Shown one piece after another: positions 1-60,603 of a stretch of DNA of 60,603 bases. Source of the DNA: Butyrivibrio sp. Lineage in GTDB: Bacteria; Bacillota; Clostridia; Lachnospirales; Lachnospiraceae. The stretch spans positions 1 to 60,603 of the forward strand of contig JAGAAO010000077.1 in assembly GCA_017615275.1 (NCBI GenBank), read 5' to 3'. A model generated the notes under the pieces. It made no database searches, had not been told where the DNA came from, and saw only the letters and a program-made list of their open reading frames with translations. Each line of letters starts with the position of its first letter. The first letter of the stretch is position 1. Position numbers and translations under genes: made by a program.

Positions 1-134
1 GACCAGAGATTTGCTTACAGCTTCCTTCAGATTCCACCTCACGATGGACACCCTTGCTGTTCGGCTATACACTTCCCACTATCTGGGCGTGTTCGGGACT
101 TGCACCCGTTAGAGCGCGCCCATGGCGCGCAAAC
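1..134 (-). mobile_element. Group II intron (IIC-like), 5' part of domain I, runs off the left edge
   Basis: Read on the minus strand, the segment starts near base 134 and contains, in order, ATGGGCGCGCTCTAACGGGT, then GCAAGTCCCGAAC, CAAGGGTGTCC, GGAATCTGAAGGAAGC and CTCTGGTC. This order matches what I recall of the 5' half of domain I in bacterial group II introns of the Oceanobacillus O.i.I1 (class C) kind. The intron begins directly after the T-tract of the ilvE terminator, the usual target of class C introns. Domains II-VI and any reverse transcriptase gene would lie outside the window, so completeness is unknown. The exact 5' base (132-134) is uncertain. Confidence 0.75.
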
Positions 135-135
135 C

Positions 136-169
136 AAAAAATCTCCCAACGACAATCCATCGCTGGGAG
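136..169 (-). terminator. Rho-independent terminator of ilvE
   Basis: On the minus strand the stem CTCCCAGCGA pairs with TCGTTGGGAG (one G-T wobble) around a 7-base loop and is followed by ATTTTTT. It sits about 30 bases after the ilvE stop codon and is the probable recognition site for the intron that starts just beyond it. Confidence 0.85.
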
Positions 170-201
170 GTTCTAAAAGTCAACTTATCAGTTCACTTGC
201 T

Positions 202-1233
202 TTATTCGATTGTGTGGATCCAGCCCTCGGGAGCTTCGATGCTTCCCATCTGGATTCCTGTAAGTGTATCGTAGATCTTCTTGATAACAGGTCCCATCTC
301 TTCCATTCCGCTTGTAAAGCAGATCTCTTTGCCGTGGTCGTTGATCTTGCCTACAGGGCTGATAACAGCTGCAGTTCCGCAAAGTCCCATCTCAACAAAG
401 TTCTCAACTTCAGAAAGCTTAACAGGTCTCTCTTCAACGTTAAGTCCAAGAATCTCTCTTGCAACATAAACGATTGATCTTCTTGTGATAGAAGGAAGGA
501 TTGAATCAGTGTGTGACTGAGGAACTACAAGTCCGCCTTCTTTGGTAACGAAGATGATGTTTGCTCCGCCTGTCTCCTCGATGTAAGTTCTGCTCTCAGC
601 ATCAAGATATACATTCTCTGCAAAGCCTTCCTCGTGAGCCTTAACGATAGCATGTAAGCTCATTGCATAGTTAAGTCCTGCCTTTATGTTTCCTGTTCCG
701 TGCGGAGCCGCTCTGTCAAAATCACTGATCTTAACAACGATAGGCTTAGCACCACCTTTAAAGTAAGGTCCTACGGGAGTTACGAAAATTCTGAACTGAT
801 ACTCATCAGCAGGCTTTACTCCGATAACATTTCCTGTAGCGAACATTACAGGTCTGATATAAAGTGTTGCGCCGCTTCCGTACGGAGGAACCCAATCCTT
901 ATTGGCTGCAACAACCTTCTCTACCGCATCAATAAATCTGTCTTCGGGGAAAGCAGGCATCTCAAGTCTTGTAGCTGAGTCTACCATTCTCTTAGCGTTT
1001 AAGTCAGGTCTGAAAGTTACGATCCTGCCATCCTCTGTTTCATATGCCTTAAGTCCCTCAAAACACTCCTGCGCATAATGAAGAACACCTGCATCCTCAC
1101 TCATCATGATCATATTGTCATCTGTAATGACACCGTCATCCCATTTGCCGTCTTTATAGTTGGAGACATATCTCTTATCAGCAACCATATAATTAAATCC
1201 AATATTTGCCCAATCTAAATTCTTCTTGCTCAT
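202..1233 (-). CDS. ilvE: Branched-chain amino acid aminotransferase
   Basis: A 343-residue class IV (D-amino acid/BCAT fold) PLP aminotransferase that transfers the amino group between glutamate and the branched 2-oxo acids, the last step of valine, leucine and isoleucine synthesis in the cytoplasm. Seen: the BCAT segment QECFEGLKAY (about 55-64), the PLP lysine K184 in GNIKAGLNYA, and a late GTAAVISPVG phosphate-binding loop. Length fits bacterial BCAT. The ATG at 1233 has an AAAGG ribosome site 6 bases upstream. It has its own promoter (1288-1315) and terminator, so it is probably monocistronic although it belongs to the same pathway as the ilv and leu genes further right. Confidence 0.96.
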   Translation of the reverse strand: MSKKNLDWANIGFNYMVADKRYVSNYKDGKWDDGVITDDNMIMMSEDAGVLHYAQECFEGLKAYETEDGRIVTFRPDLNAKRMVDSATRLEMPAFPEDRFIDAVEKVVAANKDWVPPYGSGATLYIRPVMFATGNVIGVKPADEYQFRIFVTPVGPYFKGGAKPIVVKISDFDRAAPHGTGNIKAGLNYAMSLHAIVKAHEEGFAENVYLDAESRTYIEETGGANIIFVTKEGGLVVPQSHTDSILPSITRRSIVYVAREILGLNVEERPVKLSEVENFVEMGLCGTAAVISPVGKINDHGKEICFTSGMEEMGPVIKKIYDTLTGIQMGSIEAPEGWIHTIE

Positions 1234-1287
1234 ATAAATCCTTTCATCCCCTTCCGAACTTTAATACGTCAAAGCGCTAATATTTAA

Positions 1288-1315
1288 ATTATAGTCCAAT
1301 TTTATATTACGTCAA
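1288..1315 (-). promoter_or_regulatory. Sigma-A type promoter of ilvE
   Basis: Minus-strand -35 TTGACG (1310-1315), 16-base spacer, -10 TATAAT (1288-1293), about 55 bases upstream of the ilvE start. No T-box or leader hairpin was recognised between it and the gene. Confidence 0.8.
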
Positions 1316-1338
1316 GTAATGAACAACAATAATTGTTC

Positions 1339-2748
1339 TTACTTTTTCTCATCTTTCTTCTCTGTTTCCTCCGGATGATCTGTTTTCCTGAGACCCTTGT
1401 TCTTGCTGTTGGAATCAAGCTTAAACAGCCTCTTGATAGTTCCGGTCTCAGAATGTGCGTTATACTTCACGTTGTGCTCATCACTGAGTGTCTTAAACTC
1501 TTTATTTTCAATATATGCAAGATCATTGTAGTCAGTTGTACGAGTACTCAGTCCCTTCTTGTGCAGCAGGATATTCGTAAGCCTTGAAACAAATGCGTAT
1601 ATTACCGCAAAAATCGGCACGCCCACAAGCCATCCTACTATTCCCCATATTCCGCCAAAGAATGTGATTGCAAAGAGTACCCAGAAACTTGAAAGACCGG
1701 TTGAATCTCCAAGAATCCTCGGTCCCAAGATATTACCGTCAAACTGCTGCAGAATAATTACAAATACAAGGAATATAAGAGCCTTCACGGGACTTATGAG
1801 TACGAGGAGAAGTGCGCCCGCGCCGCCTCCGATATAAGGTCCGAAGAAAGGAATTATATTTGTAACTCCGACAATAACCGAAATAAGCACCGGATAATTG
1901 ATCTTCATCACAACGCATCCGATATAGCAGATAACACCGATGATAAGCGAATCAACAAGCTTTCCGCCGACAAATGCCTCAAAGGTATTACCGATAAATC
2001 TGAATCCACCTACGATCTCGTTTGCCACTTCTTCTCTAAAGAGCGCATAAGCAAGCTTCTTTCCGCCTGTAGAGAATTTCTCCTTGGATGCAAGCACGTT
2101 TATCGCAACAATTATTCCGACTATGATATCCAGGAACACATTAAAGAATGAAAACAGACTCTGTGAAGCCACTTTTACAATAGTATCAACTTCAGGCACA
2201 AGAGGCATAAGCTTCTGTGACAGGAAAATACTGAGTGACTCCGCAGAAGCTCCGATCTGCTGCATTATGGATTCAACATCCTTTGATACGTTTGCGGTAT
2301 ACCAACTCTCGGTATAAGTATCGATATTATCAAGATATATCGGGAAGTTTCTTACAATTTCCCTGACACTGTTTATGAGCTGGGGAATGATGACTCGGAA
2401 CAGCCCGTAAATAGCCAGAAGAAAGATGATCATTGTAAGAGAAACAGAGATTTTTCTGACCTGTTTTCTCTTTTTCTCATTGGCATGTATTGAACGTGAT
2501 ACATCTATGCCTCTCTTTTTGTAAATAGGAATAAGGATCTTGGTCTCAATCCCATCAAGCAAAGGCACAAGCAAGAAGGCTATAACCAATCCGATGATTA
2601 TACCCGAGAGCGAATCAACTATTCTCGATAGTGTGCTAAGGAACGATTTGCTGTTGAATATCGTGCTGTATGCAAGCATAATGGCAATACTCAAAAAGAA
2701 AATCGTCACAGCCCATGTTATTTGATTTTTCTCAGGTTTCATCTGCAT
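1339..2748 (-). CDS. AI-2E family (UPF0118/PF01594) membrane exporter
   Basis: A 469-residue polytopic membrane protein. Two helices near residues 12-70, a long soluble stretch, then a C-terminal set of helices including the SVIVGVTNIIPFFGPYIGG segment (about 285-305) typical of the family. It ends in a charged cytoplasmic tail rich in Lys and Glu. Family members include TqsA-like exporters and Na+/H+ antiporters, so the substrate cannot be assigned. The ATG at 2748 has GGGAG 9 bases upstream, and the gene starts 21 bases after mrp, implying co-transcription. The family name comes from autoinducer-2 export in E. coli and is not evidence of quorum sensing here. Confidence 0.88.
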   Translation of the reverse strand: MQMKPEKNQITWAVTIFFLSIAIMLAYSTIFNSKSFLSTLSRIVDSLSGIIIGLVIAFLLVPLLDGIETKILIPIYKKRGIDVSRSIHANEKKRKQVRKISVSLTMIIFLLAIYGLFRVIIPQLINSVREIVRNFPIYLDNIDTYTESWYTANVSKDVESIMQQIGASAESLSIFLSQKLMPLVPEVDTIVKVASQSLFSFFNVFLDIIVGIIVAINVLASKEKFSTGGKKLAYALFREEVANEIVGGFRFIGNTFEAFVGGKLVDSLIIGVICYIGCVVMKINYPVLISVIVGVTNIIPFFGPYIGGGAGALLLVLISPVKALIFLVFVIILQQFDGNILGPRILGDSTGLSSFWVLFAITFFGGIWGIVGWLVGVPIFAVIYAFVSRLTNILLHKKGLSTRTTDYNDLAYIENKEFKTLSDEHNVKYNAHSETGTIKRLFKLDSNSKNKGLRKTDHPEETEKKDEKK

Positions 2749-2769
2749 GGTTAAAATCTCCCAATACTA

Positions 2770-3588
2770 TTACTCATTCATTCCCTTAAGTATATACTTC
2801 AAGCTGTCAAGATAATCCTCGTTTATATCCTCGACTTTGCCCTTGTCGCAAAGAGCCGAAATAGCAGGATCAAGCGGTATTCTTCCAAGAATACTGATTC
2901 CCTTGGAAGCCGCATAGCTTTCAATTCCACTCTCACCGAATATATTTATAGGCTTTCCGCAGTGAGGGCAATTCATGTAGCTCATATTTTCAACTATACC
3001 AAGTACAGGTATATTCATCATCTCAGCCATGTTCACAGCCTTCTCGACGATCATTCCGACAAGCTCCTGAGGAGTTGCCACAACGATTATTCCGTCAACC
3101 GGAAGCGACTGGAAAACAGTAAGAGGAACGTCTCCCGTTCCGGGTGGCATGTCAACAAACATATAATCGACATCGCCCCAGTTTACATCGGACCAAAACT
3201 GCTTAACGATTCCTGCAATAACAGGTCCTCTCCAGATAACGGGATCCGTCTCGTTATCCATGAGCATATTAAGTGACATTATTTTGGTTCCTTTTTCTGA
3301 CAATGCAGGTAAAAGACCTGTCTCATCAGCGTTCTTTGCCTGTCCTATTCCAAACATTTTAGGAATTGAAGGTCCCGTGATATCCGCATCAAGAACTGCC
3401 GTCTTGAATCCTTCACGTGCCATATATACAGCGGAAAGCCCTGTTACAAGGCTCTTTCCTACGCCGCCTTTTCCACTTACTATTCCTATGACCTTCTTAA
3501 CATGTGTGTGCTCTCCGGGAGCGACTTTAAAATTGTCCTCCATCTGCTTCTTGAAGTCTTCCGGCTTCTTGCCGTGTCCGTTAGCCAT
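2770..3588 (-). CDS. mrp: Mrp/NBP35-type P-loop ATPase, probable iron-sulfur cluster carrier
   Basis: A 272-residue SIMIBI-class ATPase. Seen: deviant Walker A GKGGVGKS near residue 40, a DMPPGTGD switch segment (about 148), and a C-terminal NCPHCGKP motif whose CxxC in Mrp/ApbC proteins bridges an Fe-S cluster in the dimer. The likely role is Fe-S cluster transfer; LeuC, made from the same operon, is an Fe-S enzyme, which fits. The start is ATG at 3588, with CGGAG 7 bases upstream; the frame is open two codons further to a TTG without a better site. Confidence 0.9.
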   Translation of the reverse strand: MANGHGKKPEDFKKQMEDNFKVAPGEHTHVKKVIGIVSGKGGVGKSLVTGLSAVYMAREGFKTAVLDADITGPSIPKMFGIGQAKNADETGLLPALSEKGTKIMSLNMLMDNETDPVIWRGPVIAGIVKQFWSDVNWGDVDYMFVDMPPGTGDVPLTVFQSLPVDGIIVVATPQELVGMIVEKAVNMAEMMNIPVLGIVENMSYMNCPHCGKPINIFGESGIESYAASKGISILGRIPLDPAISALCDKGKVEDINEDYLDSLKYILKGMNE

Positions 3589-3623
3589 TTTCAATCTCCG
3601 TTTCAGTATAGTATTTATGCCTT

Positions 3624-4607
3624 TTAACGCTTATAAGCGTATTCTGAAATTTCTTCGTCCTCTTCATCGCCTATATAGGACTCAATGATAAATCTCGGTC
3701 TGCTCTTTGTCTCAAGATAGATCTTACCGATGTACTCTCCGATTATTCCTATAGACATCATTGTAAGTCCGCCGATAGCCCAAACAGACCAAACTATAGT
3801 TGTCCAGCCATCAACGGTAGCTCCTGTAAGGTGTCTTATCAGTGAATAAATAAAGACCAAAATACTTGCAAAAAATATTGTAAATCCAAGCCCTGTGATC
3901 ATCTTAATCGGCTTGGTACTAAGGCTCGTAATACCCTCTACAGCAAAGCTGAGCATCTTCTTAAGAGGATACTTGCTCTCTCCGGCAAATCTCTCGGCTC
4001 TTTCATAGTACACAACTTCCTGATTAAATCCAATCATTGGAACTATGCCTCTGAGGAAAAGATTAACCTCTCCAAATTCCGAAAGAGCGAAAAGAGCTCG
4101 TCTGCTCATAAGTCTGTAATCGGCATGATTGTAGACAGTGTGAGCTCCCATTGCATTGACGATCTTGTAATAACTCTCCGCTGTAAATCTCTTAAAGAAA
4201 GTATCCGTAGTACGCTTTGATCTTACACCGTAAACGATATCCGCGCCTTCGTTAAACTTCTCTACCATGGCGTCGATCGCATTTATATCATCCTGAAGAT
4301 CGGCATCCAGAGAAATTGCCATATCGCATAACTCTTTTGCAGTCATAAGACCTGCCAAAAGAGCATTCTGATGTCCCATATTCTTTGATAGATTGATTCC
4401 CTGGAAAACCTCATCTTCTTCATGAAGTTTTTTGATCATATTCCATGTATCATCCTTTGAGCCGTCATTAACAAGGAGAATCCTGCTATCGGGAGCGATC
4501 AGATTTCTGTTTACGAGATCCGATATCTTCTCCTTAAGTCTCTTTGATGTCTCCGGTAAAACTTCCTGCTCGTTGTAACAAGGAATCACGCAGAAAAGCC
4601 TGTTCAT
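3624..4607 (-). CDS. CsbB/GtrB-like family 2 glycosyltransferase (polyprenyl-phosphate sugar synthase)
   Basis: A 327-residue GT-A fold glycosyltransferase with IPCYNEQE at the N-terminus, the metal and nucleotide site SLDADLQDD near residues 99-107, and two C-terminal membrane helices (about 232-290). This is the layout of DPM1/GtrB/CsbB enzymes that load a sugar onto undecaprenyl phosphate at the inner membrane face. The ATG follows the leuD stop with no gap, and its GGAGGG site lies in the last leuD codons, so translation is coupled. A YfhO homologue, the known partner of CsbB in Bacillus, is encoded upstream in the same direction (6492-8957). Sugar specificity is unknown. Confidence 0.88.
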   Translation of the reverse strand: MNRLFCVIPCYNEQEVLPETSKRLKEKISDLVNRNLIAPDSRILLVNDGSKDDTWNMIKKLHEEDEVFQGINLSKNMGHQNALLAGLMTAKELCDMAISLDADLQDDINAIDAMVEKFNEGADIVYGVRSKRTTDTFFKRFTAESYYKIVNAMGAHTVYNHADYRLMSRRALFALSEFGEVNLFLRGIVPMIGFNQEVVYYERAERFAGESKYPLKKMLSFAVEGITSLSTKPIKMITGLGFTIFFASILVFIYSLIRHLTGATVDGWTTIVWSVWAIGGLTMMSIGIIGEYIGKIYLETKSRPRFIIESYIGDEEDEEISEYAYKR

Positions 4608-5105
4608 TTATTTTCCCTCCGATGAGTTTATGTAATTGATAAGCCCCTCTGAGTCGATTATCTTTTGCATAAATTCAGGGAACGCCTGACCGCGGAATTT
4701 CTCTCCCGTTGTCTCATCTGTGATGATACCGGAATCAAAATCAACGCTTACAACGTCTCCGTTCTTGATCGCATCTGCAGCTTCCTCACACTCGATGATG
4801 GGAAGACCGATGTTAATGCTGTTTCTGTAAAAGATTCTCGCAAAGCTCTTTGCTATTACGCAGCTTACGCCTGCACACTTGATTGAAAGAGGTGCATGCT
4901 CTCTTGAGGATCCGCATCCGAAATTTTTCTCGGCAACGATGATATCGCCTGCCTTTACATTCTTTGTAAAATCCTTATCTATATCTTCCATGCAATGCTT
5001 GGCAAGTTCCTCACCTGTTGTACTGTTGAGATAACGAGCGGGAATAATTACGTCTGTATCTACATTGTCGCCATATTTAAAAACTGTACCTTTTGCAGCT
5101 TTCAT
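4608..5105 (-). CDS. leuD: 3-isopropylmalate dehydratase small subunit
   Basis: A 165-residue swivelling domain subunit of isopropylmalate isomerase, which with LeuC interconverts 2- and 3-isopropylmalate in leucine synthesis. Seen: [15 protein letters not shown] at the N-terminus and the substrate-recognition segment [11 protein letters not shown] (about 62-72). The short length is that of the archaeal/clostridial type. Starts 24 bases after leuC with AAGGAG upstream and abuts the glycosyltransferase gene. Confidence 0.95.
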
Positions 5106-5129
5106 TTCTGTTATTCTCCTTGTTAATTA

Positions 5130-6401
5130 TTATAATCCAATATCTGCAGGTTGTGATATCTTACCTGTAATTGCACTTGCTGCGGCTACTGCCGGTGACG
5201 CAAGATAGATCTCTGAATCGATAGCGCCCATTCTTCCTACAAAGTTTCTGTTTGTGGTTGAAACGCATCTTTCTTTTGATGCAAGAACGCCCATATATCC
5301 GCCAAGACAAGGTCCGCATGTAGGTGTTGATACGATCGCACCCGCTTCAACAAAGCTCTTTATAAGACCTTCTTCCATAGCCTGTAAATAAATCTTCTGT
5401 GTTGCGGGAATAATGATACATCTGATTCCCGATGCAACCTTTCTTCCATTTATGATCTCAGCAGCTGTTCTGAGGTCATCTATTCTTCCGTTTGTACATG
5501 ATCCGATGACAACCTGATCGATTTTAGTATCAGCGATATCATCAAAAGTATGTGTATTCTCAGGCAGATGAGGGAATGCAACCGTTGACTTAAGTGTGCT
5601 GAGGTCTATAGTGTACTCCTCGTCATACTCTGCATCCGCATCAGCCTCATAAATTGTATATTTCTTACCGGGAGCATGCTCCTTGAGGTACTCGATCGCT
5701 ATATCATCAACAGGGAAAATACCGTTCTTTCCGCCTGCTTCGATAGCCATATTCGCAATTGTAAATCTGTCATCCATTGTAAGGTTCTTGATTCCTTCGC
5801 CGACAAACTCCATTGACTTATAAAGAGCGCCGTCAACACCGATCATACCGATGATATGAAGGATAACATCCTTACCGCTAACCCATTTTGAAGGCTTTCC
5901 TACTATGTTGAACTTAATAGCACCGGGAACTTTGAACCAACCCTTACCTGTTGCCATTCCTGCAGCCATATCGGTTGAGCCGATACCTGTTGAGAAAGCA
6001 CCGAGTGCTCCGTATGTACATGTATGTGAATCTGCACCGATAATAAGGTCTCCGGGTACCGTAAGTCCCTGCTCGGGAAGAAGCGCATGCTCAATTCCCA
6101 TCTGACCTACTTCAAAGTAATTTGTAATCTCATTTCTTCTTGCAAATTCTCTTACACACTTGCAGTTCTCTGCTGATTTGATGTCCTTATTGGGAGTGAA
6201 GTGATCGGGAACAAGAGCGATCTTGTCTTTATCGAACACGCCATCCTTTGTAAATTTACTCATCTCGTTAATAGCAACGGGACTGGTAATGTCATTGCCA
6301 AGAACAAGATCAAGATTAGCCTCAATAAGCTGTCCTGCCGTCACTTTCTCAAGTCCGGCATGGGCTGCCAATATTTTCTGGCTCATAGTCATTCCGCTCA
6401 T
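5130..6401 (-). CDS. leuC: 3-isopropylmalate dehydratase large subunit
   Basis: A 423-residue aconitase-family catalytic subunit. The three cysteines expected to hold the 4Fe-4S cluster are visible: C302 in GSCTNGR, and C362 and C365 in [21 protein letters not shown] (about 122-134) is the aconitase signature. About 420 residues is the length of the short LeuC type paired with a short LeuD. The ATG at 6401 has AAGGAGA 7 bases upstream; nearby in-frame ATGs at codons 4 and 6 lack a comparable site. No clear promoter was found in the 90-base gap to yfhO, so the gene may also be read through from it. Confidence 0.96.
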
Positions 6402-6491
6402 AATGTAATCTCCTTCACCAATTACTTAATTATAATCAAAAATATAATAGTAAATATAACATATTGGCTCGCCATAAAAAACATGACAAAT

Positions 6492-8957
6492 TTAATCGTT
6501 TTTCTTGATCTTATTTAATGTAATAACCATATATCCCGCAATAATCAGTATTCCTATGACGCTCATTATTGTACCAAGCATCATTCCTTCGGGAGTATAT
6601 GTAACTTTTATTTCGTGAATACCTGCATTTACAGGAATCGCCATAAGGCCGTAATCAGCCTTTATTATCTCGGTATCATATCCGTCGACGGTACACTTAA
6701 AGCCTTCTGTAGCGGGAACCGAGAAAAATACAAGTGTATCACTCTTAAGTCTTGCAGTCGTAGCAGTGAATCCATAGGTACTTGTTTCAAAAGACGTACA
6801 AGAAGTCTGAGCTCTCTTATGACACTCATCGCAAAATTCCTTGTAAGTAAGAGGATTTGCAGTAAGTTCCTCCGCCTTTATCTCTTCCATAGCTGTATTA
6901 TCAGCGTACTCAAGAGCATCTTCATCTGAGATGATCAGTACTCTTGAAAGATCATAATCATACTCTGCAGCCTCTATATCTCCCCACTCCTTTTCCGTTA
7001 TGTAGTAGTCATACGTAAAGCCCATGGGGATGAAATTGGTATTTTCAAAAATATCAAATCCATTATGATTATCGATGAATTCGTATCCTTCTGTTCCGTC
7101 GCCTTCATAGAAGCTTCTGTTTTTGCTTATCTCCGCGTTCTCCATATAGTATCTCGCAGATAAAATGGCACGCATTCCAACTCTATTGATCGGAATACTG
7201 GTCTCAACCGTTCTTGTTATTCCTGCTGTTCCCGCAAGGAAATCAAAGATCTCCGAAGGAACGGTACTAAGGAAGCAGTGAACAGACGGAATCTCCCATA
7301 CCATATCGTAGTTGGTCGATGTACTGTCAACCTCACCTCTGCAGAAATCAGTCTGATCTACATTGACTTTATGAAAGAGCATCTGCTCCTGCCACATCTG
7401 CTTTCCTCTGTCACTGATAATGGAACTTCCGTTAAGTATAGGAATCATCGTAGACATGATGCAGCTCACAATAACTGTTGCAAGAACAATCTTATCTCTG
7501 AAACTGATATTTGACTTTTTCTTCTTTTCCTCATAAGGCTTTTCAAACTTAAAGCGCTTTGGAACAGCAAAAACAACACCCAAAAGCATAAGCGAGAGAA
7601 TCGCTGAACCCTTGAGGTCTCTTAAGAAGATGCGCTCATTGTCAGTCATATTAAAGAATACGATATCACCCGCATCATTCTTGGAAGGAAGCAGGAATAC
7701 GACCACAAAGAAAAGGAATAAAATTACCGCAATGATGGTACCCTCTTTAAGCTGCTGGGACTTTCCTCTCTCAGCTGCCATCGCAGTCATAAGACACATG
7801 ATGAGAATGGGCATATAGAACCATCTTGCATAGTAATTACTGTTAAACATCGAAAATGCAGCGTTAAACACAGGTACAACGGCAATTATCGCGCATACTA
7901 TGATAAGAGTCTTCTGCCAACTCTTTTTCTTTTTGTGCTGCATGAAGAATGCGATAACGCCGGAAATACCGAACAAAGGAATATAAGCTGCAAGTGATGC
8001 ATTCTTAACCGTTCCTGTATAGAAAAGTGTTCCCTTACCGATAATGTCAGGAAGCATCGAAACACTCTTTACTATATCAAAAAGGAGCTTCTCGCTTGGA
8101 TATACAAGCATGTCATAACCGTTTACAAAGTTACTGAGTCTGCTGTTTCCCTGCACACCGATAAACGCCTGCATCAGGAAAAAACCCGCAAAAAGAACAC
8201 CTGTCACGCCTCCGAAAAGAGCTCTTACAAACCTTATTCCGGTCTCAAACTTATCTTTCAGATTAAAATATCTGATCAAGTAATACATAACAATAAAAAT
8301 GACTTGTCCGAAGAAAAAGTAATAATTTATTACGGACATAAGCGCAGTCATAAAAGCAAACTGCATAAGCGGCTTGCCCGCAAGTTTAAGCTTGCCGTCC
8401 TCATCTCTTACAGGTACGCTCATAAGATTGTCAAATGCAAGAAGAAACAGAGGGAAAAACGCAACCGAATCCGTAAAATGGTTGAACACTATGTTGCAGG
8501 CATTGAAACCTGAAAATGCATAGAGATATCCGCCTATCATGGCATAAGTATATTTGTGCACATACTTTCTGATATAGAGGTATGCACATGTTGCGGCAAC
8601 CGCATATTTAAGTGCCATAAGGAAAGGCATCATATATGGAATCGCACTTTCTGGAAAAGGGATTGTAAGCCAAAAGAATGGACTTCCCCAAAGATAAAAA
8701 GAAAAATCTCCAAACATTGTTCCGCCGAGATCGATATTCCAATTCCAGAAAAACTGTCCTCTTCTAACCGCTCTGTGCGCAACTATGTAGAAAGGGATCT
8801 GCTGAACATTGTAATCACCGTAATAGAAAAACGGCAATCCTCTATCGATAAAAACAGGCAGTGCTGAAATTATGTACATAAGAAATGCACTCATGAACAT
8901 GATCACAGACACGTACCAACTCTTTACTTTTATTTCGGTTTTCAGACTTTTTTCCAA
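6492..8957 (-). CDS. YfhO family multi-pass membrane protein (GT-C-like)
   Basis: An 821-residue membrane protein with about a dozen hydrophobic helices in the first 490 residues, a long extracytoplasmic domain (about 500-780), and a last helix near residues 790-812. WYVSVIMFMSAFLMYI opens the membrane part and RWFYMPILIM lies near residue 380, as in YfhO proteins. In Bacillus and Listeria, YfhO/GtlA family proteins use undecaprenyl-phosphate sugars made by a CsbB-like enzyme to glycosylate teichoic acids outside the cell; a role of that kind is inferred here from the family and the GT2 gene at 3624-4607. The frame opens with TTG preceded by GAGGAG at about 11 bases, so the start is uncertain. 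Confidence 0.82.
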   Translation of the reverse strand: MEKSLKTEIKVKSWYVSVIMFMSAFLMYIISALPVFIDRGLPFFYYGDYNVQQIPFYIVAHRAVRRGQFFWNWNIDLGGTMFGDFSFYLWGSPFFWLTIPFPESAIPYMMPFLMALKYAVAATCAYLYIRKYVHKYTYAMIGGYLYAFSGFNACNIVFNHFTDSVAFFPLFLLAFDNLMSVPVRDEDGKLKLAGKPLMQFAFMTALMSVINYYFFFGQVIFIVMYYLIRYFNLKDKFETGIRFVRALFGGVTGVLFAGFFLMQAFIGVQGNSRLSNFVNGYDMLVYPSEKLLFDIVKSVSMLPDIIGKGTLFYTGTVKNASLAAYIPLFGISGVIAFFMQHKKKKSWQKTLIIVCAIIAVVPVFNAAFSMFNSNYYARWFYMPILIMCLMTAMAAERGKSQQLKEGTIIAVILFLFFVVVFLLPSKNDAGDIVFFNMTDNERIFLRDLKGSAILSLMLLGVVFAVPKRFKFEKPYEEKKKKSNISFRDKIVLATVIVSCIMSTMIPILNGSSIISDRGKQMWQEQMLFHKVNVDQTDFCRGEVDSTSTNYDMVWEIPSVHCFLSTVPSEIFDFLAGTAGITRTVETSIPINRVGMRAILSARYYMENAEISKNRSFYEGDGTEGYEFIDNHNGFDIFENTNFIPMGFTYDYYITEKEWGDIEAAEYDYDLSRVLIISDEDALEYADNTAMEEIKAEELTANPLTYKEFCDECHKRAQTSCTSFETSTYGFTATTARLKSDTLVFFSVPATEGFKCTVDGYDTEIIKADYGLMAIPVNAGIHEIKVTYTPEGMMLGTIMSVIGILIIAGYMVITLNKIKKND

Positions 8958-9005
8958 GTTTATTTATACTCCTCATCAATAATATTCTTCCCAAGCCAAA
9001 GCATG

Positions 9006-9042
9006 AAAAAAGAGTGTCATTATTAATTAAACGACACTCTTT
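9006..9042 (-). terminator. Rho-independent terminator of the ilvN-ilvC unit
   Basis: Minus-strand stem AAAGAGTGTC / GACACTCTTT (9009-9018 with 9033-9042), AT-rich 14-base loop, followed by a T-run. It lies 50 bases after the ilvC stop and separates ilvC from yfhO. Confidence 0.85.
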
Positions 9043-9091
9043 CTATATTATCCCTATTTCAGAACAATTTCAAATATATACGGAAAAATGA

Positions 9092-10159
<1,068 letters not shown>

Positions 10160-10201
10160 TTATATATATTTTGAAAGATCAAAATCATATAATCCGCTCG
10201 A

Positions 10202-10705
10202 TCAGTCATCCAGATAGATGACCTTGTCAGTACCTCTTCCGAGTCCCGCGATACCTGTTCTCGCAAGTTCAAGGATCTCATAACCCTCAAGGAGCTTTAA
10301 GAACGCATCAATCTTGGACTGGTTACCGGTAATCTCTACGATAAGTGAGTCAACACTTACATCGATAATGTTGCCTCTGAATACATTGGCCGTTGCCAGA
10401 ATACTCTGTCTCTGATCCGCGGAAGCCTTAACCTTAACAAGTGCGAGTTCTCTGTAAACACTGTCTGTAGGCATAAGCTCGTGAATATCTCTTACATCCA
10501 CCAATTTGGCAACCTGTTTCTCAATCTGATCAAGTATAACATCGTCTCCGGAAGCAACTATCGTAATTCTGGTATATCTTGCATCCGCCGTTACACCTGC
10601 CGTAATACTTTCGATATTATATCCTCTTCTTGAAAACAGTCCGGAAATTCTGGAAAGAACACCGGGGTTATTGTCTACGAGAAGCTGAAATACTTTTTTC
10701 TGCAT
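10202..10705 (-). CDS. ilvN: Acetolactate synthase regulatory (small) subunit
   Basis: A 167-residue protein with an N-terminal ACT domain (VDNNPGVLSRISGLFSRRGY at about 10-29) and the C-terminal ALS_ss domain (about 85-160). It binds IlvB and confers valine feedback control. Full length for the family, unlike enterobacterial IlvN (about 96 residues). Starts at ATG 10705 with AAGGAG about 11 bases upstream, about 66 bases after a good promoter. A second related gene lies upstream at 10873-11355. Confidence 0.94.
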   Translation of the reverse strand: MQKKVFQLLVDNNPGVLSRISGLFSRRGYNIESITAGVTADARYTRITIVASGDDVILDQIEKQVAKLVDVRDIHELMPTDSVYRELALVKVKASADQRQSILATANVFRGNIIDVSVDSLIVEITGNQSKIDAFLKLLEGYEILELARTGIAGLGRGTDKVIYLDD

Positions 10706-10771
10706 TTTATTATTTGCTCCTTTGATTATTTCAGGACAAGTTTTACACCCTGTTTTTAACCAATTATATGA

Positions 10772-10800
10772 ATTGTAGCACTTGAAACTGACATGTTCAA
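10772..10800 (-). promoter_or_regulatory. Sigma-A type promoter of ilvN-ilvC
   Basis: Minus-strand -35 TTGAAC (10795-10800), 17-base spacer, -10 TACAAT (10772-10777), inside the 167-base gap between the two small-subunit genes. This separates ilvB and the ilvH-like gene from ilvN-ilvC transcriptionally. Confidence 0.8.
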
Positions 10801-10872
10801 CAAGTTTTTCTTTTTTGCTTTAAACTTTCACCGATTCAACTCAATAAAGTGCCGTATATACGGTAAAAAGAG

Positions 10873-11355
10873 TTATTGCTCTTTGCATTTCGTGAGCGCG
10901 ACGGTTCCGGTACGGGCAATCTCAACAATACTCACACATCTGAGCATTTCGATAAACAGTTCTATCCTCTCGGATGTATCACAGATCTGGATAACCATCA
11001 TGTTTTTGGACATATCAACGATCTGTGCGTTCATGATCTCACAATTCTCCATGATGTCTCTTCTGTTTTCTTTGTTGTACTTGACCTTAATGAGCATAAG
11101 CTCTCTGTTTATGCTAAGGCTCTCCTTGAAAGTCTTAACCTTTATGACGTCGATCTTCTTGTTGAGCTGTTTTTCTATCTGCTCGATCGTGCGTTCATCT
11201 CCCGATGAAACAATAGTCATACAGGATACGCTCTTATCTGCAGTCTCACCTACAACAAGTGAATCGATATTAAAATTTCTTCTCGAAAACAGTCCCGATA
11301 CCTTGGAAAGTACACCCGCTCTGTTTTCTACAAGAACAGAATAAATACGCTTCAT
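10873..11355 (-). CDS. ilvH: Second acetolactate synthase small subunit (ACT domain), IlvH-like
   Basis: A 160-residue paralogue of IlvN. The N-terminal ACT motif VENRAGVLSKVSGLFSRRNF aligns with that of IlvN; the C-terminal half resembles ALS_ss but is more diverged. It lies 39 bases after ilvB, so it is the small subunit made together with the catalytic subunit, while IlvN is made from its own promoter. GAGGAG lies 6 bases before the ATG. A 12-base perfect palindrome (CCGTATATACGG, 10852-10863) just after the stop may be a weak terminator. Whether both subunits bind IlvB or one serves another large subunit cannot be told. Confidence 0.88.
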   Translation of the reverse strand: MKRIYSVLVENRAGVLSKVSGLFSRRNFNIDSLVVGETADKSVSCMTIVSSGDERTIEQIEKQLNKKIDVIKVKTFKESLSINRELMLIKVKYNKENRRDIMENCEIMNAQIVDMSKNMMVIQICDTSERIELFIEMLRCVSIVEIARTGTVALTKCKEQ

Positions 11356-11394
11356 ATCAAACTCCTCATCTAATATCTAATGCGACAGCGATCA

Positions 11395-13026
11395 TCATTT
11401 CTCTGTCGTAAGTTCCATAGGATCCACACAAACTTCCATAAGCGCGGAGCTGTCATCTTTTAAGAACTTTGCAATTTCCGCATCTATATCGCTGCTTCCG
11501 TCCACCTTTGCATATCCCATGCCATAGGCTGCTGCGATAAGAGAAAGATCGGGATCGCCCTGAAGTTCTACCATGGAATAATTATCATTGTAAGCGTAAT
11601 GCTGATGTTCCCTTACCATGCCGAGGAACCCGTTCTTCATAACGACTATCTTTACTTTTATTCCGTACTGTCTCATTGTTGCAAGTTCCATCATGGACAT
11701 CTGGAAAGCTCCGTCACCTGTAACCGCGATAACCTGCTTGTTCTTGCCCGCGATCCTGGCACCCATGGCTGCCGGGATTGAATATCCCATTGTACCCATA
11801 CCGCCTGAAGTTATGAATCTTCCGTTCTTAACAATATGATATGCGCATGACCACATCTGATTCTGACCTACGTCAGCTACATATACGGCGTCATCCTTCA
11901 TCTGTTCGGAGAGCTTTGTGATAAACTCCTTGGGCTTTACGTACTTACTCTTTTTTGCCTTGGAAGGCTTCTTAGCCGCTTCTTTATATCCGTTTAAAAT
12001 CTCTATCCATTCATCATGATCGTCTGCGTGCTCATCCTGTTCGAGGAAATCCGCAAAAATGTGCTTGATATCACCTACGAGAGGAATCGTAGGGCCGACA
12101 TTCTTACCGATTTCGGCGGGATCGACATCTATATGTACCATGACCTTGTTCTCTGTGATAAGATCAGGTCTGTTGACCGCTCTGTCTGCAACTCTCGCTC
12201 CGACCATAAGAAGGAGATCGGATTCATTCATCGCTCTGTTTGCATAGCTCTGACCGTTGTTTCCGACCATTCCGAAATAAAGAGGATGCTCTGTGGGCAT
12301 AACACCAATACCCATCATTGTAGAAACAACAGGAACTTTATTGAGTTCCGCAAACTTTCTTATCTCTGCTGTGGCCTTACTCAGATGTACACCGCCGCCT
12401 ACGCAGATGATCGGCTTCTTAGCCTTTTCAACTTCTTTTATTACTTTCTTTATCTGAACAATATTTCCCTTAACAGTGGGCTTATATGTTCTCATCGAAA
12501 TAGTATCGGGATAAGTAAATTTACCCTCAAACTCCGCATTCTGTACGTCAAAAGGAATATCGATAAGAACAGGGCCTCTTCTTCCAGTTCCAGCAAGATA
12601 AAAAGCTTCTTTGAAGATTCTGGGTATATCGTTTACATCTCTTACAAGATAGCTGTATTTTACAAAAGACTCCACAGCTCCGGTGATATCTGCCTCCTGG
12701 AAAACATCGCTTCCGATCATATCACTGTTTACCTGACCTGTGATTGCTACAAGAGGTATACTGTCGGCATAAGCCGTTGCAATACCCGTTATAAGATTAG
12801 TGGCGCCGGGGCCGGAAGTGACGGCACAGACTCCTACTTTGCCGCTGATCCTCGCATATCCGCTTGCGCAATGCGCAGCATTCTGCTCGGTTCTTATCAA
12901 AACTCTCTTGATGTCTGTATCGAGAATCTTGTTCCAAAAAGGATCAATGGCAACTCCCGAGTAACCGAATACAACTTCCGTTTTCTCTTTTTCAAGGCAT
13001 TTTACTATAGCCTCAGCTCCTATCAT
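11395..13026 (-). CDS. ilvB: Acetolactate synthase catalytic (large) subunit
   Basis: A 543-residue thiamine-diphosphate enzyme that condenses pyruvate with pyruvate or 2-oxobutyrate, opening valine/leucine/isoleucine synthesis. Seen: the ThDP-activating glutamate in RTEQNAAHCASGYAR near residue 47, the FAD-binding middle domain, and the C-terminal GDGAFQMSMMELAT metal/ThDP motif (about 438). The longer open frame begins at a TTG at 13047, but the Shine-Dalgarno AGGAGG lies inside it, 6 bases before the ATG at 13026, so that ATG is the start. This leaves 17 bases after metH. Confidence 0.96.
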   Translation of the reverse strand: MIGAEAIVKCLEKEKTEVVFGYSGVAIDPFWNKILDTDIKRVLIRTEQNAAHCASGYARISGKVGVCAVTSGPGATNLITGIATAYADSIPLVAITGQVNSDMIGSDVFQEADITGAVESFVKYSYLVRDVNDIPRIFKEAFYLAGTGRRGPVLIDIPFDVQNAEFEGKFTYPDTISMRTYKPTVKGNIVQIKKVIKEVEKAKKPIICVGGGVHLSKATAEIRKFAELNKVPVVSTMMGIGVMPTEHPLYFGMVGNNGQSYANRAMNESDLLLMVGARVADRAVNRPDLITENKVMVHIDVDPAEIGKNVGPTIPLVGDIKHIFADFLEQDEHADDHDEWIEILNGYKEAAKKPSKAKKSKYVKPKEFITKLSEQMKDDAVYVADVGQNQMWSCAYHIVKNGRFITSGGMGTMGYSIPAAMGARIAGKNKQVIAVTGDGAFQMSMMELATMRQYGIKVKIVVMKNGFLGMVREHQHYAYNDNYSMVELQGDPDLSLIAAAYGMGYAKVDGSSDIDAEIAKFLKDDSSALMEVCVDPMELTTEK

Positions 13027-13043
13027 GTCCTTCCTCCTAAATA

Positions 13044-15512
13044 TCAATCTATATTAAGTATCTGCTTAACAAGTCTCACTGCATCGGCAGCGTCGGATGA
13101 ATAACCGTCCGCTCCGATCTCTTCGGCATAATCGGGAGTAACAACCGCTCCGCCGATTATTATCTTGGAATCGAGATTTTCTTCGTGAGCAAGATCCACA
13201 ACGTTCCTCATTTCCTTCATTGTTGTGGTCATGAGTGCAGAAAGAGCTATAACGCTTGCGTTGTTTTCTTTTGCAGCCTTAACTATCTCTTCCTTGGGAA
13301 CATCTTTTCCGAGGTCGATGACATTAAAGCCGTAATTCTTAAGCATAAGTGCTACGAGATTCTTACCGATATCGTGAATATCACCGTGAACAGTCGCTAT
13401 GACGACAGACGGAAGCTTCTCCCCGTCGTCCGCGCTTCCTTTCAGTAAAGGCTCAAGATAAGCGATAGAAAGCTTCATTGCCTCCGCACCCGCAATAAGC
13501 TGCGGAAGGAAATATTTGCCCTTATCGAATAAGTCACCCACTTCATTGATCGCAGGCATAAGAACCGTATCGAGGATTACTCTCGGATCGATTCCCATAT
13601 TCACGGCTTTTTCCGTATTCTTTACGATGCTTCGCTTAGAGCCCGTGAGCACATCTTTTTTTATTATATCAAGAATATCATCATTAGAGTTAGTGGTGAT
13701 TTTAACCTCTTTTCCCGCAGGGGCACCACTCTCGTTCTTAATTTCGTAACGTTGCATCCTCTGAATGTAGCGAAGATCTGCGCCTTCCTTCTTCTTAAGA
13801 AGGTCTGATGCAAACGCAGCATTTACCAGCATTTCCTGAGACGGATTGGCAATCGCCATAGAAAGTCCCTTTTCAATCGCCATGGTCAAAAACGCTGTAT
13901 TTACATTACTTCTCTGAGGAAGTCCGAAAGAAATATTGGAAAGTCCGCATATTGTGGCAAATCCGTTATCATGACAGTATTCAATAGTTTCAAGCGTATT
14001 GAGCGCAGCCGCAGGATCTGCTCCGACAGTCGCAACAAGTCCGTCCACGACAATATCCTCTTGGGTCATGCCCATCTCGTATGCCATTTCGGAGAGCTTA
14101 AGTATATTGGAGATTTTCTCCTCGGCATTCTTGGGAAGCCCCTCAGGATTAAGCGGAAGGAGAATAAACATAGCTCCGTACTTCTTTGCAAGAGGAAGGA
14201 ACACTTCGGCTTTACCCTTTTCAAGCGAGATTGAGTTCATAAGCGCTCTTCCGGGATATCTTCTCAGAACCGCCTCCATTACTTCAGCACTACTGGTATC
14301 AAGGCACAGCGGAAGGTCTGTTATCGAAGTAACCTCTTCCATAACCGTAAGCATCATTGCTTTCTCGTCGATTCCGCTCATACCTACGTTGATATCGAGG
14401 ATCGAAGCTCCGTCTTCTTCCTGCTTTTCCGCAAAATCTATGACCATGTCAAGATTTCCTTCGCGCAGCTGCTCCTGAAGCTTCTTTTTACCTGTAGGAT
14501 TGATTCTCTCGCCGACTATCATAAACAGATCGTCCATACCAAAAGAAAGACTGCTTCTCTCAGATGAAAGATATCTTCTTCCGACAATCTTTCTGGGAAT
14601 GGGCGCACCTTCTTCATCTCGTATCTGAGAAGGTCTGACATCTTTATATTTATTCTTAAGACCTCTTATAAAATCGGGAGTGGTTCCGCAGCATCCGCCC
14701 AGAACAGAAGCTCCCGCATTTATAAGCTTCTCCATCTCGACAACAAAAGTCTCACAGTCCATGTCGTACTCTGTGTTTCCGTTCTCATCAACAGAGGGAA
14801 GTCCGGCATTGGGCTTAGCGATAATAGGAGTATTTGTAACAGAAGCCATGTTTCCGATGATCTCAACCATCTTGTCGGGACCTGTCGAACAATTCGCACC
14901 TATAGCACAAGCGCCAAGTGCTTCCAGAGTAATGGCGCTTGCCGATGCATCCGATCCAAACAGCGTCCTTCCGTCAGCTTCAAACGTAAGCGTCACCATG
15001 ACCGCAAGGTTCGATACCTCTTTGGCTGCAATAAGGGCAGCTCTGCATTCCTGAAGACTCATCATCGTCTCGACAACAAGCAGGTCGCATCCCGCCTTTT
15101 CAAGTATGCGTATCTGCTCCTTGTAGACTTCAATAAGTTCCTCAAAATCAAGGTCGCCTATAGGCTTTAGCTGCTTGCCCGTCATAGTCAGGTCACCTGC
15201 GACAAGTGCTTTTCCATCGACTGCTTCTTTCGAAAGTTTGACCAGCTCAGAATTGATCTCCTCTATCTTTCCGTCAAGCCCGTAATCTGCGAGCTTGATC
15301 CTGTTTCCCGTAAAAGTGGGCGCATAGACGATATCAGAGCCCGCCTCTGCATATGCGCTCTGAAGATCCTTCATAACCTGCTTGTGCTCGAGTATCCATT
15401 CCTCAGGACACACACCCACAGGCATTCCCGCTTTGATAAGATTCGATCCCGTTGCTCCGTCAAGGAATATTACCCTGTCTTCGCAATACTTCAAAAATTC
15501 TTCTCTGGTCAT
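13044..15512 (-). CDS. metH: Cobalamin-dependent methionine synthase, short form without activation domain
   Basis: An 822-residue methyltransferase. Domains in order: homocysteine-binding barrel (about 1-290, with zinc-site cysteines in NCSTG and GGCCGTTP), pterin/methyl-THF barrel (about 310-570, opening GERINPTGKK), cap helices, and the B12-binding Rossmann domain (about 690-822) with DIHDIG, whose His713 should be the axial cobalt ligand. The C-terminal AdoMet reactivation domain of E. coli MetH is absent; this is common in Clostridia, where reactivation would need a separate protein not seen here. The ATG at 15512 overlaps the preceding stop by one base (TGATG), implying coupling. Confidence 0.94.
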   Translation of the reverse strand: MTREEFLKYCEDRVIFLDGATGSNLIKAGMPVGVCPEEWILEHKQVMKDLQSAYAEAGSDIVYAPTFTGNRIKLADYGLDGKIEEINSELVKLSKEAVDGKALVAGDLTMTGKQLKPIGDLDFEELIEVYKEQIRILEKAGCDLLVVETMMSLQECRAALIAAKEVSNLAVMVTLTFEADGRTLFGSDASASAITLEALGACAIGANCSTGPDKMVEIIGNMASVTNTPIIAKPNAGLPSVDENGNTEYDMDCETFVVEMEKLINAGASVLGGCCGTTPDFIRGLKNKYKDVRPSQIRDEEGAPIPRKIVGRRYLSSERSSLSFGMDDLFMIVGERINPTGKKKLQEQLREGNLDMVIDFAEKQEEDGASILDINVGMSGIDEKAMMLTVMEEVTSITDLPLCLDTSSAEVMEAVLRRYPGRALMNSISLEKGKAEVFLPLAKKYGAMFILLPLNPEGLPKNAEEKISNILKLSEMAYEMGMTQEDIVVDGLVATVGADPAAALNTLETIEYCHDNGFATICGLSNISFGLPQRSNVNTAFLTMAIEKGLSMAIANPSQEMLVNAAFASDLLKKKEGADLRYIQRMQRYEIKNESGAPAGKEVKITTNSNDDILDIIKKDVLTGSKRSIVKNTEKAVNMGIDPRVILDTVLMPAINEVGDLFDKGKYFLPQLIAGAEAMKLSIAYLEPLLKGSADDGEKLPSVVIATVHGDIHDIGKNLVALMLKNYGFNVIDLGKDVPKEEIVKAAKENNASVIALSALMTTTMKEMRNVVDLAHEENLDSKIIIGGAVVTPDYAEEIGADGYSSDAADAVRLVKQILNID

Positions 15513-16561
15513 CAATTATTTTCCTTTTTAACTAATAATGGTGTGAAATAAAACAAAATCAAACATATGGCTGCTACCAAAAAGAACTTGAGCCACATCG
15601 GAGGGTATGGAATCACCCCGCTATATGATAATCTATCAAGCACCGCTATAACAAGTACATGATAATAGTAAATTACGTTAGAACTCTTTTTTCCGATCTT
15701 ATAGAGATATTTACCGGAATATACATTGCATTCGGACAAAAGAAATATTCCGATAACTGCGATCAGCGAACCTATATACACTTCTTTTTTGTCAAATATA
15801 AAAATCTCAGCAACGGACATTGCAAGTCCGACTGCGATCATAAATATGAACTTAGGCTTTTGCCCCGTCATCACATCGACATAAGAATCTTTGTACTCTT
15901 CCCTCTTTTTCCTGAATATATCGGACAAAAGAATGCCGAGAAGCACGAACGGAACTCCGACAAAGAGCCAGTTTCTCATAACATACCACGTCGTGATGCT
16001 GATGTCGAATGGGCGGATCGGATAAAATGTCTGAAGTGCCTCTCCAAAATACAAACCAAAAAGAAGCAATCCTATAAGCCACTTATACCACTTTCTGAGA
16101 ACTCCGGCAAAAATATATATGAGCACCATCACATAGATAAGTGCAAATAAAAACCACATATGATCAAATACAAATACCGAATCATACACATAGGTTCCCG
16201 AATTAAACAGAATGAACCACAGTCCTTCTTTCAGAGAATACTTGGAAACCAGCCACTCTTTTATCGAATCACCAAGATACACATGTACTATAAGAGAAAA
16301 TACAAAATACACTGCGTATACAATCCCTGTTATCTTCAATATCTTAACGAGATATTTTCCGCTCTTTGTTCTTATCTTCTCTGTGCTGTCGTCTCCGTCC
16401 CTCAGAAGATATCTTCCCGCCAGAGTAAAGAAAAACGGAACCGCGATTCTGCTCACGGCATCCATTGCAAGTCCGAAGTTTCCGGGGAATCTCGTATGAA
16501 TCACTATGACAAGCATACATGCTATGAAATTTATAAGGTATAAAAACCTGTTCTCCTTCAT
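15512..16561 (-). CDS. Acyltransferase 3 family membrane protein (OafA/WecH-like)
   Basis: A 349-residue protein with about ten membrane helices. The first helix ends in HTRFPG, matching the family's catalytic-type His near the end of helix 1, and SRIAVPFFFTLAGRYL resembles the second conserved segment. Such enzymes transfer acetyl or succinyl groups to surface sugars or polymers; the acceptor is unknown. The start is taken as ATG 16561 with AAAAGG 8 bases upstream; the frame continues to a GTG at 16600 lacking a ribosome site. The stop overlaps the metH start by one base, an odd partner for a methionine synthase. Confidence 0.85.
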   Translation of the reverse strand: MKENRFLYLINFIACMLVIVIHTRFPGNFGLAMDAVSRIAVPFFFTLAGRYLLRDGDDSTEKIRTKSGKYLVKILKITGIVYAVYFVFSLIVHVYLGDSIKEWLVSKYSLKEGLWFILFNSGTYVYDSVFVFDHMWFLFALIYVMVLIYIFAGVLRKWYKWLIGLLLFGLYFGEALQTFYPIRPFDISITTWYVMRNWLFVGVPFVLLGILLSDIFRKKREEYKDSYVDVMTGQKPKFIFMIAVGLAMSVAEIFIFDKKEVYIGSLIAVIGIFLLSECNVYSGKYLYKIGKKSSNVIYYYHVLVIAVLDRLSYSGVIPYPPMWLKFFLVAAICLILFYFTPLLVKKENN

Positions 16562-16590
16562 AACTGTGACCTTTTCTAATTTATTCCATA

Positions 16591-16618
16591 GGAAAAGCAC
16601 TGATATTACTCAGTGCTT
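16591..16618 (-). terminator. Hairpin overlapping the lipoprotein stop codon, probable atp operon terminator
   Basis: Minus-strand stem AAGCACTGA / TCAGTGCTT (9 bp, 6-base loop) followed by only TTTTCC. The left arm contains the last codons of the 16606-17154 gene. It would end the ATP synthase transcript, although the short T-run makes partial read-through into the acyltransferase and metH likely. Confidence 0.55.
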
Positions 16619-17154
16619 GAATCTATAGTTGCTAAATCATATGCTTCCGCTGTTTCTACGGAAATTCCTTCACCTGAAGGAACTTCGCCGTGAAGAACCT
16701 GAAGCATTATAAAAGCTTTCTTGTTTGCTCTTTCATAAAACTGACTCGCAGTTCCTTCGCTCTCTTCGTCAAACTCGCCGTCATATGCCATATGATAATA
16801 CTCATTGGCTTTCTGCATGTCATCAGCGGCTTCCACTGCCATATCAGCTATACCCGAGAATTCATCGGGAACGGTAAGCTCGCCCATAGACTTGAAGGTT
16901 GTGTTCACTTCATCAAGATATCCGAGGAGATCTTGCTTTGCCGACTCGGAATTGGGATCTATCCCGTTTATGGAATTGTTATATTCCCCGAGTTTGTCAT
17001 AGAATTCAGTCATCTGCTCCTTGTAAACAAGAAGCTCGCTGTCCCCCTTACTGCCACACCCCTGCAAAAGTGTTAATACCATAAATGTGGTCATGCAAAA
17101 AACTACATTCGTAATTTTCAATCTACTTTTTTTCTTCTCCAAAACAGTCTCCAT
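16606..17154 (-). CDS. Lipoprotein of unknown function at the end of the ATP synthase operon
   Basis: A 182-residue protein with a basic N-terminus, one hydrophobic helix and a lipobox ending at C33 (LLQGC), so a lipid-anchored extracytoplasmic protein. The rest is acidic and mostly helical, without a motif I recognise. The ATG at 17154 lies two bases after the atpC stop (TGATAATG), indicating translational coupling to atpC; a TTG two codons earlier is less likely. It is followed by the operon's hairpin, so it is part of the atp transcript. No known ATP synthase subunit is a lipoprotein of this kind; the association rests on position only. Confidence 0.8.
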   Translation of the reverse strand: METVLEKKKSRLKITNVVFCMTTFMVLTLLQGCGSKGDSELLVYKEQMTEFYDKLGEYNNSINGIDPNSESAKQDLLGYLDEVNTTFKSMGELTVPDEFSGIADMAVEAADDMQKANEYYHMAYDGEFDEESEGTASQFYERANKKAFIMLQVLHGEVPSGEGISVETAEAYDLATIDSSTE

Positions 17155-17156
17155 TA

Positions 17157-17582
17157 TCAATCACTATATTTTGACGCAGCCTTTAGTCTGGTAAGCGCTC
17201 TGGCAAGTCCCGCCTGAGATTTCTTGAATTCCTTAATGGACTGCTTTTGCTGCAGATGTTCCATCGCAAATTCATAGGCTTCTCTTGCCCTCTGCTTATC
17301 GATATCTTCCGGTTTCTCAACCGTATTGACTATAACTATACATCTATTGTTCGCAACCTGAACAGAACCAAGACTGACTACACCGTAAAGCCATTCGCCG
17401 CCGGGTTTCTTAATCTTGATAACTCCGTCAGACAGCGCAAGAATCATTTCCTCATGGTTTGCAAGAACGGCAAGTTCTCCGTCTGCACAAGGGAGAATAA
17501 TTTCTTCTGCCCTATCGTCATAAAATATTCCATTTACGGAAATTACCCTCAATCCGAAGGTCATAACCTTTTCACCATTCAT
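17157..17582 (-). CDS. atpC: F1 ATP synthase epsilon subunit
   Basis: A 141-residue subunit with the N-terminal beta-sandwich (about 7-90, including the ADGELAVLANHEEMILAL segment) and a C-terminal two-helix domain (about 95-141) that can inhibit ATPase activity. It links gamma to the c-ring. The ATG at 17582 has GAGG 8 bases upstream; an ATG at codon 7 would also suit the family's usual start. Four bases separate it from atpD. Confidence 0.93.
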   Translation of the reverse strand: MNGEKVMTFGLRVISVNGIFYDDRAEEIILPCADGELAVLANHEEMILALSDGVIKIKKPGGEWLYGVVSLGSVQVANNRCIVIVNTVEKPEDIDKQRAREAYEFAMEHLQQKQSIKEFKKSQAGLARALTRLKAASKYSD

Positions 17583-17585
17583 ATT

Positions 17586-19900
<2,315 letters not shown>

Positions 19901-19914
<14 letters not shown>

Positions 19915-21688
19915 TTTCCAATTCTTCCTTAAGTTTCTTGTTCTCACTGTCGTTGAAGGCATCAACGGCATCGAGAATCCTCTTCTTTAACTGTTCCGAC
20001 ATATCTCCGCTCTTCTCGAGCTCTTCACAGATGTCACCCTGCTCCGCAGCAAAATATTCAAGAAGCTTTTCTTTATATTCTTTGACTCTCTTGACGGGGA
20101 GCATATCAAGTCTGCCCGCACCGACAGCAACCAGAATGATTACCTGCTCATACATGGCAAGAGGATGCTCAAGAGGCTGCTTAAGCAGCTCCATAAGTAC
20201 ATTACCGTGAGCGAGCTGATTCTTGGTCGTCTCATCAAGATCGGAACTAAACTGTGTGAACACTGCCATTTCTCGGTACTGCGCAAGATCTACTCTTATA
20301 CTTCCCGCAGCTTTCTTCATAGCTTTGGTCTGAGCTGCGCTACCTACACGGGATACAGAAAGACCAACGTTTACGGCAGGTCTCATTCCCTCAAAGAACA
20401 GATCGCTCTCAAGGAATATCTGTCCGTCCGTGATTGAAATGACATTGGTGGGAATATATGAAGATACATCTCCCGCCTGCGTCTCGATAATGGGAAGGGC
20501 TGTTATAGAGCCGCCTCCAAGTTCCGATGAAAGCTTACTTGATCTCTCAAGAAGTCTTGAATGCAGATAAAATACATCTCCGGGATATGCTTCTCTTCCC
20601 GGTGATCTCTCAAGAAGAAGTGAAAGCGCTCTGTATGCAACTGCATGCTTGGAAAGATCGTCATAAACAATAAGGCAATCCTTACCCTGATGCATAAAAT
20701 ACTCAGCCATTGCAGTACCTGAATAAGGTGCAATGTACTGAAGAGGCGCCATATCCGAAGCAGTGGAACTTACAACTATCGTGTAATCCAATGCTCCCGT
20801 CTTCTTAAGTGTCTGTATGATCTTTGCGACGGTAGATGCCTTCTGTCCGATCGCAACATATATGCATATTACATTTTTGCCCTTCTGATTGATAATGGTA
20901 TCAAGGGCAATCGATGTCTTACCGGTCTGTCTGTCGCCGATAATAAGTTCTCTCTGTCCGCGTCCTATAGGGAACATGGTATCGATAGAAAGAATACCCG
21001 TTTCCATCGGTTCATTGACAGATTGTCTTTCAATAATACCGGGTGCAGGCTGCTCGACAGGTCTGTAACCGGATTCTTTGATATCTCCGAGCCCGTCAAC
21101 AGGAGTTCCGAGAGCATCTATTACTCTTCCAATAAATGCTTCTCCGACAGGTATCCCGGCTTCTTTATAAGTTCTGACAGCCCTTGTTCCCTGTCTGATT
21201 CCCGTATCGTTTCCGAAAAGGATACAACCGATATGGTCATCTCTAATATCCTGAGCCATTCCTCTGGTTCCGCCCTCGAACTCGATGATCTCTCCGTAGA
21301 AAGCATGCTCGATTCCGTCGATATTGGCGATTCCGTCTCCTACCCAGGTTACAGTTCCGACCTCTCTGTCACCAATGGCAAGATCAAAACTCTCAACTTT
21401 GTTGCTGAGCATGCTTATGATCTTACCGGTTTCACTCTCTCCGGTCTTTCTGCTTATGTTATTTAATTCCGCGCGAAGTTGCCTTGCTCTGCCAGCGTCG
21501 GACCAATCGTATTCAAAGTTCTTACAAGATACGATAAATCCGCCACCTATAGAGGTATCCTGAACAAGTTCAAGGTCTATTTCAGAAACCCCAAACTTCT
21601 TAAGGAGAATAGCTTTAATCTTGGAAAGCTGTTCATCACTGGGAGCAACGCCCGCATAGCGCAGTTTTGCTTTCAAAATCTCACTCAT
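19901..21688 (-). CDS. atpA: ATP synthase alpha subunit with N-terminal delta (OSCP) C-terminal domain fused
   Basis: A 595-residue protein, about 90 residues longer than ordinary alpha subunits. Residues about 86-595 are alpha: [11 protein letters not shown] of the N-terminal barrel, P-loop GDRQTGKTS (about 251-259), and the helical C-terminal domain. Residues about 12-78 do not belong to alpha. They contain [15 protein letters not shown] followed about 18 residues later by IGGGFIV and RARQLRAEL, the order and spacing of the b-binding C-terminal domain of delta/OSCP (EQLEKLKAAL..., IGGFVV..., RLERLRQ-like). The operon has no atpH between atpF and atpA and the delta N-terminal six-helix domain is missing. 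Start ATG 21688 has GGAG 6 bases upstream and overlaps the atpF stop by 8 bases; an ATG six codons earlier is less likely. Confidence 0.93.
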
Positions 21689-22172
21689 TATTTGCTCCGG
21701 CTTCATTTATAAACTTTTCATATAATTCCATGTCATCGGCAGCACTGTGCTTGGTAGCCGCAATCTTGGATGCGGCATCAATAACCATATCGGTAAGCTG
21801 AGCAGCATATACCTCTTTGGCACGCTCATTCTCAACTTCCGCATTATGCTTTGCCTCGACAATGATCTGATCGCCTTTTTTTCTGGCTTCACTGACAATA
21901 CGCTCATATTCCGCATATCCCTGCTTCTTGATATCGGCAAGGATCTGCTCTTTTTCTTCATCAACATGAGCTATCTTGTCTTCATATTCTTTCTTTGTAT
22001 TTAAAGCTTCCTGCTCAGCCGTTTCAGCTGCTTTTGTAGCGCTTTCGACTTCCTCTCTTCTCTGAACGAGGACAGCATCAACCCTGCCAAAAAGAAATTT
22101 TTTAGCAACAAAATACAAGATCAAAAGATTTAATATGGTCAAACCTATGTTTAATAGACTTACTTCTAACAC
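21681..22172 (-). CDS. atpF: F0 ATP synthase b subunit
   Basis: A 163-residue peripheral stalk subunit: one N-terminal membrane helix (about 5-24, [20 protein letters not shown]), then a long charged coiled coil to residue about 140. Normal length and only one copy, so it would form a homodimer. It carries no fused delta domain at its C-terminus, unlike the mycobacterial b-delta protein. GTG start with GAGAGGGG 7 bases upstream. The end overlaps the atpA start. Confidence 0.94.
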
Positions 22173-22203
22173 GTTGTAACCCCTCTCTGCATTATTACCT
22201 TAA

Positions 22204-22422
22204 TTATGAGAAAAGAATGATCATAATAGCTACTACGAAACCATAGATGGCTGTAGCCTCTGCAAGTGCACATCCCAAAAGAAGAAGCTTCATTATCTTA
22301 CCGTCAGCCTCAGGCTGTCTTGCAACCGCATCTGTAGCCTTTGCAGTAGCCAAACCGATTCCGATACCTGCTCCGATTCCGGTAAATGCAGCGATAGCTG
22401 CTCCTATTGCTGTTAAACTCAT
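22204..22422 (-). CDS. atpE: F0 ATP synthase c subunit
   Basis: A 72-residue hairpin of two membrane helices joined by the polar ARQPEADGK loop. The ion-carrying glutamate is E54 in ALAEATAIYG. Compared with the Na+ c-ring of Ilyobacter, the helix-1 glutamine is replaced (GIGIGLA rather than GVGQGYA) and the serine after the glutamate is alanine, so proton coupling is more likely; this is an inference from remembered Na+ ligands. Confidence 0.96.
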   Translation of the reverse strand: MSLTAIGAAIAAFTGIGAGIGIGLATAKATDAVARQPEADGKIMKLLLLGCALAEATAIYGFVVAIMIILFS

Positions 22423-22446
22423 TTTAAATTCCTCCTTATGCCGTAA

Positions 22447-23130
22447 TTATTCAACGGCTTCTTTAATGTATAATGACGTCAAAAAGACAAAGACATATGC
22501 CTGGATTGCTCCGTCAAATATGTCAAAATACAGGCTAAACAGCGCCGGAAAAAATACCGGCATAACAAATTTAATAAGCTCCATGATAACGGTGGCTCCA
22601 AGAATATTACCGAACAGTCGCATGCAAAGAGACAAAGGTCTGATCACAAGTTCCAGAACATTCATAGGTGCGATTACCGCCATGGGCTGTGCAAAGCCTT
22701 TTAACCAGTTCTTAACCCCTCTCTTCTTAATACCTGCGGCTTCAACCAAAATGATGCTCATGATTGAAAGTGCTATCGTAACATTCAGATCCATCGTCGC
22801 GGGCGTAAACCCGAACAATCCGACCATATTGGAAAAAGCTATAAAGATAAGCACGGTACCTATATAATCAGCGTACCTTATTGCTTCTTCTCCAAGCATT
22901 CCACCTGTCACGCCCCTGATCCAGAGGACAAAACTTTCAACCGCAGCCTGGCGCTTTGAAATATTATGCACCGTAAAGCCACGCGTAAGGAACAAGATAA
23001 GGATAAACAAGAACGCAATAACGATCCATGTCATGACAACGGATTTGTAAATCTCCAAATATCCGCTCCCAAAAGGAACTTTTAAAAAGGTTTTGTCTTC
23101 CATTAAAAGTTCATTCAGTAATTCCTTCAT
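22447..23130 (-). CDS. atpB: F0 ATP synthase a subunit
   Basis: A 227-residue multi-helix stator subunit forming the ion half-channels. The conserved segment VIRPLSLCMRLFGNILGA (about 149-166) holds the essential arginine (R in CMRLFGN). The longest frame begins 45 codons upstream, but GGGAAGG lies 8 bases before the ATG at 23130 and the promoter sits between, so 23130 is the start. It is the first gene of the atp operon; no atpI was seen. Confidence 0.95.
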   Translation of the reverse strand: MKELLNELLMEDKTFLKVPFGSGYLEIYKSVVMTWIVIAFLFILILFLTRGFTVHNISKRQAAVESFVLWIRGVTGGMLGEEAIRYADYIGTVLIFIAFSNMVGLFGFTPATMDLNVTIALSIMSIILVEAAGIKKRGVKNWLKGFAQPMAVIAPMNVLELVIRPLSLCMRLFGNILGATVIMELIKFVMPVFFPALFSLYFDIFDGAIQAYVFVFLTSLYIKEAVE

Positions 23131-23161
23131 ATTGTTTACCTTCCCTAAAAATATAACTATT

Positions 23162-23190
23162 ATTATAGGAAATTTGTCTGAATATTGCAA
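23162..23190 (-). promoter_or_regulatory. Sigma-A type promoter of the ATP synthase operon
   Basis: Minus-strand -35 TTGCAA (23185-23190), 17-base spacer, -10 TATAAT (23162-23167), about 30 bases upstream of the atpB start. Consensus strength fits a highly expressed operon. Confidence 0.85.
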
Positions 23191-23223
23191 CGTTCCTCGC
23201 ATGGTTACTGAAAGTTTCAACGA

Positions 23224-23272
23224 AAACAAAAAGAGTTTTGAACTCATAAATGTAACCAAGTTCAAAACTCTT
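23224..23272 (-). terminator. Rho-independent terminator after the coiled-coil surface protein gene
   Basis: Minus-strand 14-bp perfect stem AAGAGTTTTGAACT / AGTTCAAAACTCTT with a 14-base loop, then TTTTGTTTTC. It insulates the atp promoter from the gene at 23294-25747. Confidence 0.9.
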
Positions 23273-23293
23273 TTATGTAAAAGAAGACCATTA

Positions 23294-25747
23294 TCAGTTA
23301 TTTTTCTTTACTTTTATTGCAATTCTCTCTTTATGCCTCTTATACATTTTTTCTCCGGCCTTTCCAAAAACTGCAAATATAAGCAACCACCACCAGTTAA
23401 GTGACTCCGGAATGAGTTTTTCTGCATCTGCGGGTGCGTCAGCTAAAGGAATCTGCATATCATCGATGATATATACATCCGCATCATCAGTATCATCGGT
23501 GAAATCAGCATCGGAAGGATTTGTTGTATCCGTTCCGTTTCCAAGATCATCTGTTCCTGCCCCGTCACCGCCGCGGTTAAGACCTCTGAGTGCTCCGAGC
23601 ACCGCTCCGTCTCTTCCGGGTGTTCTTGTATTGTTTGCTCCGTCGGAAACCGCTTCACCGGCTGCATCTCCTGCATCATCTGTGTTGTCGTTTCCACCGG
23701 GAACCACTGCTGCAACATTAAATGCATTTGAAGCAGGCTGTGTCACATTCAAAATGTTATTATCAGAGCCGGATCCTGCGCCTGAAGCTCCGGAATCAGA
23801 ATCATCATCATCTGATGTATTTCCAACGTTTCCTGTGCTTTCAGCAGTATTCTGTGCTTTTGCCTGAAGCTCTTTTAATGCGCTCTTAACTTCATCAAGC
23901 TTATTTTCAAGATCTCCGACACGCTCCTCACCTGCCTTGATCTTTTCATTTGTCTCTTCCAAAAGCTTATCGAGATATTTTATCGCCTGGTTAAGAGACA
24001 TATTGTTAAGCTTTTCAGCATCATCTTCAGTCACTTCAATTCCGAGATATGTTGCAACATCCTCAACTCCAAGAACTTCAGCGGCGCTAAGAATCTTATT
24101 TGTTCTGTTTCTTGAAAGATTATCAATGGCTTCGCTTAAGCTGATTGCCTCATCTCTTGCCTTATCTACAGCATCCTTTGCCTCGCCAAGCTCCTCGCTG
24201 TAAGCATTGAACTTCTCAACATTAACCTTTGTGTTTTCAATATACGCAAGAATCGCATCTTTTTCGACCTTTGTGTTTACAATGATGTTATTTTCTTTGA
24301 GCATTGCATTGCGATTCTGAATAACTTCATGTATCTCATTTCCGTCTACATATGTAACGCCGTCAATTGTCTTTATTTCTCTTGTATCTGCCTTTCTGCC
24401 CTCAAGCTGAGCCCTGGCAATATACTTTGTCTCGCCGTTTTCCACATATGCATATACCTTATATTCACCATTCTTTGTATTATTCTGAAGTGTCGAACCG
24501 GAACTGAGCTCGCCTTTAAGTTCTGCGGCATACAGCTTCTTAAGGTAAGTATCTGCGCCTATCTCTTCCGCACTCTTTTCAAAAGCGGCTATATCTTTTG
24601 AACTGCCCAATGTAGCATAGGGATTGTCATTTTTCTGCTTGTCCACTCTGTCATAGTTAAAGTATCTTGTTACCTGATTTCCGTTATTATCAATATATGT
24701 AACGGGATAATAATTGTAATCCTGTTTGTCAAAACCTCTTACCCTTGTTCCGACCTTGATGGAAGAAATATTCTCAACTCCTTCAACCAAAGGAAGATAA
24801 TAATTTGCGACATAAGCACCAAGAAGTTTACCCTGATTATCCCAGTTAAGCGCGTTATCAACATTTTCAAAAGCTTTGGAAAGATTGCTCATAAGCTGCT
24901 GCTCAACAACAAGCTCTCCTTCCGCCTCTTCCAATGCGCTCTCAAGCTGTTCAACCTTTTCTTTTGCATCCGCAAGATTAGCCAAAGCTTCTCTTGTATC
25001 GGCGCCCGCTTCACCATATGCCTTATCGATATCTTTCTCAGCCTGTTCAAGCACCTTTACAGCTTCATCATATTTATCTTTGACAAGATTGTAATATTCA
25101 ACTTTAGCAGAAATATCTGCTTTGGTATCATTAACAACTTTCTCAAGTTCGTCGGCAGTCTTCTTTGCTTCTTCAAGATTACCCGCATTGTTGAATTTAT
25201 CCTGAAGCTCCTGCGTCTTTTCAGCTGCTTCATTAACTGACTGCTCTATATTATCAGAAATGTTCTGTGCCTCAGCAACATCTGAAAGTACTTCTACAGC
25301 GGCTTCATCTGCGACCTTATTGGCAGCGTCGGCATTCTGAAGATCTTTCTTCACATTATCTATACATATTTCAGCATTCTCAAGATTTGCGTCAGCGCTC
25401 AATTCTTCTGCTTTTTCAACAGTTGTTTCAACGCCTTCACTTGCAATAGAACCAACGGTCTCAACCTCAACCTTGTTATCATTGTCAAGGATATCATCGG
25501 TTACTTCACTGACTTCTTCCTGTGCGCTTTCTATTGCTTCTGAAGTATCCTCTGCCTGCTCTTCAGCTTCCTGTGTAGAGCTTTCACTTGTTTCTTCTGT
25601 GTTCTCACTTACAGCTGCAGGCTCCTGCGGTTCTTCGCCTTCACCTTCATTTGCATACGCATTAACGGTAGGCATAGCAGCAAGTGCCGATATACCGATC
25701 AAAAGAGCTGAAATAATCTTTTTGTTTGTGAGTTCGTTCTTCTTCAT
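23294..25747 (-). CDS. Secreted, C-terminally membrane-anchored coiled-coil surface protein
   Basis: An 817-residue acidic protein with a signal peptide (basic start, hydrophobic 13-30, cleavage likely after VNAYA). It then shows: a Glu/Ser-rich linker; long helical/coiled-coil stretches (about 80-300 and 520-640, Ala/Glu/Lys heptads); a small mixed region with Tyr-rich segments such as YYLPLVEG (about 320-430) between them; a Gly/Asp/Asn-rich disordered part (about 650-770); and one membrane helix (NWWWLLIFAVFG) with a basic tail. No LPXTG motif was seen, so anchoring is by the helix. The coiled coil plus low-complexity stalk suggests a cell-surface spacer or adhesin, but the function is unknown. 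ATG 25747 has GAGG 8 bases upstream. Confidence 0.8.
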   Translation of the reverse strand: MKKNELTNKKIISALLIGISALAAMPTVNAYANEGEGEEPQEPAAVSENTEETSESSTQEAEEQAEDTSEAIESAQEEVSEVTDDILDNDNKVEVETVGSIASEGVETTVEKAEELSADANLENAEICIDNVKKDLQNADAANKVADEAAVEVLSDVAEAQNISDNIEQSVNEAAEKTQELQDKFNNAGNLEEAKKTADELEKVVNDTKADISAKVEYYNLVKDKYDEAVKVLEQAEKDIDKAYGEAGADTREALANLADAKEKVEQLESALEEAEGELVVEQQLMSNLSKAFENVDNALNWDNQGKLLGAYVANYYLPLVEGVENISSIKVGTRVRGFDKQDYNYYPVTYIDNNGNQVTRYFNYDRVDKQKNDNPYATLGSSKDIAAFEKSAEEIGADTYLKKLYAAELKGELSSGSTLQNNTKNGEYKVYAYVENGETKYIARAQLEGRKADTREIKTIDGVTYVDGNEIHEVIQNRNAMLKENNIIVNTKVEKDAILAYIENTKVNVEKFNAYSEELGEAKDAVDKARDEAISLSEAIDNLSRNRTNKILSAAEVLGVEDVATYLGIEVTEDDAEKLNNMSLNQAIKYLDKLLEETNEKIKAGEERVGDLENKLDEVKSALKELQAKAQNTAESTGNVGNTSDDDDSDSGASGAGSGSDNNILNVTQPASNAFNVAAVVPGGNDNTDDAGDAAGEAVSDGANNTRTPGRDGAVLGALRGLNRGGDGAGTDDLGNGTDTTNPSDADFTDDTDDADVYIIDDMQIPLADAPADAEKLIPESLNWWWLLIFAVFGKAGEKMYKRHKERIAIKVKKNN

Positions 25748-25816
25748 ATTCTCCACCTCAACCCGCGAAAAAAATTTTCATCATCAATATTCTTTTCGAC
25801 AAAAAAATTTTTTTCT

Positions 25817-26131
25817 TTAATCTTCGGATCCGATGCGTTCGAATAAATATTGAAGTACATCGGGAGTAAAATTTCTGGCTTTTAAAGCCACAATTCGCTC
25901 TCCATCTGACTCTTCCTCTTCTCTTACAACGTCAGCGTACATTATAAGCGTCTCCGCGACTATTATCACATCTCTATTTAAAAGACTCGGAACATTGGAA
26001 CTAACTGAAAGGGCCACTCCCAACGGGCTTATATTCTTGACTTTGCAATAATATTTTTCCAAAGAGTCCCTATCTACAAGGATACTGTCTACTTTGTAAT
26101 CCACACGTGTTATTTTTCTGCGTTCTTCCAT
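25817..26131 (-). CDS. PilZ domain protein, probable cyclic-di-GMP receptor
   Basis: A 104-residue single PilZ domain. The c-di-GMP-binding signature is visible: an RRKITR arginine pair near the N-terminus and NISPLGVAL (N/DxSxxG) about 30 residues later. It would act in the cytoplasm as a c-di-GMP-responsive adaptor. The longer open frame adds 18 residues, but AAAGGGG lies 7 bases before the ATG at 26131. It is flanked by the FapA-like gene and the surface protein gene, all read leftwards. Confidence 0.85.
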   Translation of the reverse strand: MEERRKITRVDYKVDSILVDRDSLEKYYCKVKNISPLGVALSVSSNVPSLLNRDVIIVAETLIMYADVVREEEESDGERIVALKARNFTPDVLQYLFERIGSED

Positions 26132-26224
26132 GTCCATGCCCCTTTCTTTTTTTCTTAATATTAATTTTATTCTAAGTTTGTCCAAATGTATTACTTGCCA
26201 ACAAGAATTTATCGTAATTTAATA

Positions 26225-26266
26225 ACTGCTTAATCTCGAAATTATAAAATTCCAAGATTAAGCAGT
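26225..26266. repeat. 12-bp perfect inverted repeat between the FapA-like and PilZ genes
   Basis: ACTGCTTAATCT (26225-26236) and its exact complement AGATTAAGCAGT (26255-26266) flank an 18-base AT-rich loop. It lies 25 bases after the FapA-like stop. The poor T-run makes it a weak terminator or a transcript-end stabiliser. Confidence 0.6.
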
Positions 26267-26290
26267 AAAATTTAATATTTCAAATACCGA

Positions 26291-28804
26291 TCAGGAAATC
26301 TCTATGGCGTCTCGTTCTTCATTTGCTTTGATCACAAGTTTGCCGTATGCGCGCTTGTCATTATCTATTCTCATGACCATTCCGTCTATGACAAATACGC
26401 TTCCCGCATAAGCAGTTTCTGTAATTGTTGCTCTTGCCTCACTTCCCTTATCAATCTCAGTCTGAATCTTTTTCTTTTTCTCATTGAGATCTCTAATCTT
26501 GCCTTCTTTCATGCCTATGGCGGCATTGACTTTGATCTTCCATTGCATCCTCTGCCTGTCAGCGGACGCATCCTCAGAAAGCCTGTCTCTTTGCACGATA
26601 AGACTGTTGAGTTCTTCCTGTTCTCTGCTTATTGCCTTGTTTACATTACTCATCTCGCCCAAAATAGAGCTGTTCACGCCAAGTGTGACTATCGTCTTTG
26701 CCCCCGCCTTGTTTCCGACAGACGCTGTTTCGATTCCAATTAGGCTCTGGCAACTTCCTCCATATATGGTACCGACTCTTCCGTATGTCCTTATAAGTCC
26801 GTTTGCATTAACATTGCAATTGATAAAATAGTTGGCGGAGATATTCTTTCCCGTAATCTCAACACCTTCAAAGAATTTGGCTGAAATATCTCCTTTGGCT
26901 TCTATAGATCCTCTGATCGGACAAGTTGCGCCACCTTTTATGATAACGTTCCTTCCGCTCACTATTTCGGAACTCTCCATATGACCGCCGATTATGACAT
27001 CACCCGTAGCATTGATATTACTTCCGGAATTCACATCACCCGTCACATAAATTACGCCGTCGTAAACGATCTTATTATCGGTTATTTTAACTTCGGGAAC
27101 TATCATTATCTTCTCTATATTGATAAGCCCGTCAACCATGCTGATAGCGCCGGTATACTTCGCAACATAAGTCACCTTGTCACTGAGTATCATAAATCCC
27201 TCGCCCTTTAGGATTGGGATTTCCTTGCCGTTCTTAGCCCTCAGTGCTTCTCCGTACACGTTGTAACCGTCTTCACCTTTTTTAGCCTTATGATATATTG
27301 CAATCTTATCGCCTGCCTTTATCTGTTTGATGGCGTCAATATTGGAAAGATCGGCGGTTCCGTCTTTTAATATGACAGGTTCCTGCTCAGTCTCCAGATC
27401 AACGAGAAATTCATAATATCCGTCAACTCCGTCAACAGCCTGTTTTCCGGCAGCAACCACATATTTTTCATCGGGAACAAGATTACTTAACATCTGAGTT
27501 ATCGCATCCTTCTTGATTCCAGCCATTATTCGGCACTGAACAAGAAAGCTCATGATAAGTTCTTCCGTATATACAGCACCATCTTTTCTGAGCGGAAGCT
27601 GTATCCAACAGATCATTTCATCAGACGTAAACGAAAGGAACTCATCCCTGTTCTCAAGCATGTAATTAAGAAGAGCTGTTTCGTTTGGAACACCGCCTGT
27701 CCTGTCAAGCGCTGCCTCGTCACGATTTTTGGCACCGATAAATCCGTACCCTTCGCCCATTATGCGTTCTCTGATGCGCCGCATGTCTCGCGCAGTGTAC
27801 ATCATAGACGAATATGTGCTTATATCAAGCCCTTCTTCAATTCCGAGCCTCAGCTCTCGCATCTGATCCGCCTGATAAAGAGGATTGCAATACGGTGTAA
27901 TGTCTATCTGATGCTCAAGTCCGATGCGCATCTCATACATCTGTTGCCAGCCATACTGAGGATTTGAGTATCTTTTGACCTCTACGCCGTTTTCAAGTCC
28001 TATTCTTATCTCCTTAATGGCATCACTGCGCATTTCGGGCGTAATATAATCATCTATTGATATTTTCTCTTTTAAGCATATCCTTATCTGCTCAATCTGT
28101 TCCGCTTCGTAGCGCTCTTTTACATATCTGTTAATATCAACATTATCCTTATACGCCTCATGTAATTGTTCAAGTATACTCGCATTGTAATTTCTTATCT
28201 GTGAATCATCAAAGAACAGACCGTCCTCAGCACTCTTTCTGATCGCGCGCATCTTCATGTAAGGAATATCGACAGCGGCATAGTTTGAGATATCAATACC
28301 TGCCTCAAGGCCTTTTCTGATTTCCCTCATCTGAAGGCTGTCAAAGGCAGGATCCTGATAAAATATGATGGGAACACCTTCTCCTCTGGACAGCCCAATC
28401 CTGATCTCCCTCATCTGGTCGGCAAAGTATTCCCTTTTTGCATATACTGATACATCTATCCCCGCAGCTATTCCCTTTCTTATCTGAGAAAGCTGCTGTA
28501 TATCAAATCCTTGCTCCCTGTATGAGCTCATATCTATATTCTGGCTCATCTCAAGGCGCAGCTCTTCCATTTCAGTCCAGGATTTTCTGGGATCCATGTA
28601 TTTGGCGACATCAACCTTCTCTTTGATTCCTTTACTAATCTCGGAAAGTTGCAACGCATTAAAATTCAGAGCTCTCAGTTTCTCAACATCGGCTCCTAAT
28701 TTCCCACATATTTCAAGCTCTCTCTCCAATGCATTTTTGTTCAGCGAAGAGAGACCGGAATAAGACATCGCTTCATTTTCAAGATCGAGTTCCTGAGTAT
28801 CCAT
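26291..28804 (-). CDS. FapA (DUF342) family protein with N-terminal repeat array
   Basis: An 837-residue protein in two halves. Residues about 25-350 consist of roughly ten imperfect 23-25-residue repeats of the form Q-M-x-E-I-R-x-G-L-E-x-G-[IV]-D-[IV]-x-x-Y-x-x-P-x-Y (for example QMREIRKGLEAGIDISNY). The second half is a FapA/DUF342 region: a barrel-like part (about 380-560), a beta-helix stretch of GDVNSGSNINATGDVIIGGH type (about 590-720), and a helical tail. FapA-type proteins act in the cytoplasm in diverse, poorly defined roles. The start (ATG 28804) has GGGAG 11 bases upstream, slightly long. The neighbouring PilZ gene suggests a link to c-di-GMP signalling, an inference only. Confidence 0.8.
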   Translation of the reverse strand: MDTQELDLENEAMSYSGLSSLNKNALERELEICGKLGADVEKLRALNFNALQLSEISKGIKEKVDVAKYMDPRKSWTEMEELRLEMSQNIDMSSYREQGFDIQQLSQIRKGIAAGIDVSVYAKREYFADQMREIRIGLSRGEGVPIIFYQDPAFDSLQMREIRKGLEAGIDISNYAAVDIPYMKMRAIRKSAEDGLFFDDSQIRNYNASILEQLHEAYKDNVDINRYVKERYEAEQIEQIRICLKEKISIDDYITPEMRSDAIKEIRIGLENGVEVKRYSNPQYGWQQMYEMRIGLEHQIDITPYCNPLYQADQMRELRLGIEEGLDISTYSSMMYTARDMRRIRERIMGEGYGFIGAKNRDEAALDRTGGVPNETALLNYMLENRDEFLSFTSDEMICWIQLPLRKDGAVYTEELIMSFLVQCRIMAGIKKDAITQMLSNLVPDEKYVVAAGKQAVDGVDGYYEFLVDLETEQEPVILKDGTADLSNIDAIKQIKAGDKIAIYHKAKKGEDGYNVYGEALRAKNGKEIPILKGEGFMILSDKVTYVAKYTGAISMVDGLINIEKIMIVPEVKITDNKIVYDGVIYVTGDVNSGSNINATGDVIIGGHMESSEIVSGRNVIIKGGATCPIRGSIEAKGDISAKFFEGVEITGKNISANYFINCNVNANGLIRTYGRVGTIYGGSCQSLIGIETASVGNKAGAKTIVTLGVNSSILGEMSNVNKAISREQEELNSLIVQRDRLSEDASADRQRMQWKIKVNAAIGMKEGKIRDLNEKKKKIQTEIDKGSEARATITETAYAGSVFVIDGMVMRIDNDKRAYGKLVIKANEERDAIEIS

Positions 28805-28998
28805 AGATGCAAATTCTCCCAATCAATTATAGTAATTAACAATATCTTATTTTAATTTTATCATTATTACATTTATTGCTCAACATTTGTCATGTATCGC
28901 ATTAAATACTACATTTACGATAAATAATAGCATTATTAATCAAAATATGCTAGAATAACAATGTTTTTCAGAAAGTGAGAATTTGGGAGGAAGATTTA

Positions 28999-29757
28999 AT
29001 GAAAAAGAGATTGCTCGTTACTATGTTATCTATGGTGGTTGCTTTAGGCGCCGTAGGATGTTCACAAGCACCGCTCGAGCCCGCCAAGAACATAAGCGAA
29101 GCTGAGGAAGCTCCTGAGAAGGAACCTGAATCAAAAGAAATTGAAGATACTGATGAAGAAGCAACCGAAGAGACTTCGAAGGCTAAAGACGACAGTGCTT
29201 CAGGAGAATTTACTTCAGGTGTGATCAAAGGAAACTCATACGAGAATGACTTCTTCAATATAAAGGTAACTTTGGATGACAACTTCACATTTGCTTCAGA
29301 CGAAGAACTCAAAGATCTGAACGGTTCTTTGGGCGATATGGACTCCATCAAGGATAATGAGATGGCAAAAAAAGCTGTCGATGACGGTGCTGTAATGGCT
29401 GTTGCATTTGCAACAGATTTGTCCAACGGTTCAACGTTTAACGTAACCATCCAAAGTGTTGGCTCAATTGTCGGTGCACTGGTAGATGAAAAGACAGTTC
29501 TCGAACAAGGCAAACAAAGCGCAATTGATGCACTTGAAGCTCAGGGCTTTACGGATGTTACAGCCGAAATTGAAAACTTCACTTTCTTAGGCGAAGAACA
29601 TCCCACAATTGTTATGAAAGGCAGCGTTCAGGGAATTCCTGTTCACGAAAGATCTGTTTGTCTCATCAAAGGCGGATACATTTCACTTTACTCCGTACTT
29701 GGTCTTGATGCCGACAGCTCAGATGCCATTCTTACAAATGCAGAGAAATTAAACTGA
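28999..29757 (+). CDS. Lipoprotein, first of two tandem paralogues
   Basis: A 252-residue lipoprotein with lipobox at C21 (GAVGC), an acidic Glu/Lys/Ser linker (about 25-70), and a compact C-terminal domain (about 75-252) opening with GNSYENDFFNIKVTL. The C-terminal domain is shared with the next gene (same Y-E-N-[DE]-[FY]-F-N pattern and a closing GFTDV...LG[ED]EHP section). GGGAGG lies 8 bases before the ATG at 28999; the frame's earlier ATG lacks a site. The function is unknown. Confidence 0.82.
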   Translation: MKKRLLVTMLSMVVALGAVGCSQAPLEPAKNISEAEEAPEKEPESKEIEDTDEEATEETSKAKDDSASGEFTSGVIKGNSYENDFFNIKVTLDDNFTFASDEELKDLNGSLGDMDSIKDNEMAKKAVDDGAVMAVAFATDLSNGSTFNVTIQSVGSIVGALVDEKTVLEQGKQSAIDALEAQGFTDVTAEIENFTFLGEEHPTIVMKGSVQGIPVHERSVCLIKGGYISLYSVLGLDADSSDAILTNAEKLN

Positions 29758-29783
29758 TAAAATTTATTATTATTTACAACACG

Positions 29784-29827
29784 GGAACAGACTTCTATGC
29801 AACATCCGAAGCCTGTTCCTATTTTTT
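29784..29827 (+). terminator. Rho-independent terminator between the two lipoprotein genes
   Basis: Stem GGAACAG (29784-29790) / CTGTTCC (29813-29819), extended by an inner ACTTC/GAAG pairing, then TATTTTTT. The ribosome site of the next gene begins a few bases later, so some read-through or a hidden promoter must serve it. Confidence 0.75.
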
Positions 29828-29841
29828 ACAGGAGATTTGTT

Positions 29842-30675
29842 ATGAAAAGGAAATTACTTATTGTCATGTTGTCTATGACAATTGCTTTGGTTTCTGTCGG
29901 ATGCGAAGGCATGGTTTTGCCCAACGATCCTATCATGAATTTATACACAGATAAAGATAACAAGGAAGCCGAAGAAATCGAAAAACTTACTTCCAACGAA
30001 GATACAGAGGAAGAAGATTCTGAGAAAGATTCAGAAAAAGAAGACGAAGAAAAGGATTCAAAAAAGAAAGACAAAGAAGAAACCACCGAAAAAGAAGATT
30101 CCAAAGAAGATAAAGATGAAGAAAAAGATGACAAGGATTCTTCCAATAAGATTGACGATGCCAAAGTGAAAGAACTCGCAAAAGGAAAAATTGACGGACA
30201 AACCTACGAAAACGAGTATTTCAATTTTAAATTGACTTTAGGAAAGAGCTACGAAGTTTCAAGTGAAGCCGAACTTGCAGAGGATAACGATCCTGACGAT
30301 GATAGCGTTCTGAGTGTTTTTTATGCAATGAACAATAACACATTTACATCCATACACATGACTCTTTTGAAGCTTAACGCAAACACAGACGAAGATCCAA
30401 ATGAGCATCTTGTAATTATGGGATTGATGCCTCATGCAGGTGAATCTCTTGAAGAAGAGGGATTTACCGATGTAAAAAAAGAACTTGACACTGTCACTTA
30501 CCTAGGCGATGAGCATCCATCAATTTCCATCTCAGCCAAATACAAAACAATGACTTATTACCAAAAAACCACATGTATTACCGAACCGGGATATGTTATG
30601 ATAATCAATTCTGCTACACTTGATGATAAAACAGCAATCGATAACTTGTTATCAAAGATGGAAGAACTCAACTAA
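29842..30675 (+). CDS. Lipoprotein, second tandem paralogue with a long acidic/basic linker
   Basis: A 277-residue lipoprotein with lipobox at C21 (VSVGC). Residues about 38-110 are almost only Glu, Asp, Lys and Ser, a highly charged disordered stalk. The C-terminal domain (about 110-277) is paralogous to the preceding gene (GQTYENEYFNFKLTL; GFTDV...LGDEHPSI). AGGAGA precedes the ATG at 29842. It probably arose by tandem duplication followed by expansion of the linker. The function is unknown. Confidence 0.82.
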   Translation: MKRKLLIVMLSMTIALVSVGCEGMVLPNDPIMNLYTDKDNKEAEEIEKLTSNEDTEEEDSEKDSEKEDEEKDSKKKDKEETTEKEDSKEDKDEEKDDKDSSNKIDDAKVKELAKGKIDGQTYENEYFNFKLTLGKSYEVSSEAELAEDNDPDDDSVLSVFYAMNNNTFTSIHMTLLKLNANTDEDPNEHLVIMGLMPHAGESLEEEGFTDVKKELDTVTYLGDEHPSISISAKYKTMTYYQKTTCITEPGYVMIINSATLDDKTAIDNLLSKMEELN

Positions 30676-30680
30676 TAGTA

Positions 30681-30728
30681 AAAAGGAACTGTGCACTCCT
30701 CCAATATGTGCACAGTTCCTTTTCTATT
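30681..30728. terminator. Bidirectional terminator between convergent genes
   Basis: 16-bp perfect stem AAAAGGAACTGTGCAC / GTGCACAGTTCCTTTT (30681-30696 with 30709-30724), T-rich downstream on the plus strand and on the minus strand too. It serves the lipoprotein gene and the DMT transporter gene, which converge here. Confidence 0.9.
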
Positions 30729-30738
30729 TTTATATCGA

Positions 30739-31650
30739 TTACTCTCCTTCAATTACAGCTAGAGCAAGGATACCTGCAATAACCATAAACAAGAACAAGT
30801 ATTGCAGCTTAGCAAGTCGCTCTTTAAGAACAACTCTTGAGAGTAAAAGAGAAACAACGCATACCGAGGAAATAATGGGTGCTGCTATCGCACCGTTTCC
30901 GCTCATGGCATATACATATGTAAACTGTCCCGCAGTCTCACACAATCCGGCAAGTATCTTATCTCTCTGTTTCGGAAGTTCAAATTTAACGCCCTTGATC
31001 ATCATAAATATCATTATTGCAATCGCGCAGAAGAAAAAAGTAAGCTCGTACGAAGTATTTGCCACCTCTTCTATCGTTTCCTCTGTAATACCGGCAAGAG
31101 GACTTGTCTCCATCTCCAGATAATATATATCGAGAAAACTTCCCAAAGCGTCAAGAATCGCATAACAGAACGGCATTGAAAAAGCAATAATTGCCATTTT
31201 CTTTCCAAGTTTCTTCTTTCTATCAGTATCTCCGCTGTTATCAAGAAAACCAACTCCCAAAATACCTATAACTATGACGATTATAGCTACAACAGACAAA
31301 GCACCTATGCTCTCTCCCATAAAAAGAACACACATAAGTGAGCACAGTGCTCCCGAAGTGTTCTCAATGGGATCCGAAATAGACTCCTCTATAAATCTCA
31401 TTCCAAAAAATGAAAATGCCATCGAAACAATATAGCAAAGTGAAACCGGCATGTATCTGATAAGATTTGCAAAATCATATCCGATATCCTTGGTCAGAAG
31501 TGTAAAAACGGCGTGGATGCCCATTATTACACCGACACATACACATATCTTCAAATGAGCATATTTCTCATCAGGTCTTGCTCCTTTCTTGTAAAATAGT
31601 TCAGCAAGTCCCCATATAAATGTTGTTGCCAGTGTAAAAAACAGCCACAT
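30739..31650 (-). CDS. EamA/DMT superfamily transporter
   Basis: A 303-residue membrane protein with about ten helices arranged as two EamA repeats (about 1-135 and 165-300). WLFFTLATTFIWGLAELFYK opens the first helix, and the last helices include LAKLQYLFLFMVIAGILAL. Family members export or import metabolites such as amino acids or nucleosides; the substrate is unknown. AAGGAG lies 8 bases before the ATG. Confidence 0.83.
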   Translation of the reverse strand: MWLFFTLATTFIWGLAELFYKKGARPDEKYAHLKICVCVGVIMGIHAVFTLLTKDIGYDFANLIRYMPVSLCYIVSMAFSFFGMRFIEESISDPIENTSGALCSLMCVLFMGESIGALSVVAIIVIVIGILGVGFLDNSGDTDRKKKLGKKMAIIAFSMPFCYAILDALGSFLDIYYLEMETSPLAGITEETIEEVANTSYELTFFFCAIAIMIFMMIKGVKFELPKQRDKILAGLCETAGQFTYVYAMSGNGAIAAPIISSVCVVSLLLSRVVLKERLAKLQYLFLFMVIAGILALAVIEGE

Positions 31651-31668
31651 ATTGTTATTCTCCTTTAT

Positions 31669-31699
31669 ATTTTAAAGGAGCTGCCAATTTGGCAGCTCC
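31669..31699 (-). terminator. Terminator of ppdK
   Basis: Minus-strand hairpin GGAGCTGCC AAATT GGCAGCTCC (31677-31699) followed by TTTAAAAT, 40 bases after the ppdK stop. The AAGGAG ribosome site of the next gene is found a few bases downstream. Confidence 0.8.
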
Positions 31700-31738
31700 C
31701 CATAAAACTAAATCAATAATTCTGTAAATGTATCGATA

Positions 31739-34567
31739 TTAGTTCTTCTTGTTGCTATTGTATACTTTCTTAGCTTCCTCAAGTCCAGCCTTAAGTCCTG
31801 CAAGTCCTGCCTTAGCAACCTCTGCTGATGTCTCAGCAAGATCCTTTGCAATAACAGCAGCCTTCTCAGCAGCATCCTTAAGCTTTTCCTTTGTCTCATC
31901 ATCTACGATGTTCTTTGAACCGCAGCATGCGCTCTTCTCAGCGATTGCAGCCTGTGCAGCAGCAAGTCTTGCAACAGGTACACGGAAAGGTGAGCATGAT
32001 ACATAGTCAAGACCAATCTTGTGGCAGAACTCAACAGATGAAGGATCACCGCCGTGCTCACCGCAGATACCAACGTGAAGGCTGGGATTTACGGGCTTGC
32101 CGAGCTTAAGTGACATCTCCATGAGCTTACCAACGCCTGTCTGATCAAGCTTAGCGAAAGGATCGTTCTCGAAGATCTTTGTATCATAGTAAGCATCAAG
32201 GAACTTACCTGCATCATCACGAGAGAATCCGAATGTCATCTGTGTAAGGTCGTTTGTACCGAAGCAGAAGAAATCAGCTTCCTTAGCGATCTCATCAGCT
32301 GTAAGAGCAGCTCTGGGGATCTCGATCATTGTACCAACTTCGTACTCAAGCTTAGCGCCTGCAGCAGCGATCTCAGCATCAGCTGTCTCAACAACGATCT
32401 TCTTAACATACTTAAGCTCTTTGATCTCACAAACAAGAGGGATCATGATCTCAGGCTTAACGTTCCAGTCAGCGTGTGCCTTCTGAACTTCAAGAGCTGC
32501 ACGGATAACAGCCTTAGTCTGCATCTTAGCAATTTCAGGATATGTAACTGCAAGACGGCATCCTCTGTGACCCATCATAGGGTTGAACTCGTGAAGAGAA
32601 TTGATGATAGCCTTGATCTCTTCTACGCTCTTATTCTTTGCATCAGCGAGCTTCTTGATCTCGTCCTCAGTTGTAGGAACGAACTCGTGAAGCGGAGGAT
32701 CAAGGAATCTGATTGTAACAGGGCATCCCTCAAGAGCCTCATAAAGAGCCTTGAAGTCGTTCTGCTGATAAGGAAGAATCTTATCAAGTGCAGCTTCTCT
32801 CTCCTCTACTGTATCTGAACAGATCATCTCACGGAATGCAGCAATTCTGTCTTCCTCGAAGAACATGTGCTCTGTACGGCAAAGTCCGATACCCTCAGCA
32901 CCAAGCTCTCTAGCCTTCTTAGCATCAGCAGGTGTATCAGCGTTTGTACGAACCTTGAGCTTTCTGAACTCATCAGCCCATGCCATGATACGTCCGAACT
33001 CGCCGGCGATCTGAGCATCAACTGTTGCAATCTGTCCGTCATAGATGTTACCTGTTGTTCCATCGATTGAAATGAAGTCTCCCTCATGGAACTCTTTTCC
33101 ACCAAGAGTGAACTTCTTGTTATCTTCGTCCATGTTGATGTCGCCACAACCTGATACGCAACACTCACCCATTCCACGAGCAACTACGGCAGCGTGTGAT
33201 GTCATACCACCACGAACTGTAAGGATACCCTGAGCAGCCTTCATACCTGTAATATCTTCAGGTGATGTCTCAAGACGAACAAGTACAACCTTCTCGCCTC
33301 TCTCAGCCCAAGCTACAGCATCATCAGCTGTGAATACAACCTTACCGCAAGCAGCTCCGGGTGAAGCACCAAGACCTTTTCCGATAGGTGTTGCAGCCTT
33401 AAGAGCAGCAGCATCAAACTGAGGGTGAAGAAGTGTATCAAGGTTACGAGGATCGATCATTGCTACAGCTTCTTCAGGAGTCTTGTGTCCCTCATCAACG
33501 AGGTCGCAAGCGATCTTAAGAGCAGCAGGAGCTGTTCTCTTACCGTTACGGCACTGAAGCATGTAAAGCTTCTTGTTCTCAACTGTGAACTCCATATCCT
33601 GCATGTCATGGTAGTGATTCTCAAGAGTCTCACAAACCTTGATGAACTCAGCATATGCCTCAGGGAATTCCTTCTCCATCTGAGCGATAGGCATAGGTGT
33701 ACGAACACCTGCAACTACGTCCTCACCCTGAGCATTGATAAGGAACTCACCCATAAGTTTATTCTCACCTGTAGCAGGGTCACGAGTGAATGCAACACCT
33801 GTACCGGATTCATTGTTAAGGTTACCGAATACCATAGGCATTACGTTAACAGCAGTTCCCCATGAATAAGGGATGTCGTTGTCACGACGATATACGTTGG
33901 CACGAGGGTTGTCCCATGAACGGAATACAGCCTCGATAGCAAGCTTAAGCTGCTCAACAGGATCTGAAGGGAAGTCTTTGCCGAGCTGTTTCTTGTACTC
34001 AGCCTTGAACTGCTCTGCAAGTTCCTTAAGGTCTGCAGCTGTAAGATCTACGTCAAATTTAACGCCCTTTTCTTCCTTCATCTTGTCAATGAGCTGTTCG
34101 AAGTACTTCTTACCTACTTCCATAACAACGTCAGAGAACATCTGGATGAAACGACGATATGAATCATATACGAAACGCTCGAATGCAGGATCAGGATTTC
34201 CCTTGATCATTGCTGCAACTACTTCGTCGTTAAGGCCAAGGTTGAGGATTGTATCCATCATACCGGGCATAGATGCACGTGCACCTGAACGAACTGATAC
34301 AAGAAGAGGATTGTTAAGATCACCGAATTTCTTACCGTTGATCTCTTCCATCTTCTTAACGCCGTCCATAGCCTGTGCCATGATCTCATCATTAATTTTT
34401 CTTCCATCCTCATAGTACTGAGTACATGCTTCAGTTGTGATTGTGAAGCCCTGAGGAACAGGAAGTCCGATTTTGGTCATCTCAGCAAGGTTAGCACCCT
34501 TACCACCAAGAAGCTCACGCATGGTTGCGTTACCTTCGTTGAACATATAAACCCACTTGTTCGCCAT
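31739..34567 (-). CDS. ppdK: Pyruvate, phosphate dikinase with C-terminal helical extension
   Basis: A 942-residue enzyme that interconverts pyruvate, ATP and phosphate with PEP, AMP and pyrophosphate; in anaerobes it can run glycolytically with PPi. Domains in order: ATP-grasp nucleotide domain (about 1-340, LLGGKGANLAEM at the start), the phospho-His swivel with GGMTSHAAVVARGMG (about 450, catalytic His), and the PEP/pyruvate TIM barrel (about 530-875, with GICGEHGGDPSS). After the normal end near 876 comes an extra tail of about 65 residues starting SACCGSK and continuing as an Ala/Glu/Lys helix. ATG 34567 is chosen because MANKWVYMF is the usual PPDK start; its ribosome site is weak (AAAGG, 11 bases). 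Confidence 0.96.
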   Translation of the reverse strand: MANKWVYMFNEGNATMRELLGGKGANLAEMTKIGLPVPQGFTITTEACTQYYEDGRKINDEIMAQAMDGVKKMEEINGKKFGDLNNPLLVSVRSGARASMPGMMDTILNLGLNDEVVAAMIKGNPDPAFERFVYDSYRRFIQMFSDVVMEVGKKYFEQLIDKMKEEKGVKFDVDLTAADLKELAEQFKAEYKKQLGKDFPSDPVEQLKLAIEAVFRSWDNPRANVYRRDNDIPYSWGTAVNVMPMVFGNLNNESGTGVAFTRDPATGENKLMGEFLINAQGEDVVAGVRTPMPIAQMEKEFPEAYAEFIKVCETLENHYHDMQDMEFTVENKKLYMLQCRNGKRTAPAALKIACDLVDEGHKTPEEAVAMIDPRNLDTLLHPQFDAAALKAATPIGKGLGASPGAACGKVVFTADDAVAWAERGEKVVLVRLETSPEDITGMKAAQGILTVRGGMTSHAAVVARGMGECCVSGCGDINMDEDNKKFTLGGKEFHEGDFISIDGTTGNIYDGQIATVDAQIAGEFGRIMAWADEFRKLKVRTNADTPADAKKARELGAEGIGLCRTEHMFFEEDRIAAFREMICSDTVEEREAALDKILPYQQNDFKALYEALEGCPVTIRFLDPPLHEFVPTTEDEIKKLADAKNKSVEEIKAIINSLHEFNPMMGHRGCRLAVTYPEIAKMQTKAVIRAALEVQKAHADWNVKPEIMIPLVCEIKELKYVKKIVVETADAEIAAAGAKLEYEVGTMIEIPRAALTADEIAKEADFFCFGTNDLTQMTFGFSRDDAGKFLDAYYDTKIFENDPFAKLDQTGVGKLMEMSLKLGKPVNPSLHVGICGEHGGDPSSVEFCHKIGLDYVSCSPFRVPVARLAAAQAAIAEKSACCGSKNIVDDETKEKLKDAAEKAAVIAKDLAETSAEVAKAGLAGLKAGLEEAKKVYNSNKKN

Positions 34568-34644
34568 TTTTTGTCTTACCTTTCTTACCGGCCCTCTAAT
34601 GCAACCGGTACCTTTCATGTATTTCATTATTTATTTATAACTAC

Positions 34645-34680
34645 CGCGGATAACACCTGACCGTGATAAAACGCGGATAA
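34645..34680 (-). promoter_or_regulatory. Direct repeat upstream of ppdK, possible operator
   Basis: Two copies of CGCGGATAA (34645-34653 and 34672-34680) 27 bases apart, in the 122-base gap between the GDPD stop and the ppdK start. No consensus promoter was found with confidence. The repeat could be a regulator site, or chance. Confidence 0.35.
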
Positions 34681-34689
34681 TTATCAACT

Positions 34690-35601
34690 TTATAAAACCT
34701 TCTGTACTTCCGGGCCATTTTCCGGAATAAAACTATCAAATATGTAGATATCAAAACAATCCTTCGCCTGCTTAAGCTCCTCTTCGCTCTTGAGCGTCCA
34801 AGCCGCAGTCGTAATCTTGTATAGATGTCTGCACAGCCACAATGACAGATTGCCCGGATATTTGTGGTTAAACGCAATAAAATCCGGTCTTGTTAAAAAA
34901 TTAAGCAATAAATTTGTAAGCGTAAAATAAAGTACACCGCTGAATTCCGAAGGTGATTCTCTGTGAAACTCATCAGAGAGCTGTCCACGCATGATCTCAG
35001 GTCTGTATTTTCTGTACCACAGTACACCGAGAGGATTAAAGGACTCTATGCAATAAACTCCTTTATATTTAGAAAGAAGCTTATCTGCTTTCGGACAAAC
35101 CGAATAGTTTTTGAACTCAATCTTCAGTTCTATGATAAGCGGTACTTTACCGTCTACAAGCGCCAAAAAATCTTCGAATTTGGGGATTTTTTCCTCAGAG
35201 TCAAGAATATGAAACTTTTGGAGTTCTTCAAATGTATAGTCACTTACCTTGCCCGCTACTCCGAGGCTTCCGTCCTTGTTCCTGACTGCATTCTCGGGAA
35301 TCTGTCCCTCTACGTATCGCGCCACTCTGCAAAGAGTGAAGTCGTGAAATATAACAGGAATACCATCCTTGGTAAGCTGAACATCACACTCAATTCCGTA
35401 TCCGGCATCCACTGCTTTCTTGAAAGCCGCCATCGTGTTCTCCGGAGCTTCGGAAGCATTATCGTGAAGTCCTCTGTGCGCATAAAGCACACTTGTGTGG
35501 GGTGAAACGGAAGGTCTGTGTACGATTCTGGGCATGATCACCAACAGATAAAGGATGACCAATATCGGTAAACATATGCACAAGACCTTAATAAAATCCA
35601 T
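34690..35601 (-). CDS. Membrane-anchored glycerophosphodiester phosphodiesterase
   Basis: A 303-residue protein with one N-terminal membrane helix (about 5-25) and a GDPD TIM barrel. Seen: AHRGLHDNASEAPENT (catalytic HR and the E-x-PENT metal motif, about 41-56) and IECDVQLTKDGIPVIFHD (E-x-D and H of the active site). It hydrolyses glycerophosphodiesters, releasing glycerol-3-phosphate from lipid or teichoic acid turnover. ATG 35601 has AGGAAG 8 bases upstream; a GTG three codons earlier is less likely. Confidence 0.92.
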   Translation of the reverse strand: MDFIKVLCICLPILVILYLLVIMPRIVHRPSVSPHTSVLYAHRGLHDNASEAPENTMAAFKKAVDAGYGIECDVQLTKDGIPVIFHDFTLCRVARYVEGQIPENAVRNKDGSLGVAGKVSDYTFEELQKFHILDSEEKIPKFEDFLALVDGKVPLIIELKIEFKNYSVCPKADKLLSKYKGVYCIESFNPLGVLWYRKYRPEIMRGQLSDEFHRESPSEFSGVLYFTLTNLLLNFLTRPDFIAFNHKYPGNLSLWLCRHLYKITTAAWTLKSEEELKQAKDCFDIYIFDSFIPENGPEVQKVL

Positions 35602-35645
35602 CAAAACCACTTCCTACTGATAATTTTTTAACGCGTCCGCTAAAT

Positions 35646-35674
35646 ATTTTACTGCCTTATTGTATAATTCGCAA
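35646..35674 (-). promoter_or_regulatory. Sigma-A type promoter of the GDPD gene
   Basis: Minus-strand -35 TTGCGA (35669-35674), 17-base spacer, -10 TAAAAT (35646-35651), about 45 bases upstream of the start. Confidence 0.7.
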
Positions 35675-35755
35675 CAATTAAATGAACTAAACGTGATAAT
35701 TTCATAAAATTTTAATTACCCGGGCCCATTTCCTTTTCTTTTCCCCGGCATATAC

Positions 35756-37066
35756 TTAATCATCCACATCAAAATTTTCCAATAATTTCCCCTTCATATC
35801 AGGCCTTGTATCTCCGTGCTTAACCATAAGCATTGTAAAAAATGCAAGTCCCGAGAATATAAACGCATACGGAAACAGCGTCCTGTAAGATATATGCTCA
35901 AGCAGATATCCCGAAAATACCGGCGTAAAGACCTGTGCTGCCATCGAGAACGTGTAGTATGTGCCGGTATACTTTCCTATCTCACCTGTTTTGCACATCT
36001 CAACGACCATCGGATACGAGTTTACGTTTATCGCAGCCCAGCCCACTCCCACAAGAGCGAAAAAGATATTTATAGAAGCCGAAAAGTGCGGATAGAATCC
36101 GGTTATCACATAGCTTGCCGCCATAAGCGCTATTCCCGCAAGAATTGTCTTCTTTCTTCCGATCTTACCCGAAATAAACGCAATCGGAATATAACTTAGC
36201 GTAGCCGCCACTGTTGCTACAAGAAGACAGGTTGCATATTCATTGTTGTGAAGATCCCAAACTTCTCCAACAAAGCGTGAAAACGCAGTTGTTATCGCAT
36301 TGTACGCCGTATACCAGAAAAAAACGGATAACAGAAGGAACAAAAGGCTTCTTTTTACATCCGAAGGAATTGCAGCCGCAGCATCTCCTGCCTCTTTATG
36401 CTCTTCTTCTAATTCTTCTCCGAGAGAATTAAGGCCTCCTAATTCTTCTATTTCTTTCCTTAATTTATTCTCTTTTACAGTCTTATAAAGTATGCCGATC
36501 GAAATGACCATACATATGATGATACTTGTAACAAAAGGCATATAATCTGTATCCGCAGGATTCTCAGCCTCTTTTAACAAAACCTTGGTCATCACAAGGA
36601 CAAATATGCCGCCAAGTGTTCCCATCAGGTTTATAATGGCATTTCCCGAGCTTCGAAGCGGCGCGGGTGTAAGATCCGGCATAAGAGATACCGCAGGCGA
36701 TCTGTAAATCCCCATAGATACAAGTAGCAAAAGAAGAATCCCGATAAACAGCGGCAGACTTCCGCTATTTCCCGCAACAGCTATAAGAATGTACAAAAGA
36801 GAAACAGACAGAGCCGTTCCTATAATAATGTAGGGCATTCTTTTTCCTAGTTTGCTCTCGGTCTTATCGGAAAGATTTCCGAAAAAGGGTAAAAGGAAAA
36901 GAGCAAACACATTATCAAGTGCCATTATCGCCCCGGTAGCCGTCTCCCCCAGATTAAATCTGTATTTAAGGATTTTAGGAATCTCATTGTCGTAAAACTG
37001 CCAAAATGCGCAAATTGAAAGAAATGCAAATCCGATCAGTATAGTTCTCTTGTAGTTAAGCTTCAT
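35756..37066 (-). CDS. MFS transporter, SLC45/GPH-like sugar carrier
   Basis: A 436-residue protein with 12 predicted helices and a charged cytoplasmic loop (about 195-240) between the halves. FFGNLSDKTESKLGKRMPYI after helix 2 matches the G-x-x-S-D-x-x-x-x-x-x-G-[KR]-R signature of MFS/GPH sugar carriers, and ISGKIGRKKTI its second-half equivalent. A sugar or glycoside substrate is probable but unproven. GGAG lies 9 bases before the ATG. The ADH terminator lies upstream. Confidence 0.83.
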   Translation of the reverse strand: MKLNYKRTILIGFAFLSICAFWQFYDNEIPKILKYRFNLGETATGAIMALDNVFALFLLPFFGNLSDKTESKLGKRMPYIIIGTALSVSLLYILIAVAGNSGSLPLFIGILLLLLVSMGIYRSPAVSLMPDLTPAPLRSSGNAIINLMGTLGGIFVLVMTKVLLKEAENPADTDYMPFVTSIIICMVISIGILYKTVKENKLRKEIEELGGLNSLGEELEEEHKEAGDAAAAIPSDVKRSLLFLLLSVFFWYTAYNAITTAFSRFVGEVWDLHNNEYATCLLVATVAATLSYIPIAFISGKIGRKKTILAGIALMAASYVITGFYPHFSASINIFFALVGVGWAAINVNSYPMVVEMCKTGEIGKYTGTYYTFSMAAQVFTPVFSGYLLEHISYRTLFPYAFIFSGLAFFTMLMVKHGDTRPDMKGKLLENFDVDD

Positions 37067-37121
37067 TATTCATGTCTCCGTATATATTTTGTTCATTATA
37101 TTATATATGAAGAATCCTTAA

Positions 37122-37157
37122 CATAAAACAGAGACTGCCACAATGAGACAGTCCCTG
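37122..37157 (-). terminator. Terminator of the alcohol dehydrogenase gene
   Basis: Minus-strand stem CAGGGACTG / CAGTCTCTG (37149-37157 with 37129-37137, one G-T wobble) then TTTTATG, 15 bases after the stop. Confidence 0.8.
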
Positions 37158-37171
37158 CATATATGCTGTAT

Positions 37172-38350
37172 TTAGATCATCATCTTATAAATCTTGGTGC
37201 AATCATCTTCATTAAGAGTCACAAAACCGCTTATGCTTCCGGGTCTTCCGTCTCCTCTGCAAAGAACCTCAACGAGTTTGGGAATATCTTCCTCTTTCGC
37301 GCCAAGCTCCGCGAAATTCTTAGGCATTCCGATTGAAATAAGAAAGTTTCTGAGTGCTTCGATTCCCTCTTTTGCCGTAACTTCGGGATGGTCAAAATCC
37401 ATCTGACAGCCCCATACTCTTGTAGCAACCTTGGCAAATCTCATAACGTCATGATTCATAACATAACTGAATACCGCAGGCATTGTAACCGCAAGTCCGG
37501 CGCCATGTGCACAATCATACACCGCAGAAAGCTCATGCTCGATATTATGACTGTTCCAATCCTGACTTCTTCCTACACCGCAGGAATTGTTATGCGCCAT
37601 CATACCTGCCCACATGATATTTGCTCTTGCCTCGTAGTTATCGGGATTTTCGATTACTCTCGGTGTCTCGTGCTTCATTGTAAGAAGAAGCGCCTCGATC
37701 ATTCTGTCGGTAACTTCAACTTCCTTGGTATTGGTAAGATATCTCTCATAGAGATGTGCAATTATATCGGTAGCTCCCGCAGCTGTCTGATAAGCCGGAA
37801 GTGTCTGCGTAAGTGCGGGATTCAAGATGCTGAACTTGGGGCGAAGTGCATCGGAGCCCACACCTCTCTTAAACATTCCCTCTTCTTTGGTTATAACGGA
37901 ATCAGGACTTCCTTCGCTTCCCGCTGCGGCGATTGTCAGGATTGTTCCAACAGGAAGAGCCTTTTCAATAGGCTTTTTTCCCTGATAGAAATCCCAGAAA
38001 TCTCCGTCATACAGAGTTCCTGCAGCGATAGCCTTTGATGAATCAATCGTACTTCCACCGCCGACAGCAAGAATAAAATCGATCTGTTCCTTCTTGCAAA
38101 GCTCTATTCCTTCATAAACAAGTCCGCTTCTCGGGTTTGGCTTTACACCGCCAAGTTCCGTATAAGAAACTCCCTCTTTTTCAAGAGATTTTTTTACCCT
38201 GTCCAAGAGCCCGCTTCTTACAACGCTTCCTCCACCGTAATGAATGAGAACTTTGTTTCCTCCGAACTTTTTTACGTACTCTCCTGCCGTATTCTCAGTA
38301 TCTTTTCCAAAAACAAAATAGGTTGGCGAATAAAAAGTGAAATTATCCAT
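37172..38350 (-). CDS. Iron-containing alcohol dehydrogenase, butanol dehydrogenase-like (YugJ/BdhA)
   Basis: A 392-residue group III dehydrogenase that reduces aldehydes to alcohols with NAD(P)H. Seen: GGGSTIDSSKAIA (nucleotide site, about 97-109), and metal ligands D and H in GATDIIAHLYERY (about 194), plus H in EHELSAVYDCAHGAGLA (about 260-280). Length and motifs fit the BdhA/YqhD group. The gene is divergent from an AraC regulator, 76 bases away, that may control it. Confidence 0.9.
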   Translation of the reverse strand: MDNFTFYSPTYFVFGKDTENTAGEYVKKFGGNKVLIHYGGGSVVRSGLLDRVKKSLEKEGVSYTELGGVKPNPRSGLVYEGIELCKKEQIDFILAVGGGSTIDSSKAIAAGTLYDGDFWDFYQGKKPIEKALPVGTILTIAAAGSEGSPDSVITKEEGMFKRGVGSDALRPKFSILNPALTQTLPAYQTAAGATDIIAHLYERYLTNTKEVEVTDRMIEALLLTMKHETPRVIENPDNYEARANIMWAGMMAHNNSCGVGRSQDWNSHNIEHELSAVYDCAHGAGLAVTMPAVFSYVMNHDVMRFAKVATRVWGCQMDFDHPEVTAKEGIEALRNFLISIGMPKNFAELGAKEEDIPKLVEVLCRGDGRPGSISGFVTLNEDDCTKIYKMMI

Positions 38351-38426
38351 TTTTGTCCTTCCCTTTCTTTATATTATTCATATAAAATTGTTTATAGTTT
38401 CATTTATTAAAAAACGGAGGTATAAC

Positions 38427-39284
38427 ATGGATCTCAGCAGATATGAGCCATTTCCTTTTCAGGATACCCACGCATTTAATCTGGCTACCGGCTCCGATAA
38501 AAGATCTTTTCCATCGCACTGGCACTCTTTCGGAGAAATAATACTGGTAGGTCCCGGTAAAAAAAATATATATAAGATCGGTCAAAAGGTTTATAACCTC
38601 GTTGAAGGCGATATCGTTCTAATCTGGCCTATGGAAATGCACGAAATTGTCGACGCTGACAGAACATGTTCGATCATTCTCCAGTTCAGCAGCGGTATTG
38701 CGGATGCTGTGTTCGACTTCAAAAGGATCATCCACTACTATCACAATCTCCATGTAGTATGCATAAACACTCACAGAAAACTTGCTCTTAAACTGGGTGA
38801 TATCGCACGCAAAATGCGCGATACTTTTAGGTCAAACAACAGCAACAAAGAAATGCTGTGTACCATGCTCCTCTTTGAATTCATGCTCACATTGGACGAA
38901 CACAAACAAGAGCTGAGCGGTGAACTCACACAGAGTCCGTCTGCCGTTACAAGCGAGCTCTTTTTCAAGATGATTGCCGTAACGGACTATATAAAAAATA
39001 ATCTCACAAATGACATGCTCACACAAGCAGAAATGGCAAAAAGAGCCGGCATAAGCAAAGACTATTTTTCCCGAATATTCAAAGAGATAACGGGCCTTAA
39101 TTACAACAAATGGCTGAACCTTATCCGCGTAGAAAAAGCCGTTGAACTCATGGCAAACGTCAATATTTCTCTCACAGAGATAGCCATGCTTTCGGGATTT
39201 CAGAGCATTTCTTCTTTTAATAGGGTTTTCAAAGAACAGAAAAATATGTCACCAAGTGAGTACCGTGCGGGCTTTTCTATATAA
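38427..39284 (+). CDS. AraC family transcriptional regulator with N-terminal cupin
   Basis: A 285-residue regulator: an AraC_binding cupin-like domain (about 1-150, with FPSHWHSFGEIILVGPG) and two C-terminal helix-turn-helix motifs (about 185-285), including AEMAKRAGISKDYFSRIFKE and the terminal NVSLTEIA-like/GFQSISSFNRVFK pattern. The start is ATG 38427, with CGGAGG 6 bases upstream; the longer frame crosses the divergent promoter. It probably regulates the alcohol dehydrogenase. Its 3' end overlaps the MATE gene by 36 bases on the other strand. Confidence 0.9.
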   Translation: MDLSRYEPFPFQDTHAFNLATGSDKRSFPSHWHSFGEIILVGPGKKNIYKIGQKVYNLVEGDIVLIWPMEMHEIVDADRTCSIILQFSSGIADAVFDFKRIIHYYHNLHVVCINTHRKLALKLGDIARKMRDTFRSNNSNKEMLCTMLLFEFMLTLDEHKQELSGELTQSPSAVTSELFFKMIAVTDYIKNNLTNDMLTQAEMAKRAGISKDYFSRIFKEITGLNYNKWLNLIRVEKAVELMANVNISLTEIAMLSGFQSISSFNRVFKEQKNMSPSEYRAGFSI

Positions 39285-40640
39285 GCCCGACATTAGTACG
39301 TAATAGGTTATCATCAGCATTACAAATGCTCCGAGCCATGCGGACACTTCGGCGTAAGCCACGCCTCTGAAGCTCTGCCTTGCAAAGACAAGTCCAACTC
39401 CCACTCTCATCGCCACTTCCAAAAAGCCTGATGTCATGGGAACAAAGGTATTGCCAAGTCCCTGCACCGAATATCTGTAAACAAAGAGCCATCCAAGCCC
39501 ATACAGGCAGATTCCCAATATAGGCAGAAACTCCTTACAATAGCCGATATACTCGGGAGAATTAAGGATAAGTCCAGTAAGCTGCTCAGGTGCAAATATC
39601 ATAAGACTTGAAAGCGGCAGATTTACAATTGTCGCAAGAATAAGTCCGCTGTTTACGCCTTTTTTAATCCTATCTATCTTACCCGCACCAAAGTTCTGGC
39701 CCACGAAAGTCAGAACCGAGAGTCCTACGGATACACCTATCTGTTCAAAGAGCCCTGCGAACTTCATACAAACGGAATATGCGGCTATATATCCGCTCTC
39801 CATCTGATTTACAAAATACTGCAGTATCATTGCTCCTATCGCAGTCACCGAATTCATGAATCCCACAGGAAATCCCATTTTCAAAAGATCCATATAATAG
39901 GATCTGTCCGTCCCATCAGGCGTCTTAATTCCAAAAGCTCCTTTAAGTTCAGGAATGTTCATCGCAGCTCCGGCACAGTACAGGAAAGAAACCACCTGCG
40001 CCAGCACTGTTGCAATCGATGCTCCCGCAACTCCCATCTTCAGCACTATAATAAAGAAAAGATCCAGCCCTATATTTGTAACCGATGAAATTATCATAGC
40101 TATCAGCGGTCTTCTACTGTCTCCCAGTGACTGCAAGATTGTCAGCATAAGATTGTTCATTACAGTGACAGATATTCCGAGAAGTATCACAACATAATAG
40201 TTATATGTATCAGCGAAGATATCTCCCGGCGTCTTCACAAGATAAAGAACAGGTTTAATAAAGGTAACGCAAAGTATTGTTATTGCGACGCTTATTCCAA
40301 GGCAAAGCCTTACTGCAGATGCCACGTACCTTGCGAGGCCTTCATAATCTTTTTTCCCAAAGGACTGTGAAAACAATATTCCATAGCCCTTAGTCATTCC
40401 TATTACAAATCCCAGGATAAAAAAGTTAAAAGAACCTGTCAGCCCAACTGCAGCGATTGCCTTATCTCCCAATATCTTTCCTACGATCAGACTGTCAACC
40501 ACGCTGTAGAACTGCTGAAAAAGATTTCCCATTACAAGAGGCAGAAAAAATAGCACGAGATGTCTCATGCTTCTGCCCTGTGTCATATCATTTGTTTTTG
40601 ATTTTGATCTTGAAGTAAACATATTTCGACTATACTCCAT
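39249..40640 (-). CDS. MATE family efflux protein
   Basis: A 463-residue protein with 12 helices in two MatE repeats. SMRHLVLFFLPLVMGNLFQQ starts helix 1 and KLGDKAIAAVGLTGSF-like text (ILGDKAIAAVGLTG) follows helix 2, the usual MATE pattern. It exports cationic compounds or drugs against Na+ or H+. The start is uncertain: ATG 40640 has AAGGAG 14 bases away; ATG 40622 lies 12 bases after another GGAG. It converges on, and overlaps, the AraC gene. Confidence 0.87.
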   Translation of the reverse strand: MEYSRNMFTSRSKSKTNDMTQGRSMRHLVLFFLPLVMGNLFQQFYSVVDSLIVGKILGDKAIAAVGLTGSFNFFILGFVIGMTKGYGILFSQSFGKKDYEGLARYVASAVRLCLGISVAITILCVTFIKPVLYLVKTPGDIFADTYNYYVVILLGISVTVMNNLMLTILQSLGDSRRPLIAMIISSVTNIGLDLFFIIVLKMGVAGASIATVLAQVVSFLYCAGAAMNIPELKGAFGIKTPDGTDRSYYMDLLKMGFPVGFMNSVTAIGAMILQYFVNQMESGYIAAYSVCMKFAGLFEQIGVSVGLSVLTFVGQNFGAGKIDRIKKGVNSGLILATIVNLPLSSLMIFAPEQLTGLILNSPEYIGYCKEFLPILGICLYGLGWLFVYRYSVQGLGNTFVPMTSGFLEVAMRVGVGLVFARQSFRGVAYAEVSAWLGAFVMLMITYYVLMSGLYRKARTVLTW

Positions 40641-40697
40641 AAAATCGAGATTAACTCCTTAAATTTTGACACGAGGGCTTCTCATTTTTTGTTCATA

Positions 40698-40726
40698 TTG
40701 CATTTTACGGTAGATTCTCATATAAT
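40698..40726 (+). promoter_or_regulatory. Sigma-A type promoter of the ABC-F gene
   Basis: -35 TTGCAT (40698-40703), 17-base spacer, -10 TATAAT (40721-40726), about 50 bases upstream of the ABC-F start. Confidence 0.8.
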
Positions 40727-40775
40727 ACGAACTGTTGCAAAGATTATTTCTATATAATAAGTGAGGCTATATTTA

Positions 40776-42416
40776 ATGATAAGTGCTAATAACGTAACAC
40801 TGAGAGTAGGTAAAAAAGCTCTGTTTGAAGACGTAAATATCAAGTTCACCGAGGGAAACTGCTACGGTATCATCGGTGCAAACGGAGCCGGAAAGTCAAC
40901 TTTTTTGAAAATATTGTCGGGACAGATTGAGACCACAAACGGTGATGTTGTAATTACCGACGGACAGCGTCTCTCTTTCCTTGAACAGGATCACTTCAAA
41001 TATGACGACAAGGTTGTTCTTGATACTGTTATTTCAGGAAACGCCCGTCTCTTTGAGATCAAGAATGAAAAAGACGCAATATATGCAAAAGAAGATTTCA
41101 CAGACGAAGACGGAATCCGTGCAAGTGAGCTCGAGGCTGAATTCGCCGAGATGAACGGATGGGAAGCTGAATCCGATGCAGAAAGCCTTTTGAACGGACT
41201 TGGTATAGAAACCGAGAACCACTACAAGCTTATGAAAGAACTTGACGGTAATCAGAAGGTCAAGGTTCTTCTTGCAAGAGCTCTTTTCGGTAACCCCGAT
41301 ATCCTTCTTCTGGACGAGCCTACCAACCACTTGGATCTCGACGCCATTGCCTGGCTCGAGGAGTTCCTCATCAACTTTGAGAACACGGTTATCGTGGTAT
41401 CCCATGACCGTTACTTCCTTAATAAAGTCTGCACTTATATCGCTGATATAGATTACGGCAAGATTCAGCTCTATGCCGGTAACTACGACTTCTGGTACGA
41501 ATCATCACAGCTTATGATCCGTCAGATGAAGGAAGCCAACAAGAAAAAAGAGGAACAGATCAAGGAACTTAAAGAGTTCATTGCCCGCTTCTCTGCTAAC
41601 GCAAGTAAATCAAAGCAGGCTACTTCAAGAAAGAAAGCCCTTGAAAAGATCGAGCTTGATACCATCAAGCCTTCAAGCAGAAAATATCCATATATTGATT
41701 TCAGACCCGATCGTGAGATCGGAAATGAGGTTCTTACCGTTTCAGGAATCTCTAAGACAATAAACGGCGAGAAAATACTCGATAACATCTCATTCGTTGT
41801 GCAGCATGATGACAAGATTGCTTTTGTAGGCGGAAACGAGCTTGCAAAGACAACATTGTTCCAGATCCTCACAGGTGAACTTGAGCCTGACGAAGGAACA
41901 TACAAATGGGGCGTAACTACTTCACAGGCTTACTTCCCCAAGGACAACACAAAAGAGTTTGACAACGATTACAACATTACAGAGTGGCTTACAGGCTATT
42001 CAGAGATAAAGGATGCAACTTACGTAAGAGGATTCCTCGGACGTATGCTCTTCGCCGGTGAAGACGGTGTTAAGAAGGTCAAAGTTCTCTCAGGAGGTGA
42101 GAAAGTTCGCTGTCTCCTCTCCAAGATGATGATTAGCGGTGCAAACTGTCTTATCTTCGATGAGCCCACAAACCACCTTGATATGGAATCCATCTCCGCT
42201 CTCAACGACGGAATGATCAAATTCCCCGGCGTAGAACTTTTCGCTTGCCGTGACCATCAGGTTGTTCAGACAACAGCAAACAGAATAATGGAAATCCTTC
42301 CCGATGGTTCACTTGTCGACAAGCGTTCCACCTACGATGAATATCTCGAAAGTGATGAGATGGCCAGAAAACGTACAGTTTATAATACAGTTGCCGAAGA
42401 GGAAGAAGACGACTGA
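40776..42416 (+). CDS. ABC-F ATPase, YbiT-like, with altered second ATP-binding site
   Basis: A 546-residue soluble protein with two ABC domains joined by the basic ABC-F linker (about 240-310, containing FSANASKSKQATSRKKA). Such proteins bind the ribosomal E site and regulate translation or give antibiotic protection. Site 1 has a normal Walker A (GANGAGKST), DEPTNHLDLD and SHDR. Site 2 has GGNELAKTT instead of GxNGxGK[ST], and CRDHQ replaces the SHDR H-switch, while LSGGEKVR and DEPTNHLDME are intact; the signature of domain 1 is LDGNQ. ATG 40776 has GTGAGG 9 bases upstream; the frame opens five codons earlier at GTG. Confidence 0.9.
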   Translation: MISANNVTLRVGKKALFEDVNIKFTEGNCYGIIGANGAGKSTFLKILSGQIETTNGDVVITDGQRLSFLEQDHFKYDDKVVLDTVISGNARLFEIKNEKDAIYAKEDFTDEDGIRASELEAEFAEMNGWEAESDAESLLNGLGIETENHYKLMKELDGNQKVKVLLARALFGNPDILLLDEPTNHLDLDAIAWLEEFLINFENTVIVVSHDRYFLNKVCTYIADIDYGKIQLYAGNYDFWYESSQLMIRQMKEANKKKEEQIKELKEFIARFSANASKSKQATSRKKALEKIELDTIKPSSRKYPYIDFRPDREIGNEVLTVSGISKTINGEKILDNISFVVQHDDKIAFVGGNELAKTTLFQILTGELEPDEGTYKWGVTTSQAYFPKDNTKEFDNDYNITEWLTGYSEIKDATYVRGFLGRMLFAGEDGVKKVKVLSGGEKVRCLLSKMMISGANCLIFDEPTNHLDMESISALNDGMIKFPGVELFACRDHQVVQTTANRIMEILPDGSLVDKRSTYDEYLESDEMARKRTVYNTVAEEEEDD

Positions 42417-42458
42417 TTTATATCAATCATTTCTATATATTTAAGGAGGAGCATAAGC

Positions 42459-43334
42459 ATGCAGACATTTAGTCCCGTAAAAGAAGGAAAAGTAAGAGAA
42501 ATCTACGATATCGGAGAAAACCTTATCATGGTTGCAACTGACAGAATCTCCGCTTTCGACGTAATTCTCAAGAACAAAGTTACAAAAAAAGGTGCCGTAT
42601 TGACTCAGATGTCAAAATTCTGGTTTGACTACACCAAAGACATCGTAAAGAACCACATGGTAAGCGTTGATACAAATGATATGCCTGAATTCTTCAGAAC
42701 TGAGGAGTTCACAGGAAACAGCATGCTTTGCAAAAAGCTCACTATGGTTCCCGTTGAATGTATCGTTCGCGGATACATCACAGGAAGCGGTTGGAACAGC
42801 TACAAGGAAAACGGTACCGTATGCGGAATCAAACTTCCTGAAGGACTTAAAGAGTGCGACAAGCTCCCTGAACCCATATATACTCCCAGCACAAAGGCTG
42901 AGATTGGTGATCACGACGAAAACATCGACTTTGACCGCAGTGTTGAAGTTCTTGAGAAAGCTTTCCCCGGAAAGGGTCTTGAGTATGCAACAAAGATCAA
43001 AGATTACACAATCGCTCTTTACAAGAAGTGCGCAGACTACGCTCTCACTCGCGGTATCATAATCGCAGATACAAAGTTTGAGTTCGGTATCGACGAAAAC
43101 GGAAACGTTGTACTTGCCGATGAGATGCTCACACCCGACAGCTCTCGTTTCTGGCCTGTTGAAGGCTATGAGCCCGGACACGGTCAGCCTTCTTTCGACA
43201 AGCAGTTCGTTCGTGACTACTTAAAGGCTAATCCTGAGTGCGATTACAATCTTCCTCAGGACGTAATCGACAAGACTATCGCAAAATACCTTGAAGCTTA
43301 CAAGCTCCTTACAGGTTCAGAATTGAACGTTTAA
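42459..43334 (+). CDS. purC: Phosphoribosylaminoimidazole-succinocarboxamide synthase
   Basis: A 291-residue SAICAR synthetase that joins aspartate to CAIR with ATP in purine synthesis. Seen: EGKVREIYDIGENLIMVATD at the N-terminus (substrate and ATP site), VECIVRGYITGSGW (about 98-111) and LADEMLTPDSSRFWP (about 217). The length fits the longer PurC group. AAGGAGG precedes the ATG; the gap from the ABC-F gene is 42 bases, and a strong terminator follows. No other pur gene is nearby. Confidence 0.96.
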   Translation: MQTFSPVKEGKVREIYDIGENLIMVATDRISAFDVILKNKVTKKGAVLTQMSKFWFDYTKDIVKNHMVSVDTNDMPEFFRTEEFTGNSMLCKKLTMVPVECIVRGYITGSGWNSYKENGTVCGIKLPEGLKECDKLPEPIYTPSTKAEIGDHDENIDFDRSVEVLEKAFPGKGLEYATKIKDYTIALYKKCADYALTRGIIIADTKFEFGIDENGNVVLADEMLTPDSSRFWPVEGYEPGHGQPSFDKQFVRDYLKANPECDYNLPQDVIDKTIAKYLEAYKLLTGSELNV

Positions 43335-43360
43335 TATCACACTAATATATAAGATAAAGC

Positions 43361-43391
43361 CCCCGCTACTGATTTCAGTAGCGGGGATTAT
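43361..43391 (+). terminator. Rho-independent terminator of purC
   Basis: 11-bp perfect stem CCCCGCTACTG / CAGTAGCGGGG (43361-43371 with 43376-43386), 4-base loop, then ATTATT. The GC-rich stem compensates for the short T-run. Confidence 0.8.
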
Positions 43392-43497
43392 TACTCTCAT
43401 ACAATGAGTCGCCGGCACGACAACTGAGATATTTATGTGAAAGGATTTGAAATTTGATAGAACCTTTGCACTTCTACCCCGGCGTAAAAAAGAAAAA

Positions 43498-43682
43498 TAC
43501 CTAAGGGAATCTTTTTCATGCCACTGAGGCATTCATTTTGTCACATCAGCATTTCACACACGAGATTCGTTTGCCTAAGGTGATGGTTTTCGCGTTTCTG
43601 AGGCATTCACCTGTATTTTAAATCTATGATTTCTTTGAAAATGAATACCTAAAAGAAACATTTTGCATATGTTTAGGCATGT
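43498..43682. repeat. Three 37-base units at an exact 74-base pitch, in a gene-free gap
   Basis: Units at 43498-43534, 43572-43608 and 43646-43682. Each begins T[AG]CCTAA and carries AGGCAT at offset 29, with TTTT near the centre; units 1 and 2 agree at 27 of 37 positions, unit 3 is more diverged. The ends are roughly complementary (CCTAA[AG] with [CT]T[TG]AGG), so each unit could fold. The two 37-base intervals between units show no similarity. The rest of the 353-base gap (43335-43687) holds the purC terminator and no open frame that looks coding. Nature unknown. Confidence 0.7.
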
Positions 43683-43687
43683 TACTA

Positions 43688-45403
43688 TTATTTCCCCTTA
43701 ATAACATGACCGTATACATAGTATTTCATATGCTTCCAATCATCGGAAAAAATCACCACTACGTTTGGTACTTCTTCATAATAGGCTCCACGATATAATC
43801 TATCGCCCCTTTCTAGTTTTGTAACAAAAATTGCTCCGGTTTCCTCATCAAGCTTATAAAACTCACCTGACGGAGCAATAAAATATATATCTTTGGTTAA
43901 CGGATCATTTCGCAAAGACTCACGTTTAAAGTCCTCTTTCTCTGCAGTCAGTATCGTTTTCTCAATTCCGTTTTTGCGCATCACAAGCTTATCCTTATAT
44001 GCAATCCATAAAGTTTTACAATCATCACTCACCGCATAGTCACGCAAATTTCCTTCCACAGTACACATCTCTTTAATATTGCATTCTTCGGATTCATATG
44101 ATGCCAATGAGATTTTATCATTATCATAAAGAAACAGTTTAAAGTCACCATCATAGAATCTGTAATCAGAATGTTTTGCAATATGTACCGGTTCCATATT
44201 CTTATCCAGCCAAAATATATCATCATTGAGTTCTATAATCACACCGTCAAGTGATTGTTCATCCGGAAAGTATTCTGTCCCCAAACTCTCTAATCGTTTC
44301 CCTTTATAGTAAATATCGCTAATATGTTTTTTTATATCTTTTTTATCTTCCAAAGTATTTGAATCAAAATAATTCAGACATACAAAGCTCTCTTCCAAAC
44401 TATAATCTGTATAAAGTATCTTGGTGCAATCTGAATTTACTGCAACAAACCATATCTCAGTCGTGTCTATATCTATTATTTGTCCATCTTTCCAGCATCT
44501 GAGATCACCCTCAAGATCAGCAAAAAAAACCACTTTCCTGTCATTCGATACCGAATAAACATGAAATCCACCACCGGAAACAAATGTTTCTTTTCCGCTT
44601 AACTCGATCATTCCAACCTTCAAAGTGCTTGAATATAAAACTGTTTTTCCATCCGGAGAAGCTACAAGCCTAACGATATAAATATCATCTTTAAGTAGTC
44701 TTAATTCCCTATTCCTTACATCATATGCAAGCAATCCCCTACCATACTCAGAATCGACATCGGTAGCAATATATATGTATTCGCCGGTAACATTCATGCA
44801 CATCTCATGGGCTTTCTCAGCAATTAGTGTTTCACTTAGATCAGAATTTACAAGATATACCTTTCCGTTTTCCAGGATAAAAGCACCGATCTTACCATCA
44901 GTATCGGTATACAGATCAAACTCCTGCCCCATAAACTTGTAGTTTATCGCACCCTCGTTATTGCAAATAACGCCACTGACAGCAACCATACCGCTGCCAT
45001 TTGCAAATACATTCTTTTCTGAAATAGATCTTTTATAACTCAGCGAAGCGATACCTATAACCATAAAGATTACAGCCACAACACAGAAGACTCCAACTGC
45101 TTTCTTGGGCGATACTTTTATTCCCGGTTTAACCTTATTCTTAGGCGATACTTTCGTTCCCGGTTTAACCTCATTTTTCTTATTGGAGACAGACTCTTTT
45201 GCTGATGAGCTCTTCTCAAACAATTCTTTTTCCAACTGCGGAAATTTATCGTTTTGGGCAAGCTCTGCTGCTATTTTCTCTTCGATTTCTTTCTCATTTA
45301 TCGCATTTTCTTCAAATGCTATCTCTTTTTTTAGCGGAGCTCCGCAATTATCGCAAAATCCGGATTCCTTATTCACTTCACAACCGCAGTTCGGACATCT
45401 CAT
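43688..45403 (-). CDS. Zinc-ribbon, single-pass membrane protein with extracytoplasmic beta-propeller-like domain
   Basis: A 571-residue protein. Residues 1-25 form a zinc ribbon with two CxxC pairs (CPNCGCEV... CDNCGAPL). A Glu-rich linker and a repeated VKPG[TI]KVSPK motif (about 77-100) follow, then one membrane helix (about 104-125). Residues about 140-571 are a repetitive beta-rich region with SPDGKTVLYS- and SDDCKTLWIA-like strands, suggesting a TolB/WD-type propeller outside the cell. It starts 4 bases after the upstream gene, whose last codons hold the GAGG site. The function is not known; the layout suggests a sensor or scaffold. The three-gene operon it ends has no recognised homologue. 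Confidence 0.75.
   Translation of the reverse strand: MRCPNCGCEVNKESGFCDNCGAPLKKEIAFEENAINEKEIEEKIAAELAQNDKFPQLEKELFEKSSSAKESVSNKKNEVKPGTKVSPKNKVKPGIKVSPKKAVGVFCVVAVIFMVIGIASLSYKRSISEKNVFANGSGMVAVSGVICNNEGAINYKFMGQEFDLYTDTDGKIGAFILENGKVYLVNSDLSETLIAEKAHEMCMNVTGEYIYIATDVDSEYGRGLLAYDVRNRELRLLKDDIYIVRLVASPDGKTVLYSSTLKVGMIELSGKETFVSGGGFHVYSVSNDRKVVFFADLEGDLRCWKDGQIIDIDTTEIWFVAVNSDCTKILYTDYSLEESFVCLNYFDSNTLEDKKDIKKHISDIYYKGKRLESLGTEYFPDEQSLDGVIIELNDDIFWLDKNMEPVHIAKHSDYRFYDGDFKLFLYDNDKISLASYESEECNIKEMCTVEGNLRDYAVSDDCKTLWIAYKDKLVMRKNGIEKTILTAEKEDFKRESLRNDPLTKDIYFIAPSGEFYKLDEETGAIFVTKLERGDRLYRGAYYEEVPNVVVIFSDDWKHMKYYVYGHVIKGK
45108..45179. repeat. 36-base tandem duplication inside the zinc-ribbon gene
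   Basis: Two adjacent 36-base units starting GGCGATACTTT (45108-45143 and 45144-45179), encoding VKPGIKVSPKxK and VKPGTKVSPKNK just before the membrane helix. Most of the differences are at a few positions, so this is a recent in-frame duplication that lengthens the juxtamembrane linker. Confidence 0.8.
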
Positions 45404-45407
45404 CTCG

Positions 45408-45908
45408 TTAATCCTCTATATGGTACAACATTGAAACATCATATTTGTCGGGAACAATTATCCATTTCCCTCTTTTCTCTTCAATATACCAGTGCCCATC
45501 CACCGAATCATATTCCATCCAGCCATAATCGCCATAATCGCCGGATATAGGCTCATACCAGTATTGATACTGCTTAACTTTGTCATTATACCAGACATAA
45601 AAATCAAGCTCGGTGTCGTGATAATTTTCTCCGTCCCATACAAGTGTCTTATCGGGAGAAGATGATTTTGTACATACATACCGATTATTTCCGACATTTT
45701 TCAAACGTAAGCCGGATGATTTGGTAGACTCCTGTGTTATCTGTTTTTCACTAAAAAAGGGAATATCCGGAATATCACCCAAACTACCAATAAGAATTAC
45801 TGCAATAATAACAAAAAATAATAAATACAGTTTAAGTCCGCCAAAATACTCTTTGCCAGCAGAAGTAAGAGCATTTCTTTCGGCTTCTTTTTCAAACGCA
45901 ACATTCAT
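45408..45908 (-). CDS. Small single-pass membrane protein with the YWYEPISG C-terminal module
   Basis: A 166-residue protein: a short cytoplasmic part, one membrane helix (about 28-47) and an extracytoplasmic C-terminus. Residues about 88-166 form a Trp/Tyr-rich module with YHDTELDFY, YWYEPISGDYGDYGWM and a closing YDVSMLYHI. The same pattern ends the protein at 54097-54939, also a membrane protein, so this is a shared domain I cannot name. No ribosome site was seen before the ATG; translation may be coupled from the gene 24 bases upstream. Confidence 0.75.
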   Translation of the reverse strand: MNVAFEKEAERNALTSAGKEYFGGLKLYLLFFVIIAVILIGSLGDIPDIPFFSEKQITQESTKSSGLRLKNVGNNRYVCTKSSSPDKTLVWDGENYHDTELDFYVWYNDKVKQYQYWYEPISGDYGDYGWMEYDSVDGHWYIEEKRGKWIIVPDKYDVSMLYHIED

Positions 45909-45932
45909 AAGATAACGGCAATTCGGACACTC

Positions 45933-46349
45933 TTACTGCGTTATGTTATGATCATATATACTTATAGTACTTCTCTGCTTGCATTTTCCGCATATGCACG
46001 CAGCACCCGTAGAGTTATCATAAGTTGCACCGTCATACCTGTTATTGCGTTCATCATACCATCCCGCATTATGCTCTACGCCTCTTTTATCTTTCCAATC
46101 CGATTCAAAAAATCTGTAATCATGCTTTTTACCGCAAACACACCGAAATGAATAATATCCTTTTGCCGGTCTGCTGGCTCTGATCCTTGGTTTACTCCTG
46201 CGCACAGTCGTAAACATGTCCTCAGTGGGAAGCATACTCCCTCCGGCATAATACATATCATTATCTGAACCCGAATATGAACCGCCTCCTGAAAAAAAGC
46301 CACCACCTGAATCACTGCTATGGCTTGAACTTGAATGATCGCTTGCCAT
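45933..46349 (-). CDS. Ser/Gly-rich protein with C-terminal cysteine motifs, function unknown
   Basis: A 138-residue protein. The first 45 residues are mostly Ser, Gly and Asp (low complexity, such as GGGFFSGGGSYSGS); the rest has FRCVCGKKHDY (about 68-78) and AACICGKCKQR near 118-128, together a CxC ... CxCxxC zinc-ribbon-like set. There is no signal peptide or membrane helix. GAGGAAAG precedes the ATG. It is the first gene of the leftward cluster ending at 43688. Not recognised. Confidence 0.7.
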   Translation of the reverse strand: MASDHSSSSHSSDSGGGFFSGGGSYSGSDNDMYYAGGSMLPTEDMFTTVRRSKPRIRASRPAKGYYSFRCVCGKKHDYRFFESDWKDKRGVEHNAGWYDERNNRYDGATYDNSTGAACICGKCKQRSTISIYDHNITQ

Positions 46350-46494
46350 ATCTTTCCTCTCTATCCTAACTAATCTATCCTAGTTATAAACAATATATCA
46401 AAAAAATATAAACCTATTAAGTCCCCTGTATTTATTCCGATATATCTATCAAAGATACATAACTTGCTAAATACCCTCCCTTTAAATAAGCCAT

Positions 46495-46538
46495 AAAAAG
46501 TACCGTCACTGAGGTATAACCCGGTGGCGGTACTTTTT
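46495..46538. terminator. Terminator after the Mbeg1-like gene
   Basis: Stem AAAAAGTACCG / CGGTACTTTTT (46495-46505 with 46528-46538) with a further inner GTCAC/GGTGG-type pairing; on the minus strand the T-run closes the Mbeg1-like transcript 16 bases after its stop. Confidence 0.8.
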
Positions 46539-46553
46539 GCACTTACTCATTTT

Positions 46554-48188
46554 TTAGTCTGTATCCTCGTAAGAATACCCATTATCCTTAGCTGAGCTTT
46601 TTTTGGACAGTATCTGAATTAGAAGTCTCACGATTCCGATAAGAACAAGGTAACTGCCGACCGTAAGTGACTTTACAGAGGTAAGGCGCTGCGGCGTGGC
46701 AAGTGAAATAATACCAATGTTCAGGTTTACAACAGCGATAAGAATCATCCAGAAGCTTCCCGCCCGCTTTATTGTCTTTTTATGCTTGATCACATATTGA
46801 ACGCTGGCTACAGCCATGGTAAAAAAGACAATTGAAATAAATACGTTCGTCCACTTCGGAATACGCTCGATATTAGATACAATGAACACCATAAAGCACA
46901 TCACGATTATATGAAAAAGCATTCTGCCTCTTTTTATAAATGCCTTTTCGTCTCTGGTTCCCGCCTTAAGTATCCTCGTAGCACTAAAAAGCGCGCAAGT
47001 AAGCGCAACCGCACCGCCTATCATGTTATAAATAGCTTTCGGAATAGCAAGAAAGACTATTCCCAGAAGGATAAGGAAAGCATCAATTATTCCCTGCTGG
47101 GTCTTAAGTGCCTCCGTTACCCTTATCTTCTCAAATTCGCGCCAAAGCGAACCGAAAAATTTACCAATGATTATCTTGGTCTTACTCTCCGATTGTGCCG
47201 CTGACAAAAGAATTGTTCCGAAATCGTGGAAACCGCCCTTTGAGATATCATCCAAAGAAGACGCACCACCTGCTTTCATCGCATCAAAAACATCTCTGGT
47301 GAACGCTTCCCTTTGCTCCATTGTCGCGTTTCCTATCCAATCATCAATTACTCTGTTAAGATCGGAACTTTCCTTCGACAGATGCTTTCTGGTTACAAAA
47401 TGATCGCCTTCGATCTTCCACGTCATTCCGGAGTGCTGAAGCATCCTCTTTGCATCACTTGCCACGATCTTATGAGGAACATCAAGCTCAAACAACATTC
47501 CGACGATACTGTATGTCGGCACAATATGCGTAAGCTTCCATCTTGCATTTTCAAACTTACTCTCATCAAGAAGTTCCGGACATATCCCAGGCCCGTCATA
47601 ACTATATATGTGCTTTATCCTTCCCTGAACTATACCGGGAACATGCATTGCGGAATAAAGAGCAAGATTACCGCCCTTAGAGTGACCGCCTATATAAACA
47701 TCTCCGGCATATTTTGCCAAAATATACCTAAGATAGCTCACCGCCTGCTTCTGAGCCATGATTTCCTCAAAACTGATCTTGAAATCAAGTCTCCAATCGT
47801 CAATATCCATTGTTGTTCCGCGAAAAGCGACAAATAGACTACCATCCGGCAAATGAATCGTCATAGCGGTGAACAGCATATCTTTATCCGCATTATTTAT
47901 ATCAAGATAGTCGGAAAGCGTTATGTCCGCGAATCTCTTATATTTCGACATGTACAACAGAACCCAGTCAAAATCTCCTCTCGAGAGCCCCTCTTTTGAA
48001 TGAGTAGTAAAATACATGTCGGCTGCGTTTTTTATCGTAATCTCACCGCCGGTCTCGCCATCCGACACAATCCCATATAAGTCATTGTATATCAAAAGTG
48101 AAAAGGCCAGGCCATCCACTTCGTTGAACGGGGCTTTTTCAAAATCCAGATCCCCGCGCCATTTTATATAATTTATAATATTTGCCAT
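46554..48188 (-). CDS. Mbeg1-like (DUF2974) alpha/beta hydrolase with C-terminal membrane domain
   Basis: A 544-residue protein. The N-terminal part (about 1-320) is an alpha/beta hydrolase of the Mbeg1-like/DUF2974 type: FVAFRGTTMDIDDWRLDF (about 116-133) and the nucleophile elbow GGHSKGGNLALYSA (Ser near residue 173). Residues about 380-530 carry five or six membrane helices. The family is lipase-like; the substrate is unknown. The longer frame starts 23 codons upstream, but GGGTGG precedes the ATG at 48188 and MANIINYIKWRGDLDF is the usual start of these proteins. Confidence 0.85.
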   Translation of the reverse strand: MANIINYIKWRGDLDFEKAPFNEVDGLAFSLLIYNDLYGIVSDGETGGEITIKNAADMYFTTHSKEGLSRGDFDWVLLYMSKYKRFADITLSDYLDINNADKDMLFTAMTIHLPDGSLFVAFRGTTMDIDDWRLDFKISFEEIMAQKQAVSYLRYILAKYAGDVYIGGHSKGGNLALYSAMHVPGIVQGRIKHIYSYDGPGICPELLDESKFENARWKLTHIVPTYSIVGMLFELDVPHKIVASDAKRMLQHSGMTWKIEGDHFVTRKHLSKESSDLNRVIDDWIGNATMEQREAFTRDVFDAMKAGGASSLDDISKGGFHDFGTILLSAAQSESKTKIIIGKFFGSLWREFEKIRVTEALKTQQGIIDAFLILLGIVFLAIPKAIYNMIGGAVALTCALFSATRILKAGTRDEKAFIKRGRMLFHIIVMCFMVFIVSNIERIPKWTNVFISIVFFTMAVASVQYVIKHKKTIKRAGSFWMILIAVVNLNIGIISLATPQRLTSVKSLTVGSYLVLIGIVRLLIQILSKKSSAKDNGYSYEDTD

Positions 48189-48247
48189 ATGAAACCACCC
48201 TCTCTTAATTAATATTAGTCCTAATCCCGAATTTGTCCAACAAAACA

Positions 48248-48276
48248 TTGTTTGCAACGCTTTATTGTGTTAAAAT
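48248..48276 (+). promoter_or_regulatory. Probable promoter of thrH
   Basis: -35 TTGTTT (48248-48253), 17-base spacer, -10 TAAAAT (48271-48276), 41 bases upstream of the thrH start. Confidence 0.6.
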
Positions 48277-48317
48277 CGTCAAGTAAAAAAGTAAATAAAA
48301 TAGGAGTGAAAAGAGAA

Positions 48318-48917
48318 ATGAATATTGTTTGTTTGGACCTTGAAGGCGTGCTCGTTCCCGAAATCTGGATCGCATTTGCAGAAGCAAGCGGAATCCCTGA
48401 ACTGAAAAAGACAACAAGAGACGAGCCCGATTACGATAAACTTATGAACTGGAGAATCGGAATTCTTAAAGAACACGGTCTTGGACTCAAAGAGATCCAG
48501 GAAACCATCGCTAAGATTGATCCCCTTCCCGGAGCAAAAGAGTTCCTTGATGAGCTCAGAAAAACAACACAGGTTATCATCATCAGCGATACCTTTACAC
48601 AGTTTGCTACTCCTCTTATGGAGAAACTCGGATGGCCCACAATATTCTGCAATTCTCTCGAAGTTGCAGAGAGTGGCGAGATTACAGGCTTCAAGATGAG
48701 AATTGAAAATTCTAAGCTCACAACAGTTAAAGCTCTTCAGTCAATCGGATATGAAACCATTGCAAGCGGCGACAGTTACAACGATCTTGCAATGATTCGG
48801 GCATCTCAAGCAGGATTCCTCTTCCGCTCCACTGAAAAAATTAAAGCAGATTATCCTGACTTACCGGCTTATGAGGAGTATAATGAATTATTGGAAGCAA
48901 TCAAAAAAGCTCTCTAA
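48318..48917 (+). CDS. thrH: ThrH-type phosphoserine phosphatase / homoserine phosphotransferase (HAD)
   Basis: A 199-residue HAD phosphatase. Seen: CLDLEGVLVPEIW (motif I, nucleophile Asp, with the ThrH-typical Glu), IISDTFTQF (motif II) and GDSYNDLAMI (motif IV). ThrH of Pseudomonas dephosphorylates phosphoserine and can move its phosphate to homoserine, linking serine and threonine synthesis. The length (about 200) matches ThrH rather than larger SerB. The start is ATG 48318; the open frame extends upstream without a site. The HIT gene follows after 25 bases and is probably co-transcribed. Confidence 0.93.
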   Translation: MNIVCLDLEGVLVPEIWIAFAEASGIPELKKTTRDEPDYDKLMNWRIGILKEHGLGLKEIQETIAKIDPLPGAKEFLDELRKTTQVIIISDTFTQFATPLMEKLGWPTIFCNSLEVAESGEITGFKMRIENSKLTTVKALQSIGYETIASGDSYNDLAMIRASQAGFLFRSTEKIKADYPDLPAYEEYNELLEAIKKAL

Positions 48918-48942
48918 TATTCGTTTATGAAAGGAAAAAAGA

Positions 48943-49362
48943 ATGAAAGACAATAATTGCCCTTATTGTGCGTGCGGAGAAAATCTCGCAAAATTCGGAA
49001 TCAAGATTTGTGACCTTGGCGTAAGCCAACTGGTTCTCTTCAAGGAGCAAAGCCACCTTGGAAGGTGCATCGTTGCATACAAAGATCATGTCAGCGAGAT
49101 GGTTGATATCTCAGATGAAGAAAGAAATGCATTCTTTGCAGATGTTACCCGTGCAGCTAAGGCTATCCACGCTGCTTTTAACCCTGATAAGGTTAACTAC
49201 GGCGCATTCAGTGATACTCTTTGCCATCTTCATATGCACCTTGTTCCCAAATACAAGGACGGCTATGAATGGGGCGGCGTTTTCGCAATGAATCCTCAGG
49301 ATAAATTCCTCACAGATTCAGAATATGACGAGATCATCGCCAAGATCAAAGCCAATCTCTGA
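48943..49362 (+). CDS. HIT family nucleotide hydrolase/transferase
   Basis: A 139-residue histidine-triad protein with the active site HLHMHLVPK (about 100-108). An N-terminal CPYCACGE may bind zinc, as in several HIT proteins. HIT enzymes hydrolyse dinucleotide or adenylyl conjugates; the exact substrate is unknown. TGAAAGGAAAA precedes the ATG. A bidirectional terminator follows. Confidence 0.92.
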   Translation: MKDNNCPYCACGENLAKFGIKICDLGVSQLVLFKEQSHLGRCIVAYKDHVSEMVDISDEERNAFFADVTRAAKAIHAAFNPDKVNYGAFSDTLCHLHMHLVPKYKDGYEWGGVFAMNPQDKFLTDSEYDEIIAKIKANL

Positions 49363-49373
49363 TAGAAATCAAA

Positions 49374-49416
49374 AAATCAGGGGATATCGCATCAAACGGT
49401 GTGATATCCCCTTTAA
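49374..49416. terminator. Bidirectional terminator between the HIT gene and the small peptide gene
   Basis: 12-bp stem GGGGATATCGCA / TGTGATATCCCC (49381-49392 with 49401-49412) with T-runs on both strands (CCCTTT on plus; GATTTTTTG on minus). It serves the HIT gene and the convergent peptide gene. Confidence 0.85.
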
Positions 49417-49451
49417 CATGAACAAAACATTTATCTTAAGCGTTATGCTAT

Positions 49452-49595
49452 TTACTCAGCAACGCGTCCCTCTTCTGTTTTTTCGCTGGTATCATCACTA
49501 GTTTCAACAACAGACATGACCGGCATAGATGCGCCAAAAAATACAAATGAAATAATAGATAATGTAACAAATCTGCTCTTAAATTCTTTACTCAT
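49452..49595 (-). CDS. 47-residue putative secreted peptide
   Basis: A short open frame with a strong ribosome site: GGAGG 7 bases before the ATG at 49595. The peptide starts MSKEFKSRF, has a hydrophobic stretch (about 9-27) ending in small residues, and then a Thr/Ser/Asp/Glu-rich tail to GRVAE; this is a signal peptide plus a 17-20 residue acidic mature peptide. It lies between two clear terminators/gaps and is not a shadow of another gene. It could be a precursor of a signalling peptide or a short surface remnant. No family recognised. Confidence 0.55.
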   Translation of the reverse strand: MSKEFKSRFVTLSIISFVFFGASMPVMSVVETSDDTSEKTEEGRVAE

Positions 49596-49955
49596 TTCGG
49601 TACCTCCATGATTTCCAAAACAACTACACTACGGATTGCAACGTTTACACGGCTTATAACCTTGGTCAATCAGTTCATATTTTTTTCCTCAGGACAAGAG
49701 TGTATCATGATAACTCCGCCACTGACACAAACCTGCAATTAAGTTTGAATAAAAATAGGATGAATAAATCTAATCAATATATTATTTTTTATTACCGTTT
49801 TATATACATTAGAAAAAAAGATTTTCCCTCCGTGATAAAGAATCCTTATCGCCGGACATAAAATCAAGTGAATTTTCAGCGCCGTTGTTCGATGTTAGTA
49901 TTATTCCATTCCATACGGAACAAGTATTTTTTAGAAATCAGAGGAGAAAGAAATT
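49596..49955. other. 360-base intergenic region between the peptide gene and the ABC transporter
   Basis: AT-rich, with no open frame of note. It must hold the divergent promoters of the peptide gene and the ABC transporter. A TATTAT near 49900 could be the -10 for the transporter but no clear -35 was seen. No riboswitch or T-box was recognised. Confidence 0.4.
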
Positions 49956-50819
49956 ATGAGAAAGTTAGCAGCGACACTATTAACAGCAGGCATATTCGGA
50001 ACACTTCTTACAGGATGCGCAAACACAGAAGCTAAAGCCACAGAAGCTCCGGTAGCAGAAGTGTCATCAGATAGCGCAGCTGAACAAACAAAAGAAGAAT
50101 CAGGCGCAAAATCAACATATGAAATTGCAAAAGAAAATGGTTATATAACCTTTGCTACAGAAGGAACCTACGCTCCGTATTCGTTCCACGATGAAAACGA
50201 CAAATTGACAGGCTTTGACATCGAAGTTGCAACCGCAGTTGCAGATAAACTCGGACTTGAAGCAAAGTTCACAGAAACACAGTGGGACGGAATCATTGCA
50301 GGACTCGACGCAGGCAAATATGATGCGATTGCAAATCAGGTTTCCATCACAGACGAAAGAAAACAGAAATATCTTTTTTCCGATCCATACACATACGTAT
50401 ACGGCGTTGTGATCGTAAATGAGAAGAACACAGATATTAACAGCTTTGAAGATCTTAACGGAAAAGACGTAGCACTTACCGTAACAAGTAACTGGGCAGA
50501 ACTTGCAGAGAGCTACGGCGGAAAGATCGTATCAACAAATGGTTTCTCGGAATCCATCCAGCTAGTTATACAGGAACGAGCCGATGCCACAGTAAACGAC
50601 AACGTTACTTTCCTTGATTTCAAGGCAAATCAGCCCGATGCAAGTGCTAAAGTCGTAGCAACATCCGATGAAGCAACAGAGTCTGCCATCCTGATCAGAA
50701 AAGATGACAGCGACCTTCAGGAAGCTATAAATTCCGCACTTGCGCAGATCCGCAATGACGGAACGCTTAAGACCATTTCAGAAAAGTACTTTGGAGAGGA
50801 TATAACAGTTGCACACTGA
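49956..50819 (+). CDS. Polar amino acid ABC transporter, substrate-binding lipoprotein
   Basis: A 287-residue lipoprotein (lipobox LLTGC, C21) with a family 3 solute-binding fold: FATEGTYAPYSFHDENDKLTGFDIEVATAVA (about 51-80, the classic start of SBP3) and later EDLNGKDVALTVTSNWAE. SBP3 with this kind of pattern (FliY/TcyJ/GlnH group) binds cystine or other polar amino acids; which one cannot be told. AGGAGA precedes the ATG. It is followed in the same direction by permease and ATPase, forming a complete importer. Confidence 0.92.
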   Translation: MRKLAATLLTAGIFGTLLTGCANTEAKATEAPVAEVSSDSAAEQTKEESGAKSTYEIAKENGYITFATEGTYAPYSFHDENDKLTGFDIEVATAVADKLGLEAKFTETQWDGIIAGLDAGKYDAIANQVSITDERKQKYLFSDPYTYVYGVVIVNEKNTDINSFEDLNGKDVALTVTSNWAELAESYGGKIVSTNGFSESIQLVIQERADATVNDNVTFLDFKANQPDASAKVVATSDEATESAILIRKDDSDLQEAINSALAQIRNDGTLKTISEKYFGEDITVAH

Positions 50820-50842
50820 TCGTGCGAAAAACGGTGATTACT

Positions 50843-51523
50843 ATGAGCGCAAGACTACTTGAAATAATAACAAACGCCTTACCCAATATTTTAATAGCAG
50901 GAATTACAGTAACCGTACCGCTTACGCTTGTTTCTTTTGCAATCGGAATGATACTGGCAATCATTGTTGCAGTTGTCAGAGTCCTGAACATAAGAGTATT
51001 TTCGGAGTTCTTCCGATTCTATGTCTGGGTCTTCAGAGGAACACCGCTGCTTGTACAGTTGTTTATCATCTTCTACGGCTTACCGGGTGTAGGACTGAAT
51101 ATTCCCGCATTTCCTTCGGCAATAATTGCATTTTCGCTAAATGTCGGAGCTTATGCGTCAGAGACCATAAGGGGAGCTATTCTATCCGTCCCCAAAAGCC
51201 AGACAGAAGGCGCCATTGCCTGCGGACTTACATCCACGCAGGCGATATACCACATAGTCTTACCTCAGGCAATAAAGGCTTGCATTCCCGCACTTTTTAA
51301 CACTTTTATTTCCCTGGTAAAAGACACCTCACTTGCAGCAAACATAACGATAACAGAAATGTTTATGAAAACTCAGAGGATCGTTGCAGTAACTTACGAG
51401 CCGCTTGCACTCTACATTGAGGTTGCACTCATATACCTTCTGTTTAGTACGGGACTTACCTATCTGCAAAAATATGCAGAGAAAAAACTGAGTTATAACT
51501 CGCGTAACGCGCAGATTGCATAA
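50843..51523 (+). CDS. Polar amino acid ABC transporter, permease
   Basis: A 226-residue permease of the His/Glu/Gln/Arg type with about five helices and the EAA loop (SVPKSQTEGAIACGLTSTQA, about 115-134, with the conserved Gly). The start is put at ATG 50843; GTG at 50822, three bases after the substrate-binding gene, extends the frame but has no ribosome site. Gap to the ATPase gene is 12 bases. Confidence 0.9.
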   Translation: MSARLLEIITNALPNILIAGITVTVPLTLVSFAIGMILAIIVAVVRVLNIRVFSEFFRFYVWVFRGTPLLVQLFIIFYGLPGVGLNIPAFPSAIIAFSLNVGAYASETIRGAILSVPKSQTEGAIACGLTSTQAIYHIVLPQAIKACIPALFNTFISLVKDTSLAANITITEMFMKTQRIVAVTYEPLALYIEVALIYLLFSTGLTYLQKYAEKKLSYNSRNAQIA

Positions 51524-51535
51524 GGAGAAACATAC

Positions 51536-52291
51536 ATGATAAAGCTACAAGGCTTGTACAAATCGTACGGAGCAAAAAATATATTAAACGGAATAGATCT
51601 TGAAGTGAACAAAGGCGAAACCGTAGCTATCATTGGACCTTCGGGCGCAGGGAAATCCACTGCTCTTAGGTGCATAAATCTCCTTGAAAGTCCTGATAAG
51701 GGAACTCTTACGATAGGTGAAAAAAGCTATGACCTTTCAAAGCTAACAAGCAAAGATATCCTCGAAATCAGAAAATCAACTGCAATGGTATTTCAGAATT
51801 TCAGTCTCTTTGAGAATAAAACAGCGATTCAGAACATTACTCTTCCTCTTATTAAGGCAAAAAAAATAAGCAAAGCCGAAGCGGAAAAAATAGCACTTGA
51901 GAATCTTGAACAAGTCGGTCTCAAAGATTGGAAAGATCACTATCCTTCTCAGCTTTCAGGAGGTCAACAGCAAAGAGTCGGCATTGCACGAGCACTTGCT
52001 TTAAATCCGGAGGTAATACTTTTTGATGAACCCACCAGCGCCCTCGATCCCGAGAAAGTTCAGGATGTACTTGAGATAATAAAAAGGATTTCAAAAGAAC
52101 AGCACATAACTTCTGTAATAGTCACACATGAGCTTGAATTTGCACTTGATGTCGCTGATAAGATTGTGTTCCTCGCAGACGGAAATATAGTTGAAGAAGG
52201 AACCGCTAAAGAAGTACTGAAAAATCCCAAGGATGAAAGAACTATAAAATTCCTCGGGCACTTCGCAGATAAATTAGAATACGTGATATAA
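51536..52291 (+). CDS. Polar amino acid ABC transporter, ATP-binding protein
   Basis: A 251-residue GlnQ/HisP-type ATPase: Walker A GPSGAGKST (about 33-41), signature LSGGQQQRVGIARAL (about 140-154), Walker B VILFDEPTSALDPE. AAGGAG is placed 8 bases before the ATG. The last 18 bases overlap the VanZ gene on the opposite strand, so transcripts converge here with no intervening terminator. Confidence 0.95.
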   Translation: MIKLQGLYKSYGAKNILNGIDLEVNKGETVAIIGPSGAGKSTALRCINLLESPDKGTLTIGEKSYDLSKLTSKDILEIRKSTAMVFQNFSLFENKTAIQNITLPLIKAKKISKAEAEKIALENLEQVGLKDWKDHYPSQLSGGQQQRVGIARALALNPEVILFDEPTSALDPEKVQDVLEIIKRISKEQHITSVIVTHELEFALDVADKIVFLADGNIVEEGTAKEVLKNPKDERTIKFLGHFADKLEYVI

Positions 52292-52813
52292 AAAGAATAC
52301 CAACAGCGCCCCTGCGACATTCAGGATCAAGTCGTCGATATCGCATGATCCTATACAAAACGCGAATTGAGTAAACTCAATAAAAACAACGATCATAGTC
52401 GTCATGATGACGAACGGAAATATTTTTTTCATTCGCCGAAACAGCACCGGAAGGAAGAATCCAAGCGGTGCTGTTGCGGCAATATTCCCGACGATATTCA
52501 CCATAACAGCTTCAAATGAAGCATTATTTTTAAACAGCCCTGCAATAGTCCTAAACGGAACAAAATTGCTGCGGTTGTCCAAATAGTCTCTTATCTTTTT
52601 ACCATTTCCCAATATAAATTCGGGTTCACTTCTGAATATCCCAAATGTAAGCAGAAACAAAAAAGTCAGATAAAAAATAAATATCGCCCATAAATATATT
52701 TTTATTATTTTTCGCTCACTGCCGGGATGCTTTCTTCCATAGATTTTTACCGCAACAAAAGCAAAAATCACAACTATAAGAAACAATCCCAGAAGCTTTA
52801 AATATGCATACAT
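52274..52813 (-). CDS. VanZ family membrane protein
   Basis: A 179-residue protein with about five helices and the VanZ pattern: NFVPFRTI (about 84), NIVGNIAATAPLGFFLPVLF (about 106-125), and FTQFAFCIGSCDIDDLILNVAGALLG-like residues near 148-170. VanZ of enterococci gives low teicoplanin resistance; here a role in envelope protection is only possible. The ATG at 52813 directly follows the stop of the lipoprotein gene (TGATATG), so the two are coupled. The gene converges on the ABC ATPase. Confidence 0.87.
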   Translation of the reverse strand: MYAYLKLLGLFLIVVIFAFVAVKIYGRKHPGSERKIIKIYLWAIFIFYLTFLFLLTFGIFRSEPEFILGNGKKIRDYLDNRSNFVPFRTIAGLFKNNASFEAVMVNIVGNIAATAPLGFFLPVLFRRMKKIFPFVIMTTMIVVFIEFTQFAFCIGSCDIDDLILNVAGALLVFFLYHVF

Positions 52814-52814
52814 A

Positions 52815-54050
52815 TCAATACACCAATATCTCACTCAGACACGTATCATCATACTTCTCGCCTTTTTGGGCTCCCTTAATTGTTATAGTAATCGTATCCG
52901 TCATAACAGGCTCATCAAGTTCAACCGCATTATTGTTCATACCGGCAAGATATTCGGTATCAGCACCTTCAACGGCATATCCTTCCATTTCGTATTCACA
53001 GATTTTACCGCTACCGAAATCCACCTTAGCACCTGTAACCGTTCCATTTTCAGAAAACAACTTATCATTTTCAGTATATCCGTTACATATCAAAACTCCG
53101 TAAACAAGCTGCTTCTTATCAAGATGAAGCGTAACTGTCTCTCCTACGCCGGTACCCTGAACACCTTCAGCCCAAACTGTAGAATAATCACCGTCTACAA
53201 GGTTCATTCCTGTATATGTTTTATTGGCAGACGGCTGAAGCTCTGAAGAAGTCTCAACCGAAGTTACCTTGATCTTCTCGTCGCGGTATCTTCCGTACAA
53301 AAGAGTTACACCGTATCTGCTTTCAGGATTCTTTGCATACAAAATGTCCGCATACCCCAAAAATGATGTATCTCCGCTGTTGTCAGAATAGAACGCAGGT
53401 CCTGTAAAAAGATAATATCCCTCATCTTCGTAATACTTCATATGTTCAACGCTGTTCCACGGTTCACCGTCAGCAAATGAAAATGGAATGCAACCATCCT
53501 TAACCTGCTCACTTTCAAAAGGAGTAAAATTCTCTTCTCCATATACATCCTTAAACAATGCAACCGCATCTTCCACAGGAATCTTAGTTGTCACATTCTC
53601 CGCATCACTGTCTGCTGTCTTAATTGCTCCGCTAAAAGGAGTATTCCCAAGAAGAACATCATTTAAGATCATTCTGCGAATAGACGCCCTTCTATCATTC
53701 TCCATTTCAGCAAAAACCTTGCCGTTTCCATCATCAAGGATGCGTGATGCAGTTACGCAGTGAGCCATCTCACCAAGAATTTCCTCATTATCCGGTTTAA
53801 CTTCCTCTGTTTGAAGAAGCTTATCAATCTCAGCCTCACACTCGGAAGCAGGGAGCTTAAGATTGCCTGCTCCATCATTTACTGCAGTCTCATTTGAGGC
53901 ATTATCTGTAGCCTCTTCCTGCACTTGTACGGATTCATTTGAACTCGCATTGTCATCCGTAATCTCTATATCATTATTTTTGCTTCCGCAACCGGCCAAA
54001 AGCATAAGGCTTACGCTACCAATAATTGTTACTATCGATCTTTTTTTCAT
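52815..54050 (-). CDS. Lipoprotein with C-terminal NADase-type glycan-binding (discoidin-like) domain
   Basis: A 411-residue lipoprotein (lipobox LLAGC, C21). The N-terminal part is acidic and low complexity (about 22-70), the middle (about 75-265) is an unrecognised domain, and residues about 275-411 match the NADase-type glycan-binding domain: NLVDGDYSTVWAEGVQGTG, GVLICNGYTEN and the terminal YDDTCLSEI signature. It likely binds a cell-wall or surface glycan. GAGAGGG precedes the ATG. Co-transcribed with the VanZ gene. Confidence 0.82.
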   Translation of the reverse strand: MKKRSIVTIIGSVSLMLLAGCGSKNNDIEITDDNASSNESVQVQEEATDNASNETAVNDGAGNLKLPASECEAEIDKLLQTEEVKPDNEEILGEMAHCVTASRILDDGNGKVFAEMENDRRASIRRMILNDVLLGNTPFSGAIKTADSDAENVTTKIPVEDAVALFKDVYGEENFTPFESEQVKDGCIPFSFADGEPWNSVEHMKYYEDEGYYLFTGPAFYSDNSGDTSFLGYADILYAKNPESRYGVTLLYGRYRDEKIKVTSVETSSELQPSANKTYTGMNLVDGDYSTVWAEGVQGTGVGETVTLHLDKKQLVYGVLICNGYTENDKLFSENGTVTGAKVDFGSGKICEYEMEGYAVEGADTEYLAGMNNNAVELDEPVMTDTITITIKGAQKGEKYDDTCLSEILVY

Positions 54051-54096
54051 TCACTAGCCCTCTCTTGCGCTTATAAATAACGTGTTAAATCAAGTT

Positions 54097-54939
54097 CTAT
54101 TTTAACACAATGTAATAAAGCTCTGAAGTATCGTAGTCCTCGGTAACCTCTTCCCAAACATCTTCTTCCGTTTCAATATACCACGTTCCTTCTTCACGTT
54201 TCATCAAGCCATAATCATCATAATTGCCGGATATAGGCTCATACCAATACAAAAACTCTCCAGTCTCCGTATCTCGTGTTATATAATAATCAAGCTCTTC
54301 ATCATGATACTTTTGACCATCTGTAAAAAGCGATTTATCATACTCCTTTTCACGATACATATGATAGGCATTACTATCATACTCATCATACCTATATAAT
54401 TTAATACTATCCGGCAATCCAGTTTCGGAAGAACCTTCTAAAGGTAACTCTTTATTAAAACCAAGAAAATCCCCTGTTTGTTCTTCCATAAACTCCCTTC
54501 TTTCTTTTTCTTCCTCTGTTTGCGGTTCATTATGCATATAATATGAGTTTTCTTTTTGGGTTCGTTCATGCTCCAATTCATCATTATTAAAATGTGAATC
54601 TACGTAAAAATATAATATAAATAAAAACACAAACACACATATCCAAATGATTTCAAAACGCTTTTTTAACTTTCGCATTTCATCATCGTCGTCAGTACCG
54701 AGGATAACTGCTCTTTGCCTATCGCTGATATCCGCTTTTTTCACCTTGCTCATATCATCATCTTCATATGAATCAACATAATTAGGAACTCGTTCTTCCT
54801 CAGCAAAAACAACGTTCACGGGAGCACCACAGTTAGGGCACTCAAATTGAGTCTGTGTATGATCGCCAATATGAAATTGCGTGGTCTTATCACAATAGCT
54901 GCAGGTACCTAAAACATATCTGTTGCCTTTTTTTGTCAT
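54097..54939 (-). CDS. Zinc-ribbon membrane protein with the YWYEPISG C-terminal module
   Basis: A 280-residue protein. Residues about 10-48 form a zinc ribbon (CSYCDK ... CPNCGAP), then a charged part, one membrane helix (about 95-112), an acidic linker, and a C-terminal module (about 195-280) with YHDEELDYY, YWYEPISGNYDDYG and YDTSELYYI. The module aligns closely with that at the end of the 45408-45908 protein. Orientation would put the zinc ribbon in the cytoplasm and the module outside. AAAGGAAAG precedes the ATG. Function unknown. Confidence 0.75.
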   Translation of the reverse strand: MTKKGNRYVLGTCSYCDKTTQFHIGDHTQTQFECPNCGAPVNVVFAEEERVPNYVDSYEDDDMSKVKKADISDRQRAVILGTDDDDEMRKLKKRFEIIWICVFVFLFILYFYVDSHFNNDELEHERTQKENSYYMHNEPQTEEEKERREFMEEQTGDFLGFNKELPLEGSSETGLPDSIKLYRYDEYDSNAYHMYREKEYDKSLFTDGQKYHDEELDYYITRDTETGEFLYWYEPISGNYDDYGLMKREEGTWYIETEEDVWEEVTEDYDTSELYYIVLK

Positions 54940-54959
54940 TTCTTTCCTTTTCTACAATC

Positions 54960-54990
54960 GTTACTTGGTAACACTATTTACAAAAGTAAC
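54960..54990. promoter_or_regulatory. 7-bp inverted repeat upstream of the zinc-ribbon membrane protein
   Basis: GTTACTT (54960-54966) and AAGTAAC (54984-54990), a perfect inverted repeat with a 17-base spacer, 20 bases upstream of the 54939 start. It may be an operator; no consensus promoter was called. Confidence 0.3.
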
Positions 54991-55045
54991 AGTGCGGCAA
55001 CGTTGCATCCGCTGCTCCACACAACAAGCTTCTAACTGCTCTACG

Positions 55046-55077
55046 CAAAAAGCACCGCCTTCAACGCTGGCGGTGCT
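55046..55077 (-). terminator. Terminator of the GH8 gene
   Basis: Minus-strand 9-bp stem AGCACCGCC / GGCGGTGCT with a 9-base loop (55051-55059 with 55069-55077), followed by TTTTTGCG; it lies 10 bases after the GH8 stop. Confidence 0.88.
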
Positions 55078-55086
55078 CCGAAGTAA

Positions 55087-56250
55087 TTACCATATTCTGT
55101 ATTTTCCTGACAGAGCAAGAAGTGCGAAAAGATACAGGCAGTTGTCATAGTATCTTCTCTTTCCCTGTCTGAGCGGCTGATTCCAGAACCACTCAACCCA
55201 TTTTGATGCAATCTCAAAATCGCTGCCGGGTTCCTTGCTGTAAGGAACAGCAAGAGCGCTCTGCGCCATTGTCGCTATGAGTCCGACCGGATGAAGAACT
55301 GGAAGTTCAAGGTTCGTTCCGTCAACTTCATATACGCATCTTACAGCCTCAAGATCTGTTCCGAAGAACTTCATCATCTTAAGAGGAGCTGCAAGCTGAC
55401 CTTCATCTTCGCCAAACCATTCAGCATCAAGTCCTATGTTTGCCGCGGTTCTGTATGCATCACTGAAGAATCTTCCGTGAATACTTCCGTCCCAAGGCAT
55501 GGGATCACTCATAGGAGAACCGTCGAACTTTCCATACTCGGGATTAAGCCCGGTCTCCGGATGGCAAGCTTTTACGAGATACTTTCTGCTCTCTTTGGCT
55601 GCTGTTTCCCAGAATTCTCTGTCTTCTTCATATGCCCACTTTGCAAACAGCTCATAGAAATGAGGCAGATGATATGAAGGATCTGAGAAAGGACATCCCG
55701 GAACAAACAATATAAGGTGATTGTCTCTGTTCCACATCGGCTCGCCGACTCTTCCGTTCTCGCCCTTGTGAATGCATGCTCTGAGTATCTCTTTTGCCTC
55801 AGCTGAATAATTAAATATCCCTTCTCCGTCGCCCCACCTGTGTGAAGCAAAGAAAAGAGCCATCGCAAAGAACTCTTCTCCGTCCGGAGCAGGTCCGTAT
55901 GCATTCTTCTCTCCAGTCACCTGACAGCTCCATGCAAAATATCCTTCATTTTCGCCGTCATTCATCCACATGTAGGTCTTAGCCCACTTCCAGATACGAT
56001 CAAACTCCTCTTTCATATCGAGCTGAACGCACATCATCATTCCGTAGGACATGCCCTCTGTCCTTGCGTCGTGATTTCCCGTATCCTCGAGGTAACCCAT
56101 ATCATTCCCGACAGGATGATAGATTCTCTCCTCTTCAGAACCGTAGAAAAAGACATTAACCGCATCCTTTACCTTCTTTTCGATCTCAGCGTCTGTCTTT
56201 CCTATCTCACTGAATACATTCCTGTATTTGCCGTCAATAATTGCCACCAT
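55087..56250 (-). CDS. GH8 reducing-end xylose-releasing exo-oligoxylanase (Rex)
   Basis: A 387-residue glycoside hydrolase family 8 enzyme without signal peptide, so intracellular. The predicted acid E65 is in DARTEGMSYGMM and the base D264 in RFFSDAYRTA; these correspond to E70 and D263 of the Bacillus halodurans Rex enzyme as I recall it, and the length is almost identical (388). The reaction would be release of xylose from the reducing end of xylo-oligosaccharides taken up by the cell. AGAGGGAA precedes the ATG; it follows the TrpB-like gene by 21 bases, so the two share a transcript although the functions are unrelated. Confidence 0.93.
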   Translation of the reverse strand: MVAIIDGKYRNVFSEIGKTDAEIEKKVKDAVNVFFYGSEEERIYHPVGNDMGYLEDTGNHDARTEGMSYGMMMCVQLDMKEEFDRIWKWAKTYMWMNDGENEGYFAWSCQVTGEKNAYGPAPDGEEFFAMALFFASHRWGDGEGIFNYSAEAKEILRACIHKGENGRVGEPMWNRDNHLILFVPGCPFSDPSYHLPHFYELFAKWAYEEDREFWETAAKESRKYLVKACHPETGLNPEYGKFDGSPMSDPMPWDGSIHGRFFSDAYRTAANIGLDAEWFGEDEGQLAAPLKMMKFFGTDLEAVRCVYEVDGTNLELPVLHPVGLIATMAQSALAVPYSKEPGSDFEIASKWVEWFWNQPLRQGKRRYYDNCLYLFALLALSGKYRIW

Positions 56251-56271
56251 AAAATATTTCCCTCTGCAAAA

Positions 56272-57657
56272 TCAAGATAAAAGATCAACCTTCGGAAGTG
56301 TAGCAAAACTCTTTGCAAGTTCCTCATCTGAAGGGATGTAATCGGTCATCTCACCGTCGTTAAACTTCTGATATGCAACCATATCGAAATATCCTGTTCC
56401 TGTAAGGCCAAAGAGAATTGTCTTTTCCTCTCCTGTCTCCTTGCACTTAAGCGCCTCATCAATAGCTGCTCTGATAGCATGGCTACTCTCGGGAGCGGGA
56501 AGAATACCCTCAACTCTTGCAAACTGCTGAGCTGCTTCAAATACAGATGTCTGCTCAACAGAAATAGCCTCCATATAACCATCATGATAAAGCTGTGAAA
56601 GAATGGGGCTCATGCCGTGATATCTAAGTCCTCCCGCATGGTTAGCTGAAGGAATAAAGTTACTTCCAAGTGTATACATCTTTGCAAGAGGACAAACCAT
56701 TCCTGTGTCGCAGAAGTCATATGCAAACTTACCTCTTGTAAAGCTGGGGCAGCTTGCGGGCTCAACTGCAACTATACGATAATCCTTCTCTCCGCGGAGT
56801 TTCTCACCCATGAAAGGAGAAATAAGTCCGCCGAGGTTTGATCCGCCGCCTGCACATCCGATGATAACATCGGGAGTTATGTTGTACTTATCAAGCGCTG
56901 CTTTAGCCTCAAGACCGATAACTGTCTGATGAAGAAGTACCTGATTAAGAACAGATCCAAGAACGTATCTGTATCCTTCTGTCTTTGTGGCAACTTCTAC
57001 AGCCTCGGAAATAGCACATCCAAGTGAACCTGTTGTTCCTGGATGCTCAGCGTTGATCTTGCGTCCGATCTCTGTATCCATTGAAGGAGAAGGTGTTACA
57101 CTTGCTCCGTATGTACGCATGACTTCGCGTCTGAAAGGCTTCTGCTCATATGAAACCTTAACCATATAAACTTTACAATCGATTCCAAGATAAGCTGACG
57201 CCATAGAAAGAGCTGTTCCCCACTGACCTGCACCGGTCTCTGTGGTAACGCCCTTAAGTCCCTGATTCTTGGCATAATATGCCTGAACAATAGCGGAATT
57301 AAGCTTATGGCTTCCGCTTGTGTTATTTCCCTCGAATTTATAATATATCTTGGCGGGAGTTCCAAGTGCCTTCTCAAGGCAATATGCTCTCACAAGAGGT
57401 GAAGGTCTGTACATCTTATAGAAATCCTGAACCTCTTTGGGAATATCAATATAAGGTGTGGTATCATCAAGCTCCTGCTTAATGAGTTCGTCGCAGAATA
57501 CAGGTCGAAGATCATCAAAAGACATGGGCTGTAATGTTCCCGGATTAAGAAGCGGAGCTGGCTTATTCTTCATATCCGCTCTGACGTTGTACCACTGCTT
57601 CGGAATCTCGTCCTCGCTAAGGTAAATCTTATAAGGTATCTTATTATTTTCGCTCAT
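56272..57657 (-). CDS. TrpB2-type tryptophan synthase beta-like PLP enzyme
   Basis: A 461-residue fold-type II PLP enzyme of the longer TrpB2 group: NNTSGSHKLNSA with PLP lysine K118, GGGSNLGGLISPF (phosphate cup, about 272-284) and LKGVTTETGAGQWG (about 134-147, ETGAGQWG in TrpB). TrpB2 enzymes make tryptophan from indole and serine, or use phosphoserine; no trpA or other trp gene is nearby, as usual for TrpB2. The start is ATG 57657 with GGGGG 9 bases upstream; the frame extends eight codons to GTG. Gap to GH8 is 21 bases. Confidence 0.92.
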   Translation of the reverse strand: MSENNKIPYKIYLSEDEIPKQWYNVRADMKNKPAPLLNPGTLQPMSFDDLRPVFCDELIKQELDDTTPYIDIPKEVQDFYKMYRPSPLVRAYCLEKALGTPAKIYYKFEGNNTSGSHKLNSAIVQAYYAKNQGLKGVTTETGAGQWGTALSMASAYLGIDCKVYMVKVSYEQKPFRREVMRTYGASVTPSPSMDTEIGRKINAEHPGTTGSLGCAISEAVEVATKTEGYRYVLGSVLNQVLLHQTVIGLEAKAALDKYNITPDVIIGCAGGGSNLGGLISPFMGEKLRGEKDYRIVAVEPASCPSFTRGKFAYDFCDTGMVCPLAKMYTLGSNFIPSANHAGGLRYHGMSPILSQLYHDGYMEAISVEQTSVFEAAQQFARVEGILPAPESSHAIRAAIDEALKCKETGEEKTILFGLTGTGYFDMVAYQKFNDGEMTDYIPSDEELAKSFATLPKVDLLS

Positions 57658-57701
57658 AAAATATGGCCCCCGTGTTTTCACAATTTAATTCATTAAAGCA
57701 C

Positions 57702-57736
57702 AAAAAAGACCGCAATGTCAACCTTTTGCAGCCTTT
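57702..57736 (-). terminator. Terminator overlapping the PHP gene stop codon
   Basis: Minus-strand 11-bp stem AAAGGCTGCAA / TTGCGGTCTTT (57726-57736 with 57705-57715, two G-T wobbles), then further T residues. The left arm holds the last codons of the PHP gene and the stop lies in the loop. Confidence 0.7.
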
Positions 57737-58569
57737 ATCGGAATCAGCAGATCTTCAGGAACAAAGAGCTTTCCGCGCCCCGTACCAAGGTCGATATCGG
57801 GTTTGTTTGCACCGTGAAAATCAGATCCTCCGCTGATAAGAAGATCGTATTTATCAGCAAGTTCTTTTATCTGTCTCTCATCTCTTGTTTCATATGTGGA
57901 ATATATAGCTTCTATACCCATAAGTCCTGCATCTTTAAGCCTTCCCACAAATTCATCCAGTCTGTCATCGCTGAATCTGCATAAGATGGGATGTGCAAAA
58001 ATGGGAACACCTTTAGCCTTCAGTATGCTTCTGACCGCGTCTTCAGGTGTTATCTTCTCTCTTCCGACATAGTACGGGCAGTGATCACCGATATATCTGT
58101 CAAAGACCTCCGCTCTGCTATTTACATATCCCCTGTCCACCATGAACTTGGCAAAATGCGCTCTTGTGATGACAGTATCAGGAAACTCCTCTGTAAGAGC
58201 CTCGAAAGAAATAGGAATTCCTGCTTCCTCAGAAAGTTTTTTGCACATCTTCTTGTTTCTGGTTGTCCTGGAATCGATAAAAGCGCTAAGCCCCTCTACA
58301 AATTCCTTGTCGTGATTATCGATATACAATCCCACGATATGTACTTCTCTTCCTTCTCCTTCCGTCGACAGCTCAACGCCCGGGATCACCTCGAGATCCG
58401 GATATTTGGAGGCGGCATACTCTATAGCTTCATCAACACCGTCAACCGTATCATGATCTGTCAGTGCTATCGCAGCAAGCCCCTTTTCATGAGCTCTGTC
58501 AATAAGCTCTTTTACAAAAAAAGTACCGTCGGAATACGTCGAATGTGTATGTAGATCAATTGCTCTCAT
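57718..58569 (-). CDS. PHP-domain phosphoesterase (YciV/RNase AM-like)
   Basis: A 283-residue PHP enzyme. Metal-binding motifs: DLHTHSTYSDG (about 5-15), ALTDHDT (about 34-40), GVELSTE (about 64) and HPI... and SDFHG near residue 252. The best matches in memory are the 3',5'-nucleoside bisphosphate phosphatase/5'-3' exoribonuclease YciV (RNase AM). It acts in the cytoplasm on 3',5'-bisphosphorylated nucleotides or short RNA ends. AGGAGA precedes the ATG; a terminator overlaps the end. Confidence 0.9.
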   Translation of the reverse strand: MRAIDLHTHSTYSDGTFFVKELIDRAHEKGLAAIALTDHDTVDGVDEAIEYAASKYPDLEVIPGVELSTEGEGREVHIVGLYIDNHDKEFVEGLSAFIDSRTTRNKKMCKKLSEEAGIPISFEALTEEFPDTVITRAHFAKFMVDRGYVNSRAEVFDRYIGDHCPYYVGREKITPEDAVRSILKAKGVPIFAHPILCRFSDDRLDEFVGRLKDAGLMGIEAIYSTYETRDERQIKELADKYDLLISGGSDFHGANKPDIDLGTGRGKLFVPEDLLIPIKAAKG

Positions 58570-58753
58570 GCATATCTCCTGTGCTCAATATCTATAATAA
58601 ATTACTAAATAGATGTCTTTTAACTCTTACGTAATATTATCATAGATTGGATATCGTCGGAAACACACAAAGTTCACAACATCCCCTATAACAGGAATTG
58701 TATAATTAGAAAAGTGCTGATCAGATCAGTATTTTCAGATAAAGGAGTCTTCA

Positions 58754-58960
58754 ATGAACATAGGAAATGAATATGCAGAGGATTACTGCGATTATGACGA
58801 AGAAACCGGGGCTTATATGAGCTATAAAATAGACGGCACCGAATTCGATAAACAAACTTACGATGAAACGCTGAACAATATATATGACAAAAATTCCTCT
58901 CGCCATTTAAACAATGATGATTTCCGCGAGAAAGAAGAATTAATTTCAGCCCTTAAATAA
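58754..58960 (+). CDS. 68-residue acidic protein, unknown
   Basis: A small protein rich in Asp, Glu, Tyr and Asn (for example YCDYDEETGAYMSYKIDG), with no membrane helix or signal peptide. GGAG lies 6 bases before the ATG, and the methyltransferase gene starts 17 bases after the stop with its own GGAGG, so both are probably translated from one transcript. No family recognised. Confidence 0.6.
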   Translation: MNIGNEYAEDYCDYDEETGAYMSYKIDGTEFDKQTYDETLNNIYDKNSSRHLNNDDFREKEELISALK

Positions 58961-58977
58961 TTATGGAGGTTATGTAA

Positions 58978-59562
58978 ATGATTTATATGGGAGATGCAAA
59001 TTGGTGGAACAATAGATTTAGCGCCAGATCTGATAAGCTTATGGCTCATGATTCAAAATTAGAGGCTGATATGGCAGTATTCCCCAATCATGGAACAGCT
59101 CTTGATATTGCATGCGGCGATGGAAGAAACTCTATTTTTTTGAGTAAACACGGATACTCTGTAGATGCTGTGGATTTTAGCGAAACTGCTCTGGAGAGAT
59201 TACATTCTTTTGCGAACGCAGAAAAACAGATTATTCATACAAAGTTTATCGACTTGTCTAACGATAGTGCGTTTGACGAACTGAAGGAGTATGACTTAAT
59301 TATTATCAATCATTTTCGATTGAATAAATCTCTTTATCCAGATCTATTAAAACACCTGAAAAAAGATGGCTATCTCTGGGTAAACGGATTCCATGAAATA
59401 CCGTCAAACAATCCCAATGTTACGAATACTGATCTATTGATCGATGGAGACTTTGAAAAAATCACAAACTGCTCTTTGCAAAACAAAGAATTATATATAA
59501 ATGGCGAGCACAAACTTGTTAGATATATTTGGAAAAAGAATAAAGTAGAAGGCGATCAATAA
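58978..59562 (+). CDS. Class I SAM-dependent methyltransferase (TehB-like)
   Basis: A 194-residue methyltransferase with motif I LDIACGDGRNSIFLSKHGYSV (about 42-62), acidic motif II region VDAVDFSETAL, and motif IV YDLIIINHFRL. The length and arrangement resemble TehB/small-molecule methyltransferases. The substrate is unknown. GGAGG lies 8 bases before the ATG. Its 3' end lies inside a terminator hairpin. Confidence 0.87.
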   Translation: MIYMGDANWWNNRFSARSDKLMAHDSKLEADMAVFPNHGTALDIACGDGRNSIFLSKHGYSVDAVDFSETALERLHSFANAEKQIIHTKFIDLSNDSAFDELKEYDLIIINHFRLNKSLYPDLLKHLKKDGYLWVNGFHEIPSNNPNVTNTDLLIDGDFEKITNCSLQNKELYINGEHKLVRYIWKKNKVEGDQ

Positions 59563-59583
59563 CAGCCTTCTACTCTATTTTTT
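59545..59583 (+). terminator. Terminator overlapping the methyltransferase 3' end
   Basis: 9-bp stem GTAGAAGGC / GCCTTCTAC (59545-59553 with 59565-59573) around an 11-base loop that contains the stop codon, then TCTATTTTTT. The minus strand also has an imperfect T-run for the convergent membrane protein gene. Confidence 0.85.
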
Positions 59584-59589
59584 AATCGT

Positions 59590-60303
59590 CTACTTGACAG
59601 GGCTCGTTTCCTCTTGCCCTACCATGATATCTGTCACTGGTTTTTGTTTAGTATACAGAATAATCACCTGATATATTACCAGTACTGAAAATAATATCCC
59701 GGCCGCTAACTTTATTAAAGAAGTCAGCGCCAGCGGATTCGATATCAATCCCATCGAACTCTCATATACAGCATATTTAATCGTCGTGATAATGCTGCCC
59801 AGATTATTGATGCAAATGAACATTGAAATTGCAATAATAAGAACAGGGAAAACCTTTTTATCACTTTTTCTAAAAAAGTATATAAATGACAATGCAGCTC
59901 TTACCCCCATCAGAATCAGGATTATTTCTGTATATATCACCGTTTTTAATAATAGAGAATTCGTCTGATAATTATCACTGCTCCAATAGAAATGCATAAT
60001 CCAAATATCATACAAAAAACAGGTAATATCATGCGCTATAATAACGCCGCCCATTCTTTGGGGAGAAAGAATTTTTCTTAACGCTTGAATAACTCCATAT
60101 GAAAAAATTGCAATTATAAGTATCTTATACGCCATATCCACGAAATTGCTGAAAGTTTGAAATAAATCAGATTTTACATAGGTAATTACATATGAATTTA
60201 CCATTTCCAATATTTTAGCAAGCAATATAACTGCATAAATTGCAATCATTAAGTTTGCTGATTTTTTCTCCGGAACACTGTCTCTTTCAATTATTTTCGT
60301 CAT
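59590..60303 (-). CDS. Multi-pass membrane protein of unknown function
   Basis: A 237-residue protein with about seven hydrophobic helices, basic loops and an acidic C-terminal tail. AAGGAG lies 7 bases before the ATG at 60303. No recognised motif; A/T-rich codon use is somewhat stronger than in the rest of the window, in keeping with the accessory nature of this end. Confidence 0.7.
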   Translation of the reverse strand: MTKIIERDSVPEKKSANLMIAIYAVILLAKILEMVNSYVITYVKSDLFQTFSNFVDMAYKILIIAIFSYGVIQALRKILSPQRMGGVIIAHDITCFLYDIWIMHFYWSSDNYQTNSLLLKTVIYTEIILILMGVRAALSFIYFFRKSDKKVFPVLIIAISMFICINNLGSIITTIKYAVYESSMGLISNPLALTSLIKLAAGILFSVLVIYQVIILYTKQKPVTDIMVGQEETSPVK

Positions 60304-60472
60304 GCTTTCTCCTTAGCAAATCTTTTGCATTGCCATACATCCAATAAATTTTTTCATACAAATAAACCTCAATTCTACTACATATACAACCGGTACATAT
60401 CAAAGATTTCCATATGCAAATTCCTTGATTCCGTCATAAGAGTCATATTTTATTACTTTTCTTGATGATTCT
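60304..60472. other. 169-base intergenic stretch, nothing assigned
   Basis: AT-rich; it should contain the promoter of the 59590-60303 gene, but no convincing -35/-10 pair was seen. On the minus strand an open frame without a start codon ends at a TGA at 60400 and could be a fragment of an interrupted gene (see rejected items). Confidence 0.3.
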
Positions 60473-60603
60473 TGTCTATTTGGTACAAGTATCTTGTAAT
60501 ACTCGGACGCCAGTTCCGCAATTATCCGGACAAAGTATCTACTAATATCCGGACAAGATTCCTGTATCAAGTGGACAAGATGACATCTACTTTTTTATAT
60601 TAC
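60473..60603 (+). repeat. 23-base periodic repeats, possible insertion sequence (IS21-like) terminus
   Basis: A GG[AT]C-containing unit recurs at 60482, 60505, 60528, 60551 and 60573 (spacings 23, 23, 23, 22); the last three share GGACAA preceded by TCC or GT. The stretch begins TGTCTATTTGG at 60473. Multiple short repeats behind a terminal TGT fit an IS21-family end, with the transposase genes to the right outside the window. The assignment to IS21 is by recall only. Confidence 0.4.

Follow-up and report, generated by a model that had tools for sequence, protein, structure and literature searches.

How is an F-type ATP synthase put together when its operon has no gene for the delta subunit? 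This question is raised by a contig of a Butyrivibrio sp. (Lachnospiraceae; GenBank assembly GCA_017615275.1, contig JAGAAO010000077.1), of which positions 1 to 60,603 are called the window below. A preliminary description, made from the sequence alone, had proposed that the alpha subunit of its ATP synthase is fused to the C-terminal domain of delta (OSCP), that there is no atpH gene, and that each alpha in the head would therefore carry its own domain for binding subunit b.

An ATP synthase operon with a fused alpha gene

We found all the F-type subunits a, c, b, alpha, gamma, beta and epsilon encoded in one operon on the minus strand of the window, in the order atpB-atpE-atpF-[fused atpHA]-atpG-atpD-atpC (Table 1). 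The gene, its coordinates and the operon order are as first described. Alpha, b, gamma, epsilon and beta were identified by profile matches, and subunits a and c by reading the sequence only. Because the fused gene starts within the end of atpF, the operon leaves no space for atpH. A GGAG run lies shortly upstream of the fused start at 21688. The open reading frame can be extended to an ATG at 21706, giving 601 residues; the frames of relatives favour 21688. The AtpA model TIGR00962 spans residues 95-586 of the 601-residue frame (748.9 bits). The true start of atpB may be internal to the annotated ORF, and that of atpG is probably near 19911.

Table 1. The fused gene, its parts and the neighbouring ATP synthase genes in the window.
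Feature	Position	Strand	Description and basis
Fused delta(C-terminal domain)-alpha gene	19901..21688	-	595 aa plus stop; ORF and profile matches
Delta/OSCP C-terminal domain	21449..21661	-	residues about 10-80; binds b in known enzymes; profile matches and model
Short linker	21413..21448	-	residues about 81-92; alignment with 9JC1
Alpha subunit proper	19904..21412	-	residues about 93-595; TIGR00962, 748.9 bits
atpF, subunit b	21681..22172	-	163 aa; the operon's single b gene; PF00430
atpE, subunit c	22204..22422	-	predicted H+-type ion site, by sequence; identity read from sequence
atpB, subunit a	22447..23265	-	position and sequence; ORF from first start codon
atpG, subunit gamma	18964..19971	-	PF00231; ORF from first start codon
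atpD, subunit beta	17586..18977	-	ORF and profile match
atpC, subunit epsilon	17157..17582	-	PF02823 and PF00401

The other subunits and the gene order are those of conventional F1Fo enzymes (E. coli, Bacillus PS3). In those enzymes, however, delta is a separate protein, its N-terminal domain lies on the threefold axis and there is one stalk, whereas in the window delta is fused and its N-terminal domain is absent.

Two other kinds of enzyme were considered and rejected. N-type (alternate) F1F0 ATPases have an operon order without delta, as in the window, according to the accessible part of PMC5709465, but their gene order differs, and the window alpha passes the ordinary AtpA model. Against the N-type models, alpha scored 601.8 (TIGR03324, cut-off 750.5) and b scored 49.9 (TIGR03321, cut-off 224.7). 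The same part of PMC5709465 lists units without delta in Clostridia, and these may be operons of the present kind in which the fusion went unnoticed. Mycobacterial b-delta proteins (PDB 7jg5 and relatives; weak profile match, E 0.021) also place the delta C-terminal domain on a neighbouring subunit. Their fusion partner is b, whereas the b of the window has a PF00430 match over cut-off and no PF00213 (OSCP) match at E up to 10.

The N-terminal extension is the C-terminal domain of delta

We found that PF00213 matches the fused protein with 25.8 bits (curated cut-off 22.3). The match aligns residues 22-81 of the 601-residue frame with positions 113-172 of the 172-position profile. When only the first 90 residues of that frame were searched, the score was 30.0 bits (E 6.5e-7). 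A profile of 17 fused N-domains aligned with a profile of six real delta proteins at an hhalign probability of 96.9 (E 1.5e-10), with only delta columns 107-178 aligned. Searched against PDB sequences, the fused N-domain profile matched 28 distinct sequences at E up to 1. Twenty-seven of them were delta or OSCP chains, b-delta chains, or the fused 9jc1 chain; the remaining match was an unrelated, weak one to CzcD (E 0.49). In the PDB delta and OSCP chains, the part aligned was the C-terminal half. For residues 1-194, the best of the eight PDB sequences listed was 9jc1 chain I (delta subunit plus alpha subunit), which aligned in one collinear stretch, 10-194 to 8-190 (E 7e-28).

An AlphaFold model of the window protein was of middling quality (mean pLDDT 68.2; residues 1-70 at 75-87). 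Of the 38 sequences from which it was made, three were long forms supplied with the N-terminal domain removed. In its N-domain, a strand and a helix are followed by three strands and a second helix. Foldseek ranked the three fused chains of 9JC1 as the best three matches of this model, over 574-575 columns, with an rmsd near 10 A and a score to which sequence also contributes. This result supports the fused layout, not structural detail. A VIA-align comparison covered mostly residues 82-588 and barely tested the N-domain. The Pfam, hhalign, PDB and Foldseek matches agree that the delta C-terminal domain is fused to alpha; the structural check suggested in the preliminary description was run, and the match to the delta C-terminal domain was found.

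The N-terminal domain of delta is absent, as had been claimed. The Pfam match is confined to profile positions 113-172, and a home-made profile of the N-terminal domain detected none in six-frame translations of 136 fused loci (several genomes were entered twice). This profile found 8/8 controls, seven of which came from its training set and the eighth of which was weak (E 2e-4), so a diverged N-terminal domain could be missed.

By sequence comparison, the fused delta domain is under purifying selection. Its dN/dS was 0.061-0.081 in the four of nine comparisons with unsaturated dS; that of alpha was 0.030-0.048. In the sample of loci inspected, subunit b retains a C-terminal helix that closes with motifs such as LYDKFINEAG. 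Residues 59-63 of the fused domain (about 21500-21514) read EYDWS, where ordinary delta has D-G-S or D-G-T. The Trp of this motif is invariant across 22 aligned Butyrivibrio N-termini, and the motif may reflect an altered contact of the domain with b or alpha.

We also asked about an internal start, because the preliminary description had named an in-frame start near residue 86 as possibly the real one. Fifteen of 22 Butyrivibrio fusions have an in-frame ATG 23 codons ahead of the alpha core, preceded in four of them by a weak Shine-Dalgarno-like run. The corresponding ATG of the window has no such run, and in five of the 22 fusions the stretch examined contains no start codon at all. An internal start yielding free alpha is not conserved among these 22 fusions and was rejected; a real start near residue 86 is not supported. 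In one locus (L028; G036:C6:216340-218097), from a genome listed as 99% complete, the fused alpha gene is broken by an in-frame TGA.

The fusion is widespread in Butyrivibrio and occurs beyond it

We found the fusion in 69 of the 79 Butyrivibrio genomes surveyed, which bears out the suggestion that it is lineage-wide. Fifty-four genomes have the fusion and a full-length delta, 15 have the fusion only, three have only a full or partial delta, and seven have neither. Butyrivibrio accounted for 57/80 loci found with the N-terminal profile, the closest matches included. A sample of 392 genomes from the order yielded at least 44 fusions without the delta N-terminal domain (NTD-less fusions; 18/18 Butyrivibrio, and 26 outside the genus) and at least 19 in which whole delta is joined to alpha. 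In a sample of 398 genomes of the phylum, NTD-less fusions occurred in at least five families outside the order and at least eight genomes, seven of them read as sequence. Of the fusions found in the order, sequences were read for 16 of the 19 with whole delta and for 23 of the 26 NTD-less ones from other genera; the rest were assigned by match extent and frame length.

Is a separate delta encoded elsewhere? No separate delta over cut-off was found in the operon or in the rest of the window genome's assembly. A search with a relative's conventional operon showed that another contig of this genome, C59, begins inside a second, conventional atpD: its bases 2-439 encode the last 146 residues of a conventional beta, and epsilon follows (G000:C59:2-864, L288). 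The organism therefore has a second F-ATPase, with atpH likely in an assembly gap, and we dropped the conclusion that the window genome lacks atpH. The claim of a missing atpH thus holds for the operon but not for the genome, where the conventional F-ATPase operon is cut at a contig edge and a conventional atpH is probably present.

Four relatives that are 95-99% complete (G008, G089, G091, G094) give a different picture from the window organism, which very likely has an atpH elsewhere. In each of the four, the fusion is the only OSCP match over cut-off and there is a single F-type alpha over cut-off. Three have one weak OSCP match in an unrelated frame, far below cut-off. All four have adjoining frames that resemble, by length and match, the A and B subunits of V/A-type ATPases; the sequences of the V/A-type A and K subunits were inspected for two of them, G008 and G089.

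Some single genomes differ in other ways. Three of the same genus (G085, G081, G086) have neither an F-type alpha over cut-off nor an OSCP match, and have frames resembling V/A-type A and B subunits. Genome G079 has two fused alpha genes (on C60 and C309); with 8% listed contamination, this is a second copy or a mixed bin. Outside the genus, the NTD-less fusion L092 has about 45 residues before the domain, a possible remnant of the N-terminal domain.

The delta N-terminal domain was probably lost repeatedly

In other genomes of the order, whole delta, with both domains, is fused to alpha (L081-L091, L149-L153, L223-L227). The two kinds of fusion differ in the extent of the PF00213 match, which runs from 10-26 to 171-172 in 5/5 whole-delta fusions scanned and from 88-100 to 170-172 in 4/4 NTD-less fusions scanned. 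Whole delta on every alpha would leave three delta N-terminal domains to place on one head.

We built trees from alpha without the delta part, with separate-delta enzymes as the outgroup. The NTD-less state required seven changes on a 106-row tree, with a tandem variant (described below) not counted as NTD-less, and seven changes on 112-, 62- and 47-row trees with that variant counted. In the 47-row tree, NTD-less L222 pairs with whole-delta L084 (support 99/98) and NTD-less L213 pairs with whole-delta L091 (100/97); the bootstrap of this tree had not settled. The SH-aLRT support of these pairs was 95-99 in the 106- and 112-row trees, and the L222 and L213 genomes are listed as 99-100% complete. 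The 47-row tree and the 62-row set used for the AU test are hand-picked subsets of the 106 rows. The 112-row tree left out L082, L087, L153, L207, L228, L201 and L085, and no tree included L092, L221, L229, L251 or L255.

A single origin of the NTD-less fusion is disfavoured by these comparisons. The AU test of one NTD-less clade gave p 0.0132 with all 32 NTD-less rows; with four rows of one distant group left out, p was 0.0545 and a single origin was not rejected. The direction of change follows the rooting of the trees, and their backbone has weak support. The probable order is fusion first, with the N-terminal domain dropped repeatedly afterwards.

The tandem variant is from Holdemanella sp. 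MAG4 (L171:4225-6489). Its fused alpha frame has 760 residues and three tandem delta C-terminal domains. The three PF00213 stretches differ in sequence, so they are not a simple assembly repeat. Among five Holdemanella genomes, one has three delta domains, three have one and one has no match. This layout would give nine b-binding domains per head.

The fused and conventional operons differ in predicted ion type

The c subunits of conventional operons have a glutamate at the position of Fusobacterium nucleatum Glu32, and Thr66 before Thr67 and Tyr70, in 30/30 loci read (a full-length delta is present in 56 genomes of the genus). The motif is that of the Na+ ligands of the F. nucleatum c ring, as given in the accessible part of PMC3692424, and the conventional c is predicted to be of Na+ type, with Thr replacing Ser66. 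The c of fused operons carries Ala at 66 within the motif AEATAIY, which was read in 71 of the 73 loci with both a c and an alpha frame; L170 and L171 differ. Five of these 73 loci are whole-delta fusions, and in two (L164 and L166) alpha is separate. By eye, position 32 holds neither E nor Q. The window c likewise has Ala at 66 and no E or Q at 32. The fused-operon c is thus predicted to be of H+ type.

The V/A-type K subunits of the fused-only genomes G008 and G089 have the motifs PGTQGIYG and VETYAIL, which correspond to Na+ ligands of Enterococcus hirae. Schoelmerich et al. (PNAS 2020) reportedly described two respiratory circuits in Pseudobutyrivibrio. RnfC was over cut-off in 10/10 genomes tested here, and among rumen butyrivibrios Rnf is recorded in 61/62 and Ech in 47/62 (PMC4478896, accessible part). 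We infer from the sequences that ion use is divided, the fused enzyme working with H+ and the conventional or V/A-type one with Na+. A bolder reading, somewhat less likely than not, is that the fused enzymes arose repeatedly, by fusion and then loss of the N-terminal domain, and form the H+ half of an H+/Na+ system in Butyrivibrio.

The natural fusion resembles an engineered enzyme with several stalks

The preliminary description took the fusion to be unknown. It is not: the same fusion has been built, and a natural case named, in PMC12229609, of which we cite the accessible part throughout, so that the window is a further natural case of a kind already in print. Structure 9JC1 was deposited with that paper and is an engineered Bacillus PS3 delta(dN)-alpha fused FoF1, in which the N-terminal domain of PS3 delta was deleted and the rest joined to alpha by a short linker. 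The window protein likewise has the delta C-terminal domain on the N-terminus of alpha, a short linker and no delta N-terminal domain; its junction is two residues longer than that in 9JC1. By SDS-PAGE, subunits a and b of the engineered enzyme stood at 2.2 and 1.8 times their wild-type levels, respectively. By cryo-EM, 15, 51, 26 and 8% of particles had 0, 1, 2 and 3 stalks, respectively, and the authors blame sample preparation for the low-stalk particles. The H+/ATP ratio was 5.8. The authors' argument is that the delta N-terminal domain, by its position on the threefold axis, holds the stalk number of conventional enzymes to one (PMC12229609). The engineered enzyme differs from the present one in that it comes from one thermophile, had the epsilon C-terminal domain removed and has a measured stalk number.

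The same paper states that a natural delta(dN)-alpha fusion occurs in Acidaminococcus fermentans (UniProt G4Q3K6 and A0A1I2C5T3), pending experimental verification. By that description, it has the same domain layout in an ATP synthase operon, in another lineage. In literature short of most subscription journals, we found no published Butyrivibrio fusion, and no report of whole-delta fusions, repeated N-terminal loss, tandem delta domains or an H+/Na+ pairing with the fusion.

We lean, by a small degree, towards a natural fused enzyme that docks two or three b2-a stalks. One gene encodes all alphas, so every alpha carries the b-binding domain. In this proton-type F1Fo, each of the three alphas would bear its own such domain, corresponding to the C-terminal half of delta. 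The operon encodes no part that would occupy the threefold axis. Without the delta N-terminal domain the head would be symmetric, and two or three b2-a stalks could dock. As with the engineered PS3 fusion, each turn would then carry a further set of H+ for every a subunit added; the H+ moved per turn would equal the c number times the a number, and the H+/ATP ratio would rise. Such an enzyme could synthesize ATP at low proton-motive force, or pump many H+ per ATP. In Butyrivibrio it would be a low-gear H+ machine beside an ordinary Na+-coupled ATPase.

Alternative readings

The main rival to several stalks is that the fusion simply replaces delta, with one b dimer bound and two domains idle, and that the covalent link takes over the anchoring once done by the lost N-terminal domain. 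We consider this reading doubtful. The single a gene and single b gene of the operon, the usual complement, fit one stalk and give no sequence sign of extra ones; conservation of the domain is expected with one stalk too, and loss of the N-terminal domain would also be expected if the link replaced its anchoring. The engineered enzyme can be read both ways. The collinear alignment with 9JC1 and the top Foldseek ranks tie the window protein to an enzyme that takes up to three stalks and averages about two by subunit stoichiometry, yet its largest particle class has one stalk (51%), 15% have none and only 8% have three. For this engineered equivalent, binding of up to three b dimers contradicts the idea, raised in the preliminary description, of one b dimer with two domains free. 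Nothing was seen in the natural enzyme that would block the other two sites; one gene supplies all three alphas, and no internal start is conserved. Docking of two or three stalks is also favoured by the delta N-terminal domain having been detected in none of the 136 fused loci with the home-made profile, by its probable repeated loss (seven changes; two well supported pairs), by the four near-complete genomes in which the fusion is the only OSCP match and F-type alpha over cut-off, and by the fused-operon c, which lacks the Na+ ligands (71/73) that the conventional c has (30/30). It is weakened by the whole-delta fusions, which must work with three N-terminal domains, and by the AU test, whose rejection of one origin is lost (p 0.0545) without one distant group of four rows.

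Two further readings bring in a second source of subunits. Heads could be mixed, with the domain on one alpha of three and the others supplied by an internal start, a protease or a second operon. We think this improbable: an in-frame ATG is present in 15/22 Butyrivibrio fusions, four with a weak Shine-Dalgarno-like run, but the window's ATG has no such run, 5/22 fusions lack any start codon in the stretch examined, and a start at that ATG would cut the N-terminal helix of alpha. A second F-type alpha, about 53-58% identical, does exist in most same-genus genomes compared, but none over cut-off in the four near-complete fused-only genomes. Less probable still is that the delta of the conventional operon also serves the fused complex, the fused domain being accessory. 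Such a delta accompanies the fusion in 54/79 genomes, and very likely in the window genome too. It was not detected in 15/79 (the window genome included, where a gap explains it), four of which are 95-99% complete with no other OSCP match over cut-off, and the fused domain keeps the b-binding half under strong purifying selection. An assembly or annotation artefact, in favour of which nothing was found, was rejected as having almost no chance of being right, since the same frame with a similar length recurs in many independent genomes, isolates included.

Significance

If natural fusions take two or three stalks, the ion-to-ATP ratio would be set by the number of stalks and not by c-ring size alone. 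Butyrivibrio isolates offer a whole genus for measurement, in which the conventional ATPase, predicted to be of Na+ type, would serve as an internal control within one cell; genomes in which the fused enzyme is the sole F-type are also on offer. The finding, if true, would bear on ATP-yield estimates for rumen fermenters and on the energy gained from small gradients by those with Ech and Rnf pumps (PMC4478896, accessible part).

Other features of the window

A group II intron fragment occupies positions 1-48 (minus strand), at the very end of the contig, and may explain the contig break. At 13044-15515 (minus strand) lies a gene for an 823-residue protein resembling cobalamin-dependent methionine synthase; judging by its length, it may lack a C-terminal reactivation domain.
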